Shown here piece by piece: positions 1 through 64,000 of a stretch of DNA of 64,000 bases. The notes beneath the pieces are model-generated. The model had not been told where the DNA came from. It made no database searches and saw only the letters and a program-made list of their open reading frames with translations. Position numbers and translations under genes: made by a program. Origin of the DNA: Chloroflexus sp. Y-396-1 (GTDB lineage: Bacteria; Chloroflexota; Chloroflexia; Chloroflexales; Chloroflexaceae); assembly GCF_000516515.1 (NCBI RefSeq), contig NZ_KI911784.1, positions 2,388,881 through 2,452,880 on the forward strand, given 5' to 3'. Numbering within the stretch: position 1 is the first letter of the stretch; each line of letters opens with the position of its first letter.

Positions 1-965
1 CTGCCATCGCTGACCAGGTAGAAACCTAGCTCACCCTTCGGCGACTCTATCCGGGCATACGCATCCCCAACCGGTGGTCGTACATTCTGGCGCGCTTTGG
101 GATTGATATGACCACCTTTTGCGTCAGGCAGTTGTTCAAGCACCTGCTCGATAATGCGTTTACTCTGACGCATCTCCTCGATCCGAACCAGAAACCGGTC
201 ATACACATCACCCACCTTACCGATGGGAATATCGAAATCAAACCGGTCGTAGACACTGTAGGGTTCGGCTTTACGCACATCGTAAGGAATACCCGAACCA
301 CGCAACACCGGCCCGGTCACGCCATACGAGAGGGCAACTTCACGCGGCAGAATCCCGATTCCGATCGCTCGTTGCAGTAAAATCTCGTTATCGCGCAACA
401 GGCGTTCAAGCTCATCAATATACGCTGGCAAAGCGATCAGCAACTCGCGCAGATTAGGGATAAACTCAGATGGCAAATCGCGCGCTACACCGCCAAAACG
501 AAAATAGTTACACATCAGCCGGGCGCCGCTCGCCATCTCAAAGAGATCGAGGATCTTCTCCCGTTCTCGCATCCCAAAGGCCAGCGGTGTCTGCCATGCC
601 CCCATATCGTTGATCATGAAGCCAACTGCGCTGGCATGGTTGAGAATCCGCGTCAACTCAACCATCAACACCCGAATGTATTCAGCGCGCTCAGGCACTT
701 CAATCCCGGCTAGCCGTTCGACGGCCATTGCATAGGCGTGGTTATTCGCCATCGAATTAAAATAGTCGAGCCGGTCTGTATAAGGCATATTTTGCAAATA
801 TGTATTCGCCTCGGCGATCTGCTCGTGATTCCGATGCAGATAACCGAACACCGGCTTGAGATCAATCACCGTTTCGCCGTCAACCGTCACTAGCATACGA
901 AACACACCGTGCGTTGACGGATGTTGCGGACCAATATTGACTTGCAGCTCTTGGGTCTGGAGCAT
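1..965 (-). CDS. nuoD: NADH-quinone oxidoreductase subunit D (partial)
   Basis: This is the 49-kDa subunit of the peripheral arm of complex I, which helps form the quinone site. The ATG at 965 begins [20 protein letters not shown], the family's hallmark N-terminus, followed by the [20 protein letters not shown] region. The frame is open to the left edge, where the typical [14 protein letters not shown] stretch is read, so only a short C-terminal piece lies outside the window. It follows nuoC by 30 bases and is the fourth gene of nuoABCD on the minus strand. The remaining nuo genes are presumably to the left. Confidence 0.96.
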
Positions 966-995
966 AGCGGCACCAATCCCTCATCTCTCAGCTTC

Positions 996-1517
996 TTACT
1001 CATCGCCACCCAGATACTTATCGCCCTGGCGGGGAAAGTCTTTACGCATCGGAAAGCCTTCAAATTCATCCCACATGTAGATCCGCCGTAGGTAAGGATG
1101 ACCGACAAACTCAACACCGAACAGATCAAAGGCTTCACGTTCGTGGAAATTGGCTGCCGGCCAGTGTGGGGTCAACGACGGCACCTTCGGCGCATCACGT
1201 GGGACACGTACTCGTAAGACAATCCCTGACCCACCGGAGGGATGGTAGAAGCGGTATACCAACTCAAAACATCCCGCATAGAGATAATCAACGACTGCAA
1301 TATCAGATAATAAGGCATAGCCGAGCTTATCACGCACGAAGAGCGCTGCCGCAACGAGATGATCAGGATGCACAAACGGATCAGGCGGATGAAACAGACC
1401 AGGTTGAGGTCCATGGGCAGGTGGTGGCGTGATCGCCAGGGGAGCCACATCAACCAACGCATCCGGCAGCGCTGCCGCCAATCGGGCACGAAGCTCGGCA
1501 GGAGACATCTCAGGCAT
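996..1517 (-). CDS. nuoC: NADH-quinone oxidoreductase subunit C
   Basis: This is the 30-kDa peripheral-arm subunit of complex I, 173 residues. The C-terminal half has the family signature: [16 protein letters not shown], then a GHP.LRRI.M.DEFEG.P.RKDFP pattern. The ATG at 1517 overlaps the 3' end of nuoB by 8 bases, which suggests translational coupling. A second ATG three codons in (MSPAEL) is an alternative start. The N-terminal 45 residues are rich in Ala and Pro and not diagnostic. NuoC is separate from NuoD here, unlike the fused NuoCD of enterobacteria. Confidence 0.95.
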
Positions 1518-2304
1518 CGTTCACTACACTCCGTTTCAGATCATCGGCTGCGATTTCAGGGGCTACCCCTCGTGCCTTCAGCGCATTCTCAAGCTCTACC
1601 TCCGGATCCATGATCGGGAATTGGCGCACAACTTCAGGGTGTTCGATCTGCCCCGAACGACGTTCACCGTGACTCGGCGATGTATATGGGCTGAGCAGCG
1701 GTAAACCGCCAACCGGATCGACCAGTTTGCCGTCAATCTCCAGCCCCTTCGCCCCGAAGGTCGGCACCGGAAAATCGCTGGTTTGCGGTTTGTCACCACT
1801 ACCGTACCAACGTACCCGCCCTAACTTTTGCCGGTCAATTTGCTCTTGTAATGTCATCAGCGCGTGTAACAATGCTTCAGGGCGCGGCGGACAACCCGGC
1901 ACATAGACATCCACCGGAATAAGGAGATCGATGCCGCGTAACACGTTATAGCCATCGCGGAAGGGACCACCAGAGGTAGCACACGCGCCCATCGAGATCA
2001 CATAACGCGGCTCGGCCATCTGATTGTATAGTCGTACAACTTGCGGTGCCATCTTCTTCGTCACCGTACCGGCAACAATCATCAGATCGGCCTGACGCGG
2101 TGATGCGCGGAACAGTTCGGCCCCGAAACGAGCTACATCATAGCGACTCAGGCCGAAGGCCATCATCTCAATCGCACAACACGCCAACCCAAACGCCATT
2201 GGCCAGATCGACGAACGACGTCCCCAGTTGTAAAACCGGTTCACGGTCGTCAACAGCACACCCTGTCGTTCGAGTTCGAGTTGGGTTGGGTCGATTTCAG
2301 CCAT
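1510..2304 (-). CDS. nuoB: NADH-quinone oxidoreductase subunit B
   Basis: This subunit carries the N2 [4Fe-4S] cluster that hands electrons to quinone. With the ATG at 2304 (MAEIDPTQ) the protein has 264 residues. The ligands are visible as the adjacent pair in [10 protein letters not shown], the cysteine in MGACATSGG and the one in [16 protein letters not shown] codons at 2316 and 2310 could add a few residues and would overlap the nuoA stop. The conserved domain ends near residue 175. The last ~90 residues, rich in Pro, Gly and charged residues, exceed the usual NuoB length and have no motif I recognise. Confidence 0.96.
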
Positions 2305-2306
2305 AC

Positions 2307-2663
2307 TCACACCCACTCTAGGGCGCCTTTACGCCATTCATAAAGCAAACCGGCAAATAGCATCAAGAGAAAGATCGTTGCGGCAATGAGACCGTAGAGT
2401 CCCACTACTTGAAATGCTACTGCCCACGGATACAAAAATATCACCTCAATATCGAAAATAACGAAGGCCAGGGCGTACAGATAATATTGAACCTTGAACT
2501 GCACGTGTACATCGCCAATCGCCTCTAAACCACATTCATAGGTACTGGTCTTCAGTGGCGTTGGCCGCTTGGGACGCAGAAAGAAGGCTAATACCAACGG
2601 GATAAGTGGAAAGCTGATCGCAGCAACAAGAAAGATGCCTATCAGAGCGTAATTGGCCAGCAT
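2307..2663 (-). CDS. nuoA: NADH-quinone oxidoreductase subunit A
   Basis: This is a small membrane-arm subunit of complex I, 118 residues with three transmembrane segments (about 5-27, 62-84 and 90-110). The loop after the first helix has the conserved [21 protein letters not shown] region, and the next helix has the family's [15 protein letters not shown] motif with its acidic residues. The ATG at 2663 is preceded by GGAGG seven bases upstream. It is the first gene of the nuoABCD block, so the operon promoter should lie in 2664-2926. Confidence 0.95.
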
Positions 2664-2926
2664 CGCCTGTCCTCCGTGGTTCGCGTGAATGAAGGTAATG
2701 AGAAGTATATCACAAATGCGTCTGAATGCTCACAACGATCTACGCACGCAATGGTAAAGTCTTAATAATTCAAGACAAAGATATGCTCATTAACGTTGCT
2801 CAGAACAATCGCCTAGAGTTACCCTGAGAGTATCATTCGGGAGAACAACAACGTTATACCAAATTTCTATGAAACCTATAACGAAAAATGTATAGGTCCC
2901 GCTTAACCCATCGCTTTGCTTATTCC
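2664..2926 (-). promoter_or_regulatory. Upstream region of nuo operon
   Basis: This AT-rich stretch of about 260 bases separates nuoA from the FHA pair, all transcribed leftward. On the minus strand a TATACT hexamer (2709-2704) sits about 40 bases before the nuoA start and is a candidate -10. A matching -35 is weak (TGAGCA at 17 bases). A small inverted repeat, ACCTATA/TATAGGT (2874-2880 and 2891-2897, loop of 10), lies just past the end of the FHA gene; it has no clear U-run, so a terminator role is uncertain. Confidence 0.35.
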
Positions 2927-3376
2927 CTATTCAAGGCGTAACTCCACGCGACCAACTTGAATTGCATCGCCAGGATGTACTTCCGTAGGACCACGCACCT
3001 CAAAACCATTAAGAAAGGTCCCATTCGTACTATTGAGATCTTCGAGCCACCAGACTCCATTCCGTCGCTCAAGCCGGGCATGCTCGCTCGACAGAAACGA
3101 GTCGTTTAGCACAATATCGCAGTTTGGGTTGCGCCCAATCACGGTTATTGGATTTAACGGAAAGACTTTTCCAACTGCGACCCCGCTCTGCCCAGACCTG
3201 GTCACCACCAACTGACCATAAGGGCTGGCAGGCGCAGTGACCGGTGATGTTTGCGAGAGATCGCGCTTGATTACTTGAATGACCTGCCACAGAAAGAAAT
3301 AGAGCAAAAAAACCACTGTCACCCGCAACAAGAGCAAAATGACCCCGATTGAGATGCTGGCAATATCGAAGAACAT
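2927..3376 (-). CDS. FHA-domain membrane protein (FhaB-like)
   Basis: This 149-residue protein has one N-terminal transmembrane helix (about 8-32) and a C-terminal FHA domain (about 70-149), a phosphothreonine-binding module. The FHA core motifs are clear: VIGRNPNCDIVLND, SSEHARL and LEDLNSTNGTFLNG. It starts three bases after the stop of the upstream FHA gene, so the two form an operon. The arrangement recalls FhaA-FhaB of actinobacteria, which read the output of Ser/Thr kinases in cell-envelope control. No kinase gene lies beside the pair here, so the partner kinase is unknown. Confidence 0.8.
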   Translation of the reverse strand: MFFDIASISIGVILLLLRVTVVFLLYFFLWQVIQVIKRDLSQTSPVTAPASPYGQLVVTRSGQSGVAVGKVFPLNPITVIGRNPNCDIVLNDSFLSSEHARLERRNGVWWLEDLNSTNGTFLNGFEVRGPTEVHPGDAIQVGRVELRLE

Positions 3377-3379
3377 GGA

Positions 3380-4096
3380 TCAGCCCTCGCGAAACGTCAG
3401 TTCGAGACCACCCAGCGAGACCACATCACCATCACGAAGGGCACGTTCACTAATTCGCTCTCCGTTCACAAAGGTTCCATTTGTACTGCCGAGATCGGTT
3501 AGCCAAAACCGACGCTGACGGTAGCGTAATTGGGCATGCTTTCGTGAGACACGAGTATCTTCCAGGATAATGTCATTATCTAGACCACGCCCGATGGTCA
3601 CGGTTGTCGTTGCAATCGGCAACGCTTGGGGTTCATCAGCAGCGTGTAAGAGAAAGAACGCCCCCGATGACCGACCGGCCGCCCGATCACCTGGCATCAT
3701 CATTGTCATCGTAGCGCGATCTGACTGCCCATCACGCATCTCAGCCACAACCTGAATTGAGCGTCGTGGCACCGCCGGATCTTCAGTTATCTCAACCCGT
3801 GGTAAATCGAGCATCGTAAAATTACGCTCGGCAGCCAATTCACTCAGATAGGTTGCCAGTTCCTGTTCAATCTGCTGACGTACCGGTTGAAAGTTGGCAA
3901 AATCCTGCGGGTTTAAAAAGACCCGATAGAAGCTAGGGACGATCACCCGTTTAACACTGAGCGTTTGGTTGCTCTCCATCGCCTTCTCTAACCGACGGGC
4001 AATTTCGACCGGTTGGATCGAACTGCGGAAGATACGGGCTACCGAACCCTCAACCATTTGCTCCATAAACTGTTCAAATCGGCGTAGGGCAGACAT
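3380..4096 (-). CDS. DUF3662 and FHA domain protein (FhaA-like)
   Basis: This protein has 238 residues. The N-terminal ~120 residues (MSALRRFEQFMEQMVEGSVA, then a VEIARRLEKAM motif) match the DUF3662/FhaA N-terminal domain, and residues ~150-238 form an FHA domain with TIGRGLDNDIIL, SRKHAQL and DLGSTNGTFVNG. The ATG at 4096 is chosen because GAGAGGGG precedes it; an in-frame TTG at 4114 would add six residues. FhaA-type proteins bind phosphothreonine on envelope-associated partners. It is the first gene of a two-gene operon with the membrane FHA protein. Confidence 0.82.
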   Translation of the reverse strand: MSALRRFEQFMEQMVEGSVARIFRSSIQPVEIARRLEKAMESNQTLSVKRVIVPSFYRVFLNPQDFANFQPVRQQIEQELATYLSELAAERNFTMLDLPRVEITEDPAVPRRSIQVVAEMRDGQSDRATMTMMMPGDRAAGRSSGAFFLLHAADEPQALPIATTTVTIGRGLDNDIILEDTRVSRKHAQLRYRQRRFWLTDLGSTNGTFVNGERISERALRDGDVVSLGGLELTFREG

Positions 4097-4711
4097 TGCG
4101 TTCCCCTCTCGCAAGGTACACTATCTGGTTAGCACACGTTTCTACATGATATACCGCCATTATCGGCTACGTACAGATGTGTGGCAAGTTGGTTGGGAGT
4201 TTTTTAGAGTTCTCAGTTTTAGGTTGTGTTCACCGATGAACGTCATTCACACCATCACGATGATCTTCGAAGTGATGCCGCTGGCCCTGGTACGCGGCGG
4301 ACGGCCTGCATCCGGCGTTGGCAACGGTAGATCGGGGTCGTCGCAAGAGTACACCAGATGGTCAGCTTGCGAACCCACCCCGACCAAGCGCGAACGCTCA
4401 TCATTGGCGCACGACGGCGCACACCGGACGGGTGGCTTGTGAAACCGCCTCTATTATGCGCGAACGCGCATCATCGGCGTGCAACCAGGGGCCTGACCGG
4501 AGACCATCGGATGGTTTTCCGGCGTTGACGACAGTGGATCGGAGTGGGTGGAAAGAGCTGATTCCCACCCCACCTCAAGCTCCTCTTTTAAGGGAGATGA
4601 AACATAATGAGGGTGAGACGCAATTCGCAACATGGGCTGGTGTTACCGAACCTCGTCCGACCTGGCGGTCGATGGATCATACAATGAGGGTACCAGACAA
4701 CTGACACTCAC
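4097..4711. repeat. Intergenic region with dispersed repeat
   Basis: No convincing gene is present in these ~615 bases. From 4195 the sequence GGGAGTTTTTTAGAGTTCTC resembles one end of the dispersed element seen at 20993-21358. The following ~100 bases (GTGTTCACC..., then the GCTGGCCCTGGTACGCGG stretch) and a second block at about 4462-4512 (CAACCAGGGGCCTGACCGGA) are shared with that copy, with many substitutions. The second end could not be placed, so this looks like a decayed copy. Confidence 0.55.
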
Positions 4712-5401
4712 TCACTGCTCGCCACGAATGCTGCCTACCTGTGGCCGTACCGGTTCACCGAGGTAGATCGGTTCGAGCGTTGCTAGATCATCGTAGCGTT
4801 GGGCAATATGGCGCTGCCAGGCCAATTCGGCCAGGAAAGCCGGACGACGCAAACGAGCAGCCGGCGATGGTAATACCGCACGCTCGCCTAAACCACGTTG
4901 AAGACCGGCTACAGTCGCCGGATCGAGATCACCGCAAAAGAATGCTGGCTTATCGACTTCAGCACATAATTCAGAAAGCGTGAGATTACGATCAGGCGCC
5001 AATCGCTCAAGCCGTTCATGAGCGGCAAAGGGAGCTGTAGCGTAACGCTCACGTCCTAACCGAATAAGCGGATAGACCAGCAGCGGTGTTGGTGCGTACT
5101 GGTAGGCCAGGGCTTCGAGCGTGGAAATGCCTATCAACGGGAGATCACCGGCCAGCGCCATACCCTTAGCCAGACTCAAGCCCACTCGTAACCCACTCCA
5201 ACTGCCCGGCCCCAGGCTTACAGCAAGGACGGTGATGTCGCCTGGTAGTGCGCCAACATAGCGCACCAATGTATCAATCTGGGGCAAGAGTTGGGCGGTA
5301 TGGTTACGTCCCGACTCCCAGATACTCTCGGCCAATGGGCCTTGTGGACCGTAAAGCGCCAAACCGGTAAGCGCAGTAGCAGTATCAATCGCGAGCAACA
5401 T
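4712..5401 (-). CDS. tsaB: tRNA threonylcarbamoyladenosine biosynthesis protein TsaB
   Basis: TsaB is the ASKHA-fold partner of TsaD in making the universal t6A37 modification of ANN-decoding tRNAs. The 229-residue protein opens with MLLAIDTATALTGLALY and carries the family motifs SLGPGSWSGLRVGLSLAKGMA and GISTLEALA. Its ATG shares a base with the tsaE stop (TGATG), so the two are translationally coupled. TsaB lacks catalysis itself. TsaD and TsaC are not in the window. Confidence 0.93.
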   Translation of the reverse strand: MLLAIDTATALTGLALYGPQGPLAESIWESGRNHTAQLLPQIDTLVRYVGALPGDITVLAVSLGPGSWSGLRVGLSLAKGMALAGDLPLIGISTLEALAYQYAPTPLLVYPLIRLGRERYATAPFAAHERLERLAPDRNLTLSELCAEVDKPAFFCGDLDPATVAGLQRGLGERAVLPSPAARLRRPAFLAELAWQRHIAQRYDDLATLEPIYLGEPVRPQVGSIRGEQ

Positions 5402-5922
5402 CAGCCGAACGTCTCCTCCTTAAAGGTGGTTAGCAGCTCGCGGTAACGCAAACCTCGTGGCATCAGACGTATTCGCCGTTTGGTTTCGCTAATATAGCTG
5501 AGCACAATGTGCAGATGTTCAGACGGCAACGCGGCTGCGGCTCGTTCCGGCCATTCAATCAAACAAACACCTTCACTCAACCAGAGTTCATCAAGACCGA
5601 TCGTCGTAAGTTCGGTCACACCACTCACCCGGTAAAGGTCTACGTGGTAGATCGGTATCCGCCCGTGCGCAACATCAGCGCGATACTCGTTGATCAAGAC
5701 AAACGTCGGACTGGTAACCGGACCGTCGTACCCCAGACCACGGGCAATTCCTTTGATCAGATGCGTCTTACCGGCGCCAAGCTGGCCGGAGAGTAAGATC
5801 AGATCGCCGGCTTGCAGGAGATGCCCGAGCCGGAATCCTATCCTTTCGGTCTGGTTCGGGCTATGACTGATAAAATCGAGATCGTGTGGCGTTTGCGCCG
5901 CTGATAACAGTTGATCGGTCAT
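5401..5922 (-). CDS. tsaE: tRNA threonylcarbamoyladenosine biosynthesis ATPase TsaE
   Basis: TsaE is the small P-loop ATPase that cycles the TsaB-TsaD complex in t6A synthesis. The Walker A motif GQLGAGKT is at about residues 46-53, followed by the family's GLGYDGPVTSPTFVL segment, the HVDLYR block and CLIEWPERA. At 173 residues it is slightly longer than average, owing to a 20-residue N-terminal extension. It directly precedes tsaB with a one-base overlap. The AGGG before the ATG at 5922 is a weak ribosome-binding site. Confidence 0.93.
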   Translation of the reverse strand: MTDQLLSAAQTPHDLDFISHSPNQTERIGFRLGHLLQAGDLILLSGQLGAGKTHLIKGIARGLGYDGPVTSPTFVLINEYRADVAHGRIPIYHVDLYRVSGVTELTTIGLDELWLSEGVCLIEWPERAAAALPSEHLHIVLSYISETKRRIRLMPRGLRYRELLTTFKEETFG

Positions 5923-6092
5923 GGCCCTATTGTACCATAGCCGACCGAAGCGAAAGTGATAAAGATATACCTCATTGAAGCAGTTGTCGCTATGGCGTGT
6001 GCCTGCTACGATCTTTGAGGTTCTGCTTACTCGTAGTTAATCGTCGTTAGCCGACTGTAACGACAATATGCCTTCACGGAAATCAACGTCAC

Positions 6093-6458
6093 CTAATGCA
6101 GATCGACAACCGGATGAAGCCCGGTGGCAACCAGACCATTAGCCGGAGGCAATTCAGTAGTCAGTGTTATCACAGCTTGACGCAATTCTTGCGCCGTGCG
6201 TCGCGCTTCATTGCTGAAACTGCCGTCAACCGCGACCAAGAAACCGCGGTTCAAGCGACGGAGAAACAATATCTCGGCAAAATCCTGGACGTCAGCGGCA
6301 GTAATGAGTGATCGTCGTTGCACTAACACTGCGAACGGTTGCGCATCAGGCCCGACTAATACCAGCAGACAGCGAGTGGCGCGCAATTGTTCAGCGGTAA
6401 TAACCTGATAACCAAGCCGGCGAGCATGGGCGGCTGCATCACGAACATTTACTTCCAT
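6093..6458 (-). CDS. Degenerate Mrr-like nuclease-fold protein
   Basis: This 121-residue protein has its start at 6458, supported by GGAGGAGG seven bases upstream; the frame stays open further upstream but without such a site. Residues ~35-110 resemble the C-terminal half of Mrr-type PD-(D/E)xK domains: a strand (FAVLVQRR) at the position of the catalytic QxK, a helix (TAADVQDFAEIL), then RGFLVAVDGSFSNEARRTAQ, which resembles the G.(F/L)VT...F...A...A segment of Mrr. The catalytic lysine position reads Arg and the upstream acidic motif is not evident, so nuclease activity is doubtful. The assignment rests on pattern memory only. Confidence 0.45.
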   Translation of the reverse strand: MEVNVRDAAAHARRLGYQVITAEQLRATRCLLVLVGPDAQPFAVLVQRRSLITAADVQDFAEILFLRRLNRGFLVAVDGSFSNEARRTAQELRQAVITLTTELPPANGLVATGLHPVVDLH

Positions 6459-6635
6459 AAATAATCCTCCTCCATTGAGGATCGGGTCTCGTGCGTTAGC
6501 AACAGGGCAATGACGCTTAAGGGGAGATTTCTCTACTATTGTAGCACATGTTCCCGTTTGAGAGAGAAATGAGAGCGGTTTCGCTATGCACCACAAGATG
6601 CGAGTTAGAGGCATCGTAGCATCATCCGGCAGGGA

Positions 6636-8120
6636 TCAATACGCATTTTCCTGCCGACCGGTAATGAAGTTGATAATCGTGCGCAAAATAATTTTGATAT
6701 CGAAGAGCAACGACCAGTTTTCAACGTAATAAAGATCGTAGCGGGTACGCTCTTCGATGCTAGTATCGCCGCGCAAGCCATTAACCTGCGCCCAACCGGT
6801 CAAACCGGCCTTCTCTTTGTGCCGACGCATGTAGCGTGGAATTTGCTGTCGGAAGTGTTCAACCCAGCGTGCCTGTTCGGGACGCGGCCCCACAATTGAC
6901 ATCTCACCGATCAAAACATTAATCAGTTGCGGTAACTCATCGAGACTGGTACGACGTAAAAAACGCCCTACGCGCGTCACTCGCGGATCATTCTGCACGG
7001 TCCACGTACCGAATTGCTCGGCATCGGGGCGCATCGTGCGAAACTTAATCATCCAGAAGGGCTGACCATCAAGACCCACTCGTTCCTGCAAGAAGAAAAT
7101 CGGCCCCCGTGATTCGAGGCGGATCGCCAGTGCAATGAGCAGCATCACCGGCGCCGCGAACAGCAAAACTCCTGATGCAACAACCAGATCAAGAGCGCGC
7201 TTAAGCATTCGATTCCACGGATTATCGAGCGCCGCGTTCTTCACGCTTACCAACGGCAGATCGCGCAAATCGCCAATTGAGATACCATTATTGGTAATCA
7301 GTTGAAATGTATCGGGATAAATCTTAATGGCTACCGACTCATCTTCGGCTAGTGCGATCACATCAATCAGGTCTTGTGACGAACGACCAGAGAGCGCGAT
7401 AATCACCTCATCGGCGTGAGTGGCCCGAATAACCCGGCGGATGTGATCGGTACGACCGAGGACTGGTAATCCATCAATCACCTCTCCGATCGGCACTGTA
7501 TCTGACAGAAAACCCTGAACGCGATAGCCCAACTCTGGGCGGCGCCGGATCGTATTCCAGACCAGCCGACCAGGTTCACGAGCACCGACGATTAGCACCC
7601 GACGAGTATCAATATCAAAGCGGCGCAAGATCAAGATCAACCCGCGATGGAGAAACCGACCGGTTAGACAGGCTACAACTGCCAGCAACCAGCCTTGAAA
7701 GAGAATCTCGCGCGTCCACGGCATCTCTTCACCGCCGAACTCACCGATCAGCGCATTGACGAAAATCACCAACACCATCGTTAGCGATACAGCGGTCAGT
7801 ACTTTCACCGCTTCATCAAGACGTGAGGCGCCGCGCTTCATCTCATAAAGACCGTTGCTGGCAAACACGATCAGCGCGATCACGCTGCCAAGCACGCTCA
7901 AACGCAGCGGCGTCAGCGGATCGGCAGGCATACGAAACCCTGCGCCCGACAGTGATTCGGCGCCGAGCGCATACGCTACCTGTGTTGCCAGATTGAGCGC
8001 TGCCAGATCAAGCACGATCAGCAGCAGGCGTAACAACGCCTGCCACGCTCGTGGGCGCAGCAACGGGCGCGTTCTAACCGACGTGACGCGCCTTGGCGGG
8101 GAGGAGGAGATTGCGGCCAA
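6636..8120 (-). CDS. Exopolysaccharide polyprenyl glycosylphosphotransferase
   Basis: This 494-residue membrane enzyme transfers a sugar-1-phosphate onto undecaprenyl phosphate to start surface polysaccharide assembly. It has an N-terminal block of about five transmembrane helices (30-160), a Rossmann-like CoA-binding-type domain (about 170-280) and the C-terminal bacterial sugar transferase domain with KRALDLVVAS, FRTMRPDAEQFGTW, RRTSLDELPQLINVL and GPRPEQ. The TTG start at 8120 has AAAGGAG ten bases upstream and overlaps the glycosyltransferase gene by 47 bases. A later TTG (in TRPLLRPRAW) is possible. It likely works with the upstream glycosyltransferase. Confidence 0.88.
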   Translation of the reverse strand: MAAISSSPPRRVTSVRTRPLLRPRAWQALLRLLLIVLDLAALNLATQVAYALGAESLSGAGFRMPADPLTPLRLSVLGSVIALIVFASNGLYEMKRGASRLDEAVKVLTAVSLTMVLVIFVNALIGEFGGEEMPWTREILFQGWLLAVVACLTGRFLHRGLILILRRFDIDTRRVLIVGAREPGRLVWNTIRRRPELGYRVQGFLSDTVPIGEVIDGLPVLGRTDHIRRVIRATHADEVIIALSGRSSQDLIDVIALAEDESVAIKIYPDTFQLITNNGISIGDLRDLPLVSVKNAALDNPWNRMLKRALDLVVASGVLLFAAPVMLLIALAIRLESRGPIFFLQERVGLDGQPFWMIKFRTMRPDAEQFGTWTVQNDPRVTRVGRFLRRTSLDELPQLINVLIGEMSIVGPRPEQARWVEHFRQQIPRYMRRHKEKAGLTGWAQVNGLRGDTSIEERTRYDLYYVENWSLLFDIKIILRTIINFITGRQENAY

Positions 8121-8973
8121 GTGCCCACAGCTCCTTTACAGTAATACCTAGCTCGATCAGACCATTAAGTAGTGCGGGCGTCGTCGCTGCATAATGTTTC
8201 CGATGAAAGAGACGCATTGCATCGTAGAACGCCCGGATCGATGGGATTGGACGACGACTGGAAGCGGCGCGTTTATAGTGGTAGACTGTTACCGCAGGGT
8301 AGTAGACAATCTTCCAGCCGTACTGCTTGATACGATAGGCCCAATCGAGATCCTCGCCATACATAAAGAATGCTTCATCGAGCAAACCCACTTCACGCAC
8401 AACCGCCGTGCGTACCATCATACAGGCGCCGACAACGGAATCCACTTCGGTTTCAACATCAGGGTCGAGATAAGTCAGATTATACGCAGCAAAGCGGCGG
8501 CTACGCGGAAAGAGACGTGACAGCCCAAATAAGCGGTAAAAGGCAACTGCTGGCGTTGGAAAACTACGCCGACAGGCCAGATCGAGCGATCCATCGGGCA
8601 ACAGCAATTTTGGCCCAACGGCACCGACCGTTGGGTGCTGATCGAGATAATCAACCAACCCGTCGAGTGCACCTAGCGGTACCACTGTATCGTTGTTGAG
8701 CAACAGAATGTAGGTCGGCGGATCGGGCAACGCCAGGATTTGGCGTAATGCCAGATTATTTCCGGCAGAGAAACCACCGTTAACCGGGCTTTCGATCAGG
8801 TGAACCCATGGAAACCGCTCGCGAACCATCTGGGCACTGCCATCGGTTGATGCGTTGTCAACCACCCACACCGACACTTCACAGCGGGTAGGTGCAGCGG
8901 CAATCGATGCCAGACAATCTGCTAACAGATCGGCCCGGTTGTAATTGAGAATAACAACTGCCAAACGGCTCAT
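8074..8973 (-). CDS. Family 2 glycosyltransferase (rhamnosyltransferase type)
   Basis: This is a GT-A fold glycosyltransferase of 299 residues. It begins with MSRLAVVILNYNRADLLADC, has WVVDNASTDGSA, the nucleotide-metal region LLLNNDTVVP (DxD-like NNDT) and the acceptor/base region FFMYGEDLDWAYR, which are typical of the WbbL/RfbF-like GT2 subgroup. It lacks transmembrane helices and probably acts at the inner face of the membrane. It overlaps the downstream glycosylphosphotransferase, forming a two-gene exopolysaccharide operon. The sugar substrate cannot be told from sequence. Confidence 0.88.
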   Translation of the reverse strand: MSRLAVVILNYNRADLLADCLASIAAAPTRCEVSVWVVDNASTDGSAQMVRERFPWVHLIESPVNGGFSAGNNLALRQILALPDPPTYILLLNNDTVVPLGALDGLVDYLDQHPTVGAVGPKLLLPDGSLDLACRRSFPTPAVAFYRLFGLSRLFPRSRRFAAYNLTYLDPDVETEVDSVVGACMMVRTAVVREVGLLDEAFFMYGEDLDWAYRIKQYGWKIVYYPAVTVYHYKRAASSRRPIPSIRAFYDAMRLFHRKHYAATTPALLNGLIELGITVKELWALGRNLLLPAKARHVG

Positions 8974-9130
8974 TGTTTGCCTGTGCGGTCAGAACCCATA
9001 GATGCAACTCTGGTTTAGTATACCACAGGTTGCTCTTGTTTTATATGCAAGAATGTATCGACGCCATAGACTAACGATAGAAAAAGATTTAAGGCTTTAT
9101 AATGCAGAATTAAATATTAAAAGCTCTGGC

Positions 9131-9159
9131 TTGACAATGCGTATCGGGCATATTATACT
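9131..9159 (+). promoter_or_regulatory. pufLM promoter
   Basis: A consensus housekeeping promoter is present: TTGACA at 9131-9136, a 17-base spacer and TATACT at 9154-9159. Transcription would begin near 9166, giving a leader of roughly 107 bases before pufL. The surrounding 8974-9272 region is AT-rich and has no other gene. Oxygen or light control elements were not recognised. Confidence 0.75.
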
Positions 9160-9272
9160 GACCGAAAAGGTAAAAATTTTTGCTTATCATTACACGTCAT
9201 CCGAGTCAGGTCAACCACAAGGCGCGATGAAGGTATCGGTCGCCGCGCCAACCGCTACTAGAGGGAGTCGCT

Positions 9273-10208
9273 ATGAGTAGAGCAAAAGCGAAAGATCCCC
9301 GCTTTCCCGACTTTTCGTTCACCGTCGTCGAAGGTGCGCGAGCTACACGGGTACCGGGCGGGCGGACGATCGAAGAGATCGAGCCAGAGTACAAAATCAA
9401 AGGACGGACTACCTTCAGTGCTATCTTCCGCTATGACCCGTTCGATTTTTGGGTGGGGCCATTTTACGTTGGCTTCTGGGGTTTTGTCTCGGTGATCGGG
9501 ATCATTTTTGGTTCGTATTTCTACATCAACGAAACAATCCTCAAAGGGCCTTATTCCATACCGCAAAACTTCTTTGCCGGACGTATCGATCCACCACCTG
9601 CCGAACTTGGTCTGGGATTTGCTGCACCAGGGGAGCCGGGGTTTGCCTGGCAGATGACAGTCCTCTTCGCTACCATCGCCTTTTTCGGCTGGATGATGCG
9701 TCAGGTTGACATCAGCATGAAGCTCGATATGGGCTATCATGTGCCGATTGCCTTTGGGGTCGCCTTCTCAGCCTGGCTGGTCCTACAGGTCATTCGCCCA
9801 ATCGCACTAGGGATGTGGCACGAGGGTTTCGTTCTCGGCATTATGCCGCATCTTGATTGGGTATCGAATTTTGGCTACCGTTACAATAACTTCTTTTACA
9901 ATCCGTTCCACGCGATTGGAATTACCGGTCTATTCGCTTCAACCTGGCTCCTGGCATGCCACGGGTCGCTGATCCTCAGTGCGGCACAGTATCGTGGTCC
10001 TGAAGGCGGCGACATCGAGAACGTCTTCTTCCGTGATGTGCAATACTACTCGGTTGGCGAGGCAGGTGTCCACCGTTTGGGATACATCTTCGCTATCGGT
10101 GGCATCCTCTCAGCAGATTTGTGCATCCTGTTGTCGGGCTGGCCGGTACAAGATTGGGTAAGCTTCTGGAACTTCTGGAATAATCTGCCCTTCTGGAGCG
10201 GCGTCTAG
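9273..10208 (+). CDS. pufL: Photosynthetic reaction centre L subunit
   Basis: This is the L polypeptide of the quinone-type reaction centre, 311 residues with five transmembrane helices. Key residues are His193 (MPHLDW, accessory bacteriochlorophyll), His213 (YNPFH, special pair), and His230 and His267 (non-haem metal). Position 208 is Phe where purple bacteria have His168. The start at 9273 has GAGGGAG five bases upstream. The sequence is nearly identical to the C. aurantiacus protein as I remember it. It is followed 17 bases later by pufM. No pufBA, pufC or puhA is adjacent; Chloroflexus is known to lack an H subunit. Confidence 0.98.
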   Translation: MSRAKAKDPRFPDFSFTVVEGARATRVPGGRTIEEIEPEYKIKGRTTFSAIFRYDPFDFWVGPFYVGFWGFVSVIGIIFGSYFYINETILKGPYSIPQNFFAGRIDPPPAELGLGFAAPGEPGFAWQMTVLFATIAFFGWMMRQVDISMKLDMGYHVPIAFGVAFSAWLVLQVIRPIALGMWHEGFVLGIMPHLDWVSNFGYRYNNFFYNPFHAIGITGLFASTWLLACHGSLILSAAQYRGPEGGDIENVFFRDVQYYSVGEAGVHRLGYIFAIGGILSADLCILLSGWPVQDWVSFWNFWNNLPFWSGV

Positions 10209-10224
10209 AGAGGAGCGTTACGAT

Positions 10225-11148
10225 ATGGCGACAATAAATATGACGCCGGGTGATCTGGAGCTGGGTCGTGATCGTGGTCGCATCGGGAAGCCAATCGAGA
10301 TTCCGTTGCTCGAGAACTTTGGCTTCGATAGTCAGCTCGGCCCATTTTACCTCGGCTTTTGGAATGCAGTGGCGTACATCACGGGCGGGATCTTCACGTT
10401 TATCTGGCTGGTGGTGATGCTTGCCCAAGTCAATTACAATCCGATAGCGTTCATCAAGTATTTCGTGGTGTTACAGATCGATCCGCCTTCATCGCGCTAT
10501 GGCCTGAGTTTTCCACCATTGGAGGAGGGCGGCTGGTGGCTCATCGCGACTTTCTTCCTGACCATTTCGATCTTTGCCTGGTACATGCATATTTACACTC
10601 GTGCCAAGGCCCTCGGTATCAAACCCTATCTGGCTTACGGGTTTACAGGCGCTATCGCCCTTTACCTGGTGATCTACATCATTCGCCCGATCTGGATGGG
10701 TGATTGGTCGGAAGCGCCGGCGCACGGGATCAAGGCTTTGCTCGACTGGACGAACAATGTGAGTGTGCGTTACGGCAATTTCTACTACAATCCGTTCCAC
10801 ATGCTTTCGATCTTCTTCCTACTCGGTTCGACACTCTTGCTGGCAATGCACGCCGGAACGATCTGGGCACTTGAGAAGTACGCCGCACATGAAGAGTGGA
10901 ATGAGATTCAGGCTCCCGGTACCGGTACCGAACGCGCGCAGCTCTTCTGGCGCTGGTGCATGGGCTTTAATGCGAATGCCTATTCAATTCACCTGTGGGC
11001 CTTCTGGTTTGCCTGGCTATGTGGTATTACCGGTGCACTTGGCGTCTTCTTCTCGATGCCTGATTTCGTGAACAACTGGTTCCAATGGGGTGTTGAGGCC
11101 GGTATCAATTATCCACAAGGACCTACACCACCGGTTTCGTTGCCGTAG
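10225..11148 (+). CDS. pufM: Photosynthetic reaction centre M subunit
   Basis: This is the M polypeptide of the reaction centre, 307 residues and five transmembrane helices. His192 (YNPFH) binds the special pair, and His209 and His256 are metal ligands. In the KALLDWTNN segment Leu172 replaces the His that ligates the accessory bacteriochlorophyll in purple bacteria, which explains the third bacteriopheophytin known in Chloroflexus centres. GAGGAG precedes the ATG. The C-terminus ends in a Pro-rich tail. The gene is cotranscribed with pufL and followed by a strong terminator. Confidence 0.98.
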   Translation: MATINMTPGDLELGRDRGRIGKPIEIPLLENFGFDSQLGPFYLGFWNAVAYITGGIFTFIWLVVMLAQVNYNPIAFIKYFVVLQIDPPSSRYGLSFPPLEEGGWWLIATFFLTISIFAWYMHIYTRAKALGIKPYLAYGFTGAIALYLVIYIIRPIWMGDWSEAPAHGIKALLDWTNNVSVRYGNFYYNPFHMLSIFFLLGSTLLLAMHAGTIWALEKYAAHEEWNEIQAPGTGTERAQLFWRWCMGFNANAYSIHLWAFWFAWLCGITGALGVFFSMPDFVNNWFQWGVEAGINYPQGPTPPVSLP

Positions 11149-11176
11149 GCTGAACGCATTCCCGCCCTCCTCCCTG

Positions 11177-11210
11177 CCTCCCATCCGTCTTGTAACGGAT
11201 GGGAGGTTTT
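11177..11210 (+). terminator. Intrinsic terminator after pufM
   Basis: A perfect 12-bp stem (CCTCCCATCCGT / ACGGATGGGAGG, 11177-11188 and 11195-11206) with a six-base loop is followed by TTTT. It lies 28 bases after the pufM stop and ends the pufLM transcript. Confidence 0.9.
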
Positions 11211-11341
11211 CTCTGTTCAGCGGCAGGGGGAGTCCGCCGAACAAAAGAACTGACCATTACAGAAAACGTTGCCTCTTCCCACGAGAGAAGAAAGGAGAGG
11301 TCGAGATGGCCTGGTATCTCGCCACTTCCGCTCACTCCTAA

Positions 11342-11980
11342 TCATTTCTCCTCCCTCTCGCTCAACCCATCTGACCGATCACTCACCCGTTCAACCGACA
11401 TTCCTAGGGCCAGCGCCAGAGCGTTCACAACTGGCTGCAAGGCAGCCGGAACCGCGGCGCTGTCGATGATCCATATCTCTTCGCCAACCAGCATTTCAAG
11501 TGTGAGCACTGTTTGTAAGCGACGAATCAAACCACCGGTGACAATTCGATAGGGGCGCAGCCGTAAACCGCTAATAGCAGTACGGACAATGCGCTGTTCA
11601 CGTGGCCGTCCGACCCTACTCGTCTGCCGCATTATGAAGGCTTCACTATCGAGCGTGATCTCGTTCGTTGTTGTGGCAATGGCATACCCACCGACGAGAC
11701 GTTTGATACCCAACCCGCCGAATAGACCGGCAATCGCTGCACTGATACCTGCCGTGGCAAACCCTAGCTCTTGCAAGGCTGCCAGTACGCCAGCAATCAA
11801 CACAATCATTGCAACGAGCATCAAAACTCCACCACCAACCAGGAGTGGCAGCGCAGCCGGACGATTCGCCTGGGGATACGACCGCAGGTGTAACCGATCC
11901 GGTTCAGCTACGAGTACCTGGTAGTATGGAACGGCACTTAACCGGCGACCTAGCCGTTGACGTAGTGGCGATGTTGTCAT
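11342..11980 (-). CDS. Membrane protein with PH-like domain, unknown function
   Basis: I do not recognise this family with confidence. With the ATG at 11980 (MTTSPLRQ) it has 212 residues; in-frame ATGs at 12004 and 12019 are alternatives. Two transmembrane helices (about 40-66 and 70-95) lie in the N-terminal half. The rest is a beta-rich domain, with patterns such as ATTTNEITLDSEAFIMRQ and REQRIVRTAISGLRLRPYR, that resembles bacterial PH/DUF304-type domains. It faces the pufLM terminator and lies convergent to it. A role in the membrane is all that can be inferred. Confidence 0.55.
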   Translation of the reverse strand: MTTSPLRQRLGRRLSAVPYYQVLVAEPDRLHLRSYPQANRPAALPLLVGGGVLMLVAMIVLIAGVLAALQELGFATAGISAAIAGLFGGLGIKRLVGGYAIATTTNEITLDSEAFIMRQTSRVGRPREQRIVRTAISGLRLRPYRIVTGGLIRRLQTVLTLEMLVGEEIWIIDSAAVPAALQPVVNALALALGMSVERVSDRSDGLSEREEK

Positions 11981-12059
11981 AGGCGGAACCTTGTATCCTC
12001 GCATGATCGGCGACTTCACAACACGTTTTACGATGACACATACTCTGATCGTATCACAC

Positions 12060-12088
12060 TTGCACGAATCGCCGGATCGTGCTATACT
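12060..12088 (+). promoter_or_regulatory. tRNA-Gly promoter
   Basis: TTGCAC at 12060-12065, a 17-base spacer and TATACT at 12083-12088 lie 11 bases before the mature tRNA-Gly 5' end. The same TTGCAC-N17-TATACT layout recurs before tRNA-Val. Confidence 0.7.
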
Positions 12089-12099
12089 CTAAGCGCGAT

Positions 12100-12175
12100 G
12101 CGGGAGTGGCTCAGCTGGTAGAGCGACACCTTGCCAAGGTGTAGGTCGCGGGTTCGAATCCCGTCTCCCGCTCCA
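12100..12175 (+). tRNA. tRNA-Gly (GCC)
   Basis: This is a 76-base cloverleaf including an encoded CCA. The acceptor stem GCGGGAG/CTCCCGC, D-arm GCTCAGCTGGTAGAGC, anticodon stem ACACC/GGTGT with loop TTGCCAA (anticodon GCC) and T-loop GGTTCGAATCC are all present. Confidence 0.97.
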
Positions 12176-12180
12176 GTGTA

Positions 12181-12206
12181 GACCAGTGTCTTAGCACTGG
12201 TCTTTT
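12181..12206 (+). terminator. Terminator of tRNA-Gly
   Basis: The stem GACCAGTG/CACTGGTC (12181-12188 and 12195-12202) with a six-base loop is followed by TTTT, five bases after the CCA end. Confidence 0.85.
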
Positions 12207-12256
12207 CGTTTGTATAGGCTGTAGCTCTAGCTCTGTCAATCAGAACGGTGAATTAG

Positions 12257-12490
12257 AAGGGGTTTCGGCGTGCTCAGCCGAACATCGCGAACCTGATGGT
12301 CGACTTCCATCCTACGCGATCATCTGGAAGCTTGGGTCGGAGACCCGCGCACCAGGCCCTTGTCGGTGGAGGTGAAACCCGTCTTCCCGGTGCTATGACG
12401 GACGTAATCAGCGCAGGGGCGGATTCCCAAGCCGCCCCTTTCGCTCATTCTCACTGCAATCCCAAGTAGGGAAAAACATTGAAAAACCCT
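12257..12490. repeat. Dispersed element with inverted ends, copy at 12.3 kb
   Basis: The region 12207-12669 has no gene. It holds a ~234-bp segment whose left end (AAGGGGTTTCGGCGTGCTCA) and the reverse complement of its right end (AGGGTTTTTCAATGTTTTTC) form imperfect inverted repeats of the type found at 20993-21358 and 53737-53936. The interior shows no similarity to the other copies that I could follow. Confidence 0.45.
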
Positions 12491-12669
12491 CGCCGCACTC
12501 CACTTACGATGCAGAGATCGGCGATCTATGATATAGTTCATAGCATAAAGATGGCGACGCTCGCCCGTAGCAGATCTCCACTGGAGCTTAGCCTGTCTGC
12601 TGCAACGCATTGTGAACCCGTGACGACAGGCGATCCCGGTACATACAACACCCAACATCGACAGAAACC

Positions 12670-14568
12670 ATGACTCTGCTAAGTGCTAATAACCTGAGTA
12701 AATACTTTGGCGGTGAACTGATCTTTCACGAGGTCAGTTTTCAAATTGCTCGTGGCGAGAAGGTTGCGATTATCGGCTTAAATGGCGCCGGTAAAAGCAC
12801 CCTGTTACGAATTATTGCCGGCCATGAAACCCCGGACAGCGGTAATCTCAATCTGGTTCGGGGGACGCGCGTTGCCTACCTTGCTCAGGAAACTCGCTTC
12901 AATGGTGAGCGCACGCTCTGGCAAGAGATGGAAGCAGCTCTGGCCGATCTCAACGCCTGGCGCGCCGAATTGCTGGAACTAGAGTCGAGGCTGGCCGACA
13001 CCTCGGCTGCCGATTGGGACGCAATTATGGAGCGCTACGGTGAATTGAGTACCCGCTTCGAGCATGCCGGTGGGTACGAGATCGAATACCGGATCAAACG
13101 CACGCTCCACGGGCTTGGCTTCCAGCCCGAACAATATCATCAGCGTCTACATCAATTTTCGGGTGGACAAAAGACGCGGGCAGCACTGGCCGCCGCCTTG
13201 CTGAGCGATCCAGATCTACTCTTGCTCGATGAGCCGACCAATCATCTTGATATGCAGGCGCTGGAATGGCTGGAACAGTTTCTTCGGAACTGGGACGGTA
13301 CATTGATCGTTGTCTCGCACGATAGATACTTCCTTGAGCGAGTAACCCAGCGCACGTTGGAGTTGAGTTTTCATCGTCTTGAAGATTACCCTGGCAGTTA
13401 CGAGAAGTATCTGACCTTGAAGGCCGAACGTATGGAACGACGGCTCAAGGAATATCAGGCGCAACAGGCTTTCATTGCCCGCACCGAAGAGTTTATTCGC
13501 CGCTATCGGGCCGGACAGCGCGCACGCGAGGCAAAAGGGCGTGAAAAACGACTGGAACGCTTGAAACGTGAGCAGATGATTGAACGGCCCAAAGAAGCGG
13601 CAAAACTGCGCGTATCACTCGATCATCAACTCCGGTCAGGCGAACTGGTATTACATCTCGATGGTCTGGTGGTTGGCTACCGCAGTCAAAACGATGGGGG
13701 GCAGGCGCTCTTACGAGCGGATGATCTGACGATCCGGCGTGGCGAGCGGGTTGGCTTGCTTGGCCCGAATGGATGTGGCAAAACAACCTTGCTCCGCACC
13801 CTGGTCGGACAACTACCGGCGTTGCAGGGCATTGTACGTCTCGGTCACGAAGTGCGGATCGGATACTATGCGCAGGGACACGATATTTTGCAATGGAACA
13901 ATACCGTCCTTGAAGAGATCTTGCGCGTAGCCCCGGGTCTTGGTGAGGCAGCGGCACGTCATCTGTTAGCGCGCTTTCTCTTTACCGGTGACGATGTGTT
14001 CAAACGAATTGCCGATCTGAGTGGTGGCGAACGATCACGAGTGGCGCTGGCCCAGCTCACGCTACTGCCCGGCAATATGCTGCTGCTTGACGAACCAACC
14101 AACCACCTCGACATCGATGCACGTGAGGCGTTAGAAGCTGTTTTGAAAGAGTATCCTGGCGCGATCTTATTTGTTTCACACGATCGCTACTTCATTGACG
14201 CCCTCGCCGATAAGCTCTGGATCGTCGAGCAGGGTCGAATCCGACAATTTATCGGGAACTACAGCGAGTATGTTGCTGCGCAAGCCGCCTCACCCCAACC
14301 ATCACCAGCGAAACAGAGTGAACAGCGGCCAACACCGACAAAGCTATCACGTCCTGATGACGCCGAACGAACCAGGCAACGTCGTCTGGCGGCACTAGAA
14401 GCTGAAGTGACGGCGTTAGAGCAAGACCTGGCCCGACTCAGCAGTGAACTCGACGCGGCCAGCCAGGCTCGTGATATTGCCCGGCTGACTACTCTGGGTG
14501 CGCAATATGCCGAGCTTGAACAGTTACTGGCGGCTAAGTACGCTCTGTGGGAACAACTGGCAGCCTGA
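12670..14568 (+). CDS. ABC-F family ATP-binding protein (translation factor type)
   Basis: This 632-residue protein has two ABC ATPase domains and no transmembrane segment, as in ABC-F factors that act on the ribosome (EttA/Uup/YheS group). Domain 1 has GLNGAGKS, FSGGQKTR and LLLLDEPTNHLD. Domain 2 has GPNGCGKT, LSGGERSR and MLLLDEPTNHLD. Between them (about 240-310) is the Arg/Lys-rich linker that reaches the peptidyl-transferase centre in this family. The last ~100 residues form a coiled coil after a Pro-rich hinge, as in Uup. No good ribosome-binding site precedes the ATG at 12670. The subfamily is not settled. Confidence 0.9.
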   Translation: MTLLSANNLSKYFGGELIFHEVSFQIARGEKVAIIGLNGAGKSTLLRIIAGHETPDSGNLNLVRGTRVAYLAQETRFNGERTLWQEMEAALADLNAWRAELLELESRLADTSAADWDAIMERYGELSTRFEHAGGYEIEYRIKRTLHGLGFQPEQYHQRLHQFSGGQKTRAALAAALLSDPDLLLLDEPTNHLDMQALEWLEQFLRNWDGTLIVVSHDRYFLERVTQRTLELSFHRLEDYPGSYEKYLTLKAERMERRLKEYQAQQAFIARTEEFIRRYRAGQRAREAKGREKRLERLKREQMIERPKEAAKLRVSLDHQLRSGELVLHLDGLVVGYRSQNDGGQALLRADDLTIRRGERVGLLGPNGCGKTTLLRTLVGQLPALQGIVRLGHEVRIGYYAQGHDILQWNNTVLEEILRVAPGLGEAAARHLLARFLFTGDDVFKRIADLSGGERSRVALAQLTLLPGNMLLLDEPTNHLDIDAREALEAVLKEYPGAILFVSHDRYFIDALADKLWIVEQGRIRQFIGNYSEYVAAQAASPQPSPAKQSEQRPTPTKLSRPDDAERTRQRRLAALEAEVTALEQDLARLSSELDAASQARDIARLTTLGAQYAELEQLLAAKYALWEQLAA

Positions 14569-14627
14569 TGGTATTTATTGCTGGCATCGCAATCTGCCCA
14601 GCGACCATCCTTCTTGCAACCGAGACG

Positions 14628-15386
14628 ATGAATTACCGTGCATACGCACCAATTTATCACGCTGCCGGTCAGGCGACCTTCGGTGCGACACTGGCTAGTA
14701 CGATCCTGGAGCACCTTCCGCTACCGCAACGGGTGCTCGACCTTGCCTGTGGTACCGGCGCGGCAGCGCTGGTCTTTGCCGCGAGAGGTGCGGTCGTGGT
14801 TGGGGTCGATTTGTCGCCCGATATGCTGCGTATCGCCCAGGAGCAGGCTGTTCAGCGCGGGTTAGATGTTGCCTGGATCGAAGCCGACATCCGTGCGCTC
14901 CCGCCTGATCCACGCCTAGCGCCGGCGAGCTTCGATCTGATCACCTGTCTCTTCGACAGTCTCAACCAGCTTCTCGACGATACCGATCTGACTGCCGTTT
15001 GTCGAACGGTCGGTATGTTGCTGCGCCCCGGCGGATATTTCATCTTTGATCTGAACACACCAGCCGGGCTTCGCACGTGGCACGAATACGATCAGGTAAC
15101 GTTCGACGGACGTGATCTCCTGGTCATCAACCGGCTCACCTTCGATCCGGTGCAGCAGCGCGCCTATGGTCGCATTATCTGGTTTCGCCGCGAAGGCCAG
15201 CGCTGGTGGCGTGGCGAAGAGACGCACTGTGAACGTCCGTGGGAGGAAACCGACATCGCGGCGGCCTTGAAAGCAGGCGGGCTGGTCTTGACGGCGCGCC
15301 TTACTCCCCAGTGGACTCCAGCAACCATCGATGACCCGCGCGTGGTGTATGTTGCAACGCGCCCAATTGACGACGAGAGTGTTTGA
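14628..15386 (+). CDS. Class I SAM-dependent methyltransferase
   Basis: This 252-residue protein has the Rossmann methyltransferase motifs: motif I VLDLACGTGAAALVFA, motif II GVDLSPDMLRIA, then an EADIRALP acidic loop and FDLITCLFDSLNQL, with LLRPGGYFIFDLNT as the post-motif. The ATG at 14628 (MNYRAYAPIY) is chosen because family members begin this way; an open frame extends upstream into the ABC-F gene. It follows that gene by 59 bases and may be cotranscribed. The acceptor is unknown. Confidence 0.85.
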   Translation: MNYRAYAPIYHAAGQATFGATLASTILEHLPLPQRVLDLACGTGAAALVFAARGAVVVGVDLSPDMLRIAQEQAVQRGLDVAWIEADIRALPPDPRLAPASFDLITCLFDSLNQLLDDTDLTAVCRTVGMLLRPGGYFIFDLNTPAGLRTWHEYDQVTFDGRDLLVINRLTFDPVQQRAYGRIIWFRREGQRWWRGEETHCERPWEETDIAAALKAGGLVLTARLTPQWTPATIDDPRVVYVATRPIDDESV

Positions 15387-15537
15387 ACGTTGCTTGATGG
15401 CATGGCACACTTGATAATCTGATCTTCCCCGTACATTATTGAGTGGGACTTTCTGTCGGCGTAAAACCCGCTTACGTCTGTACCCATGATAATCGCATGA
15501 CACCCCACAACGAGGGTATCCCGGCTACCAGACATAA

Positions 15538-16221
15538 CTACCGACGTACTGTCGTCAATCGTAGCTTGTGTAACAAGAGTTCAGCCAGCTCACATGCGTA
15601 CACATCGGTCAGCAACCAACCAGCAGGATGCGACTGAACAATATGATGAAGAACCCGACGATACATTGATGGCAATGGGAGTTCAGGCAAGAGCCAGCCA
15701 CCATCAACCGATGTGAGGGAAATTGGCGGAGGATCGATCAACTGACCATAGGCTGTCAAGAGTGCTTCATCAGCAGGCACGGTTTGCCATCCGGTTGGGG
15801 TGATACGCAAATACTCAGCCGGGCCACGCCCGCGACGGCGACGCACAATCTGCCCTTCAGCCAGCGTCACAGCACCAGCAGGCGATGGTAATAATCCACG
15901 CCATCCGCCAGGTACATTCAGATCGAGCTGGCTAAGCTGCTGTTTCGGCGCTACGTGAACAGTGTGGAGCGCACCAGTCGATACGGTAGGAGGTGAAGGG
16001 AGCGCAGCAATCCGATCAGCAATCGTCAGAGTAACGAACCCACGGTTTGCCAATCGTGCGAGTAGGCCTTCACGTCGCCAACTGGTCAGACGGAATTGAA
16101 ACCCTTCACGCTCACCTTCACCACGTAAAACAGGACTCAGCGCCGGATTGTGGATGAGAAACAGATTAGGCCGAATCTCTTCAAAATCGGCGGGTGCACC
16201 AGGACGACGGCGAGAAGCCAT
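15538..16221 (-). CDS. Hypothetical protein
   Basis: I do not recognise this protein. With the ATG at 16221 (MASRRRPGAP) it has 227 residues; a GTG four codons upstream is an alternative. It has no signal peptide or transmembrane helix. A basic central stretch (GQIVRRRRGRGPAEYLRITP) is flanked by Pro- and Leu-rich segments, and the C-terminus is helical and Leu-rich. Its codon use resembles its neighbours. It lies 64 bases upstream of ruvC on the same strand, so it is the first gene of a possible unit with ruvC and not downstream of it. Confidence 0.6.
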   Translation of the reverse strand: MASRRRPGAPADFEEIRPNLFLIHNPALSPVLRGEGEREGFQFRLTSWRREGLLARLANRGFVTLTIADRIAALPSPPTVSTGALHTVHVAPKQQLSQLDLNVPGGWRGLLPSPAGAVTLAEGQIVRRRRGRGPAEYLRITPTGWQTVPADEALLTAYGQLIDPPPISLTSVDGGWLLPELPLPSMYRRVLHHIVQSHPAGWLLTDVYACELAELLLHKLRLTTVRR

Positions 16222-16285
16222 AGACAAGAACACTCAAGGTTTGGCGACGGCTAGTTATATACCAAACTGACCGTTTCAGCAATGT

Positions 16286-16780
16286 TTACGGCAAGCCAAG
16301 CCGCTGGAGGTTTGGAGCAGTATAGGCATGGCAAATAGCGATTGCCAAGGCATCGGCAGCATCATCAGGCCGTGGTACAGTAGCCAAACCAAGTGTCAGT
16401 CGCACCATCTCTTGCATCTGTCGCTTATCGGCGCCACCATAGCCAGCCACAGCCTGCTTCACTGCCAGCGGTTTATATTCGTAGACAGGTACACCAGCCT
16501 GCGCCAGTGCCAGCAACGCCACACCACGCGCCTGACCGACCGAGAGAGCGGTATTCACATTCTTCCCAAAAAACAGCTCTTCTACTGCCGCTGTATCAGG
16601 ATGCAGTCGTTCGATAATTGACCGCAAGCCATTGTAGAGCTGTAGGAGCCGTTCAGGTTGTGGCATACCGGATGGAGTGGTGAGCGCGCCAACGTCGATC
16701 AAGCGCAGATGACCTCCATTGAACTCAACAACTCCCCACCCCATCGTTGCCGTACCAGGATCGATGCCAAGTGTCCGCAC
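16286..16780 (-). CDS. ruvC: Crossover junction endodeoxyribonuclease RuvC
   Basis: RuvC resolves Holliday junctions with RuvAB. The 164-residue protein has the RNase H-fold catalytic acids: Asp7 in GIDPGTATMGWG, Glu67 in AAVEELFFGKN, and Asp140/Asp143 in RPDDAADALAIAICH. The VNTALSVGQARGVAL helix is family-typical. The start is a GTG at 16780. It lies 24 bases downstream of yebC, a linkage common in bacteria. RuvA and RuvB are not in the window. Confidence 0.96.
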   Translation of the reverse strand: MRTLGIDPGTATMGWGVVEFNGGHLRLIDVGALTTPSGMPQPERLLQLYNGLRSIIERLHPDTAAVEELFFGKNVNTALSVGQARGVALLALAQAGVPVYEYKPLAVKQAVAGYGGADKRQMQEMVRLTLGLATVPRPDDAADALAIAICHAYTAPNLQRLGLP

Positions 16781-16804
16781 AATATTCCCATTCGCGGATA
16801 AGGT

Positions 16805-17563
16805 TTACGAATCAAAACGTGCAACTAATTCGGCAGTAATATCGAGATTAGAATAGACCTTCTGCACGTCGTCGAGATCTTCAAGCTTCTCGATCAAGCG
16901 TAGTGCAGCCAGTGCATCTTTTTCATCGGGTTGGATAAGCGTCTTAGCGCGCATTATCTTCTCAGCATTGCTTATCGGTACACCCTGATCGAGAAACGCT
17001 TGCCGGACAGCATTCAACTGCGTCCAATCGCAGTATACCTCAAGCGTTTCATCATCAACCACCACATCATCAGCGCCAGCATCGATTGCCATCAGTTGCA
17101 ATTCATCGGGATCGCGCTTTGTGGCGCTCAAATCAATGGTAATCAGCCCCTTCTGCTCAAACATCCATGCGACGGAACCAGGTTCACCGGGGCTACCACC
17201 ATTTTTATTAAATGTAGCCCGAATATCAGAGCTGGTTCGATTGCGATTATCGGTAGCCGCTTCAATCAGGATAGCAACGCCACCAGGCCCGTAACCTTCG
17301 TAGAAAATCTCTTCGAGCGCTGCTTCATTCGACTTCCCCAAACCACGATCGATTGCACGCTGAATATTCTCGTTTGGCATATTGTTGGCGCGGGCCTTTT
17401 CAATTGCCAGCCGCAGGCGGAAATTCAGGTCGGGATCGCCACTACCGCCCTCACGAGTTGCAATCGTAATATCGCGCGCCAGTTTCGTAAAAAGTTGACC
17501 TCGCCGCTGATCGTTTACACCTTTGGTGCGGCGAATGGTGTGCCATTTCGAATGACCCGACAT
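16805..17563 (-). CDS. YebC/PmpR family protein (TACO1-like)
   Basis: This 252-residue protein opens with [19 protein letters not shown] and has [32 protein letters not shown] and the family's [11 protein letters not shown] segment, so it is complete. YebC proteins have been described as DNA-binding regulators and more recently as factors that help ribosomes through difficult sequences; which applies here is not shown. AGAGGG precedes the ATG. A TATAAT hexamer (17611-17606, minus) is a candidate -10 for the yebC-ruvC unit. Confidence 0.94.
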
Positions 17564-17703
17564 ACCCTCTGGCCTCCCTGGTTGTAGAAGGTTATACTAT
17601 GCTCAATTATAGCATGGCTCGTTGAAGGTCTCGCATCATACAATATCGTTGCTGGTTCCGTTTTGAATCAGCAGAATATCCCATCTGCCGGCAGGAGGAG
17701 CAT

Positions 17704-19827
17704 ATGCCAACTATGATAACCAATCGGGTTCTTTGTTTACCGAACGATATGTATGTCGTTATGACTGCTGCCGGCGATGTCCTGGTGAACAGTCCACCGG
17801 AGAGTCTGAAGTTTTTGCTTGCACACGGCTTGACCCCTCCTAGGTATGTCGTACTCCCACCTGATGCCCCACCGGGGAGCGAGCCAGGCTCGCACGGTTT
17901 TGTCTACCGCGGCATCAATTATGCTAGCGTCGAATTTCTCATCTATGCCAATTTTTTCGGGCAACAACAGAAAATAACGCTGATTACCCCAACCATAGCG
18001 CAAGCCCAACGATTGCAAGTACTCTTGAGAGAAACTATCAACGGGCCGACAGCACCTGACGAGTGGCCCGGTCCATGGCTCCAGCGCGAATGTGCAGCGG
18101 TGGCATTCTTTCCTCCCTTAGGACGCGCACCAACGATTGACGATATGATGACCATCGTAAACCTGGAATCAGGAGGCGGTGATCTTGGTCAGGTGCAGAT
18201 TACTTATGATGGAAGCAATTTTACCTTCACCGAAAACGGTACCGAAATAGCCCGGATTCCTACGACAATTACTGCTGTTGCTCATCCGTTGACGGTAGCG
18301 CCTCCACGTCCATTACTGCGCCAGGCCATCACCCTTCAATTCATCGGTGGAAGCGATGGATTTGATCCCACCGGTATCACAACATGCTTTCTCGCGTACT
18401 TTGGCAATCGTCAACCTCTCTTGTTTGATGCTGCTGCATACCTCAATGTACGCCTGGCCCATTTAGGACTATCGCCAAGACAGATCGACCTGGTTATCAT
18501 CTCGCACCTCCATGAAGATCATATCGCCGGCTTGCCCGAATTGATTCTGACCGGTGGTAAGCGCGTTCAACTTGTAACCGCATCAACCATTTACCGTTCA
18601 TTATTGCGCGTCCTGAGTGAAATGCTTGATCTGACACCAGCGACAGTCGCCGAACTATTCGACTTTTACCCACTTGAGCCAGGCCAACCCTTGGAACTAA
18701 ACGGTTACCAGTTTATCGCCACGTATGCAGTCCACTCGGTGCCAACTATTGCGGTAAAGGTGAACGGCATAGGTTATTCAGGCGATATGCGCTACGATGA
18801 GGTGTGGTTAGAACACTTGCATCAAATCGGGCACCTGAGTGCCGAACGTCTCGATGAACTACGCCGCTTTGCCGATGGAGTCGAATTACTGGTTCACGAT
18901 ATGGGTGGCGGTGCTATTCATACGACACCGAGTGCACAACTGTTACGCACACTCAGCGCTCGCAGCCGACGTCTTATCCTGGCCCATACCAGTCGCCAAC
19001 ATCTCGACGTAACCGCGGACATTGCCGACCGGGTAGAAATCGCCGTCAGTGGTCATATTGTTGGAGCAGGTGACATCGTTCGGGACGATGAACATCGACA
19101 ACGGTTTGAAACACTCACCATTTGCCCGATCTTTGCCCGCCTAACGGCCTCTGCACGATCAAAGCTGGCCCAACAGTGTACAGTCCGTAATTTCTCAACA
19201 GGTAGCGTTATCGCGCATGAAGGTGAAGCCTCCGATGGCTGTGCGTATGTTATCCATCAAGGGATCGTAGAGATAGTGGTCGGCGGTGAACCGGTTCGTC
19301 TCTTGGGGCGTGGTCATAGTCTAGGGGAACGAGGCGCCTTAATCGGCGAACCACGCACCAGTACGCTGGTGGCACACAGTGACGTACAACTGTTGCAGAT
19401 AACGCCTGAGCTGTTTGCTTTTGTGGCCGATCAATTGGGATTACGAGCCGCTTTTGCCCGTGCCGAATGGCTCTGGCTGAAATCAACGCTAGGGCAGTTG
19501 CCCTGGGCTACACTGCTAGATCTGGCGCTCGATTTTACCCCACACCCGATAGCCGCTGGTGATGTCCTCTGTCAACGAGGCGAAGTAGGAACCTACGGAT
19601 ACCTGCTGATAAGCGGTCGCTTGCACTTCAGCGGCGAGACCAGTGGTGAGAGCGAACAGAGTGGCCACTGTTTTGGTATGCGGTCGGCATTGCGCGGCGA
19701 ACCCTACCGGCTTACCGTGCGCGCTCTGACCGAAGGGATGGTCTGGTCAATTGATTCCACGGCCCTGCAACGTCTCTACCTGATGTACCCTGATCTTCTT
19801 CTCCACTGGCAGACGATAGACCGATAG
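17704..19827 (+). CDS. Metallo-beta-lactamase fold fused to cyclic-nucleotide-binding domains
   Basis: This 707-residue cytoplasmic protein has three parts. Residues 1-205 are an N-terminal domain I do not recognise. Residues ~208-470 are a metallo-beta-lactamase fold with the metal motif HLHEDH (268-273), further His/Asp positions at YSGDMRYDE and VHDMGGG, and a late LILAHTSRQH. Residues ~475-575 are a cyclic-nucleotide-binding domain whose phosphate cassette GERGALIGEPRTST keeps the Arg that contacts cNMP. A second, weaker cNMP-like domain (~595-700) lacks a clear cassette. AGGAGGAG precedes the ATG. A ligand-gated hydrolase is a plausible but untested reading. Confidence 0.78.
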   Translation: MPTMITNRVLCLPNDMYVVMTAAGDVLVNSPPESLKFLLAHGLTPPRYVVLPPDAPPGSEPGSHGFVYRGINYASVEFLIYANFFGQQQKITLITPTIAQAQRLQVLLRETINGPTAPDEWPGPWLQRECAAVAFFPPLGRAPTIDDMMTIVNLESGGGDLGQVQITYDGSNFTFTENGTEIARIPTTITAVAHPLTVAPPRPLLRQAITLQFIGGSDGFDPTGITTCFLAYFGNRQPLLFDAAAYLNVRLAHLGLSPRQIDLVIISHLHEDHIAGLPELILTGGKRVQLVTASTIYRSLLRVLSEMLDLTPATVAELFDFYPLEPGQPLELNGYQFIATYAVHSVPTIAVKVNGIGYSGDMRYDEVWLEHLHQIGHLSAERLDELRRFADGVELLVHDMGGGAIHTTPSAQLLRTLSARSRRLILAHTSRQHLDVTADIADRVEIAVSGHIVGAGDIVRDDEHRQRFETLTICPIFARLTASARSKLAQQCTVRNFSTGSVIAHEGEASDGCAYVIHQGIVEIVVGGEPVRLLGRGHSLGERGALIGEPRTSTLVAHSDVQLLQITPELFAFVADQLGLRAAFARAEWLWLKSTLGQLPWATLLDLALDFTPHPIAAGDVLCQRGEVGTYGYLLISGRLHFSGETSGESEQSGHCFGMRSALRGEPYRLTVRALTEGMVWSIDSTALQRLYLMYPDLLLHWQTIDR

Positions 19828-20000
19828 GATATTCACACCGTATTCAACTGCGCGTATAACCAAATCATGCGGGTCAGAGGCCCGCGCTTACGTTGACGCG
19901 GCATAGGTCGGTGAACGTTGTGACGGGGTGAAAGATGTTCATTGGCGCACCCGAGCAAAAATTGAAGACGTTGAAAATCGCTAACACTTCCAGAATCCAT

Positions 20001-20029
20001 TTGACAAAGTGCACCAGTCGTAGTATTAT
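20001..20029 (+). promoter_or_regulatory. Promoter of tRNA-Leu/tRNA-Gln unit
   Basis: TTGACA at 20001-20006, a 17-base spacer and TATTAT at 20024-20029 lie 27 bases before tRNA-Leu. The rest of 19828-20056 shows no gene. Confidence 0.7.
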
Positions 20030-20056
20030 TTTCTCTGCGCCGGGCGAGTGGCTCAG

Positions 20057-20143
<87 letters not shown>

Positions 20144-20146
20144 CAC

Positions 20147-20220
20147 TGGGGGATAGTTTAAGGGTAGAACACCTGGTTCTGGCCCAGGCGGTTGGGGTTC
20201 GAATCCCTGTCCCCCAGCCA
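20147..20220 (+). tRNA. tRNA-Gln (CTG)
   Basis: This is a 74-base tRNA starting three bases after tRNA-Leu. The acceptor stem is TGGGGGA/TCCCCCA, the anticodon stem CCTGG/CCAGG with loop TTCTGGC (anticodon CTG), and CCA is encoded. It is cotranscribed with tRNA-Leu. Confidence 0.96.
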
Positions 20221-20236
20221 AAAATTTCACTAAATA

Positions 20237-20272
20237 ACCCCTGCTTCACAACGGCGTGAAGCAGGGGTTTTG
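20237..20272 (+). terminator. Terminator of tRNA-Leu/tRNA-Gln unit
   Basis: A 14-bp stem (AACCCCTGCTTCAC / GTGAAGCAGGGGTT) with a six-base loop runs directly into TTTT. On the other strand the run AA after the stem is short, so it probably serves the tRNAs mainly, though it also lies near the end of the convergent zinc-ribbon gene. Confidence 0.88.
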
Positions 20273-20290
20273 TCGTCGAACGGCTTCTCT

Positions 20291-20734
20291 TCATTTGCTG
20301 ACACGTGTCCCACAACTCGGACAAAAAATCGCCCGTGCTGGCATCTGGAAACCGCACTGTGGGCAGGTCTTTGGCGCATCAGATGCGGGTGGAGCTTCGC
20401 TGATTGGTACCGATTGCACTGTTGGCGATGGTGGTGTTGGCGGAACATAGACCTCATTTTGTGCCTGTTTCAGCTCTTCTTCACGGGCAACCAGTGTCGA
20501 ACGCAGTTGATCGAGTGCGGCGGCCAGTTCGGCCAGTGAAGGGGCGTGAATCTGACCTGCTCGTTGCAGGTCATACGCACGCTGACCCATCTCTAACAGT
20601 TTCTGCTCAATCAGGCGGCGAAGTTCGTTAATTTCAGCTTGTAGGCGAGTCGTTTTCTGGAATTTCTCGGCCTCAAACTTTGCCCGATCACCGACCTGGG
20701 CAATCGTCTTGGTTAATTGATCAAGAATGCTCAT
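20291..20734 (-). CDS. Coiled-coil protein with C-terminal zinc ribbon
   Basis: This 147-residue protein has a helical N-terminal half (about 1-90) rich in Glu, Lys, Leu and Gln, predicted to be a coiled coil. A Pro-rich linker (VPPTPPSPT) follows, then a C-terminal zinc ribbon with two CxxC pairs (CPQCGFQMPARAIFCPSCG). Such zinc-ribbon proteins of unknown function are common in Chloroflexota. It lies alone, convergent to the tRNA unit. No partner can be inferred. Confidence 0.72.
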   Translation of the reverse strand: MSILDQLTKTIAQVGDRAKFEAEKFQKTTRLQAEINELRRLIEQKLLEMGQRAYDLQRAGQIHAPSLAELAAALDQLRSTLVAREEELKQAQNEVYVPPTPPSPTVQSVPISEAPPASDAPKTCPQCGFQMPARAIFCPSCGTRVSK

Positions 20735-20992
20735 CTGTAACTCCCTTCCGTATTCGGCTAGACTACCCTGCTCAAAAGATTTTTCTCTTTGTTTGACGAT
20801 CAGCGGTCATCGGTGGATGCATCATCTTGCTCTCAAGAATGATGATCCCAATAACCTGCGTTGCACTAACGACGAGACCGTATATCGCGGTTTGCAAACG
20901 TATCTGATCCCGGAAACACCACTGTATCTTGGTACAGAATAACCTTTGCTATCTAGGAGGCTGCGACCGACACACGAGGGTGATGCTAGATG

Positions 20993-21358
20993 AGGGGTTT
21001 TCAGAGTGCTCAGGTTTTCGTCGTGTTCACCAATAAACGTCGTTCATGCCGTCACGACGATCTCAAAATCGATGCTGCTTGCCTTGGTGCGCGGGCTGCT
21101 GGCCCGTATTCTACGGTGGCAGTGGTGGAACTGCCCCGTCGCAGAAGCCCGCCATTTGGGCGGGGTTGGAACCTGCCCCTACAATGCGCCAACGAGTATC
21201 ATCGGTGGGCAACCAGGGGCCTGACCGGAGACCACCATCGGCACGGGAAGCAGCGCGCCTTGGCACACGATACGGACATTTTTCTTACTCCTCGCGTTTC
21301 TCCCTACTCTCCTCACTGCACCGCTGTGCCGAGTAGGGTAAAAACGTTGAGAATCCCT
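20993..21358. repeat. Dispersed element with inverted ends, copy at 21 kb
   Basis: The region 20735-21695 has no convincing gene. It holds the clearest copy of an intergenic element. The left end AGGGGTTTTCAGAGTGCTCA and the reverse complement of the right end, AGGGATTCTCAACGTTTTTA, are imperfect inverted repeats. The interior shares blocks with 4.2-4.5 kb, including GCAACCAGGGGCCTGACCGG. A further end-like sequence, AGAGGTTTTCAGAGTTTC, starts at 21372. The rest, to 21695, shows nothing recognisable. Confidence 0.6.
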
Positions 21359-21695
21359 GTGCCAGATAACCAGAGGTTTTCAGAGTTTCTATCGTTTGGT
21401 ATGATAAAGGTTCCCGCCCTGCGAACGCACAGAGTGATACACTCGAGAAACGTCTTTCGGACGATCAAACTGTTCCCTAACCCGCGCTGTTTTCTCGGGA
21501 GCGCAGGCTTCCAACCCTTGTCTTGCGGTACATAGCCGGCAACCGTCGTTTGGCGCATCAGGCACCACCGCGAACGGGTTGCCAAACTTCCTTCACCTCC
21601 CCTTCTCCTTTCGCACCTCCAACTGCATATGGTATAACAAGAGCAATAAGCTATGATATGTCGCACATAGGCTTGATACGACGCTGCGTGTATCA

Positions 21696-22343
21696 ATGAT
21701 TGTATCATCCCTTATGAAGCAATTTGTGTTCTTCTACCAACAGATCATTCGTTGGCTGTTCCATCGTCTTTACCACGAACTGGCGTGGAGTTACGACCTC
21801 ATTGCATGGTTGGTTTCCGGCGGATACTGGCAACGCTGGGTTCTGACAGCAGTTCCTGTGTTACGCGGACGGACGCTGGAGTTGGGATGTGGACCAGGTT
21901 ATCTGCAACGAGCACTCACCGGGCGCGCCGATGTCATCGGGTTAGACATCTCGCCGTTCATGCTGCGACGAGCAGCACGTTTTAGCCGTCGGTTGATTAG
22001 AGCCGATGCGCGCCGATTACCATTTGCCGATGCGAGTTTCGATACGGTGTGTGCAACCTTTCCGGCAGAGTATATCCTTGATCCGAACACACAGGCCGAG
22101 ATACGGCGAGTGTTAACTGCTGACGGACAACTGGTGATCGTTGACGGTGGACGCCTGGAAGGCTGGTACGGTCGCTTGATTGATGCCCTCTATCGTCTGG
22201 TGTGGCTGAGACAGCATACCAATGCGCTGCCGACTGTCATTCGGTTTGGAGATTTTCACCTTCAGGTGCAGCGGGTTAGCGTAGGAAACAGTAGTGTTCT
22301 GGTGATGATTGGAAAACCATATGCCGCCGAATCTGAGCATTGA
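21696..22343 (+). CDS. Class I SAM-dependent methyltransferase
   Basis: This 215-residue protein has [17 protein letters not shown] as motif [17 protein letters not shown] as motif II, the [25 protein letters not shown] acidic-loop region (seen in UbiE/COQ5-like methyltransferases) and a [13 protein letters not shown] post-motif. The ATG at 21696 or a second at 21714 ([10 protein letters not shown]) may be used; no strong ribosome-binding site is seen. It overlaps rnhB by 23 bases. The substrate is unknown. Confidence 0.82.
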
Positions 22344-22971
22344 GTTTGCCTGGCGCGCACGAGGTTATCCTGTGCTGGCAGGTATTGATGAAGCCGGACG
22401 AGGCTGTTGGGCTGGGCCGGTTGTTGCAGCCGCAGTAGTGCTGTCGTCAGCCGTGTACGATCAGCCCGACCTGTTGAGCATGGTTAACGATTCCAAACAA
22501 TTGACGGCCAGCGCCCGCGAACAGGCGTATACTGTCATCAAGACGCACGCGGCAGGGATTGGAGTTGGTATCGTTCCGGCTTTTCTCATCGACGCATATG
22601 GAATCGTTCCGGCGACCCGTCTGGCAATGATCCAGGCGTTGTTGGCACTACCATGTGCGGTTGATGCCTTGCTGATTGATGCAGAATGGCTACCCGGCAT
22701 CACGCTTGTCCAGGAATCGCTCATCCGTGGCGACTCTCGTTCACTCTCAATTGCTGCGGCCTCAATTATTGCAAAGGTTACTCGTGATCGGCTGATGGTG
22801 AGCGCTGACCGGTGTTACCCGCAATACGGTTTTGCCCTTCACAAGGGCTATGGCACGGCTGTTCATCAACGTGCGCTCGCTCAATACGGCCCATCACCGT
22901 TGCATCGCCGCACCTTTCAGCCGGTGCTAGACGTTCTGGCGCAACTCGAGCATACATTAACTGAGAGGTAG
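22321..22971 (+). CDS. rnhB: Ribonuclease HII
   Basis: RNase HII removes ribonucleotides from DNA and RNA of hybrids. The 216-residue protein has [21 protein letters not shown] with the first two catalytic acids, [10 protein letters not shown], a [11 protein letters not shown] strand, the [17 protein letters not shown] helix and [23 protein letters not shown] near the C-terminus. The ATG at 22321 is used; a TTG 12 bases upstream is possible. It overlaps the methyltransferase gene, so the two are probably cotranscribed. Confidence 0.95.
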
Positions 22972-23089
22972 CACAGAAGATGTCAGAAGACTTGCCGTAA
23001 ATGTGGCAAGACGTTCGTTTGTAGGAATCTGGGGTGAAGGCTTTCAGCTTTATACTCACGATTTTTTTGTTTTTACAGTGGAGAGTATC

Positions 23090-23734
23090 ATGCGATTTGA
23101 TCAACATCTCATCTCTTCAGCCATCCTGGCAGTGTGTTTATATCCACGGCAACCAATATCAGCAGCCCTGTTCATCGCCGGAGGTGTCTTGATCGACCTT
23201 GATCATCTTGCACTTTACATCAGTCGTACTGGTGATTGGAGTGTTAGCGGCGCACTCCACTACAATCGTTATCGCAATCGACTCCCGCAGCGCGGTGACA
23301 ACCGACCCAGGTACGGATCATTACGCTCGTGGCTGCATCAACCGCTTCTTGTAGTACCGGCACTCTGGGCATTCGCGCAGCATCATCGATGGATGCGTCC
23401 GCTGGCGGCGGGGGTAACATTGCACCTGTTCCTCGATCATCTGGCAATGCCGGCTATCTGGGCAGCGTACCTGCACGCTGGTGGACGTTGCGTCCGCTGC
23501 GGAAGTAAACAGCGGGTTGAAGTCTACCGACGGCCAACTCAGCATCGGCAAGGCTGGCACTGGGTAGCACTATGCCGACGCTGTGCGAATGACCGACGGG
23601 CGTTTACCGATGCGCTTGATTCTGATGCCGATGGGATCACCTGGTGGGGTACGGCGGCTTGTAGGAGCGGTTCGCGAACTGCCTCTACTCAATTGACGGA
23701 TATGGGTACGTCGTATCGTTCGGCCGCAACGTGA
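23090..23734 (+). CDS. YdjM-like membrane protein with C-terminal zinc-ribbon motif
   Basis: The ATG at 23090 has GGAGAG upstream and gives 214 residues; the open frame before it lacks a start signal. The N-terminal half has hydrophobic helices with GGVLIDLDHLALY and TLHLFLDHLAMPAIW, the paired D.DH and H.FLDH motifs of the YdjM/DUF457 metal-dependent hydrolase-like membrane family. After residue ~130 comes a soluble part with two Cys pairs (GRCVRCGSKQ and LCRRCAND), like a zinc ribbon. The last ~40 residues are low-complexity. The fusion is unusual in my experience; function unknown. Confidence 0.6.
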   Translation: MRFDQHLISSAILAVCLYPRQPISAALFIAGGVLIDLDHLALYISRTGDWSVSGALHYNRYRNRLPQRGDNRPRYGSLRSWLHQPLLVVPALWAFAQHHRWMRPLAAGVTLHLFLDHLAMPAIWAAYLHAGGRCVRCGSKQRVEVYRRPTQHRQGWHWVALCRRCANDRRAFTDALDSDADGITWWGTAACRSGSRTASTQLTDMGTSYRSAAT

Positions 23735-24076
23735 CTGTGGCATGCAGCGACCTTCGCAAGGGGGCCGCGGAGACGCTGCGGCCAGCGTCTCCTGCAACAC
23801 GGAACGGCGACGGCCGTCCCTGATTGGCCGCTCCCGACCCGGTGTGGTACGGAGCGGCGCTGCGACTCATCCGGGCTGTGCCCAGTGTGTCTCGTGCGCC
23901 CACCCTCTTATGCCAGCGCGAGGAAGTCGCTGCATGGATGGGAGCAGTGAAACCTGAGATTGGCAAGATGATGAACAGTCCCTCGGGCCGGAATTGGCAT
24001 AATACGTGGTACACTGATAAGAGCAACGAGACCGTAAAGTCACCATATCTGACCGTCAGACTATAAGGAGTGGTTG
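23735..24076. other. Intergenic region with hairpin
   Basis: No gene is supported in these ~340 bases. A perfect hairpin, GGAGACGCT/AGCGTCTCC (23769-23777 and 23784-23792, loop of six), lies in a GC-rich stretch. It has no U-run, so it is not a standard terminator. The 30 bases before 24077 hold AAGGAG, the ribosome-binding site of the next gene. Confidence 0.4.
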
Positions 24077-24565
24077 ATGGATCCAGATGATGAGTTTATA
24101 CCTGAAGACCCGTTAACCGAACTAAGCCGTCTCGCTGGCGAAGCAATAGATGGACAGGCCAAAGGGGCGTCGTCGGCTGAACGGCGCCGCCGCTGTGATC
24201 GCGTATTAGAAATGGAAGCGCAGGGACACCTTACCGACGAGCGGGCATATTTCCTGGCGGGCTTAGTCATGATCTGTGGTGAGACAGTAGCCGATTTTCG
24301 TCATGCCCATCGCTTTGCCCGGCGCGCCACAGAACTGGGTGACGAGCGGGCTTGGACACTGCGGGCTATGGCATGGGATCGACTACTCATTGAACTGGGC
24401 CAGCCACAGCACTTCGGCACGCAGATTATCCGCATTGGTGGGCGCTGGTCGCTTGGCGAGGTCAATCCACGAGTAACCGATTGGGAACGTGCCTTATTCG
24501 GTGTTCCACCGCTCTACGTACAGTTACAACGGGTTGAGGAATTGCAGCGTTCGGAACGGGGTTGA
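24077..24565 (+). CDS. Hypothetical protein, DUF6624-like
   Basis: This 162-residue soluble protein has its ATG at 24077 with AAGGAG six bases upstream. The N-terminus is acidic (MDPDDEFIPEDPLTELSR). The middle, FLAGLVMICGETVADFRHAH, followed by RAWTLRAMAWDRLLIELGQP and QHFGTQ, resembles the pattern W...A...DR....G..Q.(Y/F)GTQ of DUF6624 proteins, and the ALFGVPPLYVQL tail fits too. No catalytic motif is evident. It stands alone between long non-coding stretches. Confidence 0.55.
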   Translation: MDPDDEFIPEDPLTELSRLAGEAIDGQAKGASSAERRRRCDRVLEMEAQGHLTDERAYFLAGLVMICGETVADFRHAHRFARRATELGDERAWTLRAMAWDRLLIELGQPQHFGTQIIRIGGRWSLGEVNPRVTDWERALFGVPPLYVQLQRVEELQRSERG

Positions 24566-24745
24566 CACACGTTCCTTATAGTTCACTGCAACACTCACCA
24601 TAGAGAGTAAGACAGAGAGCGCCGAACAAGATGATTGCAGGCGGAAATCTCTGTAACCTCTCTGTGGTGAGATTACTTTTTGTAGTATTTTAAAATCTGT
24701 ACATTTTTTGCCAATTTAAACCACATTTTTACTCATAAACTTTGT

Positions 24746-24773
24746 TATCGTTCTAACAATACTTGTAACGATA
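24746..24773 (+). promoter_or_regulatory. Palindrome in AT-rich upstream region
   Basis: The 300 bases 24566-24865 before the secreted-protein gene are AT-rich and hold no gene. TATCGTT and AACGATA (24746-24752 and 24767-24773) form an inverted repeat around a 14-base centre, about 95 bases before the start codon. It could be an operator for that gene. This is a guess from symmetry only. Confidence 0.25.
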
Positions 24774-24865
24774 GCGTAATCTACACAGATTGCTCGTGGA
24801 ACGCAGTGAATTGTACATTTTCATTATCCTATCAGGTTTTTCTCAGCATACCAGGGGGAGGGGTT

Positions 24866-26116
24866 ATGAGAAGACTTTCACTGCGTTCCGCCTTTGCATT
24901 AGGATTCAGCATCTTTATCGTTGTGATTCTCGGCGTATTTGTGTACGGTTCAGCCGCTTCTCAGGCACGTGTCGAAATCTTTACGCCTCAGGGATTCGCC
25001 CAGTGTGCGACGATCAACGCGCCAGCACCTGCTATCTTTCAAACTCAGAGCCTGCTGGCACGTTTCGATTATTATCGGGTCCTCGAACCACCTTTTGGCC
25101 CAGAACCGGTAGAGGTTGATATTACCTTCCCCGACGGTCGTATCTTTACCGTTGGCGCCAGCCAGTCGCTCGACGGCGTGATCGATATGCCTGCGAATGT
25201 ACAGTTTGCTCGCTTTACCAACAACGCCGGTCAGCTTTCACTGACCATCACGGTACCGGGTACCTGGCCGTATGGCTGCTACCGACTGACCGGACGCGGT
25301 TTGAGTAGCGGAGGGGCAAATACAGCATCGGCCTTCTTTGTCGTGATCCCTGGCGGACGACCAGGGCCAAGCGGTAATGCTAGTATCCGGGCGACGTTGA
25401 ATGGTCAGGAGACGAACGTCATTCTGCAAGGGCAAATTCTTGAGGTCGATGGCCGGGGTTTTATCGGTGGTGAACTGGTGTCGTTCTGGCTCACAGCCCC
25501 TGATGGTACAGTTATCGATTTCCCGCCCGGCCAGCAGGTGATACAGGCAACACCCGCTGGTGCAGTCTCGACTTCCTTCCAATTTGAAGGTAAGAATCCG
25601 GTTGGGCGTTACACTGTAACCGCACTCGGTAATACCAGTGGTTTTCGTGCCTTTGCCCACTTTGAACTACGATCAAGACCGGTAACGCCACGGGGGCCAG
25701 CCCGTCTATCGGTGGTCGTGCCCCTTGGAGCGCAGGCGCCGCAACGCTCCATCTTTTATGCGAATGGCGACCTCTTCTTCCCTGGTGAACGAGTGGATCT
25801 TTGGTTAACAATGCCAGACGGCGCGGTGCGAGGCTTTCCCTCGACCTTTGCCGACCCGATATCCGGCCAGTTTATGGTAGAACTGTTCCTCGATGAACGG
25901 TTGCCGGTCGGCTTCTACCAGTTTACAGCCCAGGGTGCGGTGAGTCAGCAACTGGTCATTGCTACCTTTACCCTGACCCAAACCAGCGACACGATTGCCA
26001 ATCCGCAACCGGTACCGCTGATAGGGATAGATAACAATCCTCTGACTCCACCTAATATCCCGTTCAACGATCCGAATCCTGCTGACATTAATGAGTATGG
26101 CAACCCGGATGAGTAA
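24866..26116 (+). CDS. Secreted protein with Ig-like repeats
   Basis: The ATG at 24866 follows GGGGGAGGGG, giving 416 residues. A signal-anchor or signal peptide (RRLSLRSAFALGFSIFIVVI, ending near the SAASQA site) starts the protein. The rest holds two clear related beta-sandwich units, GGELVSFWLTAPDGTVIDFP and PGERVDLWLTMPDGAVRGFP, each closing with a GRYTVTALG or GFYQFTAQG motif; a more divergent first unit (PEPVEVDITFPDGRIFTVG) precedes them. The C-terminus is Pro/Asn/Asp-rich and disordered-looking, with no membrane anchor. It probably sits on or outside the cell surface. No enzyme motif is seen. Confidence 0.72.
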   Translation: MRRLSLRSAFALGFSIFIVVILGVFVYGSAASQARVEIFTPQGFAQCATINAPAPAIFQTQSLLARFDYYRVLEPPFGPEPVEVDITFPDGRIFTVGASQSLDGVIDMPANVQFARFTNNAGQLSLTITVPGTWPYGCYRLTGRGLSSGGANTASAFFVVIPGGRPGPSGNASIRATLNGQETNVILQGQILEVDGRGFIGGELVSFWLTAPDGTVIDFPPGQQVIQATPAGAVSTSFQFEGKNPVGRYTVTALGNTSGFRAFAHFELRSRPVTPRGPARLSVVVPLGAQAPQRSIFYANGDLFFPGERVDLWLTMPDGAVRGFPSTFADPISGQFMVELFLDERLPVGFYQFTAQGAVSQQLVIATFTLTQTSDTIANPQPVPLIGIDNNPLTPPNIPFNDPNPADINEYGNPDE

Positions 26117-26140
26117 GCTGATACGCAATCAGTGATAGCG

Positions 26141-26166
26141 CAGGGGCACATGCGAACGTGCCCCTG
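26141..26166 (+). terminator. Stem-loop after the secreted-protein gene
   Basis: CAGGGGCAC and GTGCCCCTG (26141-26149 and 26158-26166) form a 9-bp stem with an 8-base loop, 25 bases after the stop codon. No U-run follows, so termination strength is doubtful. Confidence 0.45.
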
Positions 26167-26304
26167 AAGCAAGGCACTACCAGGTGCGCAAGAGGATCGT
26201 GGATGCCGATACGGTAGATGAGCTAATGTCGTCAGACAGTTGTGCGAATAAGTACATAGCGCTAACCTGCCTATACAGGGTAAGGTAGCAATGTTCAAAT
26301 GTTG

Positions 26305-26694
<390 letters not shown>

Positions 26695-26710
26695 TAGGCG
26701 CCAAACCTGT

Positions 26711-27094
26711 CTACTCTATCGGTGAAATCCTGCGTAATCGTCCGGCCAGCATCCCGCCGAATGCTCCGCAAGCACACCCCAATACCTGACCGAATAGTAG
26801 TAGCGGTGGCACTGATATACCAACATTTGCCAGAGCCGCAACCAGAATCCCAACGACGCCGACCAGCAGACCATGCATTGCAAATGCTTCACTGGCGAAC
26901 CAGCCAGCAACAAACCCGCCCACCCCAGTCAGACTGGCGCCAAGCAAAATCAGCAGCACGTGAATCGGATTTTGGAGTGATGGTTCGGTAAACACTGCAC
27001 TCTGCCCGAACAGCACGATCATCATTTGCAAAAGGATGGTCAGCGCGAAATCGGTCATAAAACCAGAAATAACCGCCGTCCAACGAATGTTCAC
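26711..27094 (-). CDS. Small membrane protein, TIGR04086-like
   Basis: The GTG at 27094 (VNIRWTAVISG) is preceded by AGGGGG, giving 127 residues; a GTG four codons earlier and a longer upstream frame are alternatives. Four hydrophobic segments (about 6-28, 45-65, 70-92 and 95-115) make it an integral membrane protein. Motifs such as GGFVAGWFASE and GMLAGRL resemble TIGR04086/DUF3792-type proteins of Firmicutes and Chloroflexota. The function is unknown and the family call is tentative. Confidence 0.55.
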   Translation of the reverse strand: MNIRWTAVISGFMTDFALTILLQMMIVLFGQSAVFTEPSLQNPIHVLLILLGASLTGVGGFVAGWFASEAFAMHGLLVGVVGILVAALANVGISVPPLLLFGQVLGCACGAFGGMLAGRLRRISPIE

Positions 27095-27355
27095 GGAATT
27101 CACCCCCTGGCGTTTTCTTACCCAGATGACCGGCACGTCACAGGAGCGGCGAGGTTGTTCACCCAACGCGCTGCCGTGATCGGCAACTAGCTCACCTCAT
27201 TCGAGTGCAGTATAGCCGATTGACGCATCTGTAGCATCACCGACGGCGCTGATCGTACCCATAACAGGAAAGGCGGGTCGCAAGACCCACCCCTCTACGT
27301 CAGAGTCAATACCTGATGATCACGTGCTGGCAGCCGCTGCCGATACCGCAATGAG

Positions 27356-27613
27356 CTAATTTGCCATATGCCAGACAAAGAGGAAGACCAGCAGGGAAAT
27401 TTGGAGGGCATAAGCGACATCAGAACGAGCCATTCGCCAGAACTCTTCCTGGCCCAACCACCACCAGATGCGGTTGAGACCAGAGCGGACCCGCACAGTA
27501 TTATCCCAACGTTGCAGATGTGAGACTCGCGCTAGACGAACCAGCCGACGTAGACCATTGATGAGCGTAAACATCCACGCCCCCGCAACCAGTAGTTGCA
27601 GCAGCATTTCCAT
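27356..27613 (-). CDS. Small membrane protein, unknown
   Basis: The ATG at 27613 (MEMLLQLLVAG) has AAAGGAG upstream and gives 85 residues. One hydrophobic helix lies at each end (about 3-22 and 64-83), with a basic, Trp-rich stretch (GLNRIWWWLGQEEFWRMAR) between. I do not recognise the family. The unrelated 27095-27355 stretch between it and the previous gene has no gene. Confidence 0.5.
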   Translation of the reverse strand: MEMLLQLLVAGAWMFTLINGLRRLVRLARVSHLQRWDNTVRVRSGLNRIWWWLGQEEFWRMARSDVAYALQISLLVFLFVWHMAN

Positions 27614-27826
27614 GCGGCGCACTCCTTTAATGTGGTAATGTGTTTGCAACAATCGCGCCGACCCTGGCGCATGGTGACGGCTTGATCACTCTTTGTACAT
27701 AGTATGCACTAGTTTTGATCGAACACGCAAGGGGTTTTCAGGGAGAATTTCCCTCTCAACAGGGGAAAATGGATGAATCCGGCAACGATGTCTCAATGTG
27801 GTCGGTAGACAACATTCCTATTCCCG

Positions 27827-27863
27827 CACCGGTAGGGTACATTGAACTCTTACCCTACCGGTG
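27827..27863 (-). terminator. Strong hairpin downstream of the binding-protein gene
   Basis: CACCGGTAGGGTA and TACCCTACCGGTG (27827-27839 and 27851-27863) form a perfect 13-bp stem with an 11-base loop, 56 bases beyond the stop of the minus-strand transporter operon. It has no U-run on either side. It may stabilise or end that transcript. The rest of 27614-27918 holds only one end-like copy of the dispersed repeat (AAGGGGTTTTCAGGGAGAAT, 27729). Confidence 0.5.
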
Positions 27864-27918
27864 TGTTGAAAGACATACCTGCTCTGCGCCCGCAGTGCTG
27901 ACAGTTTCAGGTTTGCCG

Positions 27919-28950
27919 CTACTGACATTCAATACCGAGCGTGCGGTAATAGTCATCAACCGCAGTGGTATCCAGGACAGTAGCCGGATCAATAGCAGTC
28001 TTCAGCACACCGAGCGACTGCAAGAGTTGCGCTTCTTTGGCCCAAACTTCACGATCACTGGCTCCAACGCAGCGCTGACCAATCCCATAGCGCATTAACT
28101 TGATCGTCTCAACGGCTTCAAACTCTAAATGATCACGATCAAAGTCAGGGCTGCGGGCCAGAATAATCTCGATGGCTGCCGCCGGATCGCTCAACGCATC
28201 TTGCCAGCCGCGCAATGTCGCCTGGACGAAGGCGCGCACCGTGTTTGGATTCTGGCGTGCAAACGCAGCAGTCGTAAACAGCACGTCGCCCATCAGTTCA
28301 ACGCCGTAATCACGCGCTACAATAAGTTCAATATCGGCACCAGCAGCGCGAGCGGTGTATGGCTGATCAGTCGCGTAGACTGGCCAGACATCGGCACGCC
28401 GTTCGAGGAACGGTGCCAGGCTGTAATCACCCGGAATTTCAATCACGCTGGTTGGATCAACGCCGGTGGCCGCCAGGAGTGCCCGATACTCAGTCTCGAC
28501 ATTATCGCCGTAGAACATCCCAACGCGCCGCCCGACGAAATCTTTTGGTGAGCGAATGCCGCTATCACGGTGCACCATAAATGCGACCGGACTGGCCTGA
28601 AACCAGGTTGCCAGCGCCACAACCTCAATCCCTTGCTCACGACTGATCAAGATGGTATCGGCGCCGGTGCTCCCGAAGGTATCGGCGCCTGTGGCAACTA
28701 GTGGTAACGGAACGGCATCAGGCCCGCCGGGGAGAATCGTCACCTCTAAGCCGGCATCGCGGTAATACCCGCGAGCATCGGCGACCAGGTAACCGGCAAA
28801 CTGAAACTGTGGAAGCCATTGTAGCCGCATCGTGACTTTCGTCACTTCTGGAGCGTTGTTGGTGCTGTTGTTTACCGATGTGTTCGTACAACCGGTTACG
28901 ATAATAAGGATCACAAACAGCAATAATGTTTGTCTGAAACGGGGTGACAT
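27919..28950 (-). CDS. NMT1/THI5-like substrate-binding lipoprotein (RibY or ThiY type)
   Basis: This 343-residue lipoprotein has a signal peptide ending in the lipobox VTGC (Cys20), followed by a Ser/Asn-rich tether. The mature part begins VTMRLQWLPQFQFAGYLVA and has GLEVTILPGGPD, GADTILISREQGIEVVALA and a KDFVGRRVGM..D..E.E segment, the features of NMT1/THI5-like periplasmic binding proteins. In this family ThiY binds the thiamin precursor HMP, and RibY, described for Chloroflexi, binds riboflavin. The adjoining permease without an ATPase and the FMN-riboswitch-like leader favour RibY, but ligand choice is inference. Confidence 0.8.
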   Translation of the reverse strand: MSPRFRQTLLLFVILIIVTGCTNTSVNNSTNNAPEVTKVTMRLQWLPQFQFAGYLVADARGYYRDAGLEVTILPGGPDAVPLPLVATGADTFGSTGADTILISREQGIEVVALATWFQASPVAFMVHRDSGIRSPKDFVGRRVGMFYGDNVETEYRALLAATGVDPTSVIEIPGDYSLAPFLERRADVWPVYATDQPYTARAAGADIELIVARDYGVELMGDVLFTTAAFARQNPNTVRAFVQATLRGWQDALSDPAAAIEIILARSPDFDRDHLEFEAVETIKLMRYGIGQRCVGASDREVWAKEAQLLQSLGVLKTAIDPATVLDTTAVDDYYRTLGIECQ

Positions 28951-28986
28951 CGCACGCCTCCATCGTCAATCTGTTTCACGCCGCAA

Positions 28987-29757
28987 CTACCGTTCGCGTT
29001 CCCAGTACACAATGAGGTGCTCAAGCCAGAGAAACAGACTGTGAAGGATAAGCGCCAGGCCAGCAGCAGCAGCGACCGCAGCAAACGCACGATCGGTTGC
29101 CAGGCGATACGTAGACGTAGTGATCAGATAGCCCAATCCCTGCCCCGCTCCAGCGAGTTCACTGACCAGCGCCCCAATAACGGCCAGTGCACCGGCCACG
29201 CGCAGACCGCTGAAAATGAAGGGGAGTGCTGCCGGTAGCCGAAGCATGCGCAAAATCTGCCATTTTGATGCACCATAGGCTTCCATCATGGCCAGTTGTT
29301 CAGGGGCCGGACGGCGTAAACCGCTGATGGTAGCGATAAGGAGTGGAAAGCTGGCAAAGAGTGCGGCCATCGCAGCGCGGGCTGCGATCCCAGGCCCTAG
29401 CCAGACCGTAAGCAGTGGCGCCAGAGCAACTGAGGGGAGGCTCTGCCCCACCAAGATCCACGGGTATAGCACATCTTCGATTGGTCGAACAAAGAGAAAC
29501 ACGATAGCCAGGCTAAGTGCAACGCATATCCCAATAGCCAGTCCGAACAGGGCCGCCCCAGCCGTAGCGCCCGTGTGGTATAGCAATCGCACTTCAGGCT
29601 GGAGTGCGGCTGCAATCACTCGCGAGGGTGGTGGTAACAGGTACGCCGGAATACCGGCAGCAGGCAGACCCCATTCGAGTAAGAGTAACAGAACAATGCC
29701 GAGCACCAGTGATAGTCCTAGGCGACGGAACAAGTTGTGCGACGTGATAGCCTTCAT
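28987..29757 (-). CDS. ABC transporter permease (RibX or ThiX type)
   Basis: This 256-residue inner-membrane permease of the BPD_transp_1 family has about six transmembrane helices. The cytoplasmic coupling loop EAYGASKWQILRMLRLPAAL carries the EAA motif that contacts an ATPase. It is the first gene of a two-gene unit; the lipoprotein gene follows after 36 bases. No ATPase gene is adjacent, unlike the usual ThiXYZ or TauABC layout, so an ATPase must be supplied from elsewhere, as has been proposed for RibXY systems. The ATG at 29757 has a weak AGGG upstream. Confidence 0.85.
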   Translation of the reverse strand: MKAITSHNLFRRLGLSLVLGIVLLLLLEWGLPAAGIPAYLLPPPSRVIAAALQPEVRLLYHTGATAGAALFGLAIGICVALSLAIVFLFVRPIEDVLYPWILVGQSLPSVALAPLLTVWLGPGIAARAAMAALFASFPLLIATISGLRRPAPEQLAMMEAYGASKWQILRMLRLPAALPFIFSGLRVAGALAVIGALVSELAGAGQGLGYLITTSTYRLATDRAFAAVAAAAGLALILHSLFLWLEHLIVYWERER

Positions 29758-29827
29758 AGTGCCCTATATTATCATAAATAGGAAATTAGAAATGAGTGGG
29801 AGGGACGGGTTCCAAACTCGCTCTGAT

Positions 29828-29976
29828 AACTTCTCCCATTCCGACGAACGTCTGTGACCAAGCCCTGTTATCTCGCCGATCATGCCCGTTACCGTACCGG
29901 TTGGGTCAGGTGCCAAACCCACGCTCAACGGGGTGCTCTTGCGAGGTGTGCCGGTTTCACCTATCCTCCCCCAAGT
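29828..29976 (-). promoter_or_regulatory. Possible divergent FMN riboswitch
   Basis: Reading the minus strand, the conserved blocks of the FMN (RFN) aptamer appear in the right order: GGGGGAGG, GGTGAAACCGGC, AGCACCCCGTTGAGC, GATCGGCGAGAT, GGTCACAG and CGGAATGGGAGAAG. The last block is nearly the textbook 3' end. The 5' half is divergent (the usual GGGCAGGGTGAAATTCCC is not intact). The ends ACTT/AAGT could close the outer stem. Downstream, CTCCCA (29782-29777) could pair with TGGGAG of the 3' block as an expression switch. It lies 71 bases before the permease gene. Confidence 0.45.
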
Positions 29977-30110
29977 CGCGGGATGGAATCCCTCGTTCCC
30001 GGTCAAAGAAAACCGCGTCAATTAGGGATCGTCTTGAATTCCTAGATGACGTTCATCACTCGTGGCTCTCCATTCGTGCGCTGAGCGGCAGCCGTCATCA
30101 TACCAAATGA

Positions 30111-30310
30111 TGACTCTACTGCAAAAAGGTGATCTTTCAACCACAGAGACCACGGAGATCGCAGAGATTAAAGATAACTTTCATTGAACATAGGGTTGTG
30201 AACATTTTTCTTCCATGCGCCCAATGGCCAAATAATGATCCTTGTATTCATAAACCTTACACGCTCTGTGTACTCTGTGTACTCCGTGGTAAGTTTTTGC
30301 AGTGCACTCA
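30111..30310 (+). mobile_element. MITE-like element, copy 2
   Basis: This is the second 200-bp copy, inverted relative to 26470-26669. The direct repeat AATGA flanks it (30106-30110 and 30310-30314, sharing one base with the terminus). The element is followed by GATGAAAACTCTGAAAATCC, nearly the same sequence that follows copy 1. Apart from this and the riboswitch-like element, 29758-30557 contains no gene; a further repeat-end sequence (GCCGGTTTTCAGCG) lies at 30422. Confidence 0.8.
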
Positions 30311-30557
30311 ATGATGAAAACTCTGAAAATCCCTCACCTCTCTCATACGAGAGAGAAGTTGAGGCTGATTTGGACTCTCCCCCTCCCTCTCGCTTCTCTC
30401 TTATCGCATTATTGCTAGATTGCCGGTTTTCAGCGATACTTGTGCTTCAGAAACGATGGCCCAGCCAGACGACAGATGGGATCAGCGTTTTGAGAGATAC
30501 GCTCGCTATTGGGAAAAACGTTGTAAAACTCAGGCAATAGTATGGTGAGGTTCAACA

Positions 30558-32531
30558 ATGCAAGACTGGGAGCGAATCCAACGTGAGGCGAGTCGGTCAT
30601 TCGATCGACTACTACCAAGAGTTTCGCAGGCATTTTTTGCAGCCGGCGGTGCGGCTGCCGATTGGGGTGTGTTCGAGCAAAGATTGCGGTACGAATGGCT
30701 AAGGTTGTTTGAGTTGTTGCTCAGTCTTTACGGTACGCAGTACGACTTCTTTTATCACCTCGAACAATTGTTACTGATGATGGCTCAAAGCTGGTATGAA
30801 CGACCGTCCTGGCTCAAACAGCGTGACTCACTGCGCGAGACCGACGCCGAATGGTTTCAATCAGAGCGCATGATGGGCGGTGTGCTCTACGTTGATCGTT
30901 TCTGTGGTACTCTCAGTCGCTTGCGTGAGTTTATTCCGTATTTCAAAGAGCTGGGATTAACCTATATCCATCTGATGCCGCTGTTTGCAGCACCGGAAGG
31001 GAATAACGATGGTGGCTATGCCGTTAGTAGCTATCGCCACGTGAATCCCCGACTCGGTACCACTGCTGAGCTTGCTAAACTGGCCTATGATCTCGATAGA
31101 GCAGGGATCAGCCTGGTGCTTGATTTCGTCTTTAACCACACCTCTGACGAACACGAATGGGCGCGACGCGCACAGGCGGGTGATCCCGATTATCAGGAGT
31201 TCTACTTCCTCTTCCCGGATCGCACGATGCCGGATGCTTACGAACGGACTCTGCGCGAAATCTTTCCAACGGTACGACGCGGGAGCTTTACCTGGCGGGC
31301 TGATATGCAGCGTTGGGTCTGGACGACCTTCAATAGCTTTCAGTGGGACCTGAACTATACCAATCCGGCTGTCTTTCGGGCAATGGCCGCCGAGATGCTG
31401 TTCCTGGCTAATCTTGGTGTAACGGTGTTACGTCTTGATGCAGTTCCGTTCATCTGGAAACGAATGGGTACCAACTGTGAAAATCAACTCGAAGCACACC
31501 GGATCATTCAGGCTTTCAATGCCATTGCGCGAGTTGCAGCGCCATCGCTGCTCTTCAAATCTGAGGCGATAGTCCATCCTGATGATGTTTTGAGTTACGT
31601 TAGCCCTGACGAATGTCAACTCTCGTACAACCCGCTCTTGATGGCCTTACTCTGGGAGACACTGGCAACTCGCGAAGTGAAATTGCTAGCGCATTCGCTG
31701 AGCCATCGCTTTCGCTTGCCCCCAGGGTGCGCGTGGATCAACTACCTGCGTTCACACGACGATATTGGCTGGACATTTGATGACAACGATGCACGTGCGG
31801 TAGGGATCGATCCGGTAGGTCATCGCCAGTTTTTGAATGCGTTCTACACCGGACGTTTTCCGGGATCGTTCGCACGTGGCTTGCCATTCCAAGAAAACCC
31901 TGAGACCGGTGATGCACGGGTGTCAGGAACGCTCGCTTCACTGGCCGGTCTTGAACAGGCGCTGAGCAGTGATGATCCACAAGCAATAGAGATCGCAATT
32001 CGCCGTATTATTTTGTTGCACAGCGTCATTCTGAGTATCGGTGGGATTCCGTTGATCTACCTGGGTGATGAAGTAGGCACTCTCAACGACTATAGCTACG
32101 TCAACGACCCGGCAAAAGCCATTGATAGTCGTTGGGTACATCGTCCGTTGCGCAACCAGTCAGCGATGAATCAACGTCACGATTCGACTACCGTGCCCGG
32201 TCGCATTTTCAGCGCCTTAACCTACCTTATCCGCTTACGAACTAGTTTACCGGCCTTACGTGATGGCGCGATGGAGATAGTACGCAGTGATAACCGTCAT
32301 GTCCTCGCCTACGTGCGGCAGACAGGTTCACAGCGTGTATTGGTTTTGGTCAATTTTTCGGAATATCCACAGACGATTGCCGGTAATCTGTTGCGGATGT
32401 ATGGTCCCGGCCCTGAGCTATTCGACTTGGTTCACGAGCAGGTGGTAGCGACATCAACCGACCTTACTCTGCAACCTTATCAGTTTGTCTGGCTAACACC
32501 AGCGTGGCCCAAGGCCCACCGTTCTCGATAG
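30558..32531 (+). CDS. Amylosucrase (GH13)
   Basis: Amylosucrase builds alpha-1,4-glucan from sucrose, releasing fructose. The 657-residue protein follows the Neisseria polysaccharea enzyme along its length: [47 protein letters not shown] with nucleophile Asp294, [13 protein letters not shown] with acid/base Glu336, and [12 protein letters not shown] with Asp401. The [19 protein letters not shown] region and a C-terminal beta domain complete it. There is no signal peptide, so it is cytoplasmic. GGTGAGG precedes the ATG. It stands alone; related sucrose enzymes cannot be fully excluded. Confidence 0.9.
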
Positions 32532-32616
32532 CGTATTTGGGAAGCAGCGACACATCATTCGGGTAGGACGTGCAACCTGATGCAGTGCCGTCGATAGCGG
32601 CATAACTTCCTAACAG

Positions 32617-32637
32617 GGGCGGGTTCGCAACCCGCCC
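32617..32637. terminator. Convergent-gene hairpin
   Basis: GGGCGGGTT and AACCCGCCC (32617-32625 and 32629-32637) form a perfect 9-bp stem with a 3-base loop between the convergent amylosucrase and csoR/cstR genes. There is no U-run. The GGGCGGGTTCGCAACCCGCC phrase may also be a small dispersed palindrome. Confidence 0.4.
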
Positions 32638-32712
32638 TCAGCGTGTGCTTAGGAGACGTGCGATGGATTCATATCAGGACGCGGTCCTCTATCCCGCGCA
32701 CCTAGGGTGGAT

Positions 32713-32991
32713 CTAACAGACGTCCTTAAACAACTCGATCAACTCACTGATCGTCTCTGCACGGCAGTTGTCCGGATCGCTCAAACAGTTTTGGGCGTAG
32801 CATTCTAGCACAACACTATTGGCGCTGGCTAGAGCCTGCCGGATTGCCGCAATCTGGTGCACGATGTCGCGGCAATCGCGGCCTTCGGTGACCATGCGCT
32901 GGATGCCGCGCACCTGACCTTCGATCCGCCGTAGGCGGCGCAATACTTCCTCACGCCGTTCCGGCGCCAGCGGACGAATTCCGGCATTCAT
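32713..32991 (-). CDS. CsoR/CstR family transcriptional regulator
   Basis: This 92-residue all-helical repressor has the family core LRRLRRIEGQVRGIQRMVTEGRDC and ends in the typical SELIELFKD helix. The CsoR copper ligands are Cys-His-Cys; here the aligned positions read Cys40, Tyr65 and Cys69. Loss of the His with both Cys kept resembles CstR, which senses persulfides. The ATG at 32991 has GGTGGAG upstream; a GTG at 33036 overlapping the trxA stop would add 15 residues. It is the second gene of the trxA operon, whose promoter carries a matching operator. Confidence 0.85.
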   Translation of the reverse strand: MNAGIRPLAPERREEVLRRLRRIEGQVRGIQRMVTEGRDCRDIVHQIAAIRQALASANSVVLECYAQNCLSDPDNCRAETISELIELFKDVC

Positions 32992-33032
32992 AGCTGCTCC
33001 ACCGTCTGAATCCGTTCCTTGTAACTGTTCAC

Positions 33033-33365
33033 TCACGCCATTGCCAGAACTTTGTCAAACAGTTCGCGGTACATTGCTTCTGGCCGAGCACCAATGATTC
33101 GACTTACTTCGCGGCCGTTCTTGAAGATCACGAGGGTTGGGATACCTTGGATACCGAGTTGCGAAGCATATTGTACGTTGTCATCGGTGTTCACCTTGGC
33201 AATGGTGAGCCGCCCCTCATATTCGTTGGCCAGCTTGTCAAGAATTGGTGCAATCACGCGGCACGGGCCGCACCACGGCGCCCAGAAATCAACGACAACC
33301 GGTGTCGGCGACTGCAAGACCTTTTCGGCAAAATCAGAATCATTGACAACAATTGGCTTAGCCAT
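33033..33365 (-). CDS. trxA: Thioredoxin
   Basis: This is a 110-residue classical thioredoxin, a cytoplasmic disulfide reductase. The active site is WCGPC (Cys32, Cys35) in VVVDFWAPWCGPCRVIAPIL; cis-Pro is in GIPTLVIFKNG. GAGGAGG precedes the ATG. The gene is first in an operon with the CsoR/CstR-type regulator, so expression is probably tied to metal or sulfur stress, not housekeeping alone. No thioredoxin reductase gene is adjacent. Confidence 0.95.
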   Translation of the reverse strand: MAKPIVVNDSDFAEKVLQSPTPVVVDFWAPWCGPCRVIAPILDKLANEYEGRLTIAKVNTDDNVQYASQLGIQGIPTLVIFKNGREVSRIIGARPEAMYRELFDKVLAMA

Positions 33366-33406
33366 TGAATGTGTCCTCCTCTACAGTACGACAGGGATAT
33401 ATCATA

Positions 33407-33451
33407 TACCCCCTAGGGGTACACTATACTCTGAAGCGTAGCGAGTGTCAA
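33407..33451 (-). promoter_or_regulatory. trxA promoter with CsoR/CstR-type operator
   Basis: On the minus strand TTGACA (33451-33446), a 17-base spacer and TATAGT (33428-33423) form a near-consensus promoter. Immediately downstream, at the expected start site, lies the palindrome TACCCC-CTA-GGGGTA (33407-33421), which has the G/C-run form of CsoR/CstR operators. Repressor binding there would block initiation of trxA and the regulator itself. Confidence 0.75.
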
Positions 33452-33874
33452 GAGGTTCGTTCATCGTGAGGGGTTTTTGCGCGTGATCAGAATCTCGTAG
33501 TTTTGATCAGGCGCTCAGTAGGGGTGTCGGCTGAAGTGGCGAGCAACAAAGCGCCTCATCAACACCTAGGTTATTGATGAGGCGTGATAATGGTATCGCC
33601 AGCATGGTGCGGGGAACGGTGGCGGGCAACGCATACCTCCATTCAGCGCGATGGAAACTCTCCCACAAGGGGCGAGAAAGGGGGAACGTGGGGTGGCTAG
33701 AGCGCAAGCATGTAGGCTTTTCCCTCACACAATGGTTGTGCGGGCATGGTACGTTCCCAATAAGAAATCTGGGTTTCTGATCAGGCTCTGACAACCCAAA
33801 ACTTACAGGCATTTAGAGCGTGTCTGTTTTATGCCAAAAACTGTGAATTCACGCTACCAGTTGCAGTGTTCATA
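33452..33874. other. Intergenic region with hairpin and repeat end
   Basis: No gene is supported. GAGGGGTTTTTGCGCGTGAT at 33468 looks like an end of the dispersed element. A perfect 11-bp hairpin, CGCCTCATCAA/TTGATGAGGCG (33552-33562 and 33574-33584, loop of 11), follows. The stretch near 33657 (CTCCCACAAGGGGCG) recurs in similar form at 53184 (CTCCCACAAGGGGAG). Confidence 0.4.
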
Positions 33875-34360
33875 CTATATGCCTGTTTGAATCGCGTACA
33901 CTTCTGGGCTTGTATCCCTATTCGTCACACCGACATCAAAATATCGCTGAGGGAAGATATCGTGGAGACGCTTCCGCCAGCTATCGGCTATCACATTAGC
34001 GAGAAAATTGCAGACCTCAAGTGGAATGGTAGCCAAATCTGGATCGTTGAGGAAAAGGTCCGTAACATGCAAGTGGTTCACGACATACTCAATATCACGG
34101 GGAGACCATCGCGCTTCCTGAGCTTGCTGTACAAAGGTTTCCCAATCGTTTGGGATTTGGTTAGCACGCAGGACCATCTCATCGCGTAAGACAAATGTTG
34201 GGTATAGAATCGCGAGATAACAAAGCATGTGGTCGACCCGCGCCAGGTAGGTGGTATAGCTCGCGATATTACACGCTTCAGGCGATACGTTGGAGCACCA
34301 CCGCTGATACGCTGGTGTTAGAGCAAGATACTGATCCACAGTAACATTTGGGGCATGCAT
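33875..34360 (-). CDS. Hypothetical protein
   Basis: This 161-residue protein has its ATG at 34360 with GAGGAG six bases upstream; an ATG six bases before it is also possible. It is helical, Cys-containing (RWCSNVSPEACN, HMLCYLAIL) and without signal peptide or transmembrane helix. A PRDIEYVVNHLHVTDLFLND stretch is the most ordered part. I do not recognise the family. It borders a decayed region and may itself be a remnant of accessory DNA, but its own frame and start signal are intact. Confidence 0.45.
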   Translation of the reverse strand: MHAPNVTVDQYLALTPAYQRWCSNVSPEACNIASYTTYLARVDHMLCYLAILYPTFVLRDEMVLRANQIPNDWETFVQQAQEARWSPRDIEYVVNHLHVTDLFLNDPDLATIPLEVCNFLANVIADSWRKRLHDIFPQRYFDVGVTNRDTSPEVYAIQTGI

Positions 34361-35052
34361 CGTCATCTCCTCATTCCGCGTTCTTTGTCTCTTGCGGAAG
34401 CTCATCAGCATCCCGAATTCACGTTAATATATACCAACCATCGTATTCAGCAAAGCCGGTTCTACTGTCACCTGTTCGTGCCCAATCAGCGCAAGCAACG
34501 GATCGCCGAAGTAATTTACTGAATACAACACTGGGAAGGTACCACTCAAGATCTGCTCAACCACTGGTGAATATTGGAGCATCATCAGACACCCGTAGCA
34601 CGTTGGGAAAACCGCTATGGCCATCGTAATGGTATTGATGAGTTTATCGCATTCTGTTCAGTACAGTCACTGTCTGGATTGAAAAAGACATCTCTCGATA
34701 CGAACAGCGTCCACATGATAACATCCGGTATTGGTTGCAAGAGATGCAACGCGAAGGTAAACGATGTTGGTCAGAGATTCAGAATGCGACGACGGCGAGC
34801 AAAGTTACAGGCATTTTGGATAGCCTCATCAATCGCATCATCTGTACACAACGTATTGGTAGGTGCGTTAAGGGGATAGGGTATTCCACGAGTCAATAAT
34901 CTAACACTTGTATACGGATTGACCAGTGACCGGACAATTCCACTCACACAAATGTTGGGTTACGCTGTACTGTGCGCGAAGAATCAAATCATATCGTCTT
35001 CTATAACCGTCTACTCCATATCCTTATCCTTGCACAAGCAACCAGACTCTCA
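34361..35052. other. Intergenic region with gene-like remnants
   Basis: No intact gene is supported. On the minus strand a 58-codon frame (34947-34771) reads like a real protein fragment (GIPYPLNAPTNTLCTDDAID, then EAIQNACNFARRRRIL) but has no ribosome-binding site and ends abruptly. Another minus frame at 34624-34424 (PVLYSVNYFGDPLLALIGHE) also looks protein-like. Both may be pieces of a lost gene. Neither family is recognised. Confidence 0.3.
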
Positions 35053-35345
35053 GGTAGCAACCGTTGTTTGTAAGCTGTTCAACATTGTCTAGCCGACGAA
35101 GAGCTATTTTGGGCAGAAAGATGCTCAACAGACCGTGGTGGTACGCCAGATGGTACGTGATCTCAACATACCGGTTGAGATTGTGATTGTGCCAACGGTT
35201 CGCGAAGCCGATGGTCTAGCGATGGGCGGCCGTAACGTCTATTTGATGGCGGAACAGCGTGCTGCGGCACCGGTGTTGTACCGGGCCTTGCGAACGGCTG
35301 CCGAATGTTATGAAGCTGGTGAACGCAATGCAGATACGTTGAGGC
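35053..35345 (+). pseudogene. panC: panC pseudogene (pantothenate synthetase fragment)
   Basis: Read in the frame of 35054, this stretch gives VATVVCKLFNIV, a TAG stop at 35090-35092, then [20 protein letters not shown] and [20 protein letters not shown], followed by a GRNVYL segment with the [13 protein letters not shown] helix. This is the central part of pantothenate synthetase, which joins pantoate and beta-alanine. The stop replaces the Gln or Arg usual before Pro. The N-terminal half with the HxGH ATP site is absent, and similarity ends after about ADTLRRA (35345). A functional copy should exist elsewhere. Confidence 0.82.
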
Positions 35346-36014
35346 GGGCGTCCACCAAAGCACATCGATGGGGTGGGACTGGCAGTGCAGTCAACGGACG
35401 ACCCCGGATGCCGTCGCCTGGCAGGATCTGGTGGTGGCGGTGGTCACGCGGTGGACGGTGGCCATCGGCACGCGGATCGCAGATGCCGAACCGCAAGGAG
35501 GTTCGCCCAGTCGCATGCGGCAGGCGCCGCCGACGAACGGCGCGCCCGCTGCGCTGGCGTGCGAACGGCACGGCGCAGCGGGTCATCAGCCTGCTCTAGC
35601 GGGGGGATACAACAACTCCGCTGGTTGCTGGCGCATAGGCGGTGGTGGGTTCGGGTGTGGTTGCGCCCGGAACCCTTGTCGAACATTGGTGACAGAATCA
35701 TCATGTATCTATACCCCGTCCCAATGCCTGAAATCGCTCTAAACCTCTCCTTTTCAACCTTCTTGCAAGGGGATGCACCAGCCGACTCCTTCCGGCCACG
35801 CACTCCGATGGTGGCGTAGCGTACCAAACTCAACCACAAACTAGAAACGTCGCTCGCTATCCATACCCATTGTCGTCTGTGTCAACCCGCACACACCGAT
35901 AGGAACCTTGTGTATGCTATGTTATACTGAAAGCGCAATCAGCGTAACACCTTCATGTTTAACCATCGGCGATAGCAGCACGAAGATCGCATTTTGTAAC
36001 GGAAGGAGGCAACC
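35346..36014. other. GC-rich non-coding stretch
   Basis: From 35346 to about 35680 the sequence is clearly more GC-rich than its surroundings and every frame gives low-complexity Arg/Gly/Ala peptides, so no gene is called. It may be another decayed gene. From 35700 the composition returns to normal. The last bases contain AAGGAGG, the ribosome-binding site for the gene at 36015. Confidence 0.35.
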
Positions 36015-36749
36015 TTGGCAACGCTTGGACGTAACGTCACGATCACTCTGATCGGTCATGGCACCTTCCACCTGACTACTCCGGAAGGCCGCAATATTCT
36101 GATTGATGCGTGGGTTGATGGGAATCCGGCCTGTCCGGAGCCATGGAAGGCGCGGGTACGTGAGAAGCTGGCTGCAATCTTTGTCACGCACGGTCATTTC
36201 GATCACATCGGTGATCTGGTCGATCTGGCACGCGCAACCGGAGCAACGGTGGTTTGCCAGTATGATCTGGTGCCCTACTTTGAAGGCCAGGGTATCCCCG
36301 CTGCGCAGATCGTTGGCTTCAATAAGGGCGGTACCGTTACCGTCGCCGATGTTCGTGCGACAATGACCACCGCCCATCATTCGAGCACAATCTATGAAAA
36401 CGGACAGATCATCAATCTTGGTACCGCGGCCGGATATGTATTGCGCTTTAGCAATGGCTTCACCATCTATCATACTGGTGATACCTGCGTAACGATGGAT
36501 ATGCAGATCATCGCCGAGCTGTACCGCCCTGAGTTGGTGATTTTGCCTATTGGCGACCACTTTACGATGGATCCACGCCAGGCAGCTTATGCCCTCAAGC
36601 TGATGGGATCGCCCAAATATGCTATTCCTGAGCACTACGGGACGTTCCCCATTCTGGTCGGTACACCAGAGGCGCTAATCGAGCATTGTCGTGAGTTTGG
36701 GGTGACAACCGAGATCATCGCATTGAAGCCCGGTGAGTCGGTCAGTTAG
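36015..36749 (+). CDS. Metal-dependent hydrolase, UPF0173 (metallo-beta-lactamase fold)
   Basis: This 244-residue protein starts with TTG at 36015, supported by AAGGAGG five bases upstream. It has the YtkL/UPF0173 pattern: ITLIGHGTFHLTT, ILIDAWVDGNPACPEP, the metal motif THGHFDHIGD, TTAHHSS, YHTGDTCVTMDM and PIGDHFTMDPRQAA, ending with PEHYGTFPIL. It is soluble and probably binds two metals. The physiological substrate of this widespread family is not known. No operon partner is apparent. Confidence 0.9.
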   Translation: MATLGRNVTITLIGHGTFHLTTPEGRNILIDAWVDGNPACPEPWKARVREKLAAIFVTHGHFDHIGDLVDLARATGATVVCQYDLVPYFEGQGIPAAQIVGFNKGGTVTVADVRATMTTAHHSSTIYENGQIINLGTAAGYVLRFSNGFTIYHTGDTCVTMDMQIIAELYRPELVILPIGDHFTMDPRQAAYALKLMGSPKYAIPEHYGTFPILVGTPEALIEHCREFGVTTEIIALKPGESVS

Positions 36750-36870
36750 GGTGTGTGTGGAACTGATAGTGCTAGTGATGAACCTTCGCTCTGCTGCTTA
36801 AACTGAGCGAGAATGGTCGTCGGCAGAAAGGTAACGTCAGCGGCTATCCTTACTATTCAAACGGGCGTGA

Positions 36871-36957
36871 AGAGCCAACCCAAAACTGCTGTCGTAGGAG
36901 GCAATCTTCGCGTTCCATGAAGATGATATATGACGCACGTTTTCGGGTTGGTTCTCT
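36871..36957 (+). promoter_or_regulatory. Long-range inverted repeat upstream of glyA
   Basis: AGAGCCAACCCAAAA (36871-36885) is nearly the reverse complement of TTTTCGGGTTGGTTCTCT (36940-36957), so the two could close a loop of about 54 bases in the glyA leader. It ends 53 bases before the start codon. No known riboswitch motif was recognised. Confidence 0.3.
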
Positions 36958-37010
36958 GCCCTCGACAAAAGTCTGGAAACCCATATAGTTAGAAAAAATG
37001 AGGCAATCAC

Positions 37011-38267
37011 ATGCTTGAACATCTTCGCGCAACCGATCCGCTCATCGCCGATCTGATTGAGCGAGAGGCGCAACGTCAACGGCAGGGGCTTGAGCTGATT
37101 GCCAGTGAAAATTACACGAGCCTGGCAGTCATGGAGGCGCAGGGATCGGTTTTGACGAATAAGTATGCCGAGGGCTTACCCGGTCGGCGGTACTACGGTG
37201 GATGCGAGTTCGTTGATGCGATTGAACAGTTGGCCATCGACCGGGCCTGTCAGTTATTTGGCACAACCCACGCTAATGTGCAACCGCACAGTGGCGCACA
37301 GGCCAATATTGCCGTATTTACAGCATTACTCCAGCCTGGAGATACGATTCTCGGCATGCGGCTCGACCATGGCGGGCATCTGACCCATGGCAGCCCAGTC
37401 AATTTTTCTGGCAAGTGGTACAACGTCCATTTCTACGGTGTGGACCTCCAAACCGGTCAGATCGACTACGATGATCTGGCAGCAAAGGCGCGGGCGTTCC
37501 GCCCGAAACTGATTACGTCGGGGGCCAGTGCTTATCCACGGATCATCGATTTTGCCCGTATGCGCCAGATTGCTGATGAGGTTGGGGCGCTGCTGATGGC
37601 CGATATTGCCCACATTGCGGGCCTGGTGGCCGCCGGTGAGCATCCTTCACCGGTTGGTTTCGCGCACGTGATTACGACAACGACCCACAAGACGCTGCGT
37701 GGCCCGCGTGGCGGTTTGATCTTGATGGGGGAAGAGTTTGCCAAACAACTCAACTCGAGTGTTTTCCCCGGAACACAGGGTGGGCCGTTGATGCACGTGA
37801 TCGCCGGTAAGGCAGTAGCATTTGGTGAAGCGCTGCGCCCCGAATTTAAGCAGTATGCAGCCCAGATTCGGCGTAACGCCCGCGCATTAGCCGAAGGATT
37901 ACTTGCGCAGGGCCTGTCATTGGTGAGCGGTGGTACTGATAACCATCTGATGCTGGTTGATCTGCGTAGCACGGGGTTGACGGGTGCGCAGGCGCAACGT
38001 GCGCTCGATAAAGCGGCTATCACTGTCAACAAGAATGCTATTCCCGACGATCCACAACCACCGATGAAGACGAGTGGGATCCGGATTGGAACACCGGCAG
38101 TCACAACCCGTGGTATGCGTGAGCGCGAGATGGCACAGATTGCGGCCTGGATTGGCGAAGTACTGACGTATCCCGACGATGAGGCTCGCCTGCACCGGAT
38201 AGCAGGTGAAGTAGCAGAGATGTGCCGCCATTTTCCGGTACCGGCCGATATGGTGCAGGTGCGTTAA
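37011..38267 (+). CDS. glyA: Serine hydroxymethyltransferase
   Basis: This PLP enzyme interconverts serine and glycine with tetrahydrofolate, supplying one-carbon units. The protein has 418 residues. Visible family motifs are [34 protein letters not shown], the [14 protein letters not shown] cofactor-binding strand and the Schiff-base lysine Lys227 in [14 protein letters not shown]. The C-terminal [14 protein letters not shown] is complete. A GAGG precedes the ATG at 37011. The gene stands alone behind a leader with an inverted repeat. Confidence 0.97.
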
Positions 38268-38321
38268 CAACACACAATGCAAGTAAATGATTGGGGGTAG
38301 AAGTGACATTCTGCCCCCGAT

Positions 38322-39704
38322 TTACCACGGTCGTGCTACGGGCATAAGCTGGCGACTGATAAACCGGATCGCAATTCCGGCTGCCCCGAAGAATAGCAAC
38401 GCAATCGCGATATTTTGTTGTTGTCGGGCAAGCTGCTGACGCAGCGCCAGCGCGTTATCACGTCGCAGATCGTCACCGAGAGCGGCAAATTCACGGGCCG
38501 CAGTTTCGGCATTCGCCTGAGCACTGATCAGATCGAAGGTACGAGCCTGTTCATACGCCTGTCGCAACCTCTCACTCGCCTGCAAGCCCCGCGCAACACG
38601 TGCCCGATACTCGGCCAGGACTGCTGCTTGTCGACGGTCGTTGATGTCGCGGTAGGCCTGTTCGGCCTGCCCGATGAGGCGCTCTGCCTGTTCGTATTCA
38701 CCATTAAGCAATGCAGTACGGGCGGCTGAAGTCAACTGGTTGGCGCGCAGGCCGGTCTGTGCCTGAGTTCGCAACGTCGTGATTGCGGTTCGTGTCGCTT
38801 CATCGGCGATAGGTTCAAGACGTTCCAGTTCCCGTAAGGCAGCTTCGTAATCACCCGCCGAAAGAAAACTTTGCACCGGCTGTAGATCGATGGCTGCTGG
38901 TGTCATCTGATGCGCATCGAGCTGTAAGAAGCCAGGCAACCAGGCCCGCCATTCGGCCTCCAGCGTTGTCGCCGAAACACCGTACACGGTAACCATTGCC
39001 GACCGATAACCACTGCTCTGGGCCAGGGTAACGAGAAACTGGCGGAACCGATCTATTCCATCACGCTCGATGAGAAATGCGACAATCGACCAGGTTTGTG
39101 GATAGCTCACGTCTGGCTGCCCGTAGATTGCATTGCGATCATCGAGGGTTGCCCACGACCACAACCCACCACGTTCAGCCAGAGTGCGCAAAACGGCCAT
39201 CTTGCTATCACGATCCGGCCCCGGCAATTCCATATACTGCGCAATGCCTTCCTGCAAACCAACATTGAGCTTCCCCGCACTCAGATCAGCAGCGAAGATA
39301 TGGGTGAGTTCATGACGGAGATTATTCACCTGGCCTGTCTGATCCTGAAGACGCGCACGTTCAACAATCACCACGACTTCCCGGCGGCGAAAATCGGCGT
39401 GAGCGATAACACCAGGGACGGCGCGTGCGGCTGGATTAGCGGCAAAGTACGACTCGCTGGTCGGATAGAGACGTAATGTGAGCGGCGTTACCGGACGAAA
39501 GGCGAAGGTTGTGCTAAACTCATCATAGAGGCTATCAATGATTGCCGCGTATTCGTTTGCAATCGCGACATCGTCAGGTGCATAAACAATACGAAAGTAG
39601 GCCGTGCTTTGCTCGACCCACGTTGGTTGGGCCAGCGCAACGTGAGCAATCAAGAGCGCGCTGAAGATACCCAACGCGATGAGCCAGCCTTGTAATCGAT
39701 TCAT
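38322..39704 (-). CDS. Peptidase MA-type zinc metalloprotease, membrane-anchored
   Basis: With the ATG at 39704 (MNRLQGWLIA) the protein has 460 residues; an ATG 24 bases upstream is possible. It has an N-terminal signal peptide ending near ALAQ, a gluzincin-like domain with HELTH (131-135) and the third ligand Glu152 in LQEGIAQYME, then a helical repeat region (about 250-420) and a C-terminal transmembrane helix (IAIALLFFGAAGIAIRFI). The protease domain should lie outside the cytoplasmic membrane. The substrate is unknown. Confidence 0.78.
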   Translation of the reverse strand: MNRLQGWLIALGIFSALLIAHVALAQPTWVEQSTAYFRIVYAPDDVAIANEYAAIIDSLYDEFSTTFAFRPVTPLTLRLYPTSESYFAANPAARAVPGVIAHADFRRREVVVIVERARLQDQTGQVNNLRHELTHIFAADLSAGKLNVGLQEGIAQYMELPGPDRDSKMAVLRTLAERGGLWSWATLDDRNAIYGQPDVSYPQTWSIVAFLIERDGIDRFRQFLVTLAQSSGYRSAMVTVYGVSATTLEAEWRAWLPGFLQLDAHQMTPAAIDLQPVQSFLSAGDYEAALRELERLEPIADEATRTAITTLRTQAQTGLRANQLTSAARTALLNGEYEQAERLIGQAEQAYRDINDRRQAAVLAEYRARVARGLQASERLRQAYEQARTFDLISAQANAETAAREFAALGDDLRRDNALALRQQLARQQQNIAIALLFFGAAGIAIRFISRQLMPVARPW

Positions 39705-39777
39705 CACCTGTGTAGATATACGATCCATGGTAAGCTTAGTGTACCACGCCTAAATGTCATCTGCCAAAGGGAAAACC

Positions 39778-40971
39778 ATGACAATAGATTTCTTTTCCCG
39801 CCTACCACTTCTAACGCGGTTTAGCGATATTACCGACCTGAACGCCTATCGACCGTTACCAGCCAATTGGACGGTTTTTGTGTGCGATGTACGTGGTTCA
39901 ACGCGCGCTATCGCTGAAGGGCGCTACAAAGAGGTCAATCTGGTCGGTGCTGCTACTATCACCGCAGCCTTGAATATTGCCGGCAACATTGAGATTCCCT
40001 TCGTGTTTGGTGGCGATGGTTCTTCGATCGCTGTGCCACCTGAGCTGGCTGAAGCGACCGCGCAAGCGCTTAGTGCAGTGAGTGCATTGTCGCAGCAAGC
40101 TTTCAATCTCAATCTGCGGGTTGGCGCAATTCCAATGACAACGATTATCAGTGCCGGCTATCAGGTGCTGGTTGGACGCTTTGCTCTTACTCATCAGGTT
40201 GCCCAGGCCGTTTTCACCGGTGGCGGGATCAGTTATGCCGAGAAACTGACCAAAGATGAATCATATAGCGACCAGTTTCTCATTGCATCTGGTAATGCAG
40301 ATGATGCAAGGCTCGATGGGTTAGAGTGTCGATGGGACACCATCCCTCCCCCTCACGATGCGATACTCTGCCTGATTGTACAGGTCACTCCGCAATTTGA
40401 TCCAGAAGTGTCAATGACAATCTACCGTTCAGTTATTGAGAAAATCGAACAAATCTATGGCGATGAGCAGACGTATCATCCATTGCGCTCCAATCTGATG
40501 CAGGCAAGCGCTAATCCTAGAGCACTCTGGTCTGAAGCACGCCTCCGTGGTGGTGATGGTCGGTTAGCTCAACTAACCTATTGGGCGCACATCTACGGCC
40601 TAAACTTAGGTGTCCGTGGTTATCGCTGGTTACAACGGCTGCGTGGTGAAGACCCGTGGTGGGATCGCTATCGCCAGCACGTTGCCACAGCGGCTGATTA
40701 TCGTAAATACGATGACACCTTGCGTATGATTATTTCTGGTACTAATGAGCAACACGCACAATTACTGGCATGGTTGACAACCCGTACCGAAGCTGGCGAG
40801 CTGATCTTCGGCGCCCACCGTTCACCGGAAGTGATGCTGACCTGTCTCATTTTCGAGCGGATGGGGCGCCAGATTCACTTTGTTGATGGTGCCGACGGTG
40901 GTTTTACCCTTGCTGCTCACGACCTCAAGCAACGCCTTCGCGCTGCGAGACCGGTCAGCACCGAGGTATGA
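39778..40971 (+). CDS. DUF3095 family protein (nucleotide cyclase-like)
   Basis: The ATG at 39778 follows AAAGGG and gives 397 residues. The protein matches DUF3095: an N-terminal part (FFSRLPLLTRFSDITDLNAY), then a nucleotide-cyclase-like core with VFVCDVRGSTRAIAEGRYKE and FVFGGDGSSIAVPP, and a C-terminal winged-helix-like region (YRKYDDTLRMIISGT, LTCLIFERMGRQIHFVDGAD). Cyclase-like acidic residues are present, but the activity of this family is unproven as far as I know. It converges on ppk1 and the two coding regions overlap by 17 bases. Confidence 0.82.
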   Translation: MTIDFFSRLPLLTRFSDITDLNAYRPLPANWTVFVCDVRGSTRAIAEGRYKEVNLVGAATITAALNIAGNIEIPFVFGGDGSSIAVPPELAEATAQALSAVSALSQQAFNLNLRVGAIPMTTIISAGYQVLVGRFALTHQVAQAVFTGGGISYAEKLTKDESYSDQFLIASGNADDARLDGLECRWDTIPPPHDAILCLIVQVTPQFDPEVSMTIYRSVIEKIEQIYGDEQTYHPLRSNLMQASANPRALWSEARLRGGDGRLAQLTYWAHIYGLNLGVRGYRWLQRLRGEDPWWDRYRQHVATAADYRKYDDTLRMIISGTNEQHAQLLAWLTTRTEAGELIFGAHRSPEVMLTCLIFERMGRQIHFVDGADGGFTLAAHDLKQRLRAARPVSTEV

Positions 40972-43042
40972 TGCGGTTTGGGTCTTGGCTATCGATCACC
41001 TCAGCGCCGTTTGGATTCAGCCGCACATACCGACCATCAGGTTGGAGTTCGCGGGCTCGCAGATTATCGGCAAGGTACGTCTTCAACAAGATTTCGGTCA
41101 CGTACTGAATAGCACCGGGATCCGTTAGCGGAAAAAGCTCTTCAACCCGCCGATCCAGATTACGCTCCATCATATCGGCACTCCCGAGATAGATTTTCGG
41201 TGTGCCACCGTGGTGAAAGTAGTAGATACGGCTGTGTTCGAGATAACGCCCGACAATCGAACGAACGCGGATGTTATCGGAAAGACCGGGTATCTGTGGG
41301 CGTAACGAGCACATCCCACGAACAATCAGGTCAATCTGTACGCCAGCCTGAGAGGCAGCGTACAGAGCATCAATAATTTTCGGATCAACGAGCGCATTCA
41401 TCTTAAATATCAGCCGACCATTGCCATGGCGCTGGTGCAGCGCAATCTCCTCTTTGATCAACTCGGTGATGCGCTGACGCAGATTGACCGGTGCAACCAA
41501 CAGCGTGCGATATTCCTTTTGGCGACTGTAGGCTGTCAGGTAATTAAAGAGATCGACCACATCATCAGCAATATCCGAACGACAGGTCAGTAGACCTAGA
41601 TCAGTATAGACACGGGCCGTCGCCGCATTGTAGTTGCCGGTGCCGAGATGCACATAACAACAAATACCGTCAGTCTCCTGACGTACCACCAGTGCCAGTT
41701 TGGCATGCACTTTGAGCCCTACTAACCCGTACACAACATGCACCCCAGCACGTTCCATTGCCCGTGCCCAGGTAATGTTGTTCTCTTCATCGAAACGGGC
41801 CTTTAGTTCGACCACCACCGTCACTTGCTTGCCCTGTTCGCGAGCGTGCATAAGCGCCTGAACGATGGGCGAATTACGACCGACTCGGTACAGAGTTTGC
41901 TTAATCGCCAGCACGTGTGGGTCTTCGGCAGCGGCCTGAATAAAATCAACGATCGGCGTAAATGAGTGATAGGGATGGTGGAGCAAAATGTCTTGTTTCT
42001 TAATTGCTTCAAAGATATTCGGAGCATTTTTCAGCACCACCGGCAAACGTGGTACATACGGCGGGTCTTTCAAATCTGGACGGTCGAGCTGGGTCAGTTG
42101 CATGAGATCGCTCAGGCCAAGCGGCCCACGGACAGTATAAATATCTTCTGGCCCAACCTTCAGATTCGTTGCCAGCAACTGGCAGATACGGTCAGGCATT
42201 GCATCATCGACAGCCAGCCGCACGACTTCACCGAAACGACGTTGACGTAACCCCTGTTCGATGGTTGCCAGCAAATCGTCGGCTTCATCCTCTTCGATCT
42301 CGACATCGGCATTGCGCGTCACCCGAAATGGATACACCTCAACCACATTCATTCCAGGGAAGAGTTGTTCGAGATGATCGGCAATCACCTGTTCCAGCCA
42401 GACGAAACAATGACAACGGGTGCTAGGGAGATCGCTCACCGGTGGACACAGTTCAGCCGGCAGTGGGATTAACCGAGGTAAGACTTCCGGTACCTTTATC
42501 CGGGCAAAGAGTTCACCCTTCGCCTTATCATGAATGACAACCGCTAGATTGAGACTCAGATTCGAGATAAACGGGAACGGGCGACTCGAATCGAATGCCA
42601 GTGGCGTCAAGACCGGAAAGACCTGGCGACGAAAATAATCACTCACCCAGGACCGCTGCTCCTCGTTGAGGGTTGTAGTATTGAGAATCATGATCCCCTG
42701 CTTGTAGAGAGCAGGCAAAAGTTCATTTAATAGCAGGTCTCGCTCTTGCTGGAGTAGTGGAATCAGTGCCTGCCGAATTGCGCTGAGCTGCTCGGTTGGG
42801 GTTTGTCCATCGGGTGAGCGCTTTTGGACACCGGCGCGGATCTGTTGTTTGATCCCGCTCACCCGGATCATGAAAAATTCATCGAGATTTGAAGCAAAAA
42901 TGGCCAAAAACTTAATGCGCTCAAGCAGCGGGTTGCGCGGATCCATCGCCTCTTCGAGCACGCGACGGTTAAACTCAATTAAGCTCAATTCACGATTGAA
43001 GTATCGTGGTTCAGTAATAGTTTGGACTGATTGGGCAATCAT
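40955..43042 (-). CDS. ppk1: Polyphosphate kinase 1
   Basis: PPK1 polymerises the gamma-phosphate of ATP into polyphosphate. From the ATG at 43042 (MIAQSVQTITEPRYF) the protein has 695 residues, the normal length. Motifs include FNRELSLIEFNRRVLEEA, FLAIFASNLDEFFMIRV, the catalytic His in VGLKVHAKLALV, HLGTGNYN, and IYYFHHGGTPKIYLGSADMM. The frame stays open to 43153, but a promoter lies within that stretch, so it is not translated. The 3' end overlaps the convergent DUF3095 gene. Confidence 0.96.
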   Translation of the reverse strand: MIAQSVQTITEPRYFNRELSLIEFNRRVLEEAMDPRNPLLERIKFLAIFASNLDEFFMIRVSGIKQQIRAGVQKRSPDGQTPTEQLSAIRQALIPLLQQERDLLLNELLPALYKQGIMILNTTTLNEEQRSWVSDYFRRQVFPVLTPLAFDSSRPFPFISNLSLNLAVVIHDKAKGELFARIKVPEVLPRLIPLPAELCPPVSDLPSTRCHCFVWLEQVIADHLEQLFPGMNVVEVYPFRVTRNADVEIEEDEADDLLATIEQGLRQRRFGEVVRLAVDDAMPDRICQLLATNLKVGPEDIYTVRGPLGLSDLMQLTQLDRPDLKDPPYVPRLPVVLKNAPNIFEAIKKQDILLHHPYHSFTPIVDFIQAAAEDPHVLAIKQTLYRVGRNSPIVQALMHAREQGKQVTVVVELKARFDEENNITWARAMERAGVHVVYGLVGLKVHAKLALVVRQETDGICCYVHLGTGNYNAATARVYTDLGLLTCRSDIADDVVDLFNYLTAYSRQKEYRTLLVAPVNLRQRITELIKEEIALHQRHGNGRLIFKMNALVDPKIIDALYAASQAGVQIDLIVRGMCSLRPQIPGLSDNIRVRSIVGRYLEHSRIYYFHHGGTPKIYLGSADMMERNLDRRVEELFPLTDPGAIQYVTEILLKTYLADNLRARELQPDGRYVRLNPNGAEVIDSQDPNRIIPRC

Positions 43043-43126
43043 AAACGAAAAAATCGCTGTTAACAACCAGACACCGCGAGCGCCTATCGCACATAGCAAT
43101 ACCAGGAAGAATATAACGTAATGTAT

Positions 43127-43155
43127 AGTATAATCGTTCTCACCCGTTTGCACAA
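43127..43155 (-). promoter_or_regulatory. ppk1 promoter
   Basis: On the minus strand TTGTGC (43155-43150), a 17-base spacer and TATACT (43132-43127) form a good promoter, giving a leader of roughly 78 bases before the ppk1 ATG. Its -35 box overlaps that of the divergent tRNA-Val promoter. Confidence 0.65.
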
Positions 43156-43176
43156 ACCGGCCAAATGTGCTATACT
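43148..43176 (+). promoter_or_regulatory. tRNA-Val promoter
   Basis: TTGCAC (43148-43153), a 17-base spacer and TATACT (43171-43176) lie 13 bases before tRNA-Val. The -35 shares four bases with the ppk1 -35 on the other strand. Confidence 0.7.
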
Positions 43177-43189
43177 TTTGTCAGCATGC

Positions 43190-43266
43190 GGGCGATTAGC
43201 TCAGTTGGTTAGAGCGCATCGTTCACACCGATGAGGTCACTGGTTCGAGTCCAGTATCGCCCACCA
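43190..43266 (+). tRNA. tRNA-Val (CAC)
   Basis: This is a 77-base cloverleaf with encoded CCA. The acceptor stem is GGGCGAT/ATCGCCC, the D-arm GCTCAGTTGGTTAGAGC, the anticodon stem CATCG/CGATG with loop TTCACAC (anticodon CAC), and the T-loop GGTTCGAGTCC. Confidence 0.96.
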
Positions 43267-43356
43267 CCTGTTGCGCGGCCAACTGGCCGCGCACTGATTT
43301 TCGCCCCGATGTGTGATCGCCCGCCACGTTTGCGGGTCGGTCAGAGGCAACTCGCT

Positions 43357-44592
43357 ATGCGACCGCTTATTGCACGCGCCGAGATACGCGCACTGCTGAA
43401 GCCGACCACGACCACCGAACACAATATACGGAATGTACTCATTGATGGTATCGGCGTCGGTATTGTAACCGGAGTCAGTGTCTTTCTGCCCATTTTCCTG
43501 GCTCGTCTGGGGGCATCAAGTTTGTTGGTTGGCTTGATCACCTCACTCCCGGCATTAGCCGGCGCACTCTTCGCCCTCCCGATTGGTCGCTTTCTTGAGC
43601 AGCAGCGCAATATCGTGGTCTGGTACTCGGGCATGCGGTTTTGGGTGTTGATCTCCTATGCGGTGTTTGGCTGCCTACCATTTATCTTACCGCTGAACAT
43701 TGTACCGTGGACGATCATCATCCTTTGGGCTTTGGTGACCATTCCCTCGACCTTTGTTAATGTCGCGTTTACCATGGTCATGGGAGATGTTGCCGGACCA
43801 CAGCGTCGTTATGCACTGATGAGCATGCGCTGGTCGAGTTTAGGACTGGCGACAGCGGTAACGGTTGCCACGGTAGGCGCAGTGCTTGAACTATTTCCTT
43901 TTCCATTCAATTATCAGGTAGTATTTATCGGATCAGTTGTCGGCGGACTGCTCAGTTTCTTCTTTTCGCGGTCGATCACCTTACCCGACCGCAATCCAAC
44001 ATCACGGCAACATGGCGCTGAATCGCTGCGTGATGCCCTCCGTCAGGCGCCACTGCCATTTGTACAATACGCATTGAGTGCATTTGTGTTTCGGAGTGGG
44101 ATTGCGATGGCGATCCCGCTCATTCCACTCTACTATGTGCGTGAAGCTGGGCTGAACGACGCCTGGATCGGTCTGATCAGTATGATCGGCAACAGTGTAT
44201 TGCTGATTGCATACGCGGTATGGTCGGCAGGTGTACCTCGTTTAGGGAACAGAGGGGTATTGCTTGCCAGTAGTTTCGGTATGGCGTTGTACCCGTTTGG
44301 ACTGGCTGCCACCGACATGCCCCTGATCCTGGCTGTACTGGCCGGGATAGCTAACTTTTGTGTCGCAGGGAACGATCTAGTTAACTTTGATCTGGTGTTG
44401 AGCACCATTCCCGCCGAACGGCAAGCGACATATATCGGGGTCTTTCAGACGTTGCAAAATCTAGCGCTCTTTGTTATGCCACTGATCGCAACGTTACTTG
44501 CCGACCACATTGGAATCACTGCCACCCTGCTGGTGGCCGGTCTCATACGCTTGTTGGGTGTGGCACTCTTTGCATGGTTGCGCATTGGGTAA
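43357..44592 (+). CDS. MFS transporter
   Basis: From the ATG at 43357 (MRPLIARAEI), with AGAGG upstream, the protein has 411 residues and about 12 hydrophobic helices. The frame extends back into tRNA-Val, so earlier starts were rejected except possibly an ATG at 43309. The loop after helix 2 reads LPIGRFLEQQRN, a variant of the MFS motif A, and a second large cytoplasmic loop (ITLPDRNPTSRQHGAESLRD) divides the halves. The substrate cannot be told. It may be cotranscribed with the small gene that follows. Confidence 0.82.
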   Translation: MRPLIARAEIRALLKPTTTTEHNIRNVLIDGIGVGIVTGVSVFLPIFLARLGASSLLVGLITSLPALAGALFALPIGRFLEQQRNIVVWYSGMRFWVLISYAVFGCLPFILPLNIVPWTIIILWALVTIPSTFVNVAFTMVMGDVAGPQRRYALMSMRWSSLGLATAVTVATVGAVLELFPFPFNYQVVFIGSVVGGLLSFFFSRSITLPDRNPTSRQHGAESLRDALRQAPLPFVQYALSAFVFRSGIAMAIPLIPLYYVREAGLNDAWIGLISMIGNSVLLIAYAVWSAGVPRLGNRGVLLASSFGMALYPFGLAATDMPLILAVLAGIANFCVAGNDLVNFDLVLSTIPAERQATYIGVFQTLQNLALFVMPLIATLLADHIGITATLLVAGLIRLLGVALFAWLRIG

Positions 44593-44631
44593 CTTGTGAA
44601 GCCGTCGCGTCATGAGTCCTCTATGGTGGCT

Positions 44632-44919
44632 ATGTCACAACCCACACTTCGTACTATCTCGGTGATCCGTCGTGGCTATGGACGACGTTACACCGACTTA
44701 CCAATCGATGAGCTATCTCAACAGCGAATCATGATTGATTGCACCGGTGGCTATCTCAAACCAACGATGATTGATCTACAGCCTGATGATATAGTGTACT
44801 GGCGGGAACAGGGGCGGTATGTAACTGCTCGGATCGAGCTTGTGCAACGCGATGAACAGCGTCTGATCGCTTGGCTGCGCGACGTAAAGGTGATGCCGGA
44901 AGACTTTTTTCCGTATTGA
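44632..44919 (+). CDS. Hypothetical protein
   Basis: This is a small soluble protein of about 95 residues; starts at 44596 (GTG), 44623 or 44632 are possible and none has a strong ribosome-binding site. It has a beta-rich pattern (RTISVIRRGYGRRYTDLPID, then IMIDCTGGYLKPTMIDLQPD and DIVYWREQGRYVTARIELVQ). I do not recognise the family. It lies 39 bases downstream of the MFS gene, in the same direction, and ahead of the Agl23-like pair. Confidence 0.5.
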   Translation: MSQPTLRTISVIRRGYGRRYTDLPIDELSQQRIMIDCTGGYLKPTMIDLQPDDIVYWREQGRYVTARIELVQRDEQRLIAWLRDVKVMPEDFFPY

Positions 44920-44994
44920 GCAGCTTGCTATGCGTTTGCCGTTCGTGTACAATGCCTGCGGTTTCTATAAGCACTGCGCAGCGCACTAAAATAT

Positions 44995-47460
44995 ATGTCG
45001 GTGATTGAAAACGTTGATCGACGCTGGACTCCAACAATAGAACAGCTTTGCTATACGGGGATTGCCATTCTAGCAATCATCAGTCGCCTGTGGGCATTGG
45101 GCGATCGGGCATTACACCACGATGAGACGCTGCACGCAGCTTATTCATGGTTTCTCTACAGTGGTCGTGGCTACATGCACGATCCCTTGTTGCACGGCCC
45201 CCTCCTCTATTTTTTAGGTGCGCTGTTTTTCTTTCTATTTGGGGATAATGACACAACAGCACGTCTAAGTGCGGCTCTGGCTAGCATTGCCCTCACGCTT
45301 AGCCCGATATTGTTACGCCCGGTCATTGGACGACGGGCAGCATTAATGGCGAGTCTCTACTTACTGATCTCGCCAATTGCACTCTATGTTGGACGCTTTT
45401 TCCGTCATGACATTTTTTCGGTCGTTTGTGAAATTCTGGTATTTGTGGCAATTGTGCGCTATGCTGCTGACCCACGTCCACGCTGGCTGTACCTAGGAAC
45501 AACGGCACTCGCGCTCATGCTGACCAACCAGGAGACGACGTACCTTTATATTCTGATCTTCGCTTTCCCACTCGCGATCCTGTTCTGTTGGCAGGTGTAT
45601 CGACCAGGAATTGCTATCATCGCCGGTCTTGGTATCGGGCTGGCACTCCTGATATTTGTCTTGCCTGGTACCGCAGTGGTTGATGGTGCGCACCACGCCA
45701 AACGGGATGCCAACGGTTTGATTGAAGTTGCCCAACCTGGCCCCATCTTTGGCTGGCCACCACTCGAAACTGAAGATAACGGTTATGCCCTGCTGGTACG
45801 TCACCGGGCCGATACTGACGGTGGGCGAACTGTCTGGGAGAATACAGTACGGTACCTGGCCGACATCGGTCGGTTTGTAAACCATCCGGCAATCATCAGT
45901 GCCATCCTGCTGGTGACGATTGGATTGGGGATGTTCATTTGGCTGATCTGGTTTCGACGCGATGCCGCAGGGATAACGCCGTGGGATTATGCTATCGCAC
46001 GCGGTGAACCAGCCGCTCAATTGTTGCACAGTCTGGTAACTGATCGGCGCTGGCAGGTAGCGTTGATTATTTTCGTCTCTATTTATGCACTCCTCTTTAC
46101 CGCAATGTTTACTAACGTAATCGGCCTTATTTCGGGAGTGGCCGGTTCGTTACTCTACTGGCTGGCTCAGCACAATGTCCAACGTGGAAGCCAGCCGGCC
46201 CATTACTACGCGGTAATCCTGGCAACTTACGAGCCGTTACTCTGGCTAGGGATGATCATTAGCCTGCCGCTAGTGATACAGGCAGTGCGACAACGACGGC
46301 CAGAGGCGTTTGCAGTGGCTTTGATTACCTGGTGGGCCATCGCCTCATTTGCGATTTACACCTGGGCTGGCGAGAAGATGCCGTGGCTGACGATCCATAT
46401 CGCGCTGCCGTTCACCCTTCTGCTGGCATGGGGAGTGAGCAGGTTACTGGAGCTGGCCCAACAGCAGGTAATGTACTGGCAGCAATTATGGTCAGAGGCG
46501 GCAGTTCCGGCTTCTGTAGAGGATGCCGCAGCGGCTCAGCACATTGCTCCAAGTGGCGCCGGTGATCTGCCGGCGAAGAATACGGCTAACCGGCGATGGC
46601 TTGATGATAATCAAGCCGGTTTCCTGGGCTTGCCCAGAGGTTCGCTGGTCGGGTTTGGTGTGCTGTTCGGGTTGATTATCTGTCTGGGTTTTCTCTTACT
46701 CTCTATCACGGTTGCTGCCGGACCAACGTCACCGATTCAACCCTGGATGGCGTTTCTCTTCACCCTAACGCTATTGCTCCTGCTCGTGATCGGAAGCTGG
46801 CTTCGTTGGGGTTGGATTGTGACCGCGACTTTAACCACGATATGCCTAATCCTGGCGGTTGGATTGTATACCGTGCGCAGCAGTATTCGTCTGGCTTATC
46901 AAACCGGTGACGTAGCCCGTGAGATGATGGTTTACACTCAGACGTCACCCGATGTGATGCGGGTGGTACGTCGTCTGGAAGAGGCAGCAATGCGGCGAGC
47001 AGGGGGAACCCGTCTTCCGCTGATGTACGATAACGAGACGGTCTGGTTGTGGTATTTACGTGATTGGCCCGGAGCAATTGCAATACCGGGGGGAAGACTG
47101 AATGGGCCACCACCTGCTGATGTGCAGGCCGTGTTGATCTTGCAAGAGAATCTCGACCGCTACCCCGAAAATCGCACTTATCTCCAGGGATTTGTGTTGC
47201 AACGTTACCCCTTGCGCTGGTGGTTTCCAGAAGATCAGGTGTATCGTATCAGTAAATTCAATGGTGGATCGCTTCTTGAACGCCTGTTCCGCAATCCGTT
47301 CGATTACGAGACCACAGCGCAGTTGTGGCGATATTTGATGTTCCGGCAACCACCTGCCGGTTTAGGCTCAACCGATTTTGTCATTGCAGTGCGACCAGAA
47401 CTGGCCCGCCAGATCGGGATCGGCCTCGGTGGTACGCTACATATGGAAAATAGCAGATAG
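44995..47460 (+). CDS. Agl23-like (TIGR03663) polytopic membrane protein
   Basis: This 821-residue protein has about 12-14 transmembrane helices in the first 650 residues and a C-terminal extracytoplasmic part. Near the N-terminus RALHHDETLHAAYSW and the DPLLHGPLLYFLGALFFFLFGD loop match the flippase-activity-associated Agl23/TIGR03663 family, related to GT-C glycosyltransferases such as ArnT, in which the first loop bears catalytic acids. YTWAGEKMPWLTIH is a second family block. A role in moving or transferring lipid-linked sugars is likely. A paralogue follows after 20 bases. Confidence 0.82.
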   Translation: MSVIENVDRRWTPTIEQLCYTGIAILAIISRLWALGDRALHHDETLHAAYSWFLYSGRGYMHDPLLHGPLLYFLGALFFFLFGDNDTTARLSAALASIALTLSPILLRPVIGRRAALMASLYLLISPIALYVGRFFRHDIFSVVCEILVFVAIVRYAADPRPRWLYLGTTALALMLTNQETTYLYILIFAFPLAILFCWQVYRPGIAIIAGLGIGLALLIFVLPGTAVVDGAHHAKRDANGLIEVAQPGPIFGWPPLETEDNGYALLVRHRADTDGGRTVWENTVRYLADIGRFVNHPAIISAILLVTIGLGMFIWLIWFRRDAAGITPWDYAIARGEPAAQLLHSLVTDRRWQVALIIFVSIYALLFTAMFTNVIGLISGVAGSLLYWLAQHNVQRGSQPAHYYAVILATYEPLLWLGMIISLPLVIQAVRQRRPEAFAVALITWWAIASFAIYTWAGEKMPWLTIHIALPFTLLLAWGVSRLLELAQQQVMYWQQLWSEAAVPASVEDAAAAQHIAPSGAGDLPAKNTANRRWLDDNQAGFLGLPRGSLVGFGVLFGLIICLGFLLLSITVAAGPTSPIQPWMAFLFTLTLLLLLVIGSWLRWGWIVTATLTTICLILAVGLYTVRSSIRLAYQTGDVAREMMVYTQTSPDVMRVVRRLEEAAMRRAGGTRLPLMYDNETVWLWYLRDWPGAIAIPGGRLNGPPPADVQAVLILQENLDRYPENRTYLQGFVLQRYPLRWWFPEDQVYRISKFNGGSLLERLFRNPFDYETTAQLWRYLMFRQPPAGLGSTDFVIAVRPELARQIGIGLGGTLHMENSR

Positions 47461-47480
47461 ACGTTCTGGTTCATGAGGTT

Positions 47481-50400
47481 ATGACAACACAGATATTCTC
47501 AACCGGGCAGGTGCTTAACCGACGCTTGCGCATAGACTGGCTCACCTGGGAAACAGCGGCCTACACCTTGATCGTTATTGCCAGCATCGTAGCTCACCTC
47601 TGGGGTCTAGATCGCATGGCCCTCCACCACGATGAATCGATCCATGCCTGGTCGAGCTGGCGGCTTTACACCGGCGCGGGTGCCTTCTCGTGCTGGAATG
47701 GTCTTGATGAAAACGGAAACGCACGAGGTGGCCTCTACCACGAGACTTACTGCTACGATCCGGTCTATCATGGGCCGTCACTCTATTTTCTGACGGCACT
47801 TGCCTACTTTTTGTTTGGCGATGGCGATGCCCAGGCCCGCTTGCCAATGGCCCTGGCCGGGATTGGTCTGGTGGCATCAGCCTGGTGGCTACGACCGTAT
47901 CTTGGGCGCGGAGGAGCACTGGTTGCAGCACTGTTGCTTGGTTTTTCACCATCTTTGCTCTACTACACCCGTTTTGCTCGTCACGATGGCTTGATGGTGT
48001 TGTGGGAGTTGTGGATGGTGATCGGCGCATTACGGTGGATCGATACCGGTCAGCGCCGGTGGTTGTACCTGGTTGCCTTAGCCCTGGCACTGGCTATTGC
48101 AACCCATGAACTGTACTATATTTTGCTTTTCATCTTCGGGGTATTCGTGTTAATGCGGTTGCTGGCCGAGAGCCGTCTGGCCCGTTATCAGAATATTGTT
48201 CTGCTGATCGTGATCGGTCTGTGCCTGGTGCTCATGGTCCTCAATCCGCCGTTACCGTTTGGGCGCGGCCTGTATGTTGGCGAAAAGGCATTCCTGATCG
48301 CGTCGGCACTGGTGCTGGCCTGGCTGTGTCAGCGCTTGTGGCCGCCCGAACCGGTGTTGACCACTCGTTTGCGTGCATTGTGGCAAGAGGAACGAACGAC
48401 TCTCTGGACGGCGCTGGCTATTCTCGGTGGAGTGTACCTGGTGCTCTATACCAGTTTCTTTACCTACCTGCCCGGCGCCATTGACGGGATTACTGCCGGT
48501 CTCATCTACTGGTTGGGGAGCCAGCAAGAGTATGCACGTGGTGATCAGCCTTGGTATTACTACCTGATGCTCCTCCCACTGTACGAACCAATGGCAGTCC
48601 TCAGTGGGTTTGGTGTTGTGATCGCAATGGTGGTTGCCGTTGTGCGACGACAATGGTTCTCCAGGCAAACGGCGCTATCCACAACCGCTGAGGAAACAAG
48701 CGATCCTACCGGGAAAGATGTTGACGAAACAGCGCGACTCGTTGCTCCAGCGCCATGGCCCCTCTACCCGCTGTTGATCGTCTTCTGGTTCTTTACGGCA
48801 ACCATCATCTTTTCGTGGGCTGGCGAAAAAATGCCCTGGCTGGTTGTGCACATGGCGCTGCCGGGGAATCTCCTCGCAGCGTGGGTTGTCGGGCGCGTGA
48901 TCGATGTCGTCAGCCGAGCACGGGTCGGCTGGCACATCTGGCTCATTCCACTCCTCATCCTCCTCTTGGGGGTGGCTGTGGGCGTTGCCTTCTGGCGGTT
49001 GAGTAGCGGTGGTCAGACGGCGATATTGCAGGCCATCATTCCACTCCTGATCATTTTCGGGTTGATTTATGCCTTCCTCTCACTCATCACTCAACTGCAT
49101 TTGCGTGCGGTCAGCGCGGCGATTGGTCTGACCGGCATCGCTTTACTGGCCGCCTACATGATTCGGGCAACGTGGCTGGTGGTCTATGATCACCCAGATG
49201 TACCTGTCGAACCACTGATCTATACTCAGACCGCACCGGATGTACCACGCTATGCGGCTGATATTCGCGAGTTGGCGATTAATCTTACTCGGGGCAACCG
49301 GGGGCCACAAGACCCCACCGGTGGGTTGACTATGCCGCTCATTCTTGATGGTGGCGACAAAACCGCCGAAGGCTCATTAGCCTGGCCATTGCAATGGTAT
49401 CTGCGTGATTTCAAGAATATCAACTGGGTAAATGGGAGCGAATTGGGTCGTGTGCCATCAGTTGATCAACTGACCGTAACAATGCCCGATGGCAGACGTG
49501 ATCTGGCTCCGATTGTGATGCTGTATCGCCCCTTTGTGACCGACCGACTCCGCGATATACTGCGCGAGTCGTATGTACAGCCTTACGGTCCAGTAGGAAT
49601 GTTCAACTGGTGGTTCCCAGAAGGCAACAAATGTGCACCACAAAGTCCTGGGTATAAACGATTTTATTACAGTACCTGGACGGCAACCGCAGCCAAAGAA
49701 GATTGTGGCCGTGATCTCAGCAACGAGCTACACGGGCCATTTGACGTGTTACTCTGGCCATTTCAACGTGAAAACTGGCCGACGCTGGGACGTTATCTCC
49801 TCTTCCGTCAGCTTCCTGAACCGCTCGTACTGAATGGACGCGAAGTTGAGGTGTGGTTGCGCCGTGATTTGGCCGGAGGAGTTGGGCAAACCACGACGGT
49901 TGTCACAGCACCTGAACTACGGCTGGCTGCGCTAAACGAGATTCGACTGTCGAATGGCGGTAATGGTGCAACCGGGATCGCTATCGATCAACAAGGACGA
50001 ATCTATATTGCCAATACATTCAATCATCGGATCGAAGTCTTTACATCTGATGGTTCACTCATTCGCAATTTCGGTACCCAGGGCAATGGCATTGATCAGT
50101 TCTACGAACCACGCGGTCTGGCCTTCGATCAGCAGGGCAATCTCTATGTTGCCGACACCTGGAACGCCCGTATTGTCAAATACAATGCCGATCTCCGCCC
50201 AGTAGCAAGCTGGGGCAGTGGCGACATGGATCTCGGCGATGGGCGACGGGCAACAATTACTGAGGGTGACCCGGTACGCAATGCGGCTGCGCCATTAGGC
50301 TTTTTCGGACCACGTGGTGTTGCCGTGGATGCCGACGGAAATGTCTACATAGCCGACACCGGTAACAAACGGATTGTTGTCACCGATAGCGACGGTCAAT

Positions 50401-50855
50401 TTCTCTACCAATTCGGTGGTGCCGGCAGCGCCCCTGGTCAATTCAATGAACCGACCAGCCTGGCGTTTGATGCCGCCGGTAACTTGTATATCGCTGATAC
50501 CTGGAACGGACGTGTACAGGTCTTTGCTCGGGCTGCTGATGGTCGGATTGACCCGACGCCATTGGCAACGTGGCCGGTACCAGGATGGCAAGTCAATACG
50601 TATGATGATCCAATGCTGGCAGTCAGCCCAGAGGGTACTGTGTATGTAGCAGTGCCAACCCGACAGCACGTGCTCACCGCCCAGGCTAACGGTTCGCCGC
50701 TACTACGCTGGACGGGAGTGGGCAGTGATGGCGTACCAATCGTCAGCCCGAGTGGCATTGCTGTAGCCGCTGATGGAAGTATCTGGATTGTTGATCGACT
50801 CGGCGGACGAGCTGCACGCTTCAGCTTACCGATGCTTGCACCATCAACGCCATGA
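47481..50855 (+). CDS. Agl23-like (TIGR03663) membrane protein fused to NHL propeller
   Basis: This 1124-residue paralogue of the preceding protein has MALHHDESIHAWSSW, a DPVYHGPSLYFLTALAYFLFGD loop and FSWAGEKMPWLVVH in a polytopic domain (about 1-570), then an extracytoplasmic linker. From ~815 to the end there are about six NHL repeats, such as GIAIDQQGRIYIANTFNHRI, GLAFDQQGNLYVADTWNARI and GVAVDADGNVYIADTGNKRI, which should form a beta-propeller outside the membrane. The fusion suggests substrate or partner binding at the surface. It overlaps the next gene by four bases. Confidence 0.82.
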   Translation: MTTQIFSTGQVLNRRLRIDWLTWETAAYTLIVIASIVAHLWGLDRMALHHDESIHAWSSWRLYTGAGAFSCWNGLDENGNARGGLYHETYCYDPVYHGPSLYFLTALAYFLFGDGDAQARLPMALAGIGLVASAWWLRPYLGRGGALVAALLLGFSPSLLYYTRFARHDGLMVLWELWMVIGALRWIDTGQRRWLYLVALALALAIATHELYYILLFIFGVFVLMRLLAESRLARYQNIVLLIVIGLCLVLMVLNPPLPFGRGLYVGEKAFLIASALVLAWLCQRLWPPEPVLTTRLRALWQEERTTLWTALAILGGVYLVLYTSFFTYLPGAIDGITAGLIYWLGSQQEYARGDQPWYYYLMLLPLYEPMAVLSGFGVVIAMVVAVVRRQWFSRQTALSTTAEETSDPTGKDVDETARLVAPAPWPLYPLLIVFWFFTATIIFSWAGEKMPWLVVHMALPGNLLAAWVVGRVIDVVSRARVGWHIWLIPLLILLLGVAVGVAFWRLSSGGQTAILQAIIPLLIIFGLIYAFLSLITQLHLRAVSAAIGLTGIALLAAYMIRATWLVVYDHPDVPVEPLIYTQTAPDVPRYAADIRELAINLTRGNRGPQDPTGGLTMPLILDGGDKTAEGSLAWPLQWYLRDFKNINWVNGSELGRVPSVDQLTVTMPDGRRDLAPIVMLYRPFVTDRLRDILRESYVQPYGPVGMFNWWFPEGNKCAPQSPGYKRFYYSTWTATAAKEDCGRDLSNELHGPFDVLLWPFQRENWPTLGRYLLFRQLPEPLVLNGREVEVWLRRDLAGGVGQTTTVVTAPELRLAALNEIRLSNGGNGATGIAIDQQGRIYIANTFNHRIEVFTSDGSLIRNFGTQGNGIDQFYEPRGLAFDQQGNLYVADTWNARIVKYNADLRPVASWGSGDMDLGDGRRATITEGDPVRNAAAPLGFFGPRGVAVDADGNVYIADTGNKRIVVTDSDGQFLYQFGGAGSAPGQFNEPTSLAFDAAGNLYIADTWNGRVQVFARAADGRIDPTPLATWPVPGWQVNTYDDPMLAVSPEGTVYVAVPTRQHVLTAQANGSPLLRWTGVGSDGVPIVSPSGIAVAADGSIWIVDRLGGRAARFSLPMLAPSTP

Positions 50856-51835
50856 TGATCACCGATTTTCGTCATCTCAATCATACCGTTTCACCGGCAG
50901 CCTCCGAGCTAAGCGAATCATGGCAGCGGAGTCTTAGTCGGCTAGGTGACTACACTGCCATCGTGGTAAGGGCATTGAATCTGCGTCCACAGACTGCCAC
51001 GTTATATCGTCAAACCGAACGTCATTTGCTGGTGCGGCTCACCTTGCCTGGCGAGCATGTTATTTTGCGCATTTCCCCAGAAGACGATTTGGCAGCGCAT
51101 ACCACGTTTTTGCGCGGTCTGGCTTTGAGTGGTATTCCCGGTGCACGGATCATCCAGCGCGATCTGAGTAAGACATTCGTACCGTTTGCGTACACACTTG
51201 AAAGTTTTGTCGCCGGGCAAACAGCAGCCGAGTTACACGATGAGCACCTCTTGTACGGTATTGCTCGTCAGGCAGGGCGAGCATTACGGCGATTACACCG
51301 TCAAACGATGCCCGGTGCCGGACGCCCAACAATCAATGGCCGTTGGCCACGGTTGAGCTGGCGACATGTGTTGATCGCTATCGGGCAGCGTTTGGCCGGT
51401 TTACCAACTCCACAACTCATCTTCAGTGCGGAAGAGGTTGCGATACTGCAAACCATTCTTCAAGATCCACGGATCGACTGTGCAGTTCCAGTATTGATGC
51501 ACGGGAACTTCGGCCCGCAGGCGGTACGATGTACGGTTGGTGGTCAGCACGTACACCTGGAAGCGCTTGAAGAACCGGGATGGTTCGTCAGTGGTGATGG
51601 TTTATTCGATCTTGCGTTTGGGATGCGAGCACATCTGCCAGCAGCCTGGCGTGAAGGACTGTACGAAGGATATTGCAGTGCTGGCATACTCGATCCGGCA
51701 GAGACTGAACGGTTACACCTGTTACGCCTGTTAAGCTGTGCGTGGAGTGCATGTGATCGCTATGCACACGGATTGCCACACGAGCAGGATGTGGAAGAAG
51801 TACGGCGCATATTGGCGAGCGTGGCATCTGGTTGA
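50852..51835 (+). CDS. Aminoglycoside phosphotransferase-fold pseudokinase
   Basis: This 327-residue protein has the APH/choline-kinase-like fold: an N-lobe with HLLVRLTLPGEHVILRISPE, a FVAGQTAAELHD hinge and a helical C-lobe. The Brenner motif HGDxxPxN reads HGNFGPQA (217-224), so the catalytic Asp is Asn219 and the metal-binding Asn is lost. The expected IDWE segment reads LEALEEPG. Phosphotransfer is therefore unlikely. Its ATG lies in the ATGA overlap with the Agl23-NHL gene, so it is translationally coupled to it and probably works with that protein. Confidence 0.72.
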   Translation: MMITDFRHLNHTVSPAASELSESWQRSLSRLGDYTAIVVRALNLRPQTATLYRQTERHLLVRLTLPGEHVILRISPEDDLAAHTTFLRGLALSGIPGARIIQRDLSKTFVPFAYTLESFVAGQTAAELHDEHLLYGIARQAGRALRRLHRQTMPGAGRPTINGRWPRLSWRHVLIAIGQRLAGLPTPQLIFSAEEVAILQTILQDPRIDCAVPVLMHGNFGPQAVRCTVGGQHVHLEALEEPGWFVSGDGLFDLAFGMRAHLPAAWREGLYEGYCSAGILDPAETERLHLLRLLSCAWSACDRYAHGLPHEQDVEEVRRILASVASG

Positions 51836-51956
51836 CAACGTTTCGTCGTTCAGATCGAGTATGAAACATCAGCCGGCGCAATGTACAAACACCAGCCGAG
51901 ACAGCGTGTAAACTGCTCCCTCCGCGATAGTACGATGTGCACAGGATACACTTATA

Positions 51957-51979
51957 GGGGCAAGGCATCACCTTGCCCC
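51957..51979. terminator. Stem-loop between convergent genes
   Basis: GGGGCAAGG and CCTTGCCCC (51957-51965 and 51971-51979) form a perfect 9-bp stem with a 5-base loop between the pseudokinase and cytochrome genes, which converge. No U-run follows directly. Confidence 0.45.
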
Positions 51980-52063
51980 CTTGCCCAAACGTTTTATCGG
52001 TGTCAGGCTAATTGCAAGCTGTACCTATGAACTGTTATCCATTGGCTCTGAGAAGACACCCTC

Positions 52064-52612
52064 TCATTCTAATGTACGCAGGTACGCCATCAAATCAGCC
52101 ATCTGCTCATCGGTAAGCGGCATAGGTGGCATATAACCAATACTGCCCGATCCACCAGTTCTGATCCATTCGGCAATGTTCGCTTCACTACGCTCTTTAC
52201 CATTCGGCAATAGCCCCTGATAGTCTACCCCATCAGGCAATTTCGGCCCCTCGATACTGAACAACCCGGCCAGACCTGGTCCGAGCAACATGGTAGTGGA
52301 AGAAGAATGACAACCCGCACACGAAGCAAAAATCGTCTTACCGCGATTTGGATCACCTTTCGCCGAGAGAGACGTATCAGCAAGTGCTGGTGGCAAGGCA
52401 GCATCAACCACCTTGGCCGCTGCTGCTGAATTGTTTAGTGCAACGACCTGATTGGCTGCGTTTCCCTGGTCGGCAGTGGCAGGTTGGCTGATTACAGCCA
52501 CTGCCTGGTTGCTAGGGTCGGGACCAGTTGAAGACGTGTGAGTGGTGCTTGCACATGCTGCAAGAATGGTTGACAGAGTCAACACATACATCCAGTAAAA
52601 CACTTTTTGCAT
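52064..52612 (-). CDS. Cytochrome c lipoprotein
   Basis: The ATG at 52612 has AGGAGAG upstream and gives 182 residues. A lipoprotein signal ends at LAAC (Cys20), followed by a ~65-residue low-complexity Ala/Asn/Ser tether. The haem c domain has CAGCH (Cys98, Cys101, His102) and a Met in YMPPMPLTDEQMADLMAYLR as probable sixth ligand. It is a class I monohaem cytochrome anchored outside the membrane, a candidate electron carrier for respiration or photosynthesis. It stands alone. Confidence 0.88.
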   Translation of the reverse strand: MQKVFYWMYVLTLSTILAACASTTHTSSTGPDPSNQAVAVISQPATADQGNAANQVVALNNSAAAAKVVDAALPPALADTSLSAKGDPNRGKTIFASCAGCHSSSTTMLLGPGLAGLFSIEGPKLPDGVDYQGLLPNGKERSEANIAEWIRTGGSGSIGYMPPMPLTDEQMADLMAYLRTLE

Positions 52613-53266
52613 CGTCTTCTCTCCTGTGAGTAGATAACGTCTAACACTGACGGAGTCGCTACGATACCAAGACCTTGTCAATACCTGGATCGCTTTCCCA
52701 AGTTACAAGTATCTCTTTTGTGGTAAATCAGGATATAAGCAGTATAATCCGTCGATCTATGATCGGGAAGATCCAAAGAAATCAACATCGTGATCTGAAA
52801 GGATCGATCCGGGCATACTACTTATCACTTTCGTGTATACAATCTTCCACATTGCGAACAATTTTTCCACTCGGCAAAATAGAAACGCCAGCTCTGCATG
52901 GATACTGTGCTATCGTTGACTAAGCATGGAGCTGTTTAGGTGAAGAATGAAACATTCTGCCTGGCAGGTATTGCCCATGGCAGAAGGGCTAGGCACGAAC
53001 ATCCTGCTTGTTACCGCACCGGTCGAGACGGAAGCCCGAAGCTCCGTGATGGTAGTGATCCCCTACAAGGATGCGTTATCGCAACGACGACGTAGTGGCA
53101 AAGTGTCGGCAATTATGCCCGTCACGGTGGGCTGACGCTGCGCACGGTTATCGCCTATCGTCTCTATCCAAACCCAAACCGCTCCCACAAGGGGAGCGGA
53201 AGGGAGCATCGGCGCAAACAACTACCGGCGAGGGAACGTCAATTACACTACACCCTCAGACCTGTG
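52613..53266. other. Intergenic region, no gene seen
   Basis: About 650 bases without a supported gene lie between the cytochrome and ferredoxin genes. The first 250 bases are AT-rich. A palindrome-like CGCTCCCACAAGGGGAGCG occurs at 53183-53201, resembling a sequence at 33657. Nothing else was recognised. Confidence 0.4.
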
Positions 53267-53647
53267 TTACGAGTGCTGCGCAGCGAGTGTTGACCGTGGG
53301 TAAGTGGTTGGATCGGGGGTTACTGTGGGTTCAGGGGTCGGGCCAGTATCAGTCCAACCCTGGCTTTCGAGGGTCATCGGTACTTCGGCGATCACCATAT
53401 CGTGGTTGCAGACAATCTGGCAAGCAAGACGGTACTGGCCAAGGAGTCCTCGTTCGTTCAATTTGGCATATTCAGCAGCAGTCATCTCTTCAGGCTCACC
53501 TTCGGCGAACACAACCCGGCAGGTAGTACAGCGGGCATTTCCACCACAACGATGCCCGATCGCGATCCCAGCTTGCTCGATGGCCAGCACCAGCCTGGTT
53601 CCGACCTCAACATTCACTGAACGCTCACCAATGGTGATTACAGGCAT
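53267..53647 (-). CDS. 2Fe-2S ferredoxin
   Basis: This 126-residue ferredoxin has its ATG at 53647 with GGAGGG upstream. The plant/adrenodoxin-type cluster ligands are Cys34, Cys40 and Cys43 in HRCGGNARCTTCRVVF and Cys76 in RLACQIVC. The core ends near residue 92 and is followed by a ~34-residue tail rich in Thr and Pro (GPTPEPTVTPDPTT) that is unusual for the family. It is cytoplasmic with no signal peptide. The redox partner is not indicated by the neighbourhood. Confidence 0.88.
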   Translation of the reverse strand: MPVITIGERSVNVEVGTRLVLAIEQAGIAIGHRCGGNARCTTCRVVFAEGEPEEMTAAEYAKLNERGLLGQYRLACQIVCNHDMVIAEVPMTLESQGWTDTGPTPEPTVTPDPTTYPRSTLAAQHS

Positions 53648-53736
53648 AATCCCTCCATCACAATGTCTTCTTACAATAGGGGTACATTTTCAAACTACCA
53701 TCAAAAGAGTATCTCGTCAACCACATAACCGTAGTC

Positions 53737-53936
53737 AGAGCTTTTCCGAGTGCTCAGTACCCCTGCCGCAAAGCGTTTCTAACCTCTTCACCCTACCTTA
53801 ATCCCTTTCCGTTGTTGGAATGGGAAACAAACGCGCCCCTGCATACGCCGAGCGCGGGGCAGGAACCCACCTCTGCTAGTCTTCTATGTCCTTTATTATC
53901 ACTTCTAGGTAGGGGAAAAACTATGAAAAACCCTCA
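53737..53936. repeat. Dispersed element with inverted ends, copy at 53.8 kb
   Basis: The gene-free stretch 53648-53993 contains a ~200-bp segment with AGAGCTTTTCCGAGTGCTCA at its left end and, on the reverse strand, GAGGGTTTTTCATAGTTTTT at its right end, matching the inverted ends seen at 12.3 and 21 kb. Confidence 0.5.
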
Positions 53937-53993
53937 CTGAGTACCAATTCTGTCAATACTATCCTGATAACCTGTTCGGTACCAGTGTACGCG

Positions 53994-55388
53994 CTAACGA
54001 TCATCAACCTTCTTCATCAGCAACGTCACATAAGCGCGGAGTTCTGCGGCGGTACTACCGGTAGCGGCATCAACGATCTGAGAATCGGTGAAGGAGCACA
54101 GCAGATTGTGGACGTTCCTCAGAGTACGACGTGCAGCTTCAGGCTGATGAAGTTGTATATACACATGTGCCATCCCAATATACCCGACAATCATTGATGG
54201 ATCGAGATACACACTACGGCGGTATGCTGCCAATGCCGTTTCGAGTTGACCATGATGCTCAGCGATTTGGGCCTGTAAATAGTACGCCGGGGCAAACAGT
54301 GGGTATGCCTTCATCAGAGCTTCAACTTGCGCCTGTGCCTCCTCCCAGGCGCCCCGATCCGCAGCAGTATGAGCGATGTGAAGTAACTCTTCGGCAGGAG
54401 TAGGAGCAGTTTTTGATGCGATAGGAGCCGGAGTAAGCAAAGTACGAGAAGCTGGCGGTTGAGAAGGTGAAAGAGATAATGTCGTAAGAGACGGATTCAG
54501 CGACGATTTTATTGCCCCTGGCACAGAATGATCTGGAGTTGCTGCTGTGGTAAAAAAAGGCGTGTGTACTGGTTTACGGTAAAGTACTGTCCCAGGTGCA
54601 TTATGGGTTTCGAATTGTCGGAAGAGCACAACATTCGGTTCGGAATGACCAACAACTAACCAGCCACCGGGAGTAAGGGAGTCGTAGAGTCGCTGTACAA
54701 CCTGCCGGGTAGTTTCCTCATCAAAATAGATCAGGACATTACGACAGAAGATAAGATCAAAGGCCACAATCCCCAAATGAGGGGCCGGATAGTTCGGTTC
54801 AGCGAGATTGTGTTGGGCAAACGTAACCGTTCGTCGGATGTCGTCACGTAAACGCCAGTATTCCTGTTCAGCCACAAAGTAGCAGTCACGCAGATGATCT
54901 GGTGTTTCACGAAATGACCATTTGCTGTAGCGAGCTTCACGAGCACGATTGAGAAAACGACGATTGATGTCGGTAGCAAGAATACTCACCTGCCATGGCG
55001 GATGGGAGGGCAGTACTTCATGGAGGGTGATTGCCAGCGAATAAGGCTCTTCACCAGTAGCACAACCTGCACTCCAGAGACGTAGATAGCGCACGGCTGC
55101 ACGGCGCTGGATCAGATCAGGTAGGATTATTTCACGAAGTGCGGTAAATTGTGCGGCATTACGAAAGAAATAGGTTTCACCGATGGTAAGTTCAGCGATA
55201 AGTTCATCCCATGCTGAAGGGTAACATTCAACCATCTTCAAGAGCTGTTCAAGACTCTCTGCACCGAGGCTCAATGCTGCACGTTGCAAACCATATATCA
55301 GGTCAGAACGACGTTGTTCAGGGTAACACAATCCGGCACGTTGGCGCAGTAGTGTTGTAAACCGATCATAAAGCTCGGCAGACAGCAT
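53994..55388 (-). CDS. cheR: Chemotaxis methyltransferase CheR with C-terminal TPR region
   Basis: CheR methylates receptor glutamates using SAM. The 464-residue protein has the N-terminal helical domain (about 1-80), the methyltransferase domain with LWSAGCATGEEPYSLAI, ATDINRRFLNRAREARY and FDLIFCRNVLIYFD, then a Pro/Ser/Thr linker (290-330) and tetratricopeptide-like helices (from ~335), as in CheR proteins of non-classical chemosensory systems. GGAG precedes the ATG. It is the last gene of the operon running from 62670. Confidence 0.93.
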   Translation of the reverse strand: MLSAELYDRFTTLLRQRAGLCYPEQRRSDLIYGLQRAALSLGAESLEQLLKMVECYPSAWDELIAELTIGETYFFRNAAQFTALREIILPDLIQRRAAVRYLRLWSAGCATGEEPYSLAITLHEVLPSHPPWQVSILATDINRRFLNRAREARYSKWSFRETPDHLRDCYFVAEQEYWRLRDDIRRTVTFAQHNLAEPNYPAPHLGIVAFDLIFCRNVLIYFDEETTRQVVQRLYDSLTPGGWLVVGHSEPNVVLFRQFETHNAPGTVLYRKPVHTPFFTTAATPDHSVPGAIKSSLNPSLTTLSLSPSQPPASRTLLTPAPIASKTAPTPAEELLHIAHTAADRGAWEEAQAQVEALMKAYPLFAPAYYLQAQIAEHHGQLETALAAYRRSVYLDPSMIVGYIGMAHVYIQLHQPEAARRTLRNVHNLLCSFTDSQIVDAATGSTAAELRAYVTLLMKKVDDR

Positions 55389-55406
55389 AGGCTCCTCTCA
55401 AGCATA

Positions 55407-56459
55407 CTACGGTTTGCTGGAGATGTTTCCCAGCATTGCCATAATCGATAGCCCCAATTGCTCAAGTGGTAATTCGTGATGTACAGCACCGTGTGCCTTG
55501 GCCATTTTTGGCATACCGTATACAACACATGAGGCTTCGTCTTGGCCGAATGTCGTACCTCCGGCCCGAACCAGCTCAACAAGCCCTTGCGCACCATCAT
55601 CACCCATACCGGTTAAAATGACTCCTATACCACTCGCACCGTAATGATGAGCCACGCTGGTAAACAGACGATCAGCACTCGGACAGTAGCGATCTGCCGA
55701 TGTATGCGGTTTTACATCAACCGTATGTTGCCGGGTAATCTCAAGGTGACAATCATCTGCTGGAAGGTAGACGTGACCGGGTATCAGCAGGGTCTCTTGA
55801 TGAACGACGCTTACCGGCAACGGAATGACACTGTTAAGCCACTCGGCCAGGGCAGACATAAATCCCGATGTGATGTGTTGCGCAATCACAATTGGTAACG
55901 GAAAGTCACGACCCAGATCGCGCAAGAGCACTTGCAATGCTGCCGGACCGCCGGTTGAGGCGGCGACAGCTAGCAAGGCATACTCTTTGTCAGCACGGTA
56001 TGACATCCGTTTTGAAAAGACACGCGGTGGATGACGTGTGACCACCTTCACACCAGCCATTAAGCGTAAGGTGCGAATCAGATGGTCACGATCAGCAGCA
56101 CTGGCAGGATCGGTAGGACCTGATGGTTTACGCACTACTGCCAGTGCTCCAGCGGCTAATGCAGCCATCGCACGTTGTTCGGCATCACCAGAACTTGAAC
56201 TGAAGAGAACGATTGGCGTCGGGCGTTGTTGCATAATCTGTCGGGTAGCTTCGTAGCCATCGAACACCGGTAAATGAATATCCATAGCTACCACATGTGG
56301 ACGCAGTCGCAACGTTGATTGGACTGCTTCCTGACCATTCATTGCTGTGCCTACCACGACCAGATCACGTGTTGTATTGAGGTAAGAGCGAAGAAGTTGT
56401 AATTGGCTTGGAGAGTCTTCAACTAATAAGACTCGGATTGGGTCGTTCACACGGTTCAT
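55407..56459 (-). CDS. cheB: Protein-glutamate methylesterase CheB
   Basis: CheB removes methyl groups from receptors when phosphorylated. The 350-residue protein has a receiver domain (phosphorylation site Asp60 in VVAMDIHLPVFDG) and a C-terminal esterase domain with the catalytic Ser in AVAASTGGPAAL, His195 in IAQHITSGF and Asp in TGMGDDGAQG. It follows the upstream cheW after 113 bases and precedes cheR by 18 bases. A GTG four codons into the frame is a possible alternative start. Confidence 0.95.
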   Translation of the reverse strand: MNRVNDPIRVLLVEDSPSQLQLLRSYLNTTRDLVVVGTAMNGQEAVQSTLRLRPHVVAMDIHLPVFDGYEATRQIMQQRPTPIVLFSSSSGDAEQRAMAALAAGALAVVRKPSGPTDPASAADRDHLIRTLRLMAGVKVVTRHPPRVFSKRMSYRADKEYALLAVAASTGGPAALQVLLRDLGRDFPLPIVIAQHITSGFMSALAEWLNSVIPLPVSVVHQETLLIPGHVYLPADDCHLEITRQHTVDVKPHTSADRYCPSADRLFTSVAHHYGASGIGVILTGMGDDGAQGLVELVRAGGTTFGQDEASCVVYGMPKMAKAHGAVHHELPLEQLGLSIMAMLGNISSKP

Positions 56460-56572
56460 ACGGTTTTCCCGGCAATGCCGAACAATTTTTTGCCAGCATT
56501 ACCTCTACAATTTGATCTGACAACTTGATCTGACAACCGAGATTCTTTCCTTCCAAATATAACATCGTAACC

Positions 56573-57019
56573 TCAAGCAGGTATGGCTTTGACTGTCTGG
56601 CGTGGATTGGCATACTCTAACAGTGACGATGAGTCGAGCACAAGGATGATCTGATCATCGATACGCAACGATGCCTGTAAGAGTTCACTCCCATACGATA
56701 ATGGAGCTAGTCTTTCCGTAGGTACTTGCACAACATCGTACACTTCGTCGACCAGCAAACCCAGTGAAGGCTGTGTAATGTTGGAACCGAGAATAATCAC
56801 CAGACTATCGAGCGTTACCGAACCGGGCTGATCGAGTAAGACATGACCTATCAAAACCGGTAACAGGTGACCGTGAAAATGAAGTAAACCGGCTATTGCC
56901 GGGGGGGCATCAGCCAGTATCGTTAAAGCCGGTAGACGAACAATCTGGAGCACAAATGTTATCGGCAGCGCAAATGTTTGTAGACCAACCTGAAAGGTGA
57001 TGAAAGAACGATCCATCAT
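56573..57019 (-). CDS. cheW: CheW-like coupling protein
   Basis: This 148-residue protein is one CheW domain, which links receptors to CheA. The pattern FITFQVGLQTFALPITFVLQ, followed by IAGLLHFHGHLLPVLIGHVL and LGLLVDEVYDVVQVP, is typical. It is the second cheW of the cluster and is more divergent in the region where most CheWs read RG. It lies 48 bases downstream of the small ATPase-fold gene. It may serve a different receptor subset from the first CheW. Confidence 0.9.
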   Translation of the reverse strand: MMDRSFITFQVGLQTFALPITFVLQIVRLPALTILADAPPAIAGLLHFHGHLLPVLIGHVLLDQPGSVTLDSLVIILGSNITQPSLGLLVDEVYDVVQVPTERLAPLSYGSELLQASLRIDDQIILVLDSSSLLEYANPRQTVKAIPA

Positions 57020-57067
57020 AATCTTTGCCCCGTTGTGGTGATTTCATGTATTCCTTATCATCAACAC

Positions 57068-57436
57068 CTACACAATGCCGATGCGAAACTGAATATGGTA
57101 GCCAAAAGGCGATGGTTCGACCTTAACCTCATCGATCAGATGGCATGCAGCTTTTACCGATGGTAAATTGGTGGCGCGATGGTATGACTCTCGTTCCGTG
57201 TCACATTCAATGACCAGTGCGTGGGTACGGCCACTATCGTCACAGTGGATGTTTATATCACTGGTACAGAACTGATGTATCAATGCCCGTAAGATTTCGC
57301 TGATAGCAGCGGTAACCCGTGCCTGTTGCGCCGGCGAGAAGCCCAGCGTGCGCGAACTCTGCCGCAGCATTTGGCGAAGAAGAATAAGATCAGCTTCATT
57401 GCTGACCGTGATTGTTTGCGTCGGTATATGTTTCAT
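57068..57436 (-). CDS. Degenerate RsbT/HATPase-like protein
   Basis: This 122-residue protein follows the fold of RsbT/RsbW-type GHKL domains: DLILLRQMLRQSSRTLGFSP, then QQARVTAAISEILRALIHQF where the N-box ELxRN would be, and LPSVKAACHLIDEVKVEPS where the GxG lid and final helix lie. The key N-box Asn is Ala, and no D.G.GI motif is present, so ATP binding is unlikely. It sits between cheA and cheW in the chemosensory operon, 9 bases from cheA, so it is probably a structural or regulatory part of that system. Confidence 0.6.
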   Translation of the reverse strand: MKHIPTQTITVSNEADLILLRQMLRQSSRTLGFSPAQQARVTAAISEILRALIHQFCTSDINIHCDDSGRTHALVIECDTERESYHRATNLPSVKAACHLIDEVKVEPSPFGYHIQFRIGIV

Positions 57437-57445
57437 AGTGCAATC

Positions 57446-59698
57446 TCACAGCAAACGTGCAATAGTTTCCAGAAGCACTTGTTGATCAAAGGCACGTTTG
57501 ACGATATACGCATCAGCACCCGCTGCCAATCCACGTTCACGATCGGCCTGGCTATCGAGAGAAGTGACGAGCACAATCGGTAGATGACGGAAGGCAGGAT
57601 CGGTGCGAATCTGGCGTGTCAGATCAAACCCATTCAGCCGAGGCATATCGATATCACTTAACACAAGCTGGCAGCCACCCTGATCCTGCAAATTATGCAA
57701 TCGTTCTAACGCTTCTTGACCATCGGTAGCTAGTACAACCCGATAGCCGGCGGCTTCGAGAATGTTCTTTTCTAAGGTGCGTGTCGTAATCGAGTCATCA
57801 ACCACGAGAATTGTGGGCAGATGAGAAGGCGTCGTGTTGCCAGCCGGTAAGGAGACGGCATAGTCAGCCATCAAGACTGCCCGTAACAGATCAACTGCGT
57901 CAAGGATCGGCGCAACACTGCCGTCGGCGAGAATTGCAGCACCACTGATAAAGCGAACCCGTTTTAGTGGTGCTGGAAGACGATGGACAACGAGATCGAT
58001 CTCTTCACCAATATCGTCAACAAGGCAGGCAATCTGTCTTTCGTTACTTCCAATCAATAACGCCGGTTTGGGCGTAACAAGATCAATCGCTGTATCTGAT
58101 GTATAGCCAATCAGGCGGGCCAGAGAAATGAGTTGCACTGGCCGACTATCAACCAGTAAGACGGGGCGTCCTTCAAGGATATGAATCTGTGAGCGGTTTA
58201 CCTGCACAACACGGCGTAAGTTATCGACGGGTAAGGCAAAGAGTTGACTATGCACAGAAATCAACAGGCCATGAGAACGCATCAGGGTGAGAGGAAGGGT
58301 TAGGGTAAATGTCGTACCCTGATCGGGTACACTTGTAACGGTTACGCTACCTCCCATCCGCTCGACGGTAGTACGGACTACATCAAGACCAACCCCACGA
58401 CCTGATAACTCACTTACTTTTGATTTCGTTGAGAAGCCTGGTGTAAACAGGAGATCGAACAGTACTGCATGATCGGCATGTTCGATATCCCGTTTACTCA
58501 ACAAGCCCATCTGAAGCGCACGCTGTTTGATACCCTCTCGATCAATTCCCACTCCATCGTCGCTGATCACAAGACTGAGCCGATCACCACTGACACCGGC
58601 TATCAGCCGAATCAAACCGACCGGCATCTTGCCCTTTGCCTTCCGCACATCAGGTCGTTCAATCCCGTGATCAATCGCGTTGCGTAGCAAATGCAGACAA
58701 ATCTCATACACCTGATCGAGCACCTGGCGATCAGCTTCAGCGCCAGTATCTTCAACCACAAACTCGACCTCTTTACCAGCGCTCCGGGCTAGATCACGCA
58801 CATGCAGGCGTAACGAACCGATAATTCTACTCAGGGGTGACATGCGAGTGCGTTGAATTTGAGCCTGCATTCGGGTGCTAATCTCAGCCAGGCGGTCGTA
58901 CTGATCACGAGCCTGGTAAGCAAGCTGAGCCAGCTTTTTGCTAAGCACACTGATGACTTCATCAGCCTGTTTAAGCGTTTCAGCAACGATCAGTTGGTTT
59001 CGTGGCATAACAGCCCTATCGGTATCCGATGATCTTTGACGTAAGACCGGTGCTGTTCGCCGCCAGGTTCGTTGCCAGCGATCAGGTATCTGTACCAGTT
59101 CATGCAAGTCACGGGCAAGCTGACGAGCACGCAGCGTGCTTGTTAATAGCTCACCCATCTCACTCATCAGACTGTCGAGAATGGCAACATCAATCCGAAT
59201 ACTTGTTTCATTTGTAAAGGGTACGGTGGACGGTCGCATAATCGGTTCAGAGGTAGCAGGTGGAGACGAACTGACCGCTCCGCCATTATTTGTACCCTGG
59301 CCGATTGATATGAGATGCGCAAGCAGATCGTTCAATGTCTTCTGATCGCTCATCTGACCCGGCACGGCCTGCTCCATCAGTATGCCAATGACATCAAGTG
59401 CCTGATAAATCACATCACAGACATCGGCAGTAAGAGAAAGCTGGTTTTGCCGCAATGCAGCAAAAATATGCTCGATCTGATGGGCAATCTGCTCGACGCT
59501 ACTAATACCGGCAGCGCGCGCACCTCCTTTCAAACTGTGAGCTGCGCGAAACAGGCCATCAATAAGCTCACGGCGATGCGGATGATCCGGATTTCGTTCC
59601 AGATCGAGCAGAATTTCAGTGATGGTCTGACGATGCTCAGCCTGCTCGGCTCGAAAGACGGCTAGTACCTGCGCCTGGATGTCGTCATCTGAGAGCAT
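57446..59698 (-). CDS. cheA: Hybrid chemotaxis histidine kinase CheA with receiver domain
   Basis: With the ATG at 59698 (AAGAGG upstream) the protein has 750 residues. Domains in order: HPt/P1 with phosphorylated His54 in FRAAHSLKGGARAAG, no clear P2, a dimerisation helix pair, the HATPase domain with LLRNAIDHGIERPD, DDGVGIDREG and GRGVGLDVVRTTVER, a CheW-like domain, and a C-terminal receiver with Asp in LVLSDIDMPRLNGF. The fused receiver is common in CheAs controlling surface motility or other non-flagellar outputs. A TTG at 59764 could lengthen it. Confidence 0.94.
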   Translation of the reverse strand: MLSDDDIQAQVLAVFRAEQAEHRQTITEILLDLERNPDHPHRRELIDGLFRAAHSLKGGARAAGISSVEQIAHQIEHIFAALRQNQLSLTADVCDVIYQALDVIGILMEQAVPGQMSDQKTLNDLLAHLISIGQGTNNGGAVSSSPPATSEPIMRPSTVPFTNETSIRIDVAILDSLMSEMGELLTSTLRARQLARDLHELVQIPDRWQRTWRRTAPVLRQRSSDTDRAVMPRNQLIVAETLKQADEVISVLSKKLAQLAYQARDQYDRLAEISTRMQAQIQRTRMSPLSRIIGSLRLHVRDLARSAGKEVEFVVEDTGAEADRQVLDQVYEICLHLLRNAIDHGIERPDVRKAKGKMPVGLIRLIAGVSGDRLSLVISDDGVGIDREGIKQRALQMGLLSKRDIEHADHAVLFDLLFTPGFSTKSKVSELSGRGVGLDVVRTTVERMGGSVTVTSVPDQGTTFTLTLPLTLMRSHGLLISVHSQLFALPVDNLRRVVQVNRSQIHILEGRPVLLVDSRPVQLISLARLIGYTSDTAIDLVTPKPALLIGSNERQIACLVDDIGEEIDLVVHRLPAPLKRVRFISGAAILADGSVAPILDAVDLLRAVLMADYAVSLPAGNTTPSHLPTILVVDDSITTRTLEKNILEAAGYRVVLATDGQEALERLHNLQDQGGCQLVLSDIDMPRLNGFDLTRQIRTDPAFRHLPIVLVTSLDSQADRERGLAAGADAYIVKRAFDQQVLLETIARLL

Positions 59699-59860
59699 AG
59701 CGACCTCTTGGACAGATGAGCGTAAGGTTGTCGTCCCAATATTGGGAAGCATTCCCTTGCTCAATCAATTAGGTAGTATGTTAGATGCCCATAAACAACA
59801 GTGTTTTCTGTATGTAATCCTACTGTAAATCAGGCAACCATTAGGTGGGTGTACATCGAT

Positions 59861-61720
59861 CTAAAGACGATAGATTGCTACCGTCTGCTGCAATTTCTGG
59901 GCCAGCGTATGCAAATCCTGCGCAGCCCGTTCGGCCTGACGAGTCGACGCTAATGCTTGAGTAGTTGCCTGCTGGATATTTGCCATCGCCTGACCAATCT
60001 GTTCCATGCCCACCATCTGCTGCTGGGCTGCCGCTGCAATTTGAATATTCGCCTGTGCCCCATTTTCGACCTCGCTAGCAATACGGTGAATAATCCGTCC
60101 GGCCTGGGCTGCGAGGGCCACACCCTGTTCAACACCTTTGGCTCCCTCTTCGGTCACCATCACTGCTGCATTTGTCGCTTTTTGGATTTCGGCTAGAATA
60201 TCACGCACTTGTTGCGCTGCCGCCTTCGAGCGTTCAGCCAATTCACGCACATGTTGGGCTACCACTGCAAAACTCTTCCCCTGTTCACCAGCACGGGCTG
60301 CTTCGATTGCCGCATTCAGAGCTAGCAGATTACTCTGATCGGCTAATTCGCTTACCGTCGTCATAATGACGCCAATAGCCTGCGTTTGTTCCGCCAGGCC
60401 AAGTATCGTTTGCGCAATCGTTTCAACCCGACTACGGATCTGGTTCATGCCATTAATAGTATCTTCCACGGCTTGCGCCCCTTGTTTGGCTATCTCCAGC
60501 GCATTTTGGCTATCGTTTGCAACCTGAGTCGCTTGTTTTGCAGTTTGCACGGAAATGGCCTTCACTTCATCAATGGTGGTAGCCGTTTGCGTTAATGCAG
60601 CCGACTGTTCGGCTGCGGATGAGGCTTGTTGGGTGGTAGCAGCCAGAATTTCAGCCGCAGCAGTGGAAATATCCGCATTGGCACGCTGCACCTGGGCAGC
60701 AATCGTCCGTAGCCCATCAACCATCGCATTGAGTTGTTTACCGAGCAGCGAAAGATCATCGCCGTTGTTAGATACTTGTAGTCGTACAGTGAGATTTCCA
60801 CGGGCAATTTCTTCGGCGAACACACTGTATTCTCGTACCATTTGTTCGAGATATTCCTTAGCTACTTTGGTAGCATTTGCAGCACGTAATTCTTCATTTG
60901 CCCGTCGTTGTTCTTCAAGTTGCCGACGAATGGTTTCGGACATTTGACGAAACGCGGTTGCCAGTTGCCCAACCTCATCGCGCCCTTCTGGAAGATCATA
61001 GTGTTCATTGATCCGTCCAGTAGCCATTTGGGTGGAAGCATTGGTTACTATTTTGAGACGACGATCAATACTGCTGGCGATTAAAAAGGTTAGTAGTGTG
61101 CCAGCAATAACGGTGATGGCCGGACCTCCAATTAAAACAATCTGTAGGCTTTGCAGCGCCTGTAACGAAACCTCCGAGACGTTCTTAAGCAACTGTTCCT
61201 CCGCATTTACTATTTGGCTCATCACTTGACTAATTCTAGTGAATCTATCATTTCCAGCCCGGCTGGCAACTACCTGAATGATTTGATCAAGCGACGCTTC
61301 ATTGCGATTCACGGCGTAACGCATATTGATCAAAGGCTCAGCAACCTGCGATTTCCAAGCCTCAAGTTCACGATCTACTTCCTCAAGCATCACATACATA
61401 CTAGAATCGGACGGAATCTGCCGTTTCAATTCTCCAAAGACAGCGAGATAGAGTTGTTTTCCACTATCATACTTCTCTAGGAAGACGGGATCACCGGTTA
61501 TCAGGAAACCGCGTTCGCCTGACTCCATCATGTACAAGCTGGTTTCAAGCTGGCGAGTATGAACAATTATGTTGTAAGCATTTTGTACCTCTCGTTCGCG
61601 TTCGTTTGCCCCGAGCAGCGCCTGGTAAGAAATAACCGAAACTGTAACAACACAAAGAAAGACGAGGAAGACCAGGAGGAGAATTTTATTGCGGAGACTT
61701 ATATCATTAAGGAATGACAT
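59861..61720 (-). CDS. Methyl-accepting chemotaxis protein (CHASE3-HAMP-MA)
   Basis: This 619-residue receptor has transmembrane helix 1 (about 10-30), an external CHASE3 domain with [19 protein letters not shown], transmembrane helix 2 (about 190-212), a HAMP domain, an additional helical HAMP-like segment ([20 protein letters not shown]), and the signalling domain with the hairpin tip [20 protein letters not shown] then [20 protein letters not shown]. No CheR-tethering pentapeptide is at the C-terminus. It is the only receptor in the operon, between cheY and cheA. Confidence 0.94.
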
Positions 61721-61740
61721 ACCCGCATCCTTTCTTCGTT

Positions 61741-62124
61741 CTATTCCTGACTGAATAAGGCCAGGACTTGCGACACAACATTAAGGAGTTCAAAGGGAGC
61801 ATCATCTTTGAACAGGTAATCGTCAGCACCGAGCTCGAGAGCACGTTGAACACTGTCTATCCGATCGCGATGAGTGAGCATCACGACGGGAATGTGTTTA
61901 GTATGGAGATCACGCTTCAAACGACACAATACCTGAAATCCATCAAGCCCAGGTAAGTCAATATCGAGTAGGATCAAACGTGGCGGTTCGAGACTGGCAG
62001 TACGCCATCCGGCTATACCATCAGTCGCGACCTGCACGCGATAACCGGCCCGTTCGAGCATCAGGCGAAAGTTGAGTGCCTGGCTAGGACTATCCTCTAC
62101 CAGAAGAATATCAATATCGTTCAT
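61741..62124 (-). CDS. Response regulator CheY-like
   Basis: This single-domain receiver has 127 residues. The acidic pair is in [11 protein letters not shown], the phosphorylation site is Asp54 in [14 protein letters not shown], and Thr and Lys of the switch are in VVMLTHRD and DYLFKDDAP. It follows cheW after three bases and precedes the receptor gene. It could carry the output to a gliding or pilus machine, or act as a phosphate sink for CheA. Confidence 0.93.
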
Positions 62125-62127
62125 TTT

Positions 62128-62670
62128 CTACTCCTTTGCTTTGTCCACATCAATGGTCAGGGCCGGATCGTGGAGTAATGCCGCTGGATCGAGATGAATA
62201 GCCAGCGTTTCATCCATCCCACGCACCCAATTAACACTGTTTCCAGCCAACATTGCTGGTGTGGGTTGAAGGAAACCGCTATACCAACGTACATCAAGGA
62301 CTTGATCAACGAGCAAGGCAGCCTCGATAGTACCAGCACTGATTATGAGCAGGTGCATTGTTTCACGTGGAGGAGAGAACGAGAGCCCCAAGAGTGGTCG
62401 CAGATCAATACACGTTAGTAAGCGTCCACGCACGTTAATGAGACCAAGAATAGCCGGGGGAACGCCAGGGAGTGATGCAACTGAGGTGAAACGAAGAACT
62501 TCTCGAGCCGTAGTTGCTGGAATGCTGTAGGTTTCATCACCAAGCGTAAAATGAAGGGTAAGTTCACCCTCAATGCTGCTGGCTGAATTCGGCACACTAG
62601 CTAACGCTTTGGCTCTTGCTTGAAGGATCTCGCGGGCAACGGGATCGGAGAAGAGGTTGTTGAGATCCAT
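62128..62670 (-). CDS. cheW: CheW-like coupling protein, first gene of operon
   Basis: This 180-residue protein has a ~40-residue N-terminal helix and a CheW domain: LTLHFTLGDETYSIPATTAR, EVLRFTSVASLPGVPPAILG and LINVRGRLLTCIDLRPLLGL, which contains the conserved NxRG. It has about 180 bases of AT-rich sequence upstream and no gene before it on the strand, so it probably opens the operon cheW-cheY-mcp-cheA-HATPase-cheW-cheB-cheR. The N-terminal extension is unusual and might localise the protein. Confidence 0.92.
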   Translation of the reverse strand: MDLNNLFSDPVAREILQARAKALASVPNSASSIEGELTLHFTLGDETYSIPATTAREVLRFTSVASLPGVPPAILGLINVRGRLLTCIDLRPLLGLSFSPPRETMHLLIISAGTIEAALLVDQVLDVRWYSGFLQPTPAMLAGNSVNWVRGMDETLAIHLDPAALLHDPALTIDVDKAKE

Positions 62671-62871
62671 AGCCGGCTCCTTTGCTGGCCTTAGAGATGT
62701 TATCCCGGCGGATCAGTACGCCGAAGAGATGTATGTTTAGTGATTATAATCTTACGCTTTTTTAGCTACGGTTGAGTTATAACTGCACAACCATGTATTG
62801 CCAGATTAGTATACCGCTTGCAGCGAACCAAACTATTACGATGTTTCGATATTGGTGAGGCAGATAGTTGG

Positions 62872-63909
62872 CTATTGAACTATCAGACCACTACCACCGA
62901 TCACCTCACCGATCTCCCAGATTGGCTGCCCAACCGCAGCACATAGTGCCTGCAATACAGTAGCGGCTTGTGGTGGCGCAGCAATCAATAACCCACCAGA
63001 GGTTTGCGGGTCGGCCAGTAGCAGTTGATAGACAGGGGGAAGAGTGGGGGCGAAGGTGGTAAACGAAGCGGCAAATTCGAGATTACGCCGTAAACCACCG
63101 GGGATCATGCCGGCTTCGGCATAGGTAAGTACACCGGGGAGAACTGGTACGGCCCTAGCATCAATACGCAGAGATACATTACTCTGACGGGCAATCTCGC
63201 CAGCATGACCGAGCAGGCCGTAGCCGGTCACATCGGTAGCGGCGTGAATTTCAACCTGTTCCATTAGTTCGGCCATGCGCCGGTTGAGAGTTACCATACT
63301 CTCGATAGCCGTGTTGAGGTCAGCTTCGTTCACCGCATCGCGCTTAGCAGCAGTCGTAATGATGCCAGTACCAAGCGGCTTACTGAGGAACAATCGATCA
63401 CCGGGACGCGCCCCGGCTTTCGTAATAATCCGTTGTGGATCAATTAGCCCGGTTACACACAAACCATATTTTGGTTCACGGTCGGTCACCGTATGACCAC
63501 CAACCACGACCGCGCCAGCTTCGGTAGCTTTGTCGATACCGCCCTGCAGTATCGCCGAGATGATCGATTGATCGAGGTTATCGGGAAATGCAGCGATGGC
63601 GAGCGCAAGAATAGGCTTTCCTCCCATTGCGTACACATCGCTGAGTGCATTAGCCGCAGCGATAGCGCCGTAGGTGTATGGGTCATCGACAATCGGCGGG
63701 AAGAAGTCAACCGTTTGCACAAGCGCCGTGTCGTTATTCAGTTGGTAGACGGCAGCATCATCGCTTTCGGCCAAGCCGACTAACACCTGCGGGTGAGCAG
63801 GTGTGCGAAGCATAGCCAGCACTGAAGCAAGGGCACCCGGCCCCAACTTTGCTGCTCAGCCAGCGCAGGCTGCCAGGGTTGTCAATCGAATTTGTTCGCG
63901 CTTGTCCAT
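62872..63909 (-). CDS. selD: Selenide, water dikinase SelD (selenoprotein, in-frame UGA)
   Basis: SelD makes selenophosphate from selenide and ATP. From the ATG at 63909 (or one at 63918) the frame reads MDKREQIRLTTLAACAG, TGA at 63858-63856, then AAKLGPGALASVLAML, and continues to 62872, 345 residues counting the UGA. Cys-type SelDs have CAGCAAK at this place, so the UGA encodes the catalytic selenocysteine, codon 18. DDAAVYQL, QTVDFFPPIVDDP, AISDVYAMGG-like NALSDVYAMGGKP, GGHTVTD, ATDVTGYGLLGH and DPQTSGGLL complete the enzyme. A start at the later TTG would drop the active site. Confidence 0.93.
63827..63852 (-). promoter_or_regulatory. Candidate bacterial SECIS hairpin in selD
   Basis: Starting three bases after the UGA on the minus strand, GCAA...TTGC and GGG...CCC can pair around an 8-base loop (GCCGGGTG). 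Position and size fit a bacterial SECIS read by SelB, though the sequence of these elements is poorly conserved and pairing was judged by eye. Confidence 0.45.
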
Positions 63910-64000
63910 TGTTGACATTCCAGAAACAATTTATCCATCAGCGTACTTATTATAACCCAAACCAGCTCATTACGCCCTTACGCAACCCAGAATAGAGGGG

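What the first reader, a model, noticed from the sequence alone, without database searches (positions are those of the whole stretch)
63827..63918. SelD is itself a UGA-encoded selenoprotein
The conserved SelD N-terminus runs through an in-frame TGA: LTTLAACAG-TGA-AAKLGPGAL. Cys-containing homologues have Cys exactly there, and the frame has no other stop. A possible SECIS hairpin follows. Automatic annotation would start at a TTG four codons later and lose the catalytic residue. This implies that this Chloroflexus makes selenocysteine, so selA, selB and selC should exist elsewhere in the genome.
Basis: partly seen in the sequence, partly recalled or inferred. Interest (0 to 1): 0.8.

Follow-up and report, generated by a model that had tools for sequence, protein, structure and literature searches.

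The report
Selenocysteine-containing SelD in Chloroflexus
The gene for the enzyme that makes activated selenium for selenocysteine contains a UGA codon that is read as selenocysteine in its own active site; the reading is right, but this is the usual state of the gene in this bacterium's phylum and a well-known case elsewhere.

Summary
The minus-strand gene at 62872-63909 is selD. It is open for 345 residues except for one TGA (63858-63856) at residue 18, aligned with the N-terminal Cys of E. coli SelD. In 131 SelD sequences compared (this one included), that codon was TGA in 114, TGC in 10, TGT in 7 and never anything else. A hairpin directly after the UGA fits every constraint of the published bacterial SECIS model, but its folding energy is no better than chance and its covariation is modest. 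The genome also holds a second selenoprotein gene, an AhpC/TSA-type redox protein (FF-U-PHCAP), so SelD does not maintain the system for itself alone. One Chloroflexus genome without selB and selD has that redox protein with Cys, as expected. Sec-containing SelD is widely known and already reported in Chloroflexota. Ordinary, well supported, low novelty.

The parts
62872..63909 (-). selD, selenide water dikinase (selenophosphate synthetase), 345 aa read through one UGA, including the stop codon
   Evidence: translation; TIGR00476, 389 bits over a cut-off of 125; aligns over its length to E. coli SelD 3u0o and to 2yye
63856..63858 (-). UGA codon for selenocysteine 18, aligned with the N-terminal Cys of E. 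coli SelD (GAGC-GCK)
63827..63847 (-). putative bacterial SECIS hairpin: 5-bp upper stem GGGGC/GCCCU, loop CGGGU, extended by a weaker lower stem; 16 nt between UGA and loop
   Evidence: constraints from PMC13188914
63907..63909 (-). ATG start codon of selD
63844..63846 (-). TTG at which a caller that takes UGA as a stop begins the gene, losing Sec18 and the N-terminus
   Evidence: ORF 62872..63846, 324 aa

Best explanation
The gene encodes selenophosphate synthetase whose catalytic Cys-equivalent residue is selenocysteine, inserted at an in-frame UGA by the ordinary bacterial route. SelA converts seryl-tRNA-Sec to selenocysteyl-tRNA-Sec, using selenophosphate made by SelD itself. SelB carries that tRNA to the ribosome and binds the hairpin just after the UGA through its winged-helix domains, so that the UGA is read as Sec instead of a stop. 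The product supplies selenium for itself and for at least one other selenoprotein of the same genome. Shown by sequence: gene, UGA, conservation, complete machinery, second UGA gene. Inferred: actual insertion of Sec, SECIS function and catalytic role.
For: Single in-frame TGA in an otherwise intact SelD. Codon at this position TGA 114, TGC 10, TGT 7, other 0 in 131 sequences. selA 563 bits; selB 341 bits with SelB-wing_2 and SelB-wing_3; tRNA-Sec 70.8 bits with TCA anticodon. The hairpin fits all four constraints of the bSECIS model, with two pairs changed on both sides and a covariation score reached by 1 of 500 shuffles. A second UGA-containing gene is conserved in 13 other Chloroflexaceae genomes. 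Cys replaces the UGA of that gene in a relative without selB and selD.
Against: No protein evidence. The hairpin's folding energy is not better than dinucleotide shuffles (z -0.31; -0.26), and most of its stem lies in codons for a conserved Gly-Pro-Gly-Ala-Leu. The hairpin is not the predicted fold in all relatives. One same-genus genome (G083) has selB and a UGA redox gene but no SelD was found.
Confidence: 0.97

Rival explanations
1. The TGA is a sequencing error or a fresh mutation in a Cys codon.
For: TGA is one base from TGC and TGT, which some homologues have.
Against: The same codon is TGA in the four other same-genus genomes that have SelD and in most of the phylum; the full Sec machinery is present.
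Confidence: 0.01
2. The UGA is a real stop and the working protein starts at the internal TTG (63846) without the N-terminus.
For: A caller without Sec support gives this product.
Against: Seventeen codons before the TGA are conserved as protein, with 7 synonymous and 0 non-synonymous differences to L132; the lost residue is the Cys-equivalent of E. coli SelD.
Confidence: 0.015
3. The UGA is read through with another amino acid (near-cognate read-through, or UGA reassigned).
For: Sequence alone does not show which residue is inserted.
Against: UGA closes 7 of 22 long frames in the window, so it serves as a stop; homologues show only Cys codons besides TGA; a tRNA-Sec with anticodon TCA exists.
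Confidence: 0.005

Closest known systems
Sec-containing SelD (selenide, water dikinase) of bacteria, e.g. Haemophilus influenzae and Aquifex aeolicus (PMC1242214), Dehalogenimonas alkenigignens (PMC4918011)
   Same: Same family and an in-frame UGA, with Sec machinery in the genome; Dehalogenimonas is of the same phylum and its gene too is reported with a putative SECIS
   Different: Only species-level sequence differences; here selA, selB, selC and selD lie at four separate places of the chromosome
Cys-containing SelD such as E. coli SelD (3u0o)
   Same: Homology over the whole length
   Different: Cys in place of Sec at the aligned position

Membership tests
SelD, selenide water dikinase | Match to the SelD equivalog model over its length | tested here: met
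   TIGR00476, 389 bits against cut-off 125, model 1-310 of 311
SelD, selenide water dikinase | N-terminal Cys/Sec followed at +3 by a conserved Lys | tested here: met
   G-U-AAK here, G-C-GCK in E. coli; same pattern in the relatives aligned
SelD, selenide water dikinase | ATP- and selenide-dependent selenophosphate synthesis | not testable with these tools
   needs an enzyme assay
Bacterial selenoprotein gene | In-frame UGA aligned with Cys of homologues | tested here: met
   TGA 114, TGC 10, TGT 7, others 0
Bacterial selenoprotein gene | selA, selB and tRNA-Sec in the same genome | tested here: met
Bacterial selenoprotein gene | bSECIS model as given in PMC13188914: loop 3-9 nt, upper stem 4-16 bp, G in the first two loop positions, 16-37 nt from UGA, energy -7.5 kcal/mol or lower | tested here: met
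   loop 5 nt CGGGU, stem 5 bp, G at second loop position, 16 nt, -7.8 kcal/mol for the short hairpin
Bacterial selenoprotein gene | Hairpin more stable than chance and supported by covariation | tested here: inconclusive
   energy z -0.31; covariation score reached by 1 of 500 shuffles and 2 pairs with double changes, but coding constraint and relatedness confound
Bacterial selenoprotein gene | Selenium in the protein | not testable with these tools
   needs mass spectrometry or selenium labelling

The most novel reading that the evidence does not exclude
Within one genus the Sec trait is caught in several stages of loss: complete (this genome), SelD missing while selB and a UGA redox gene next to a Cys-coding copy remain (G083), and fully lost with only the Cys version left (G225). 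That would be a stepwise replacement of Sec by Cys through a tandem Cys copy.
Probability: 0.3. Interest if true: 0.4.

Novelty: new member of a known kind. Interest (0 to 1): 0.17.

Why it matters
It corrects the gene model: annotation that takes UGA as a stop would cut off the N-terminus with the active-site residue. It also confirms that this bacterium is a selenocysteine user with at least two selenoprotein genes and without a UGA in any of its six molybdopterin-oxidoreductase matches. Beyond that it adds one case to a well-known set.

Tried and rejected
Sequencing error, internal TTG start, and other read-through were considered and rejected as above. A SelD that serves only itself was considered (SelD as single selenoprotein is discussed in PMC1794560) and rejected after the UGA-containing AhpC/TSA-type gene was found. 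PF00384 (six matches in the own genome) and CMD (two) gave no UGA inside the match, and Rdx gave no match. Rfam found no family in the last 2 kb of the window.

Full report
Observation. The minus strand from 63909 to 62872 reads MDKREQIRLTTLAACAG-U-AAKLGPGAL... for 345 residues with exactly one internal stop, TGA at 63858-63856, residue 18, and ends in TAG. A caller that treats TGA as a stop starts at TTG 63846, four codons on, and gives 324 aa.

Identity. The read-through protein scores 389 bits to TIGR00476 SelD (cut-off 125) and aligns over its length with E. coli SelD 3u0o, where the Cys of GAGCGCK lies at U18, and with SelD 2yye. Pfam gives AIRS and AIRS_C.

Is the TGA selected? In 131 SelD sequences from Chloroflexota, Bacillota, Acidobacteriota and others, this one included, the codon is TGA in 114 (108 matched by the motif plus 6 read from the printed translations), TGC in 10 and TGT in 7, and never another codon. 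The 17 codons before the TGA evolve as protein: 7 synonymous and 0 non-synonymous differences to L132, of the same genus. Of 301 Chloroflexota genomes 242 have SelD, and most of the listed matches carry one TGA. TGA also closes 7 of 22 long frames of the window, so it remains a stop in general.

Machinery. The window lies in G000, one contig of 4,890,986 bases, 99.98% complete. selA: C1:1024584-1025924 (-), 563 bits. selB: C1:4130548-4132383 (-), 341 bits in all, with GTPase, SelB beta-barrel, SelB-wing_2 and SelB-wing_3 domains. tRNA-Sec: C1:2902841-2902933 (+), 70.8 bits, anticodon TCA.

SECIS. Shortly after the UGA lies GGGGC-CGGGU-GCCCU: a 5-bp stem, a 5-nt loop with G at its second position, 16 nt from the UGA to the loop, and -7.8 kcal/mol for the short hairpin. 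This meets each constraint of the bacterial model quoted in PMC13188914. In 20 Chloroflexia sequences the eight-pair helix has 84% of cells paired (43-63% for slid controls), two pairs with changes on both sides, and a covariation score reached by 1 of 500 shuffles. Against this, the energy is no better than shuffles (z -0.31) and the stem overlaps codons of a conserved GPGAL. The hairpin is therefore likely but not independently proven. The Cys-coding relative L140 has CAGGC in the loop position, without a G in the first two, which fits but is one case.

What else uses Sec. A second gene with a conserved UGA was found: an AhpC/TSA-type redox protein, C1:4386161-4386736 (-), motif RFF-U-PHCAPQLDALRE. 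It carries the UGA in 13 other Chloroflexaceae genomes. The genus member in which neither selD nor selB was found (G225) has FCPNC there instead. G218 has a Cys-SelD, selB and the UGA redox gene, as expected because Cys-SelD also makes selenophosphate. G083 has selB, a UGA redox gene and a Cys copy beside it, but no SelD was found; this is either an assembly gap or decay of the trait. None of the six PF00384 matches in the own genome contains a TGA, so no Sec formate dehydrogenase was seen.

Known background. Zhang et al. 2006 already list three selenoproteins of three families in Chloroflexi and call SelD and FdhA the most widespread selenoproteins (PMC1794560). SelD with an in-frame UGA and putative SECIS is reported in Dehalogenimonas alkenigignens (PMC4918011), and Sec and Cys forms of SelD are discussed at length in PMC4561486. 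From the contig length alone (5,258,541 bases) G115 is probably C. aurantiacus J-10-fl; that is from memory and not tested.

Verdict. A true, well-supported selenoprotein gene of a known kind; interest low.

Noticed in passing
L175 (G000:C1:4385000-4388000), gene at G000:C1:4386161-4386736 (-): Second selenoprotein gene of this genome: AhpC/TSA-type redox protein with FF-U-PHCAP, UGA conserved across Chloroflexaceae; only weak matches to NCBIfam models (SelL-related 37.5 bits against a cut-off of 120), so it may be an unnamed subfamily.
   Followed up: partly
L182 and L193 (G083:C29:81947-83164): Tandem UGA-coding and Cys-coding copies of that redox gene in a same-genus genome that has selB but no detectable selD.
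   Followed up: partly
L163:8962-14635 (G000:C1, around selA): selA is adjacent (4-base overlap) to a gene that looks like a MobA/MocA-type nucleotidyltransferase and lies about 1.6 kb from a molybdopterin oxidoreductase; a link to a selenium-dependent molybdenum cofactor was not tested.
   Followed up: no
L103 and L105: Cys-type SelD in open frames of 743-750 aa in two Chloroflexota genomes, suggesting a fusion protein.
   Followed up: no
59861-62670 (-): Genes that look like CheW, a response regulator and a methyl-accepting chemotaxis protein follow selD on the same strand.
   Followed up: no
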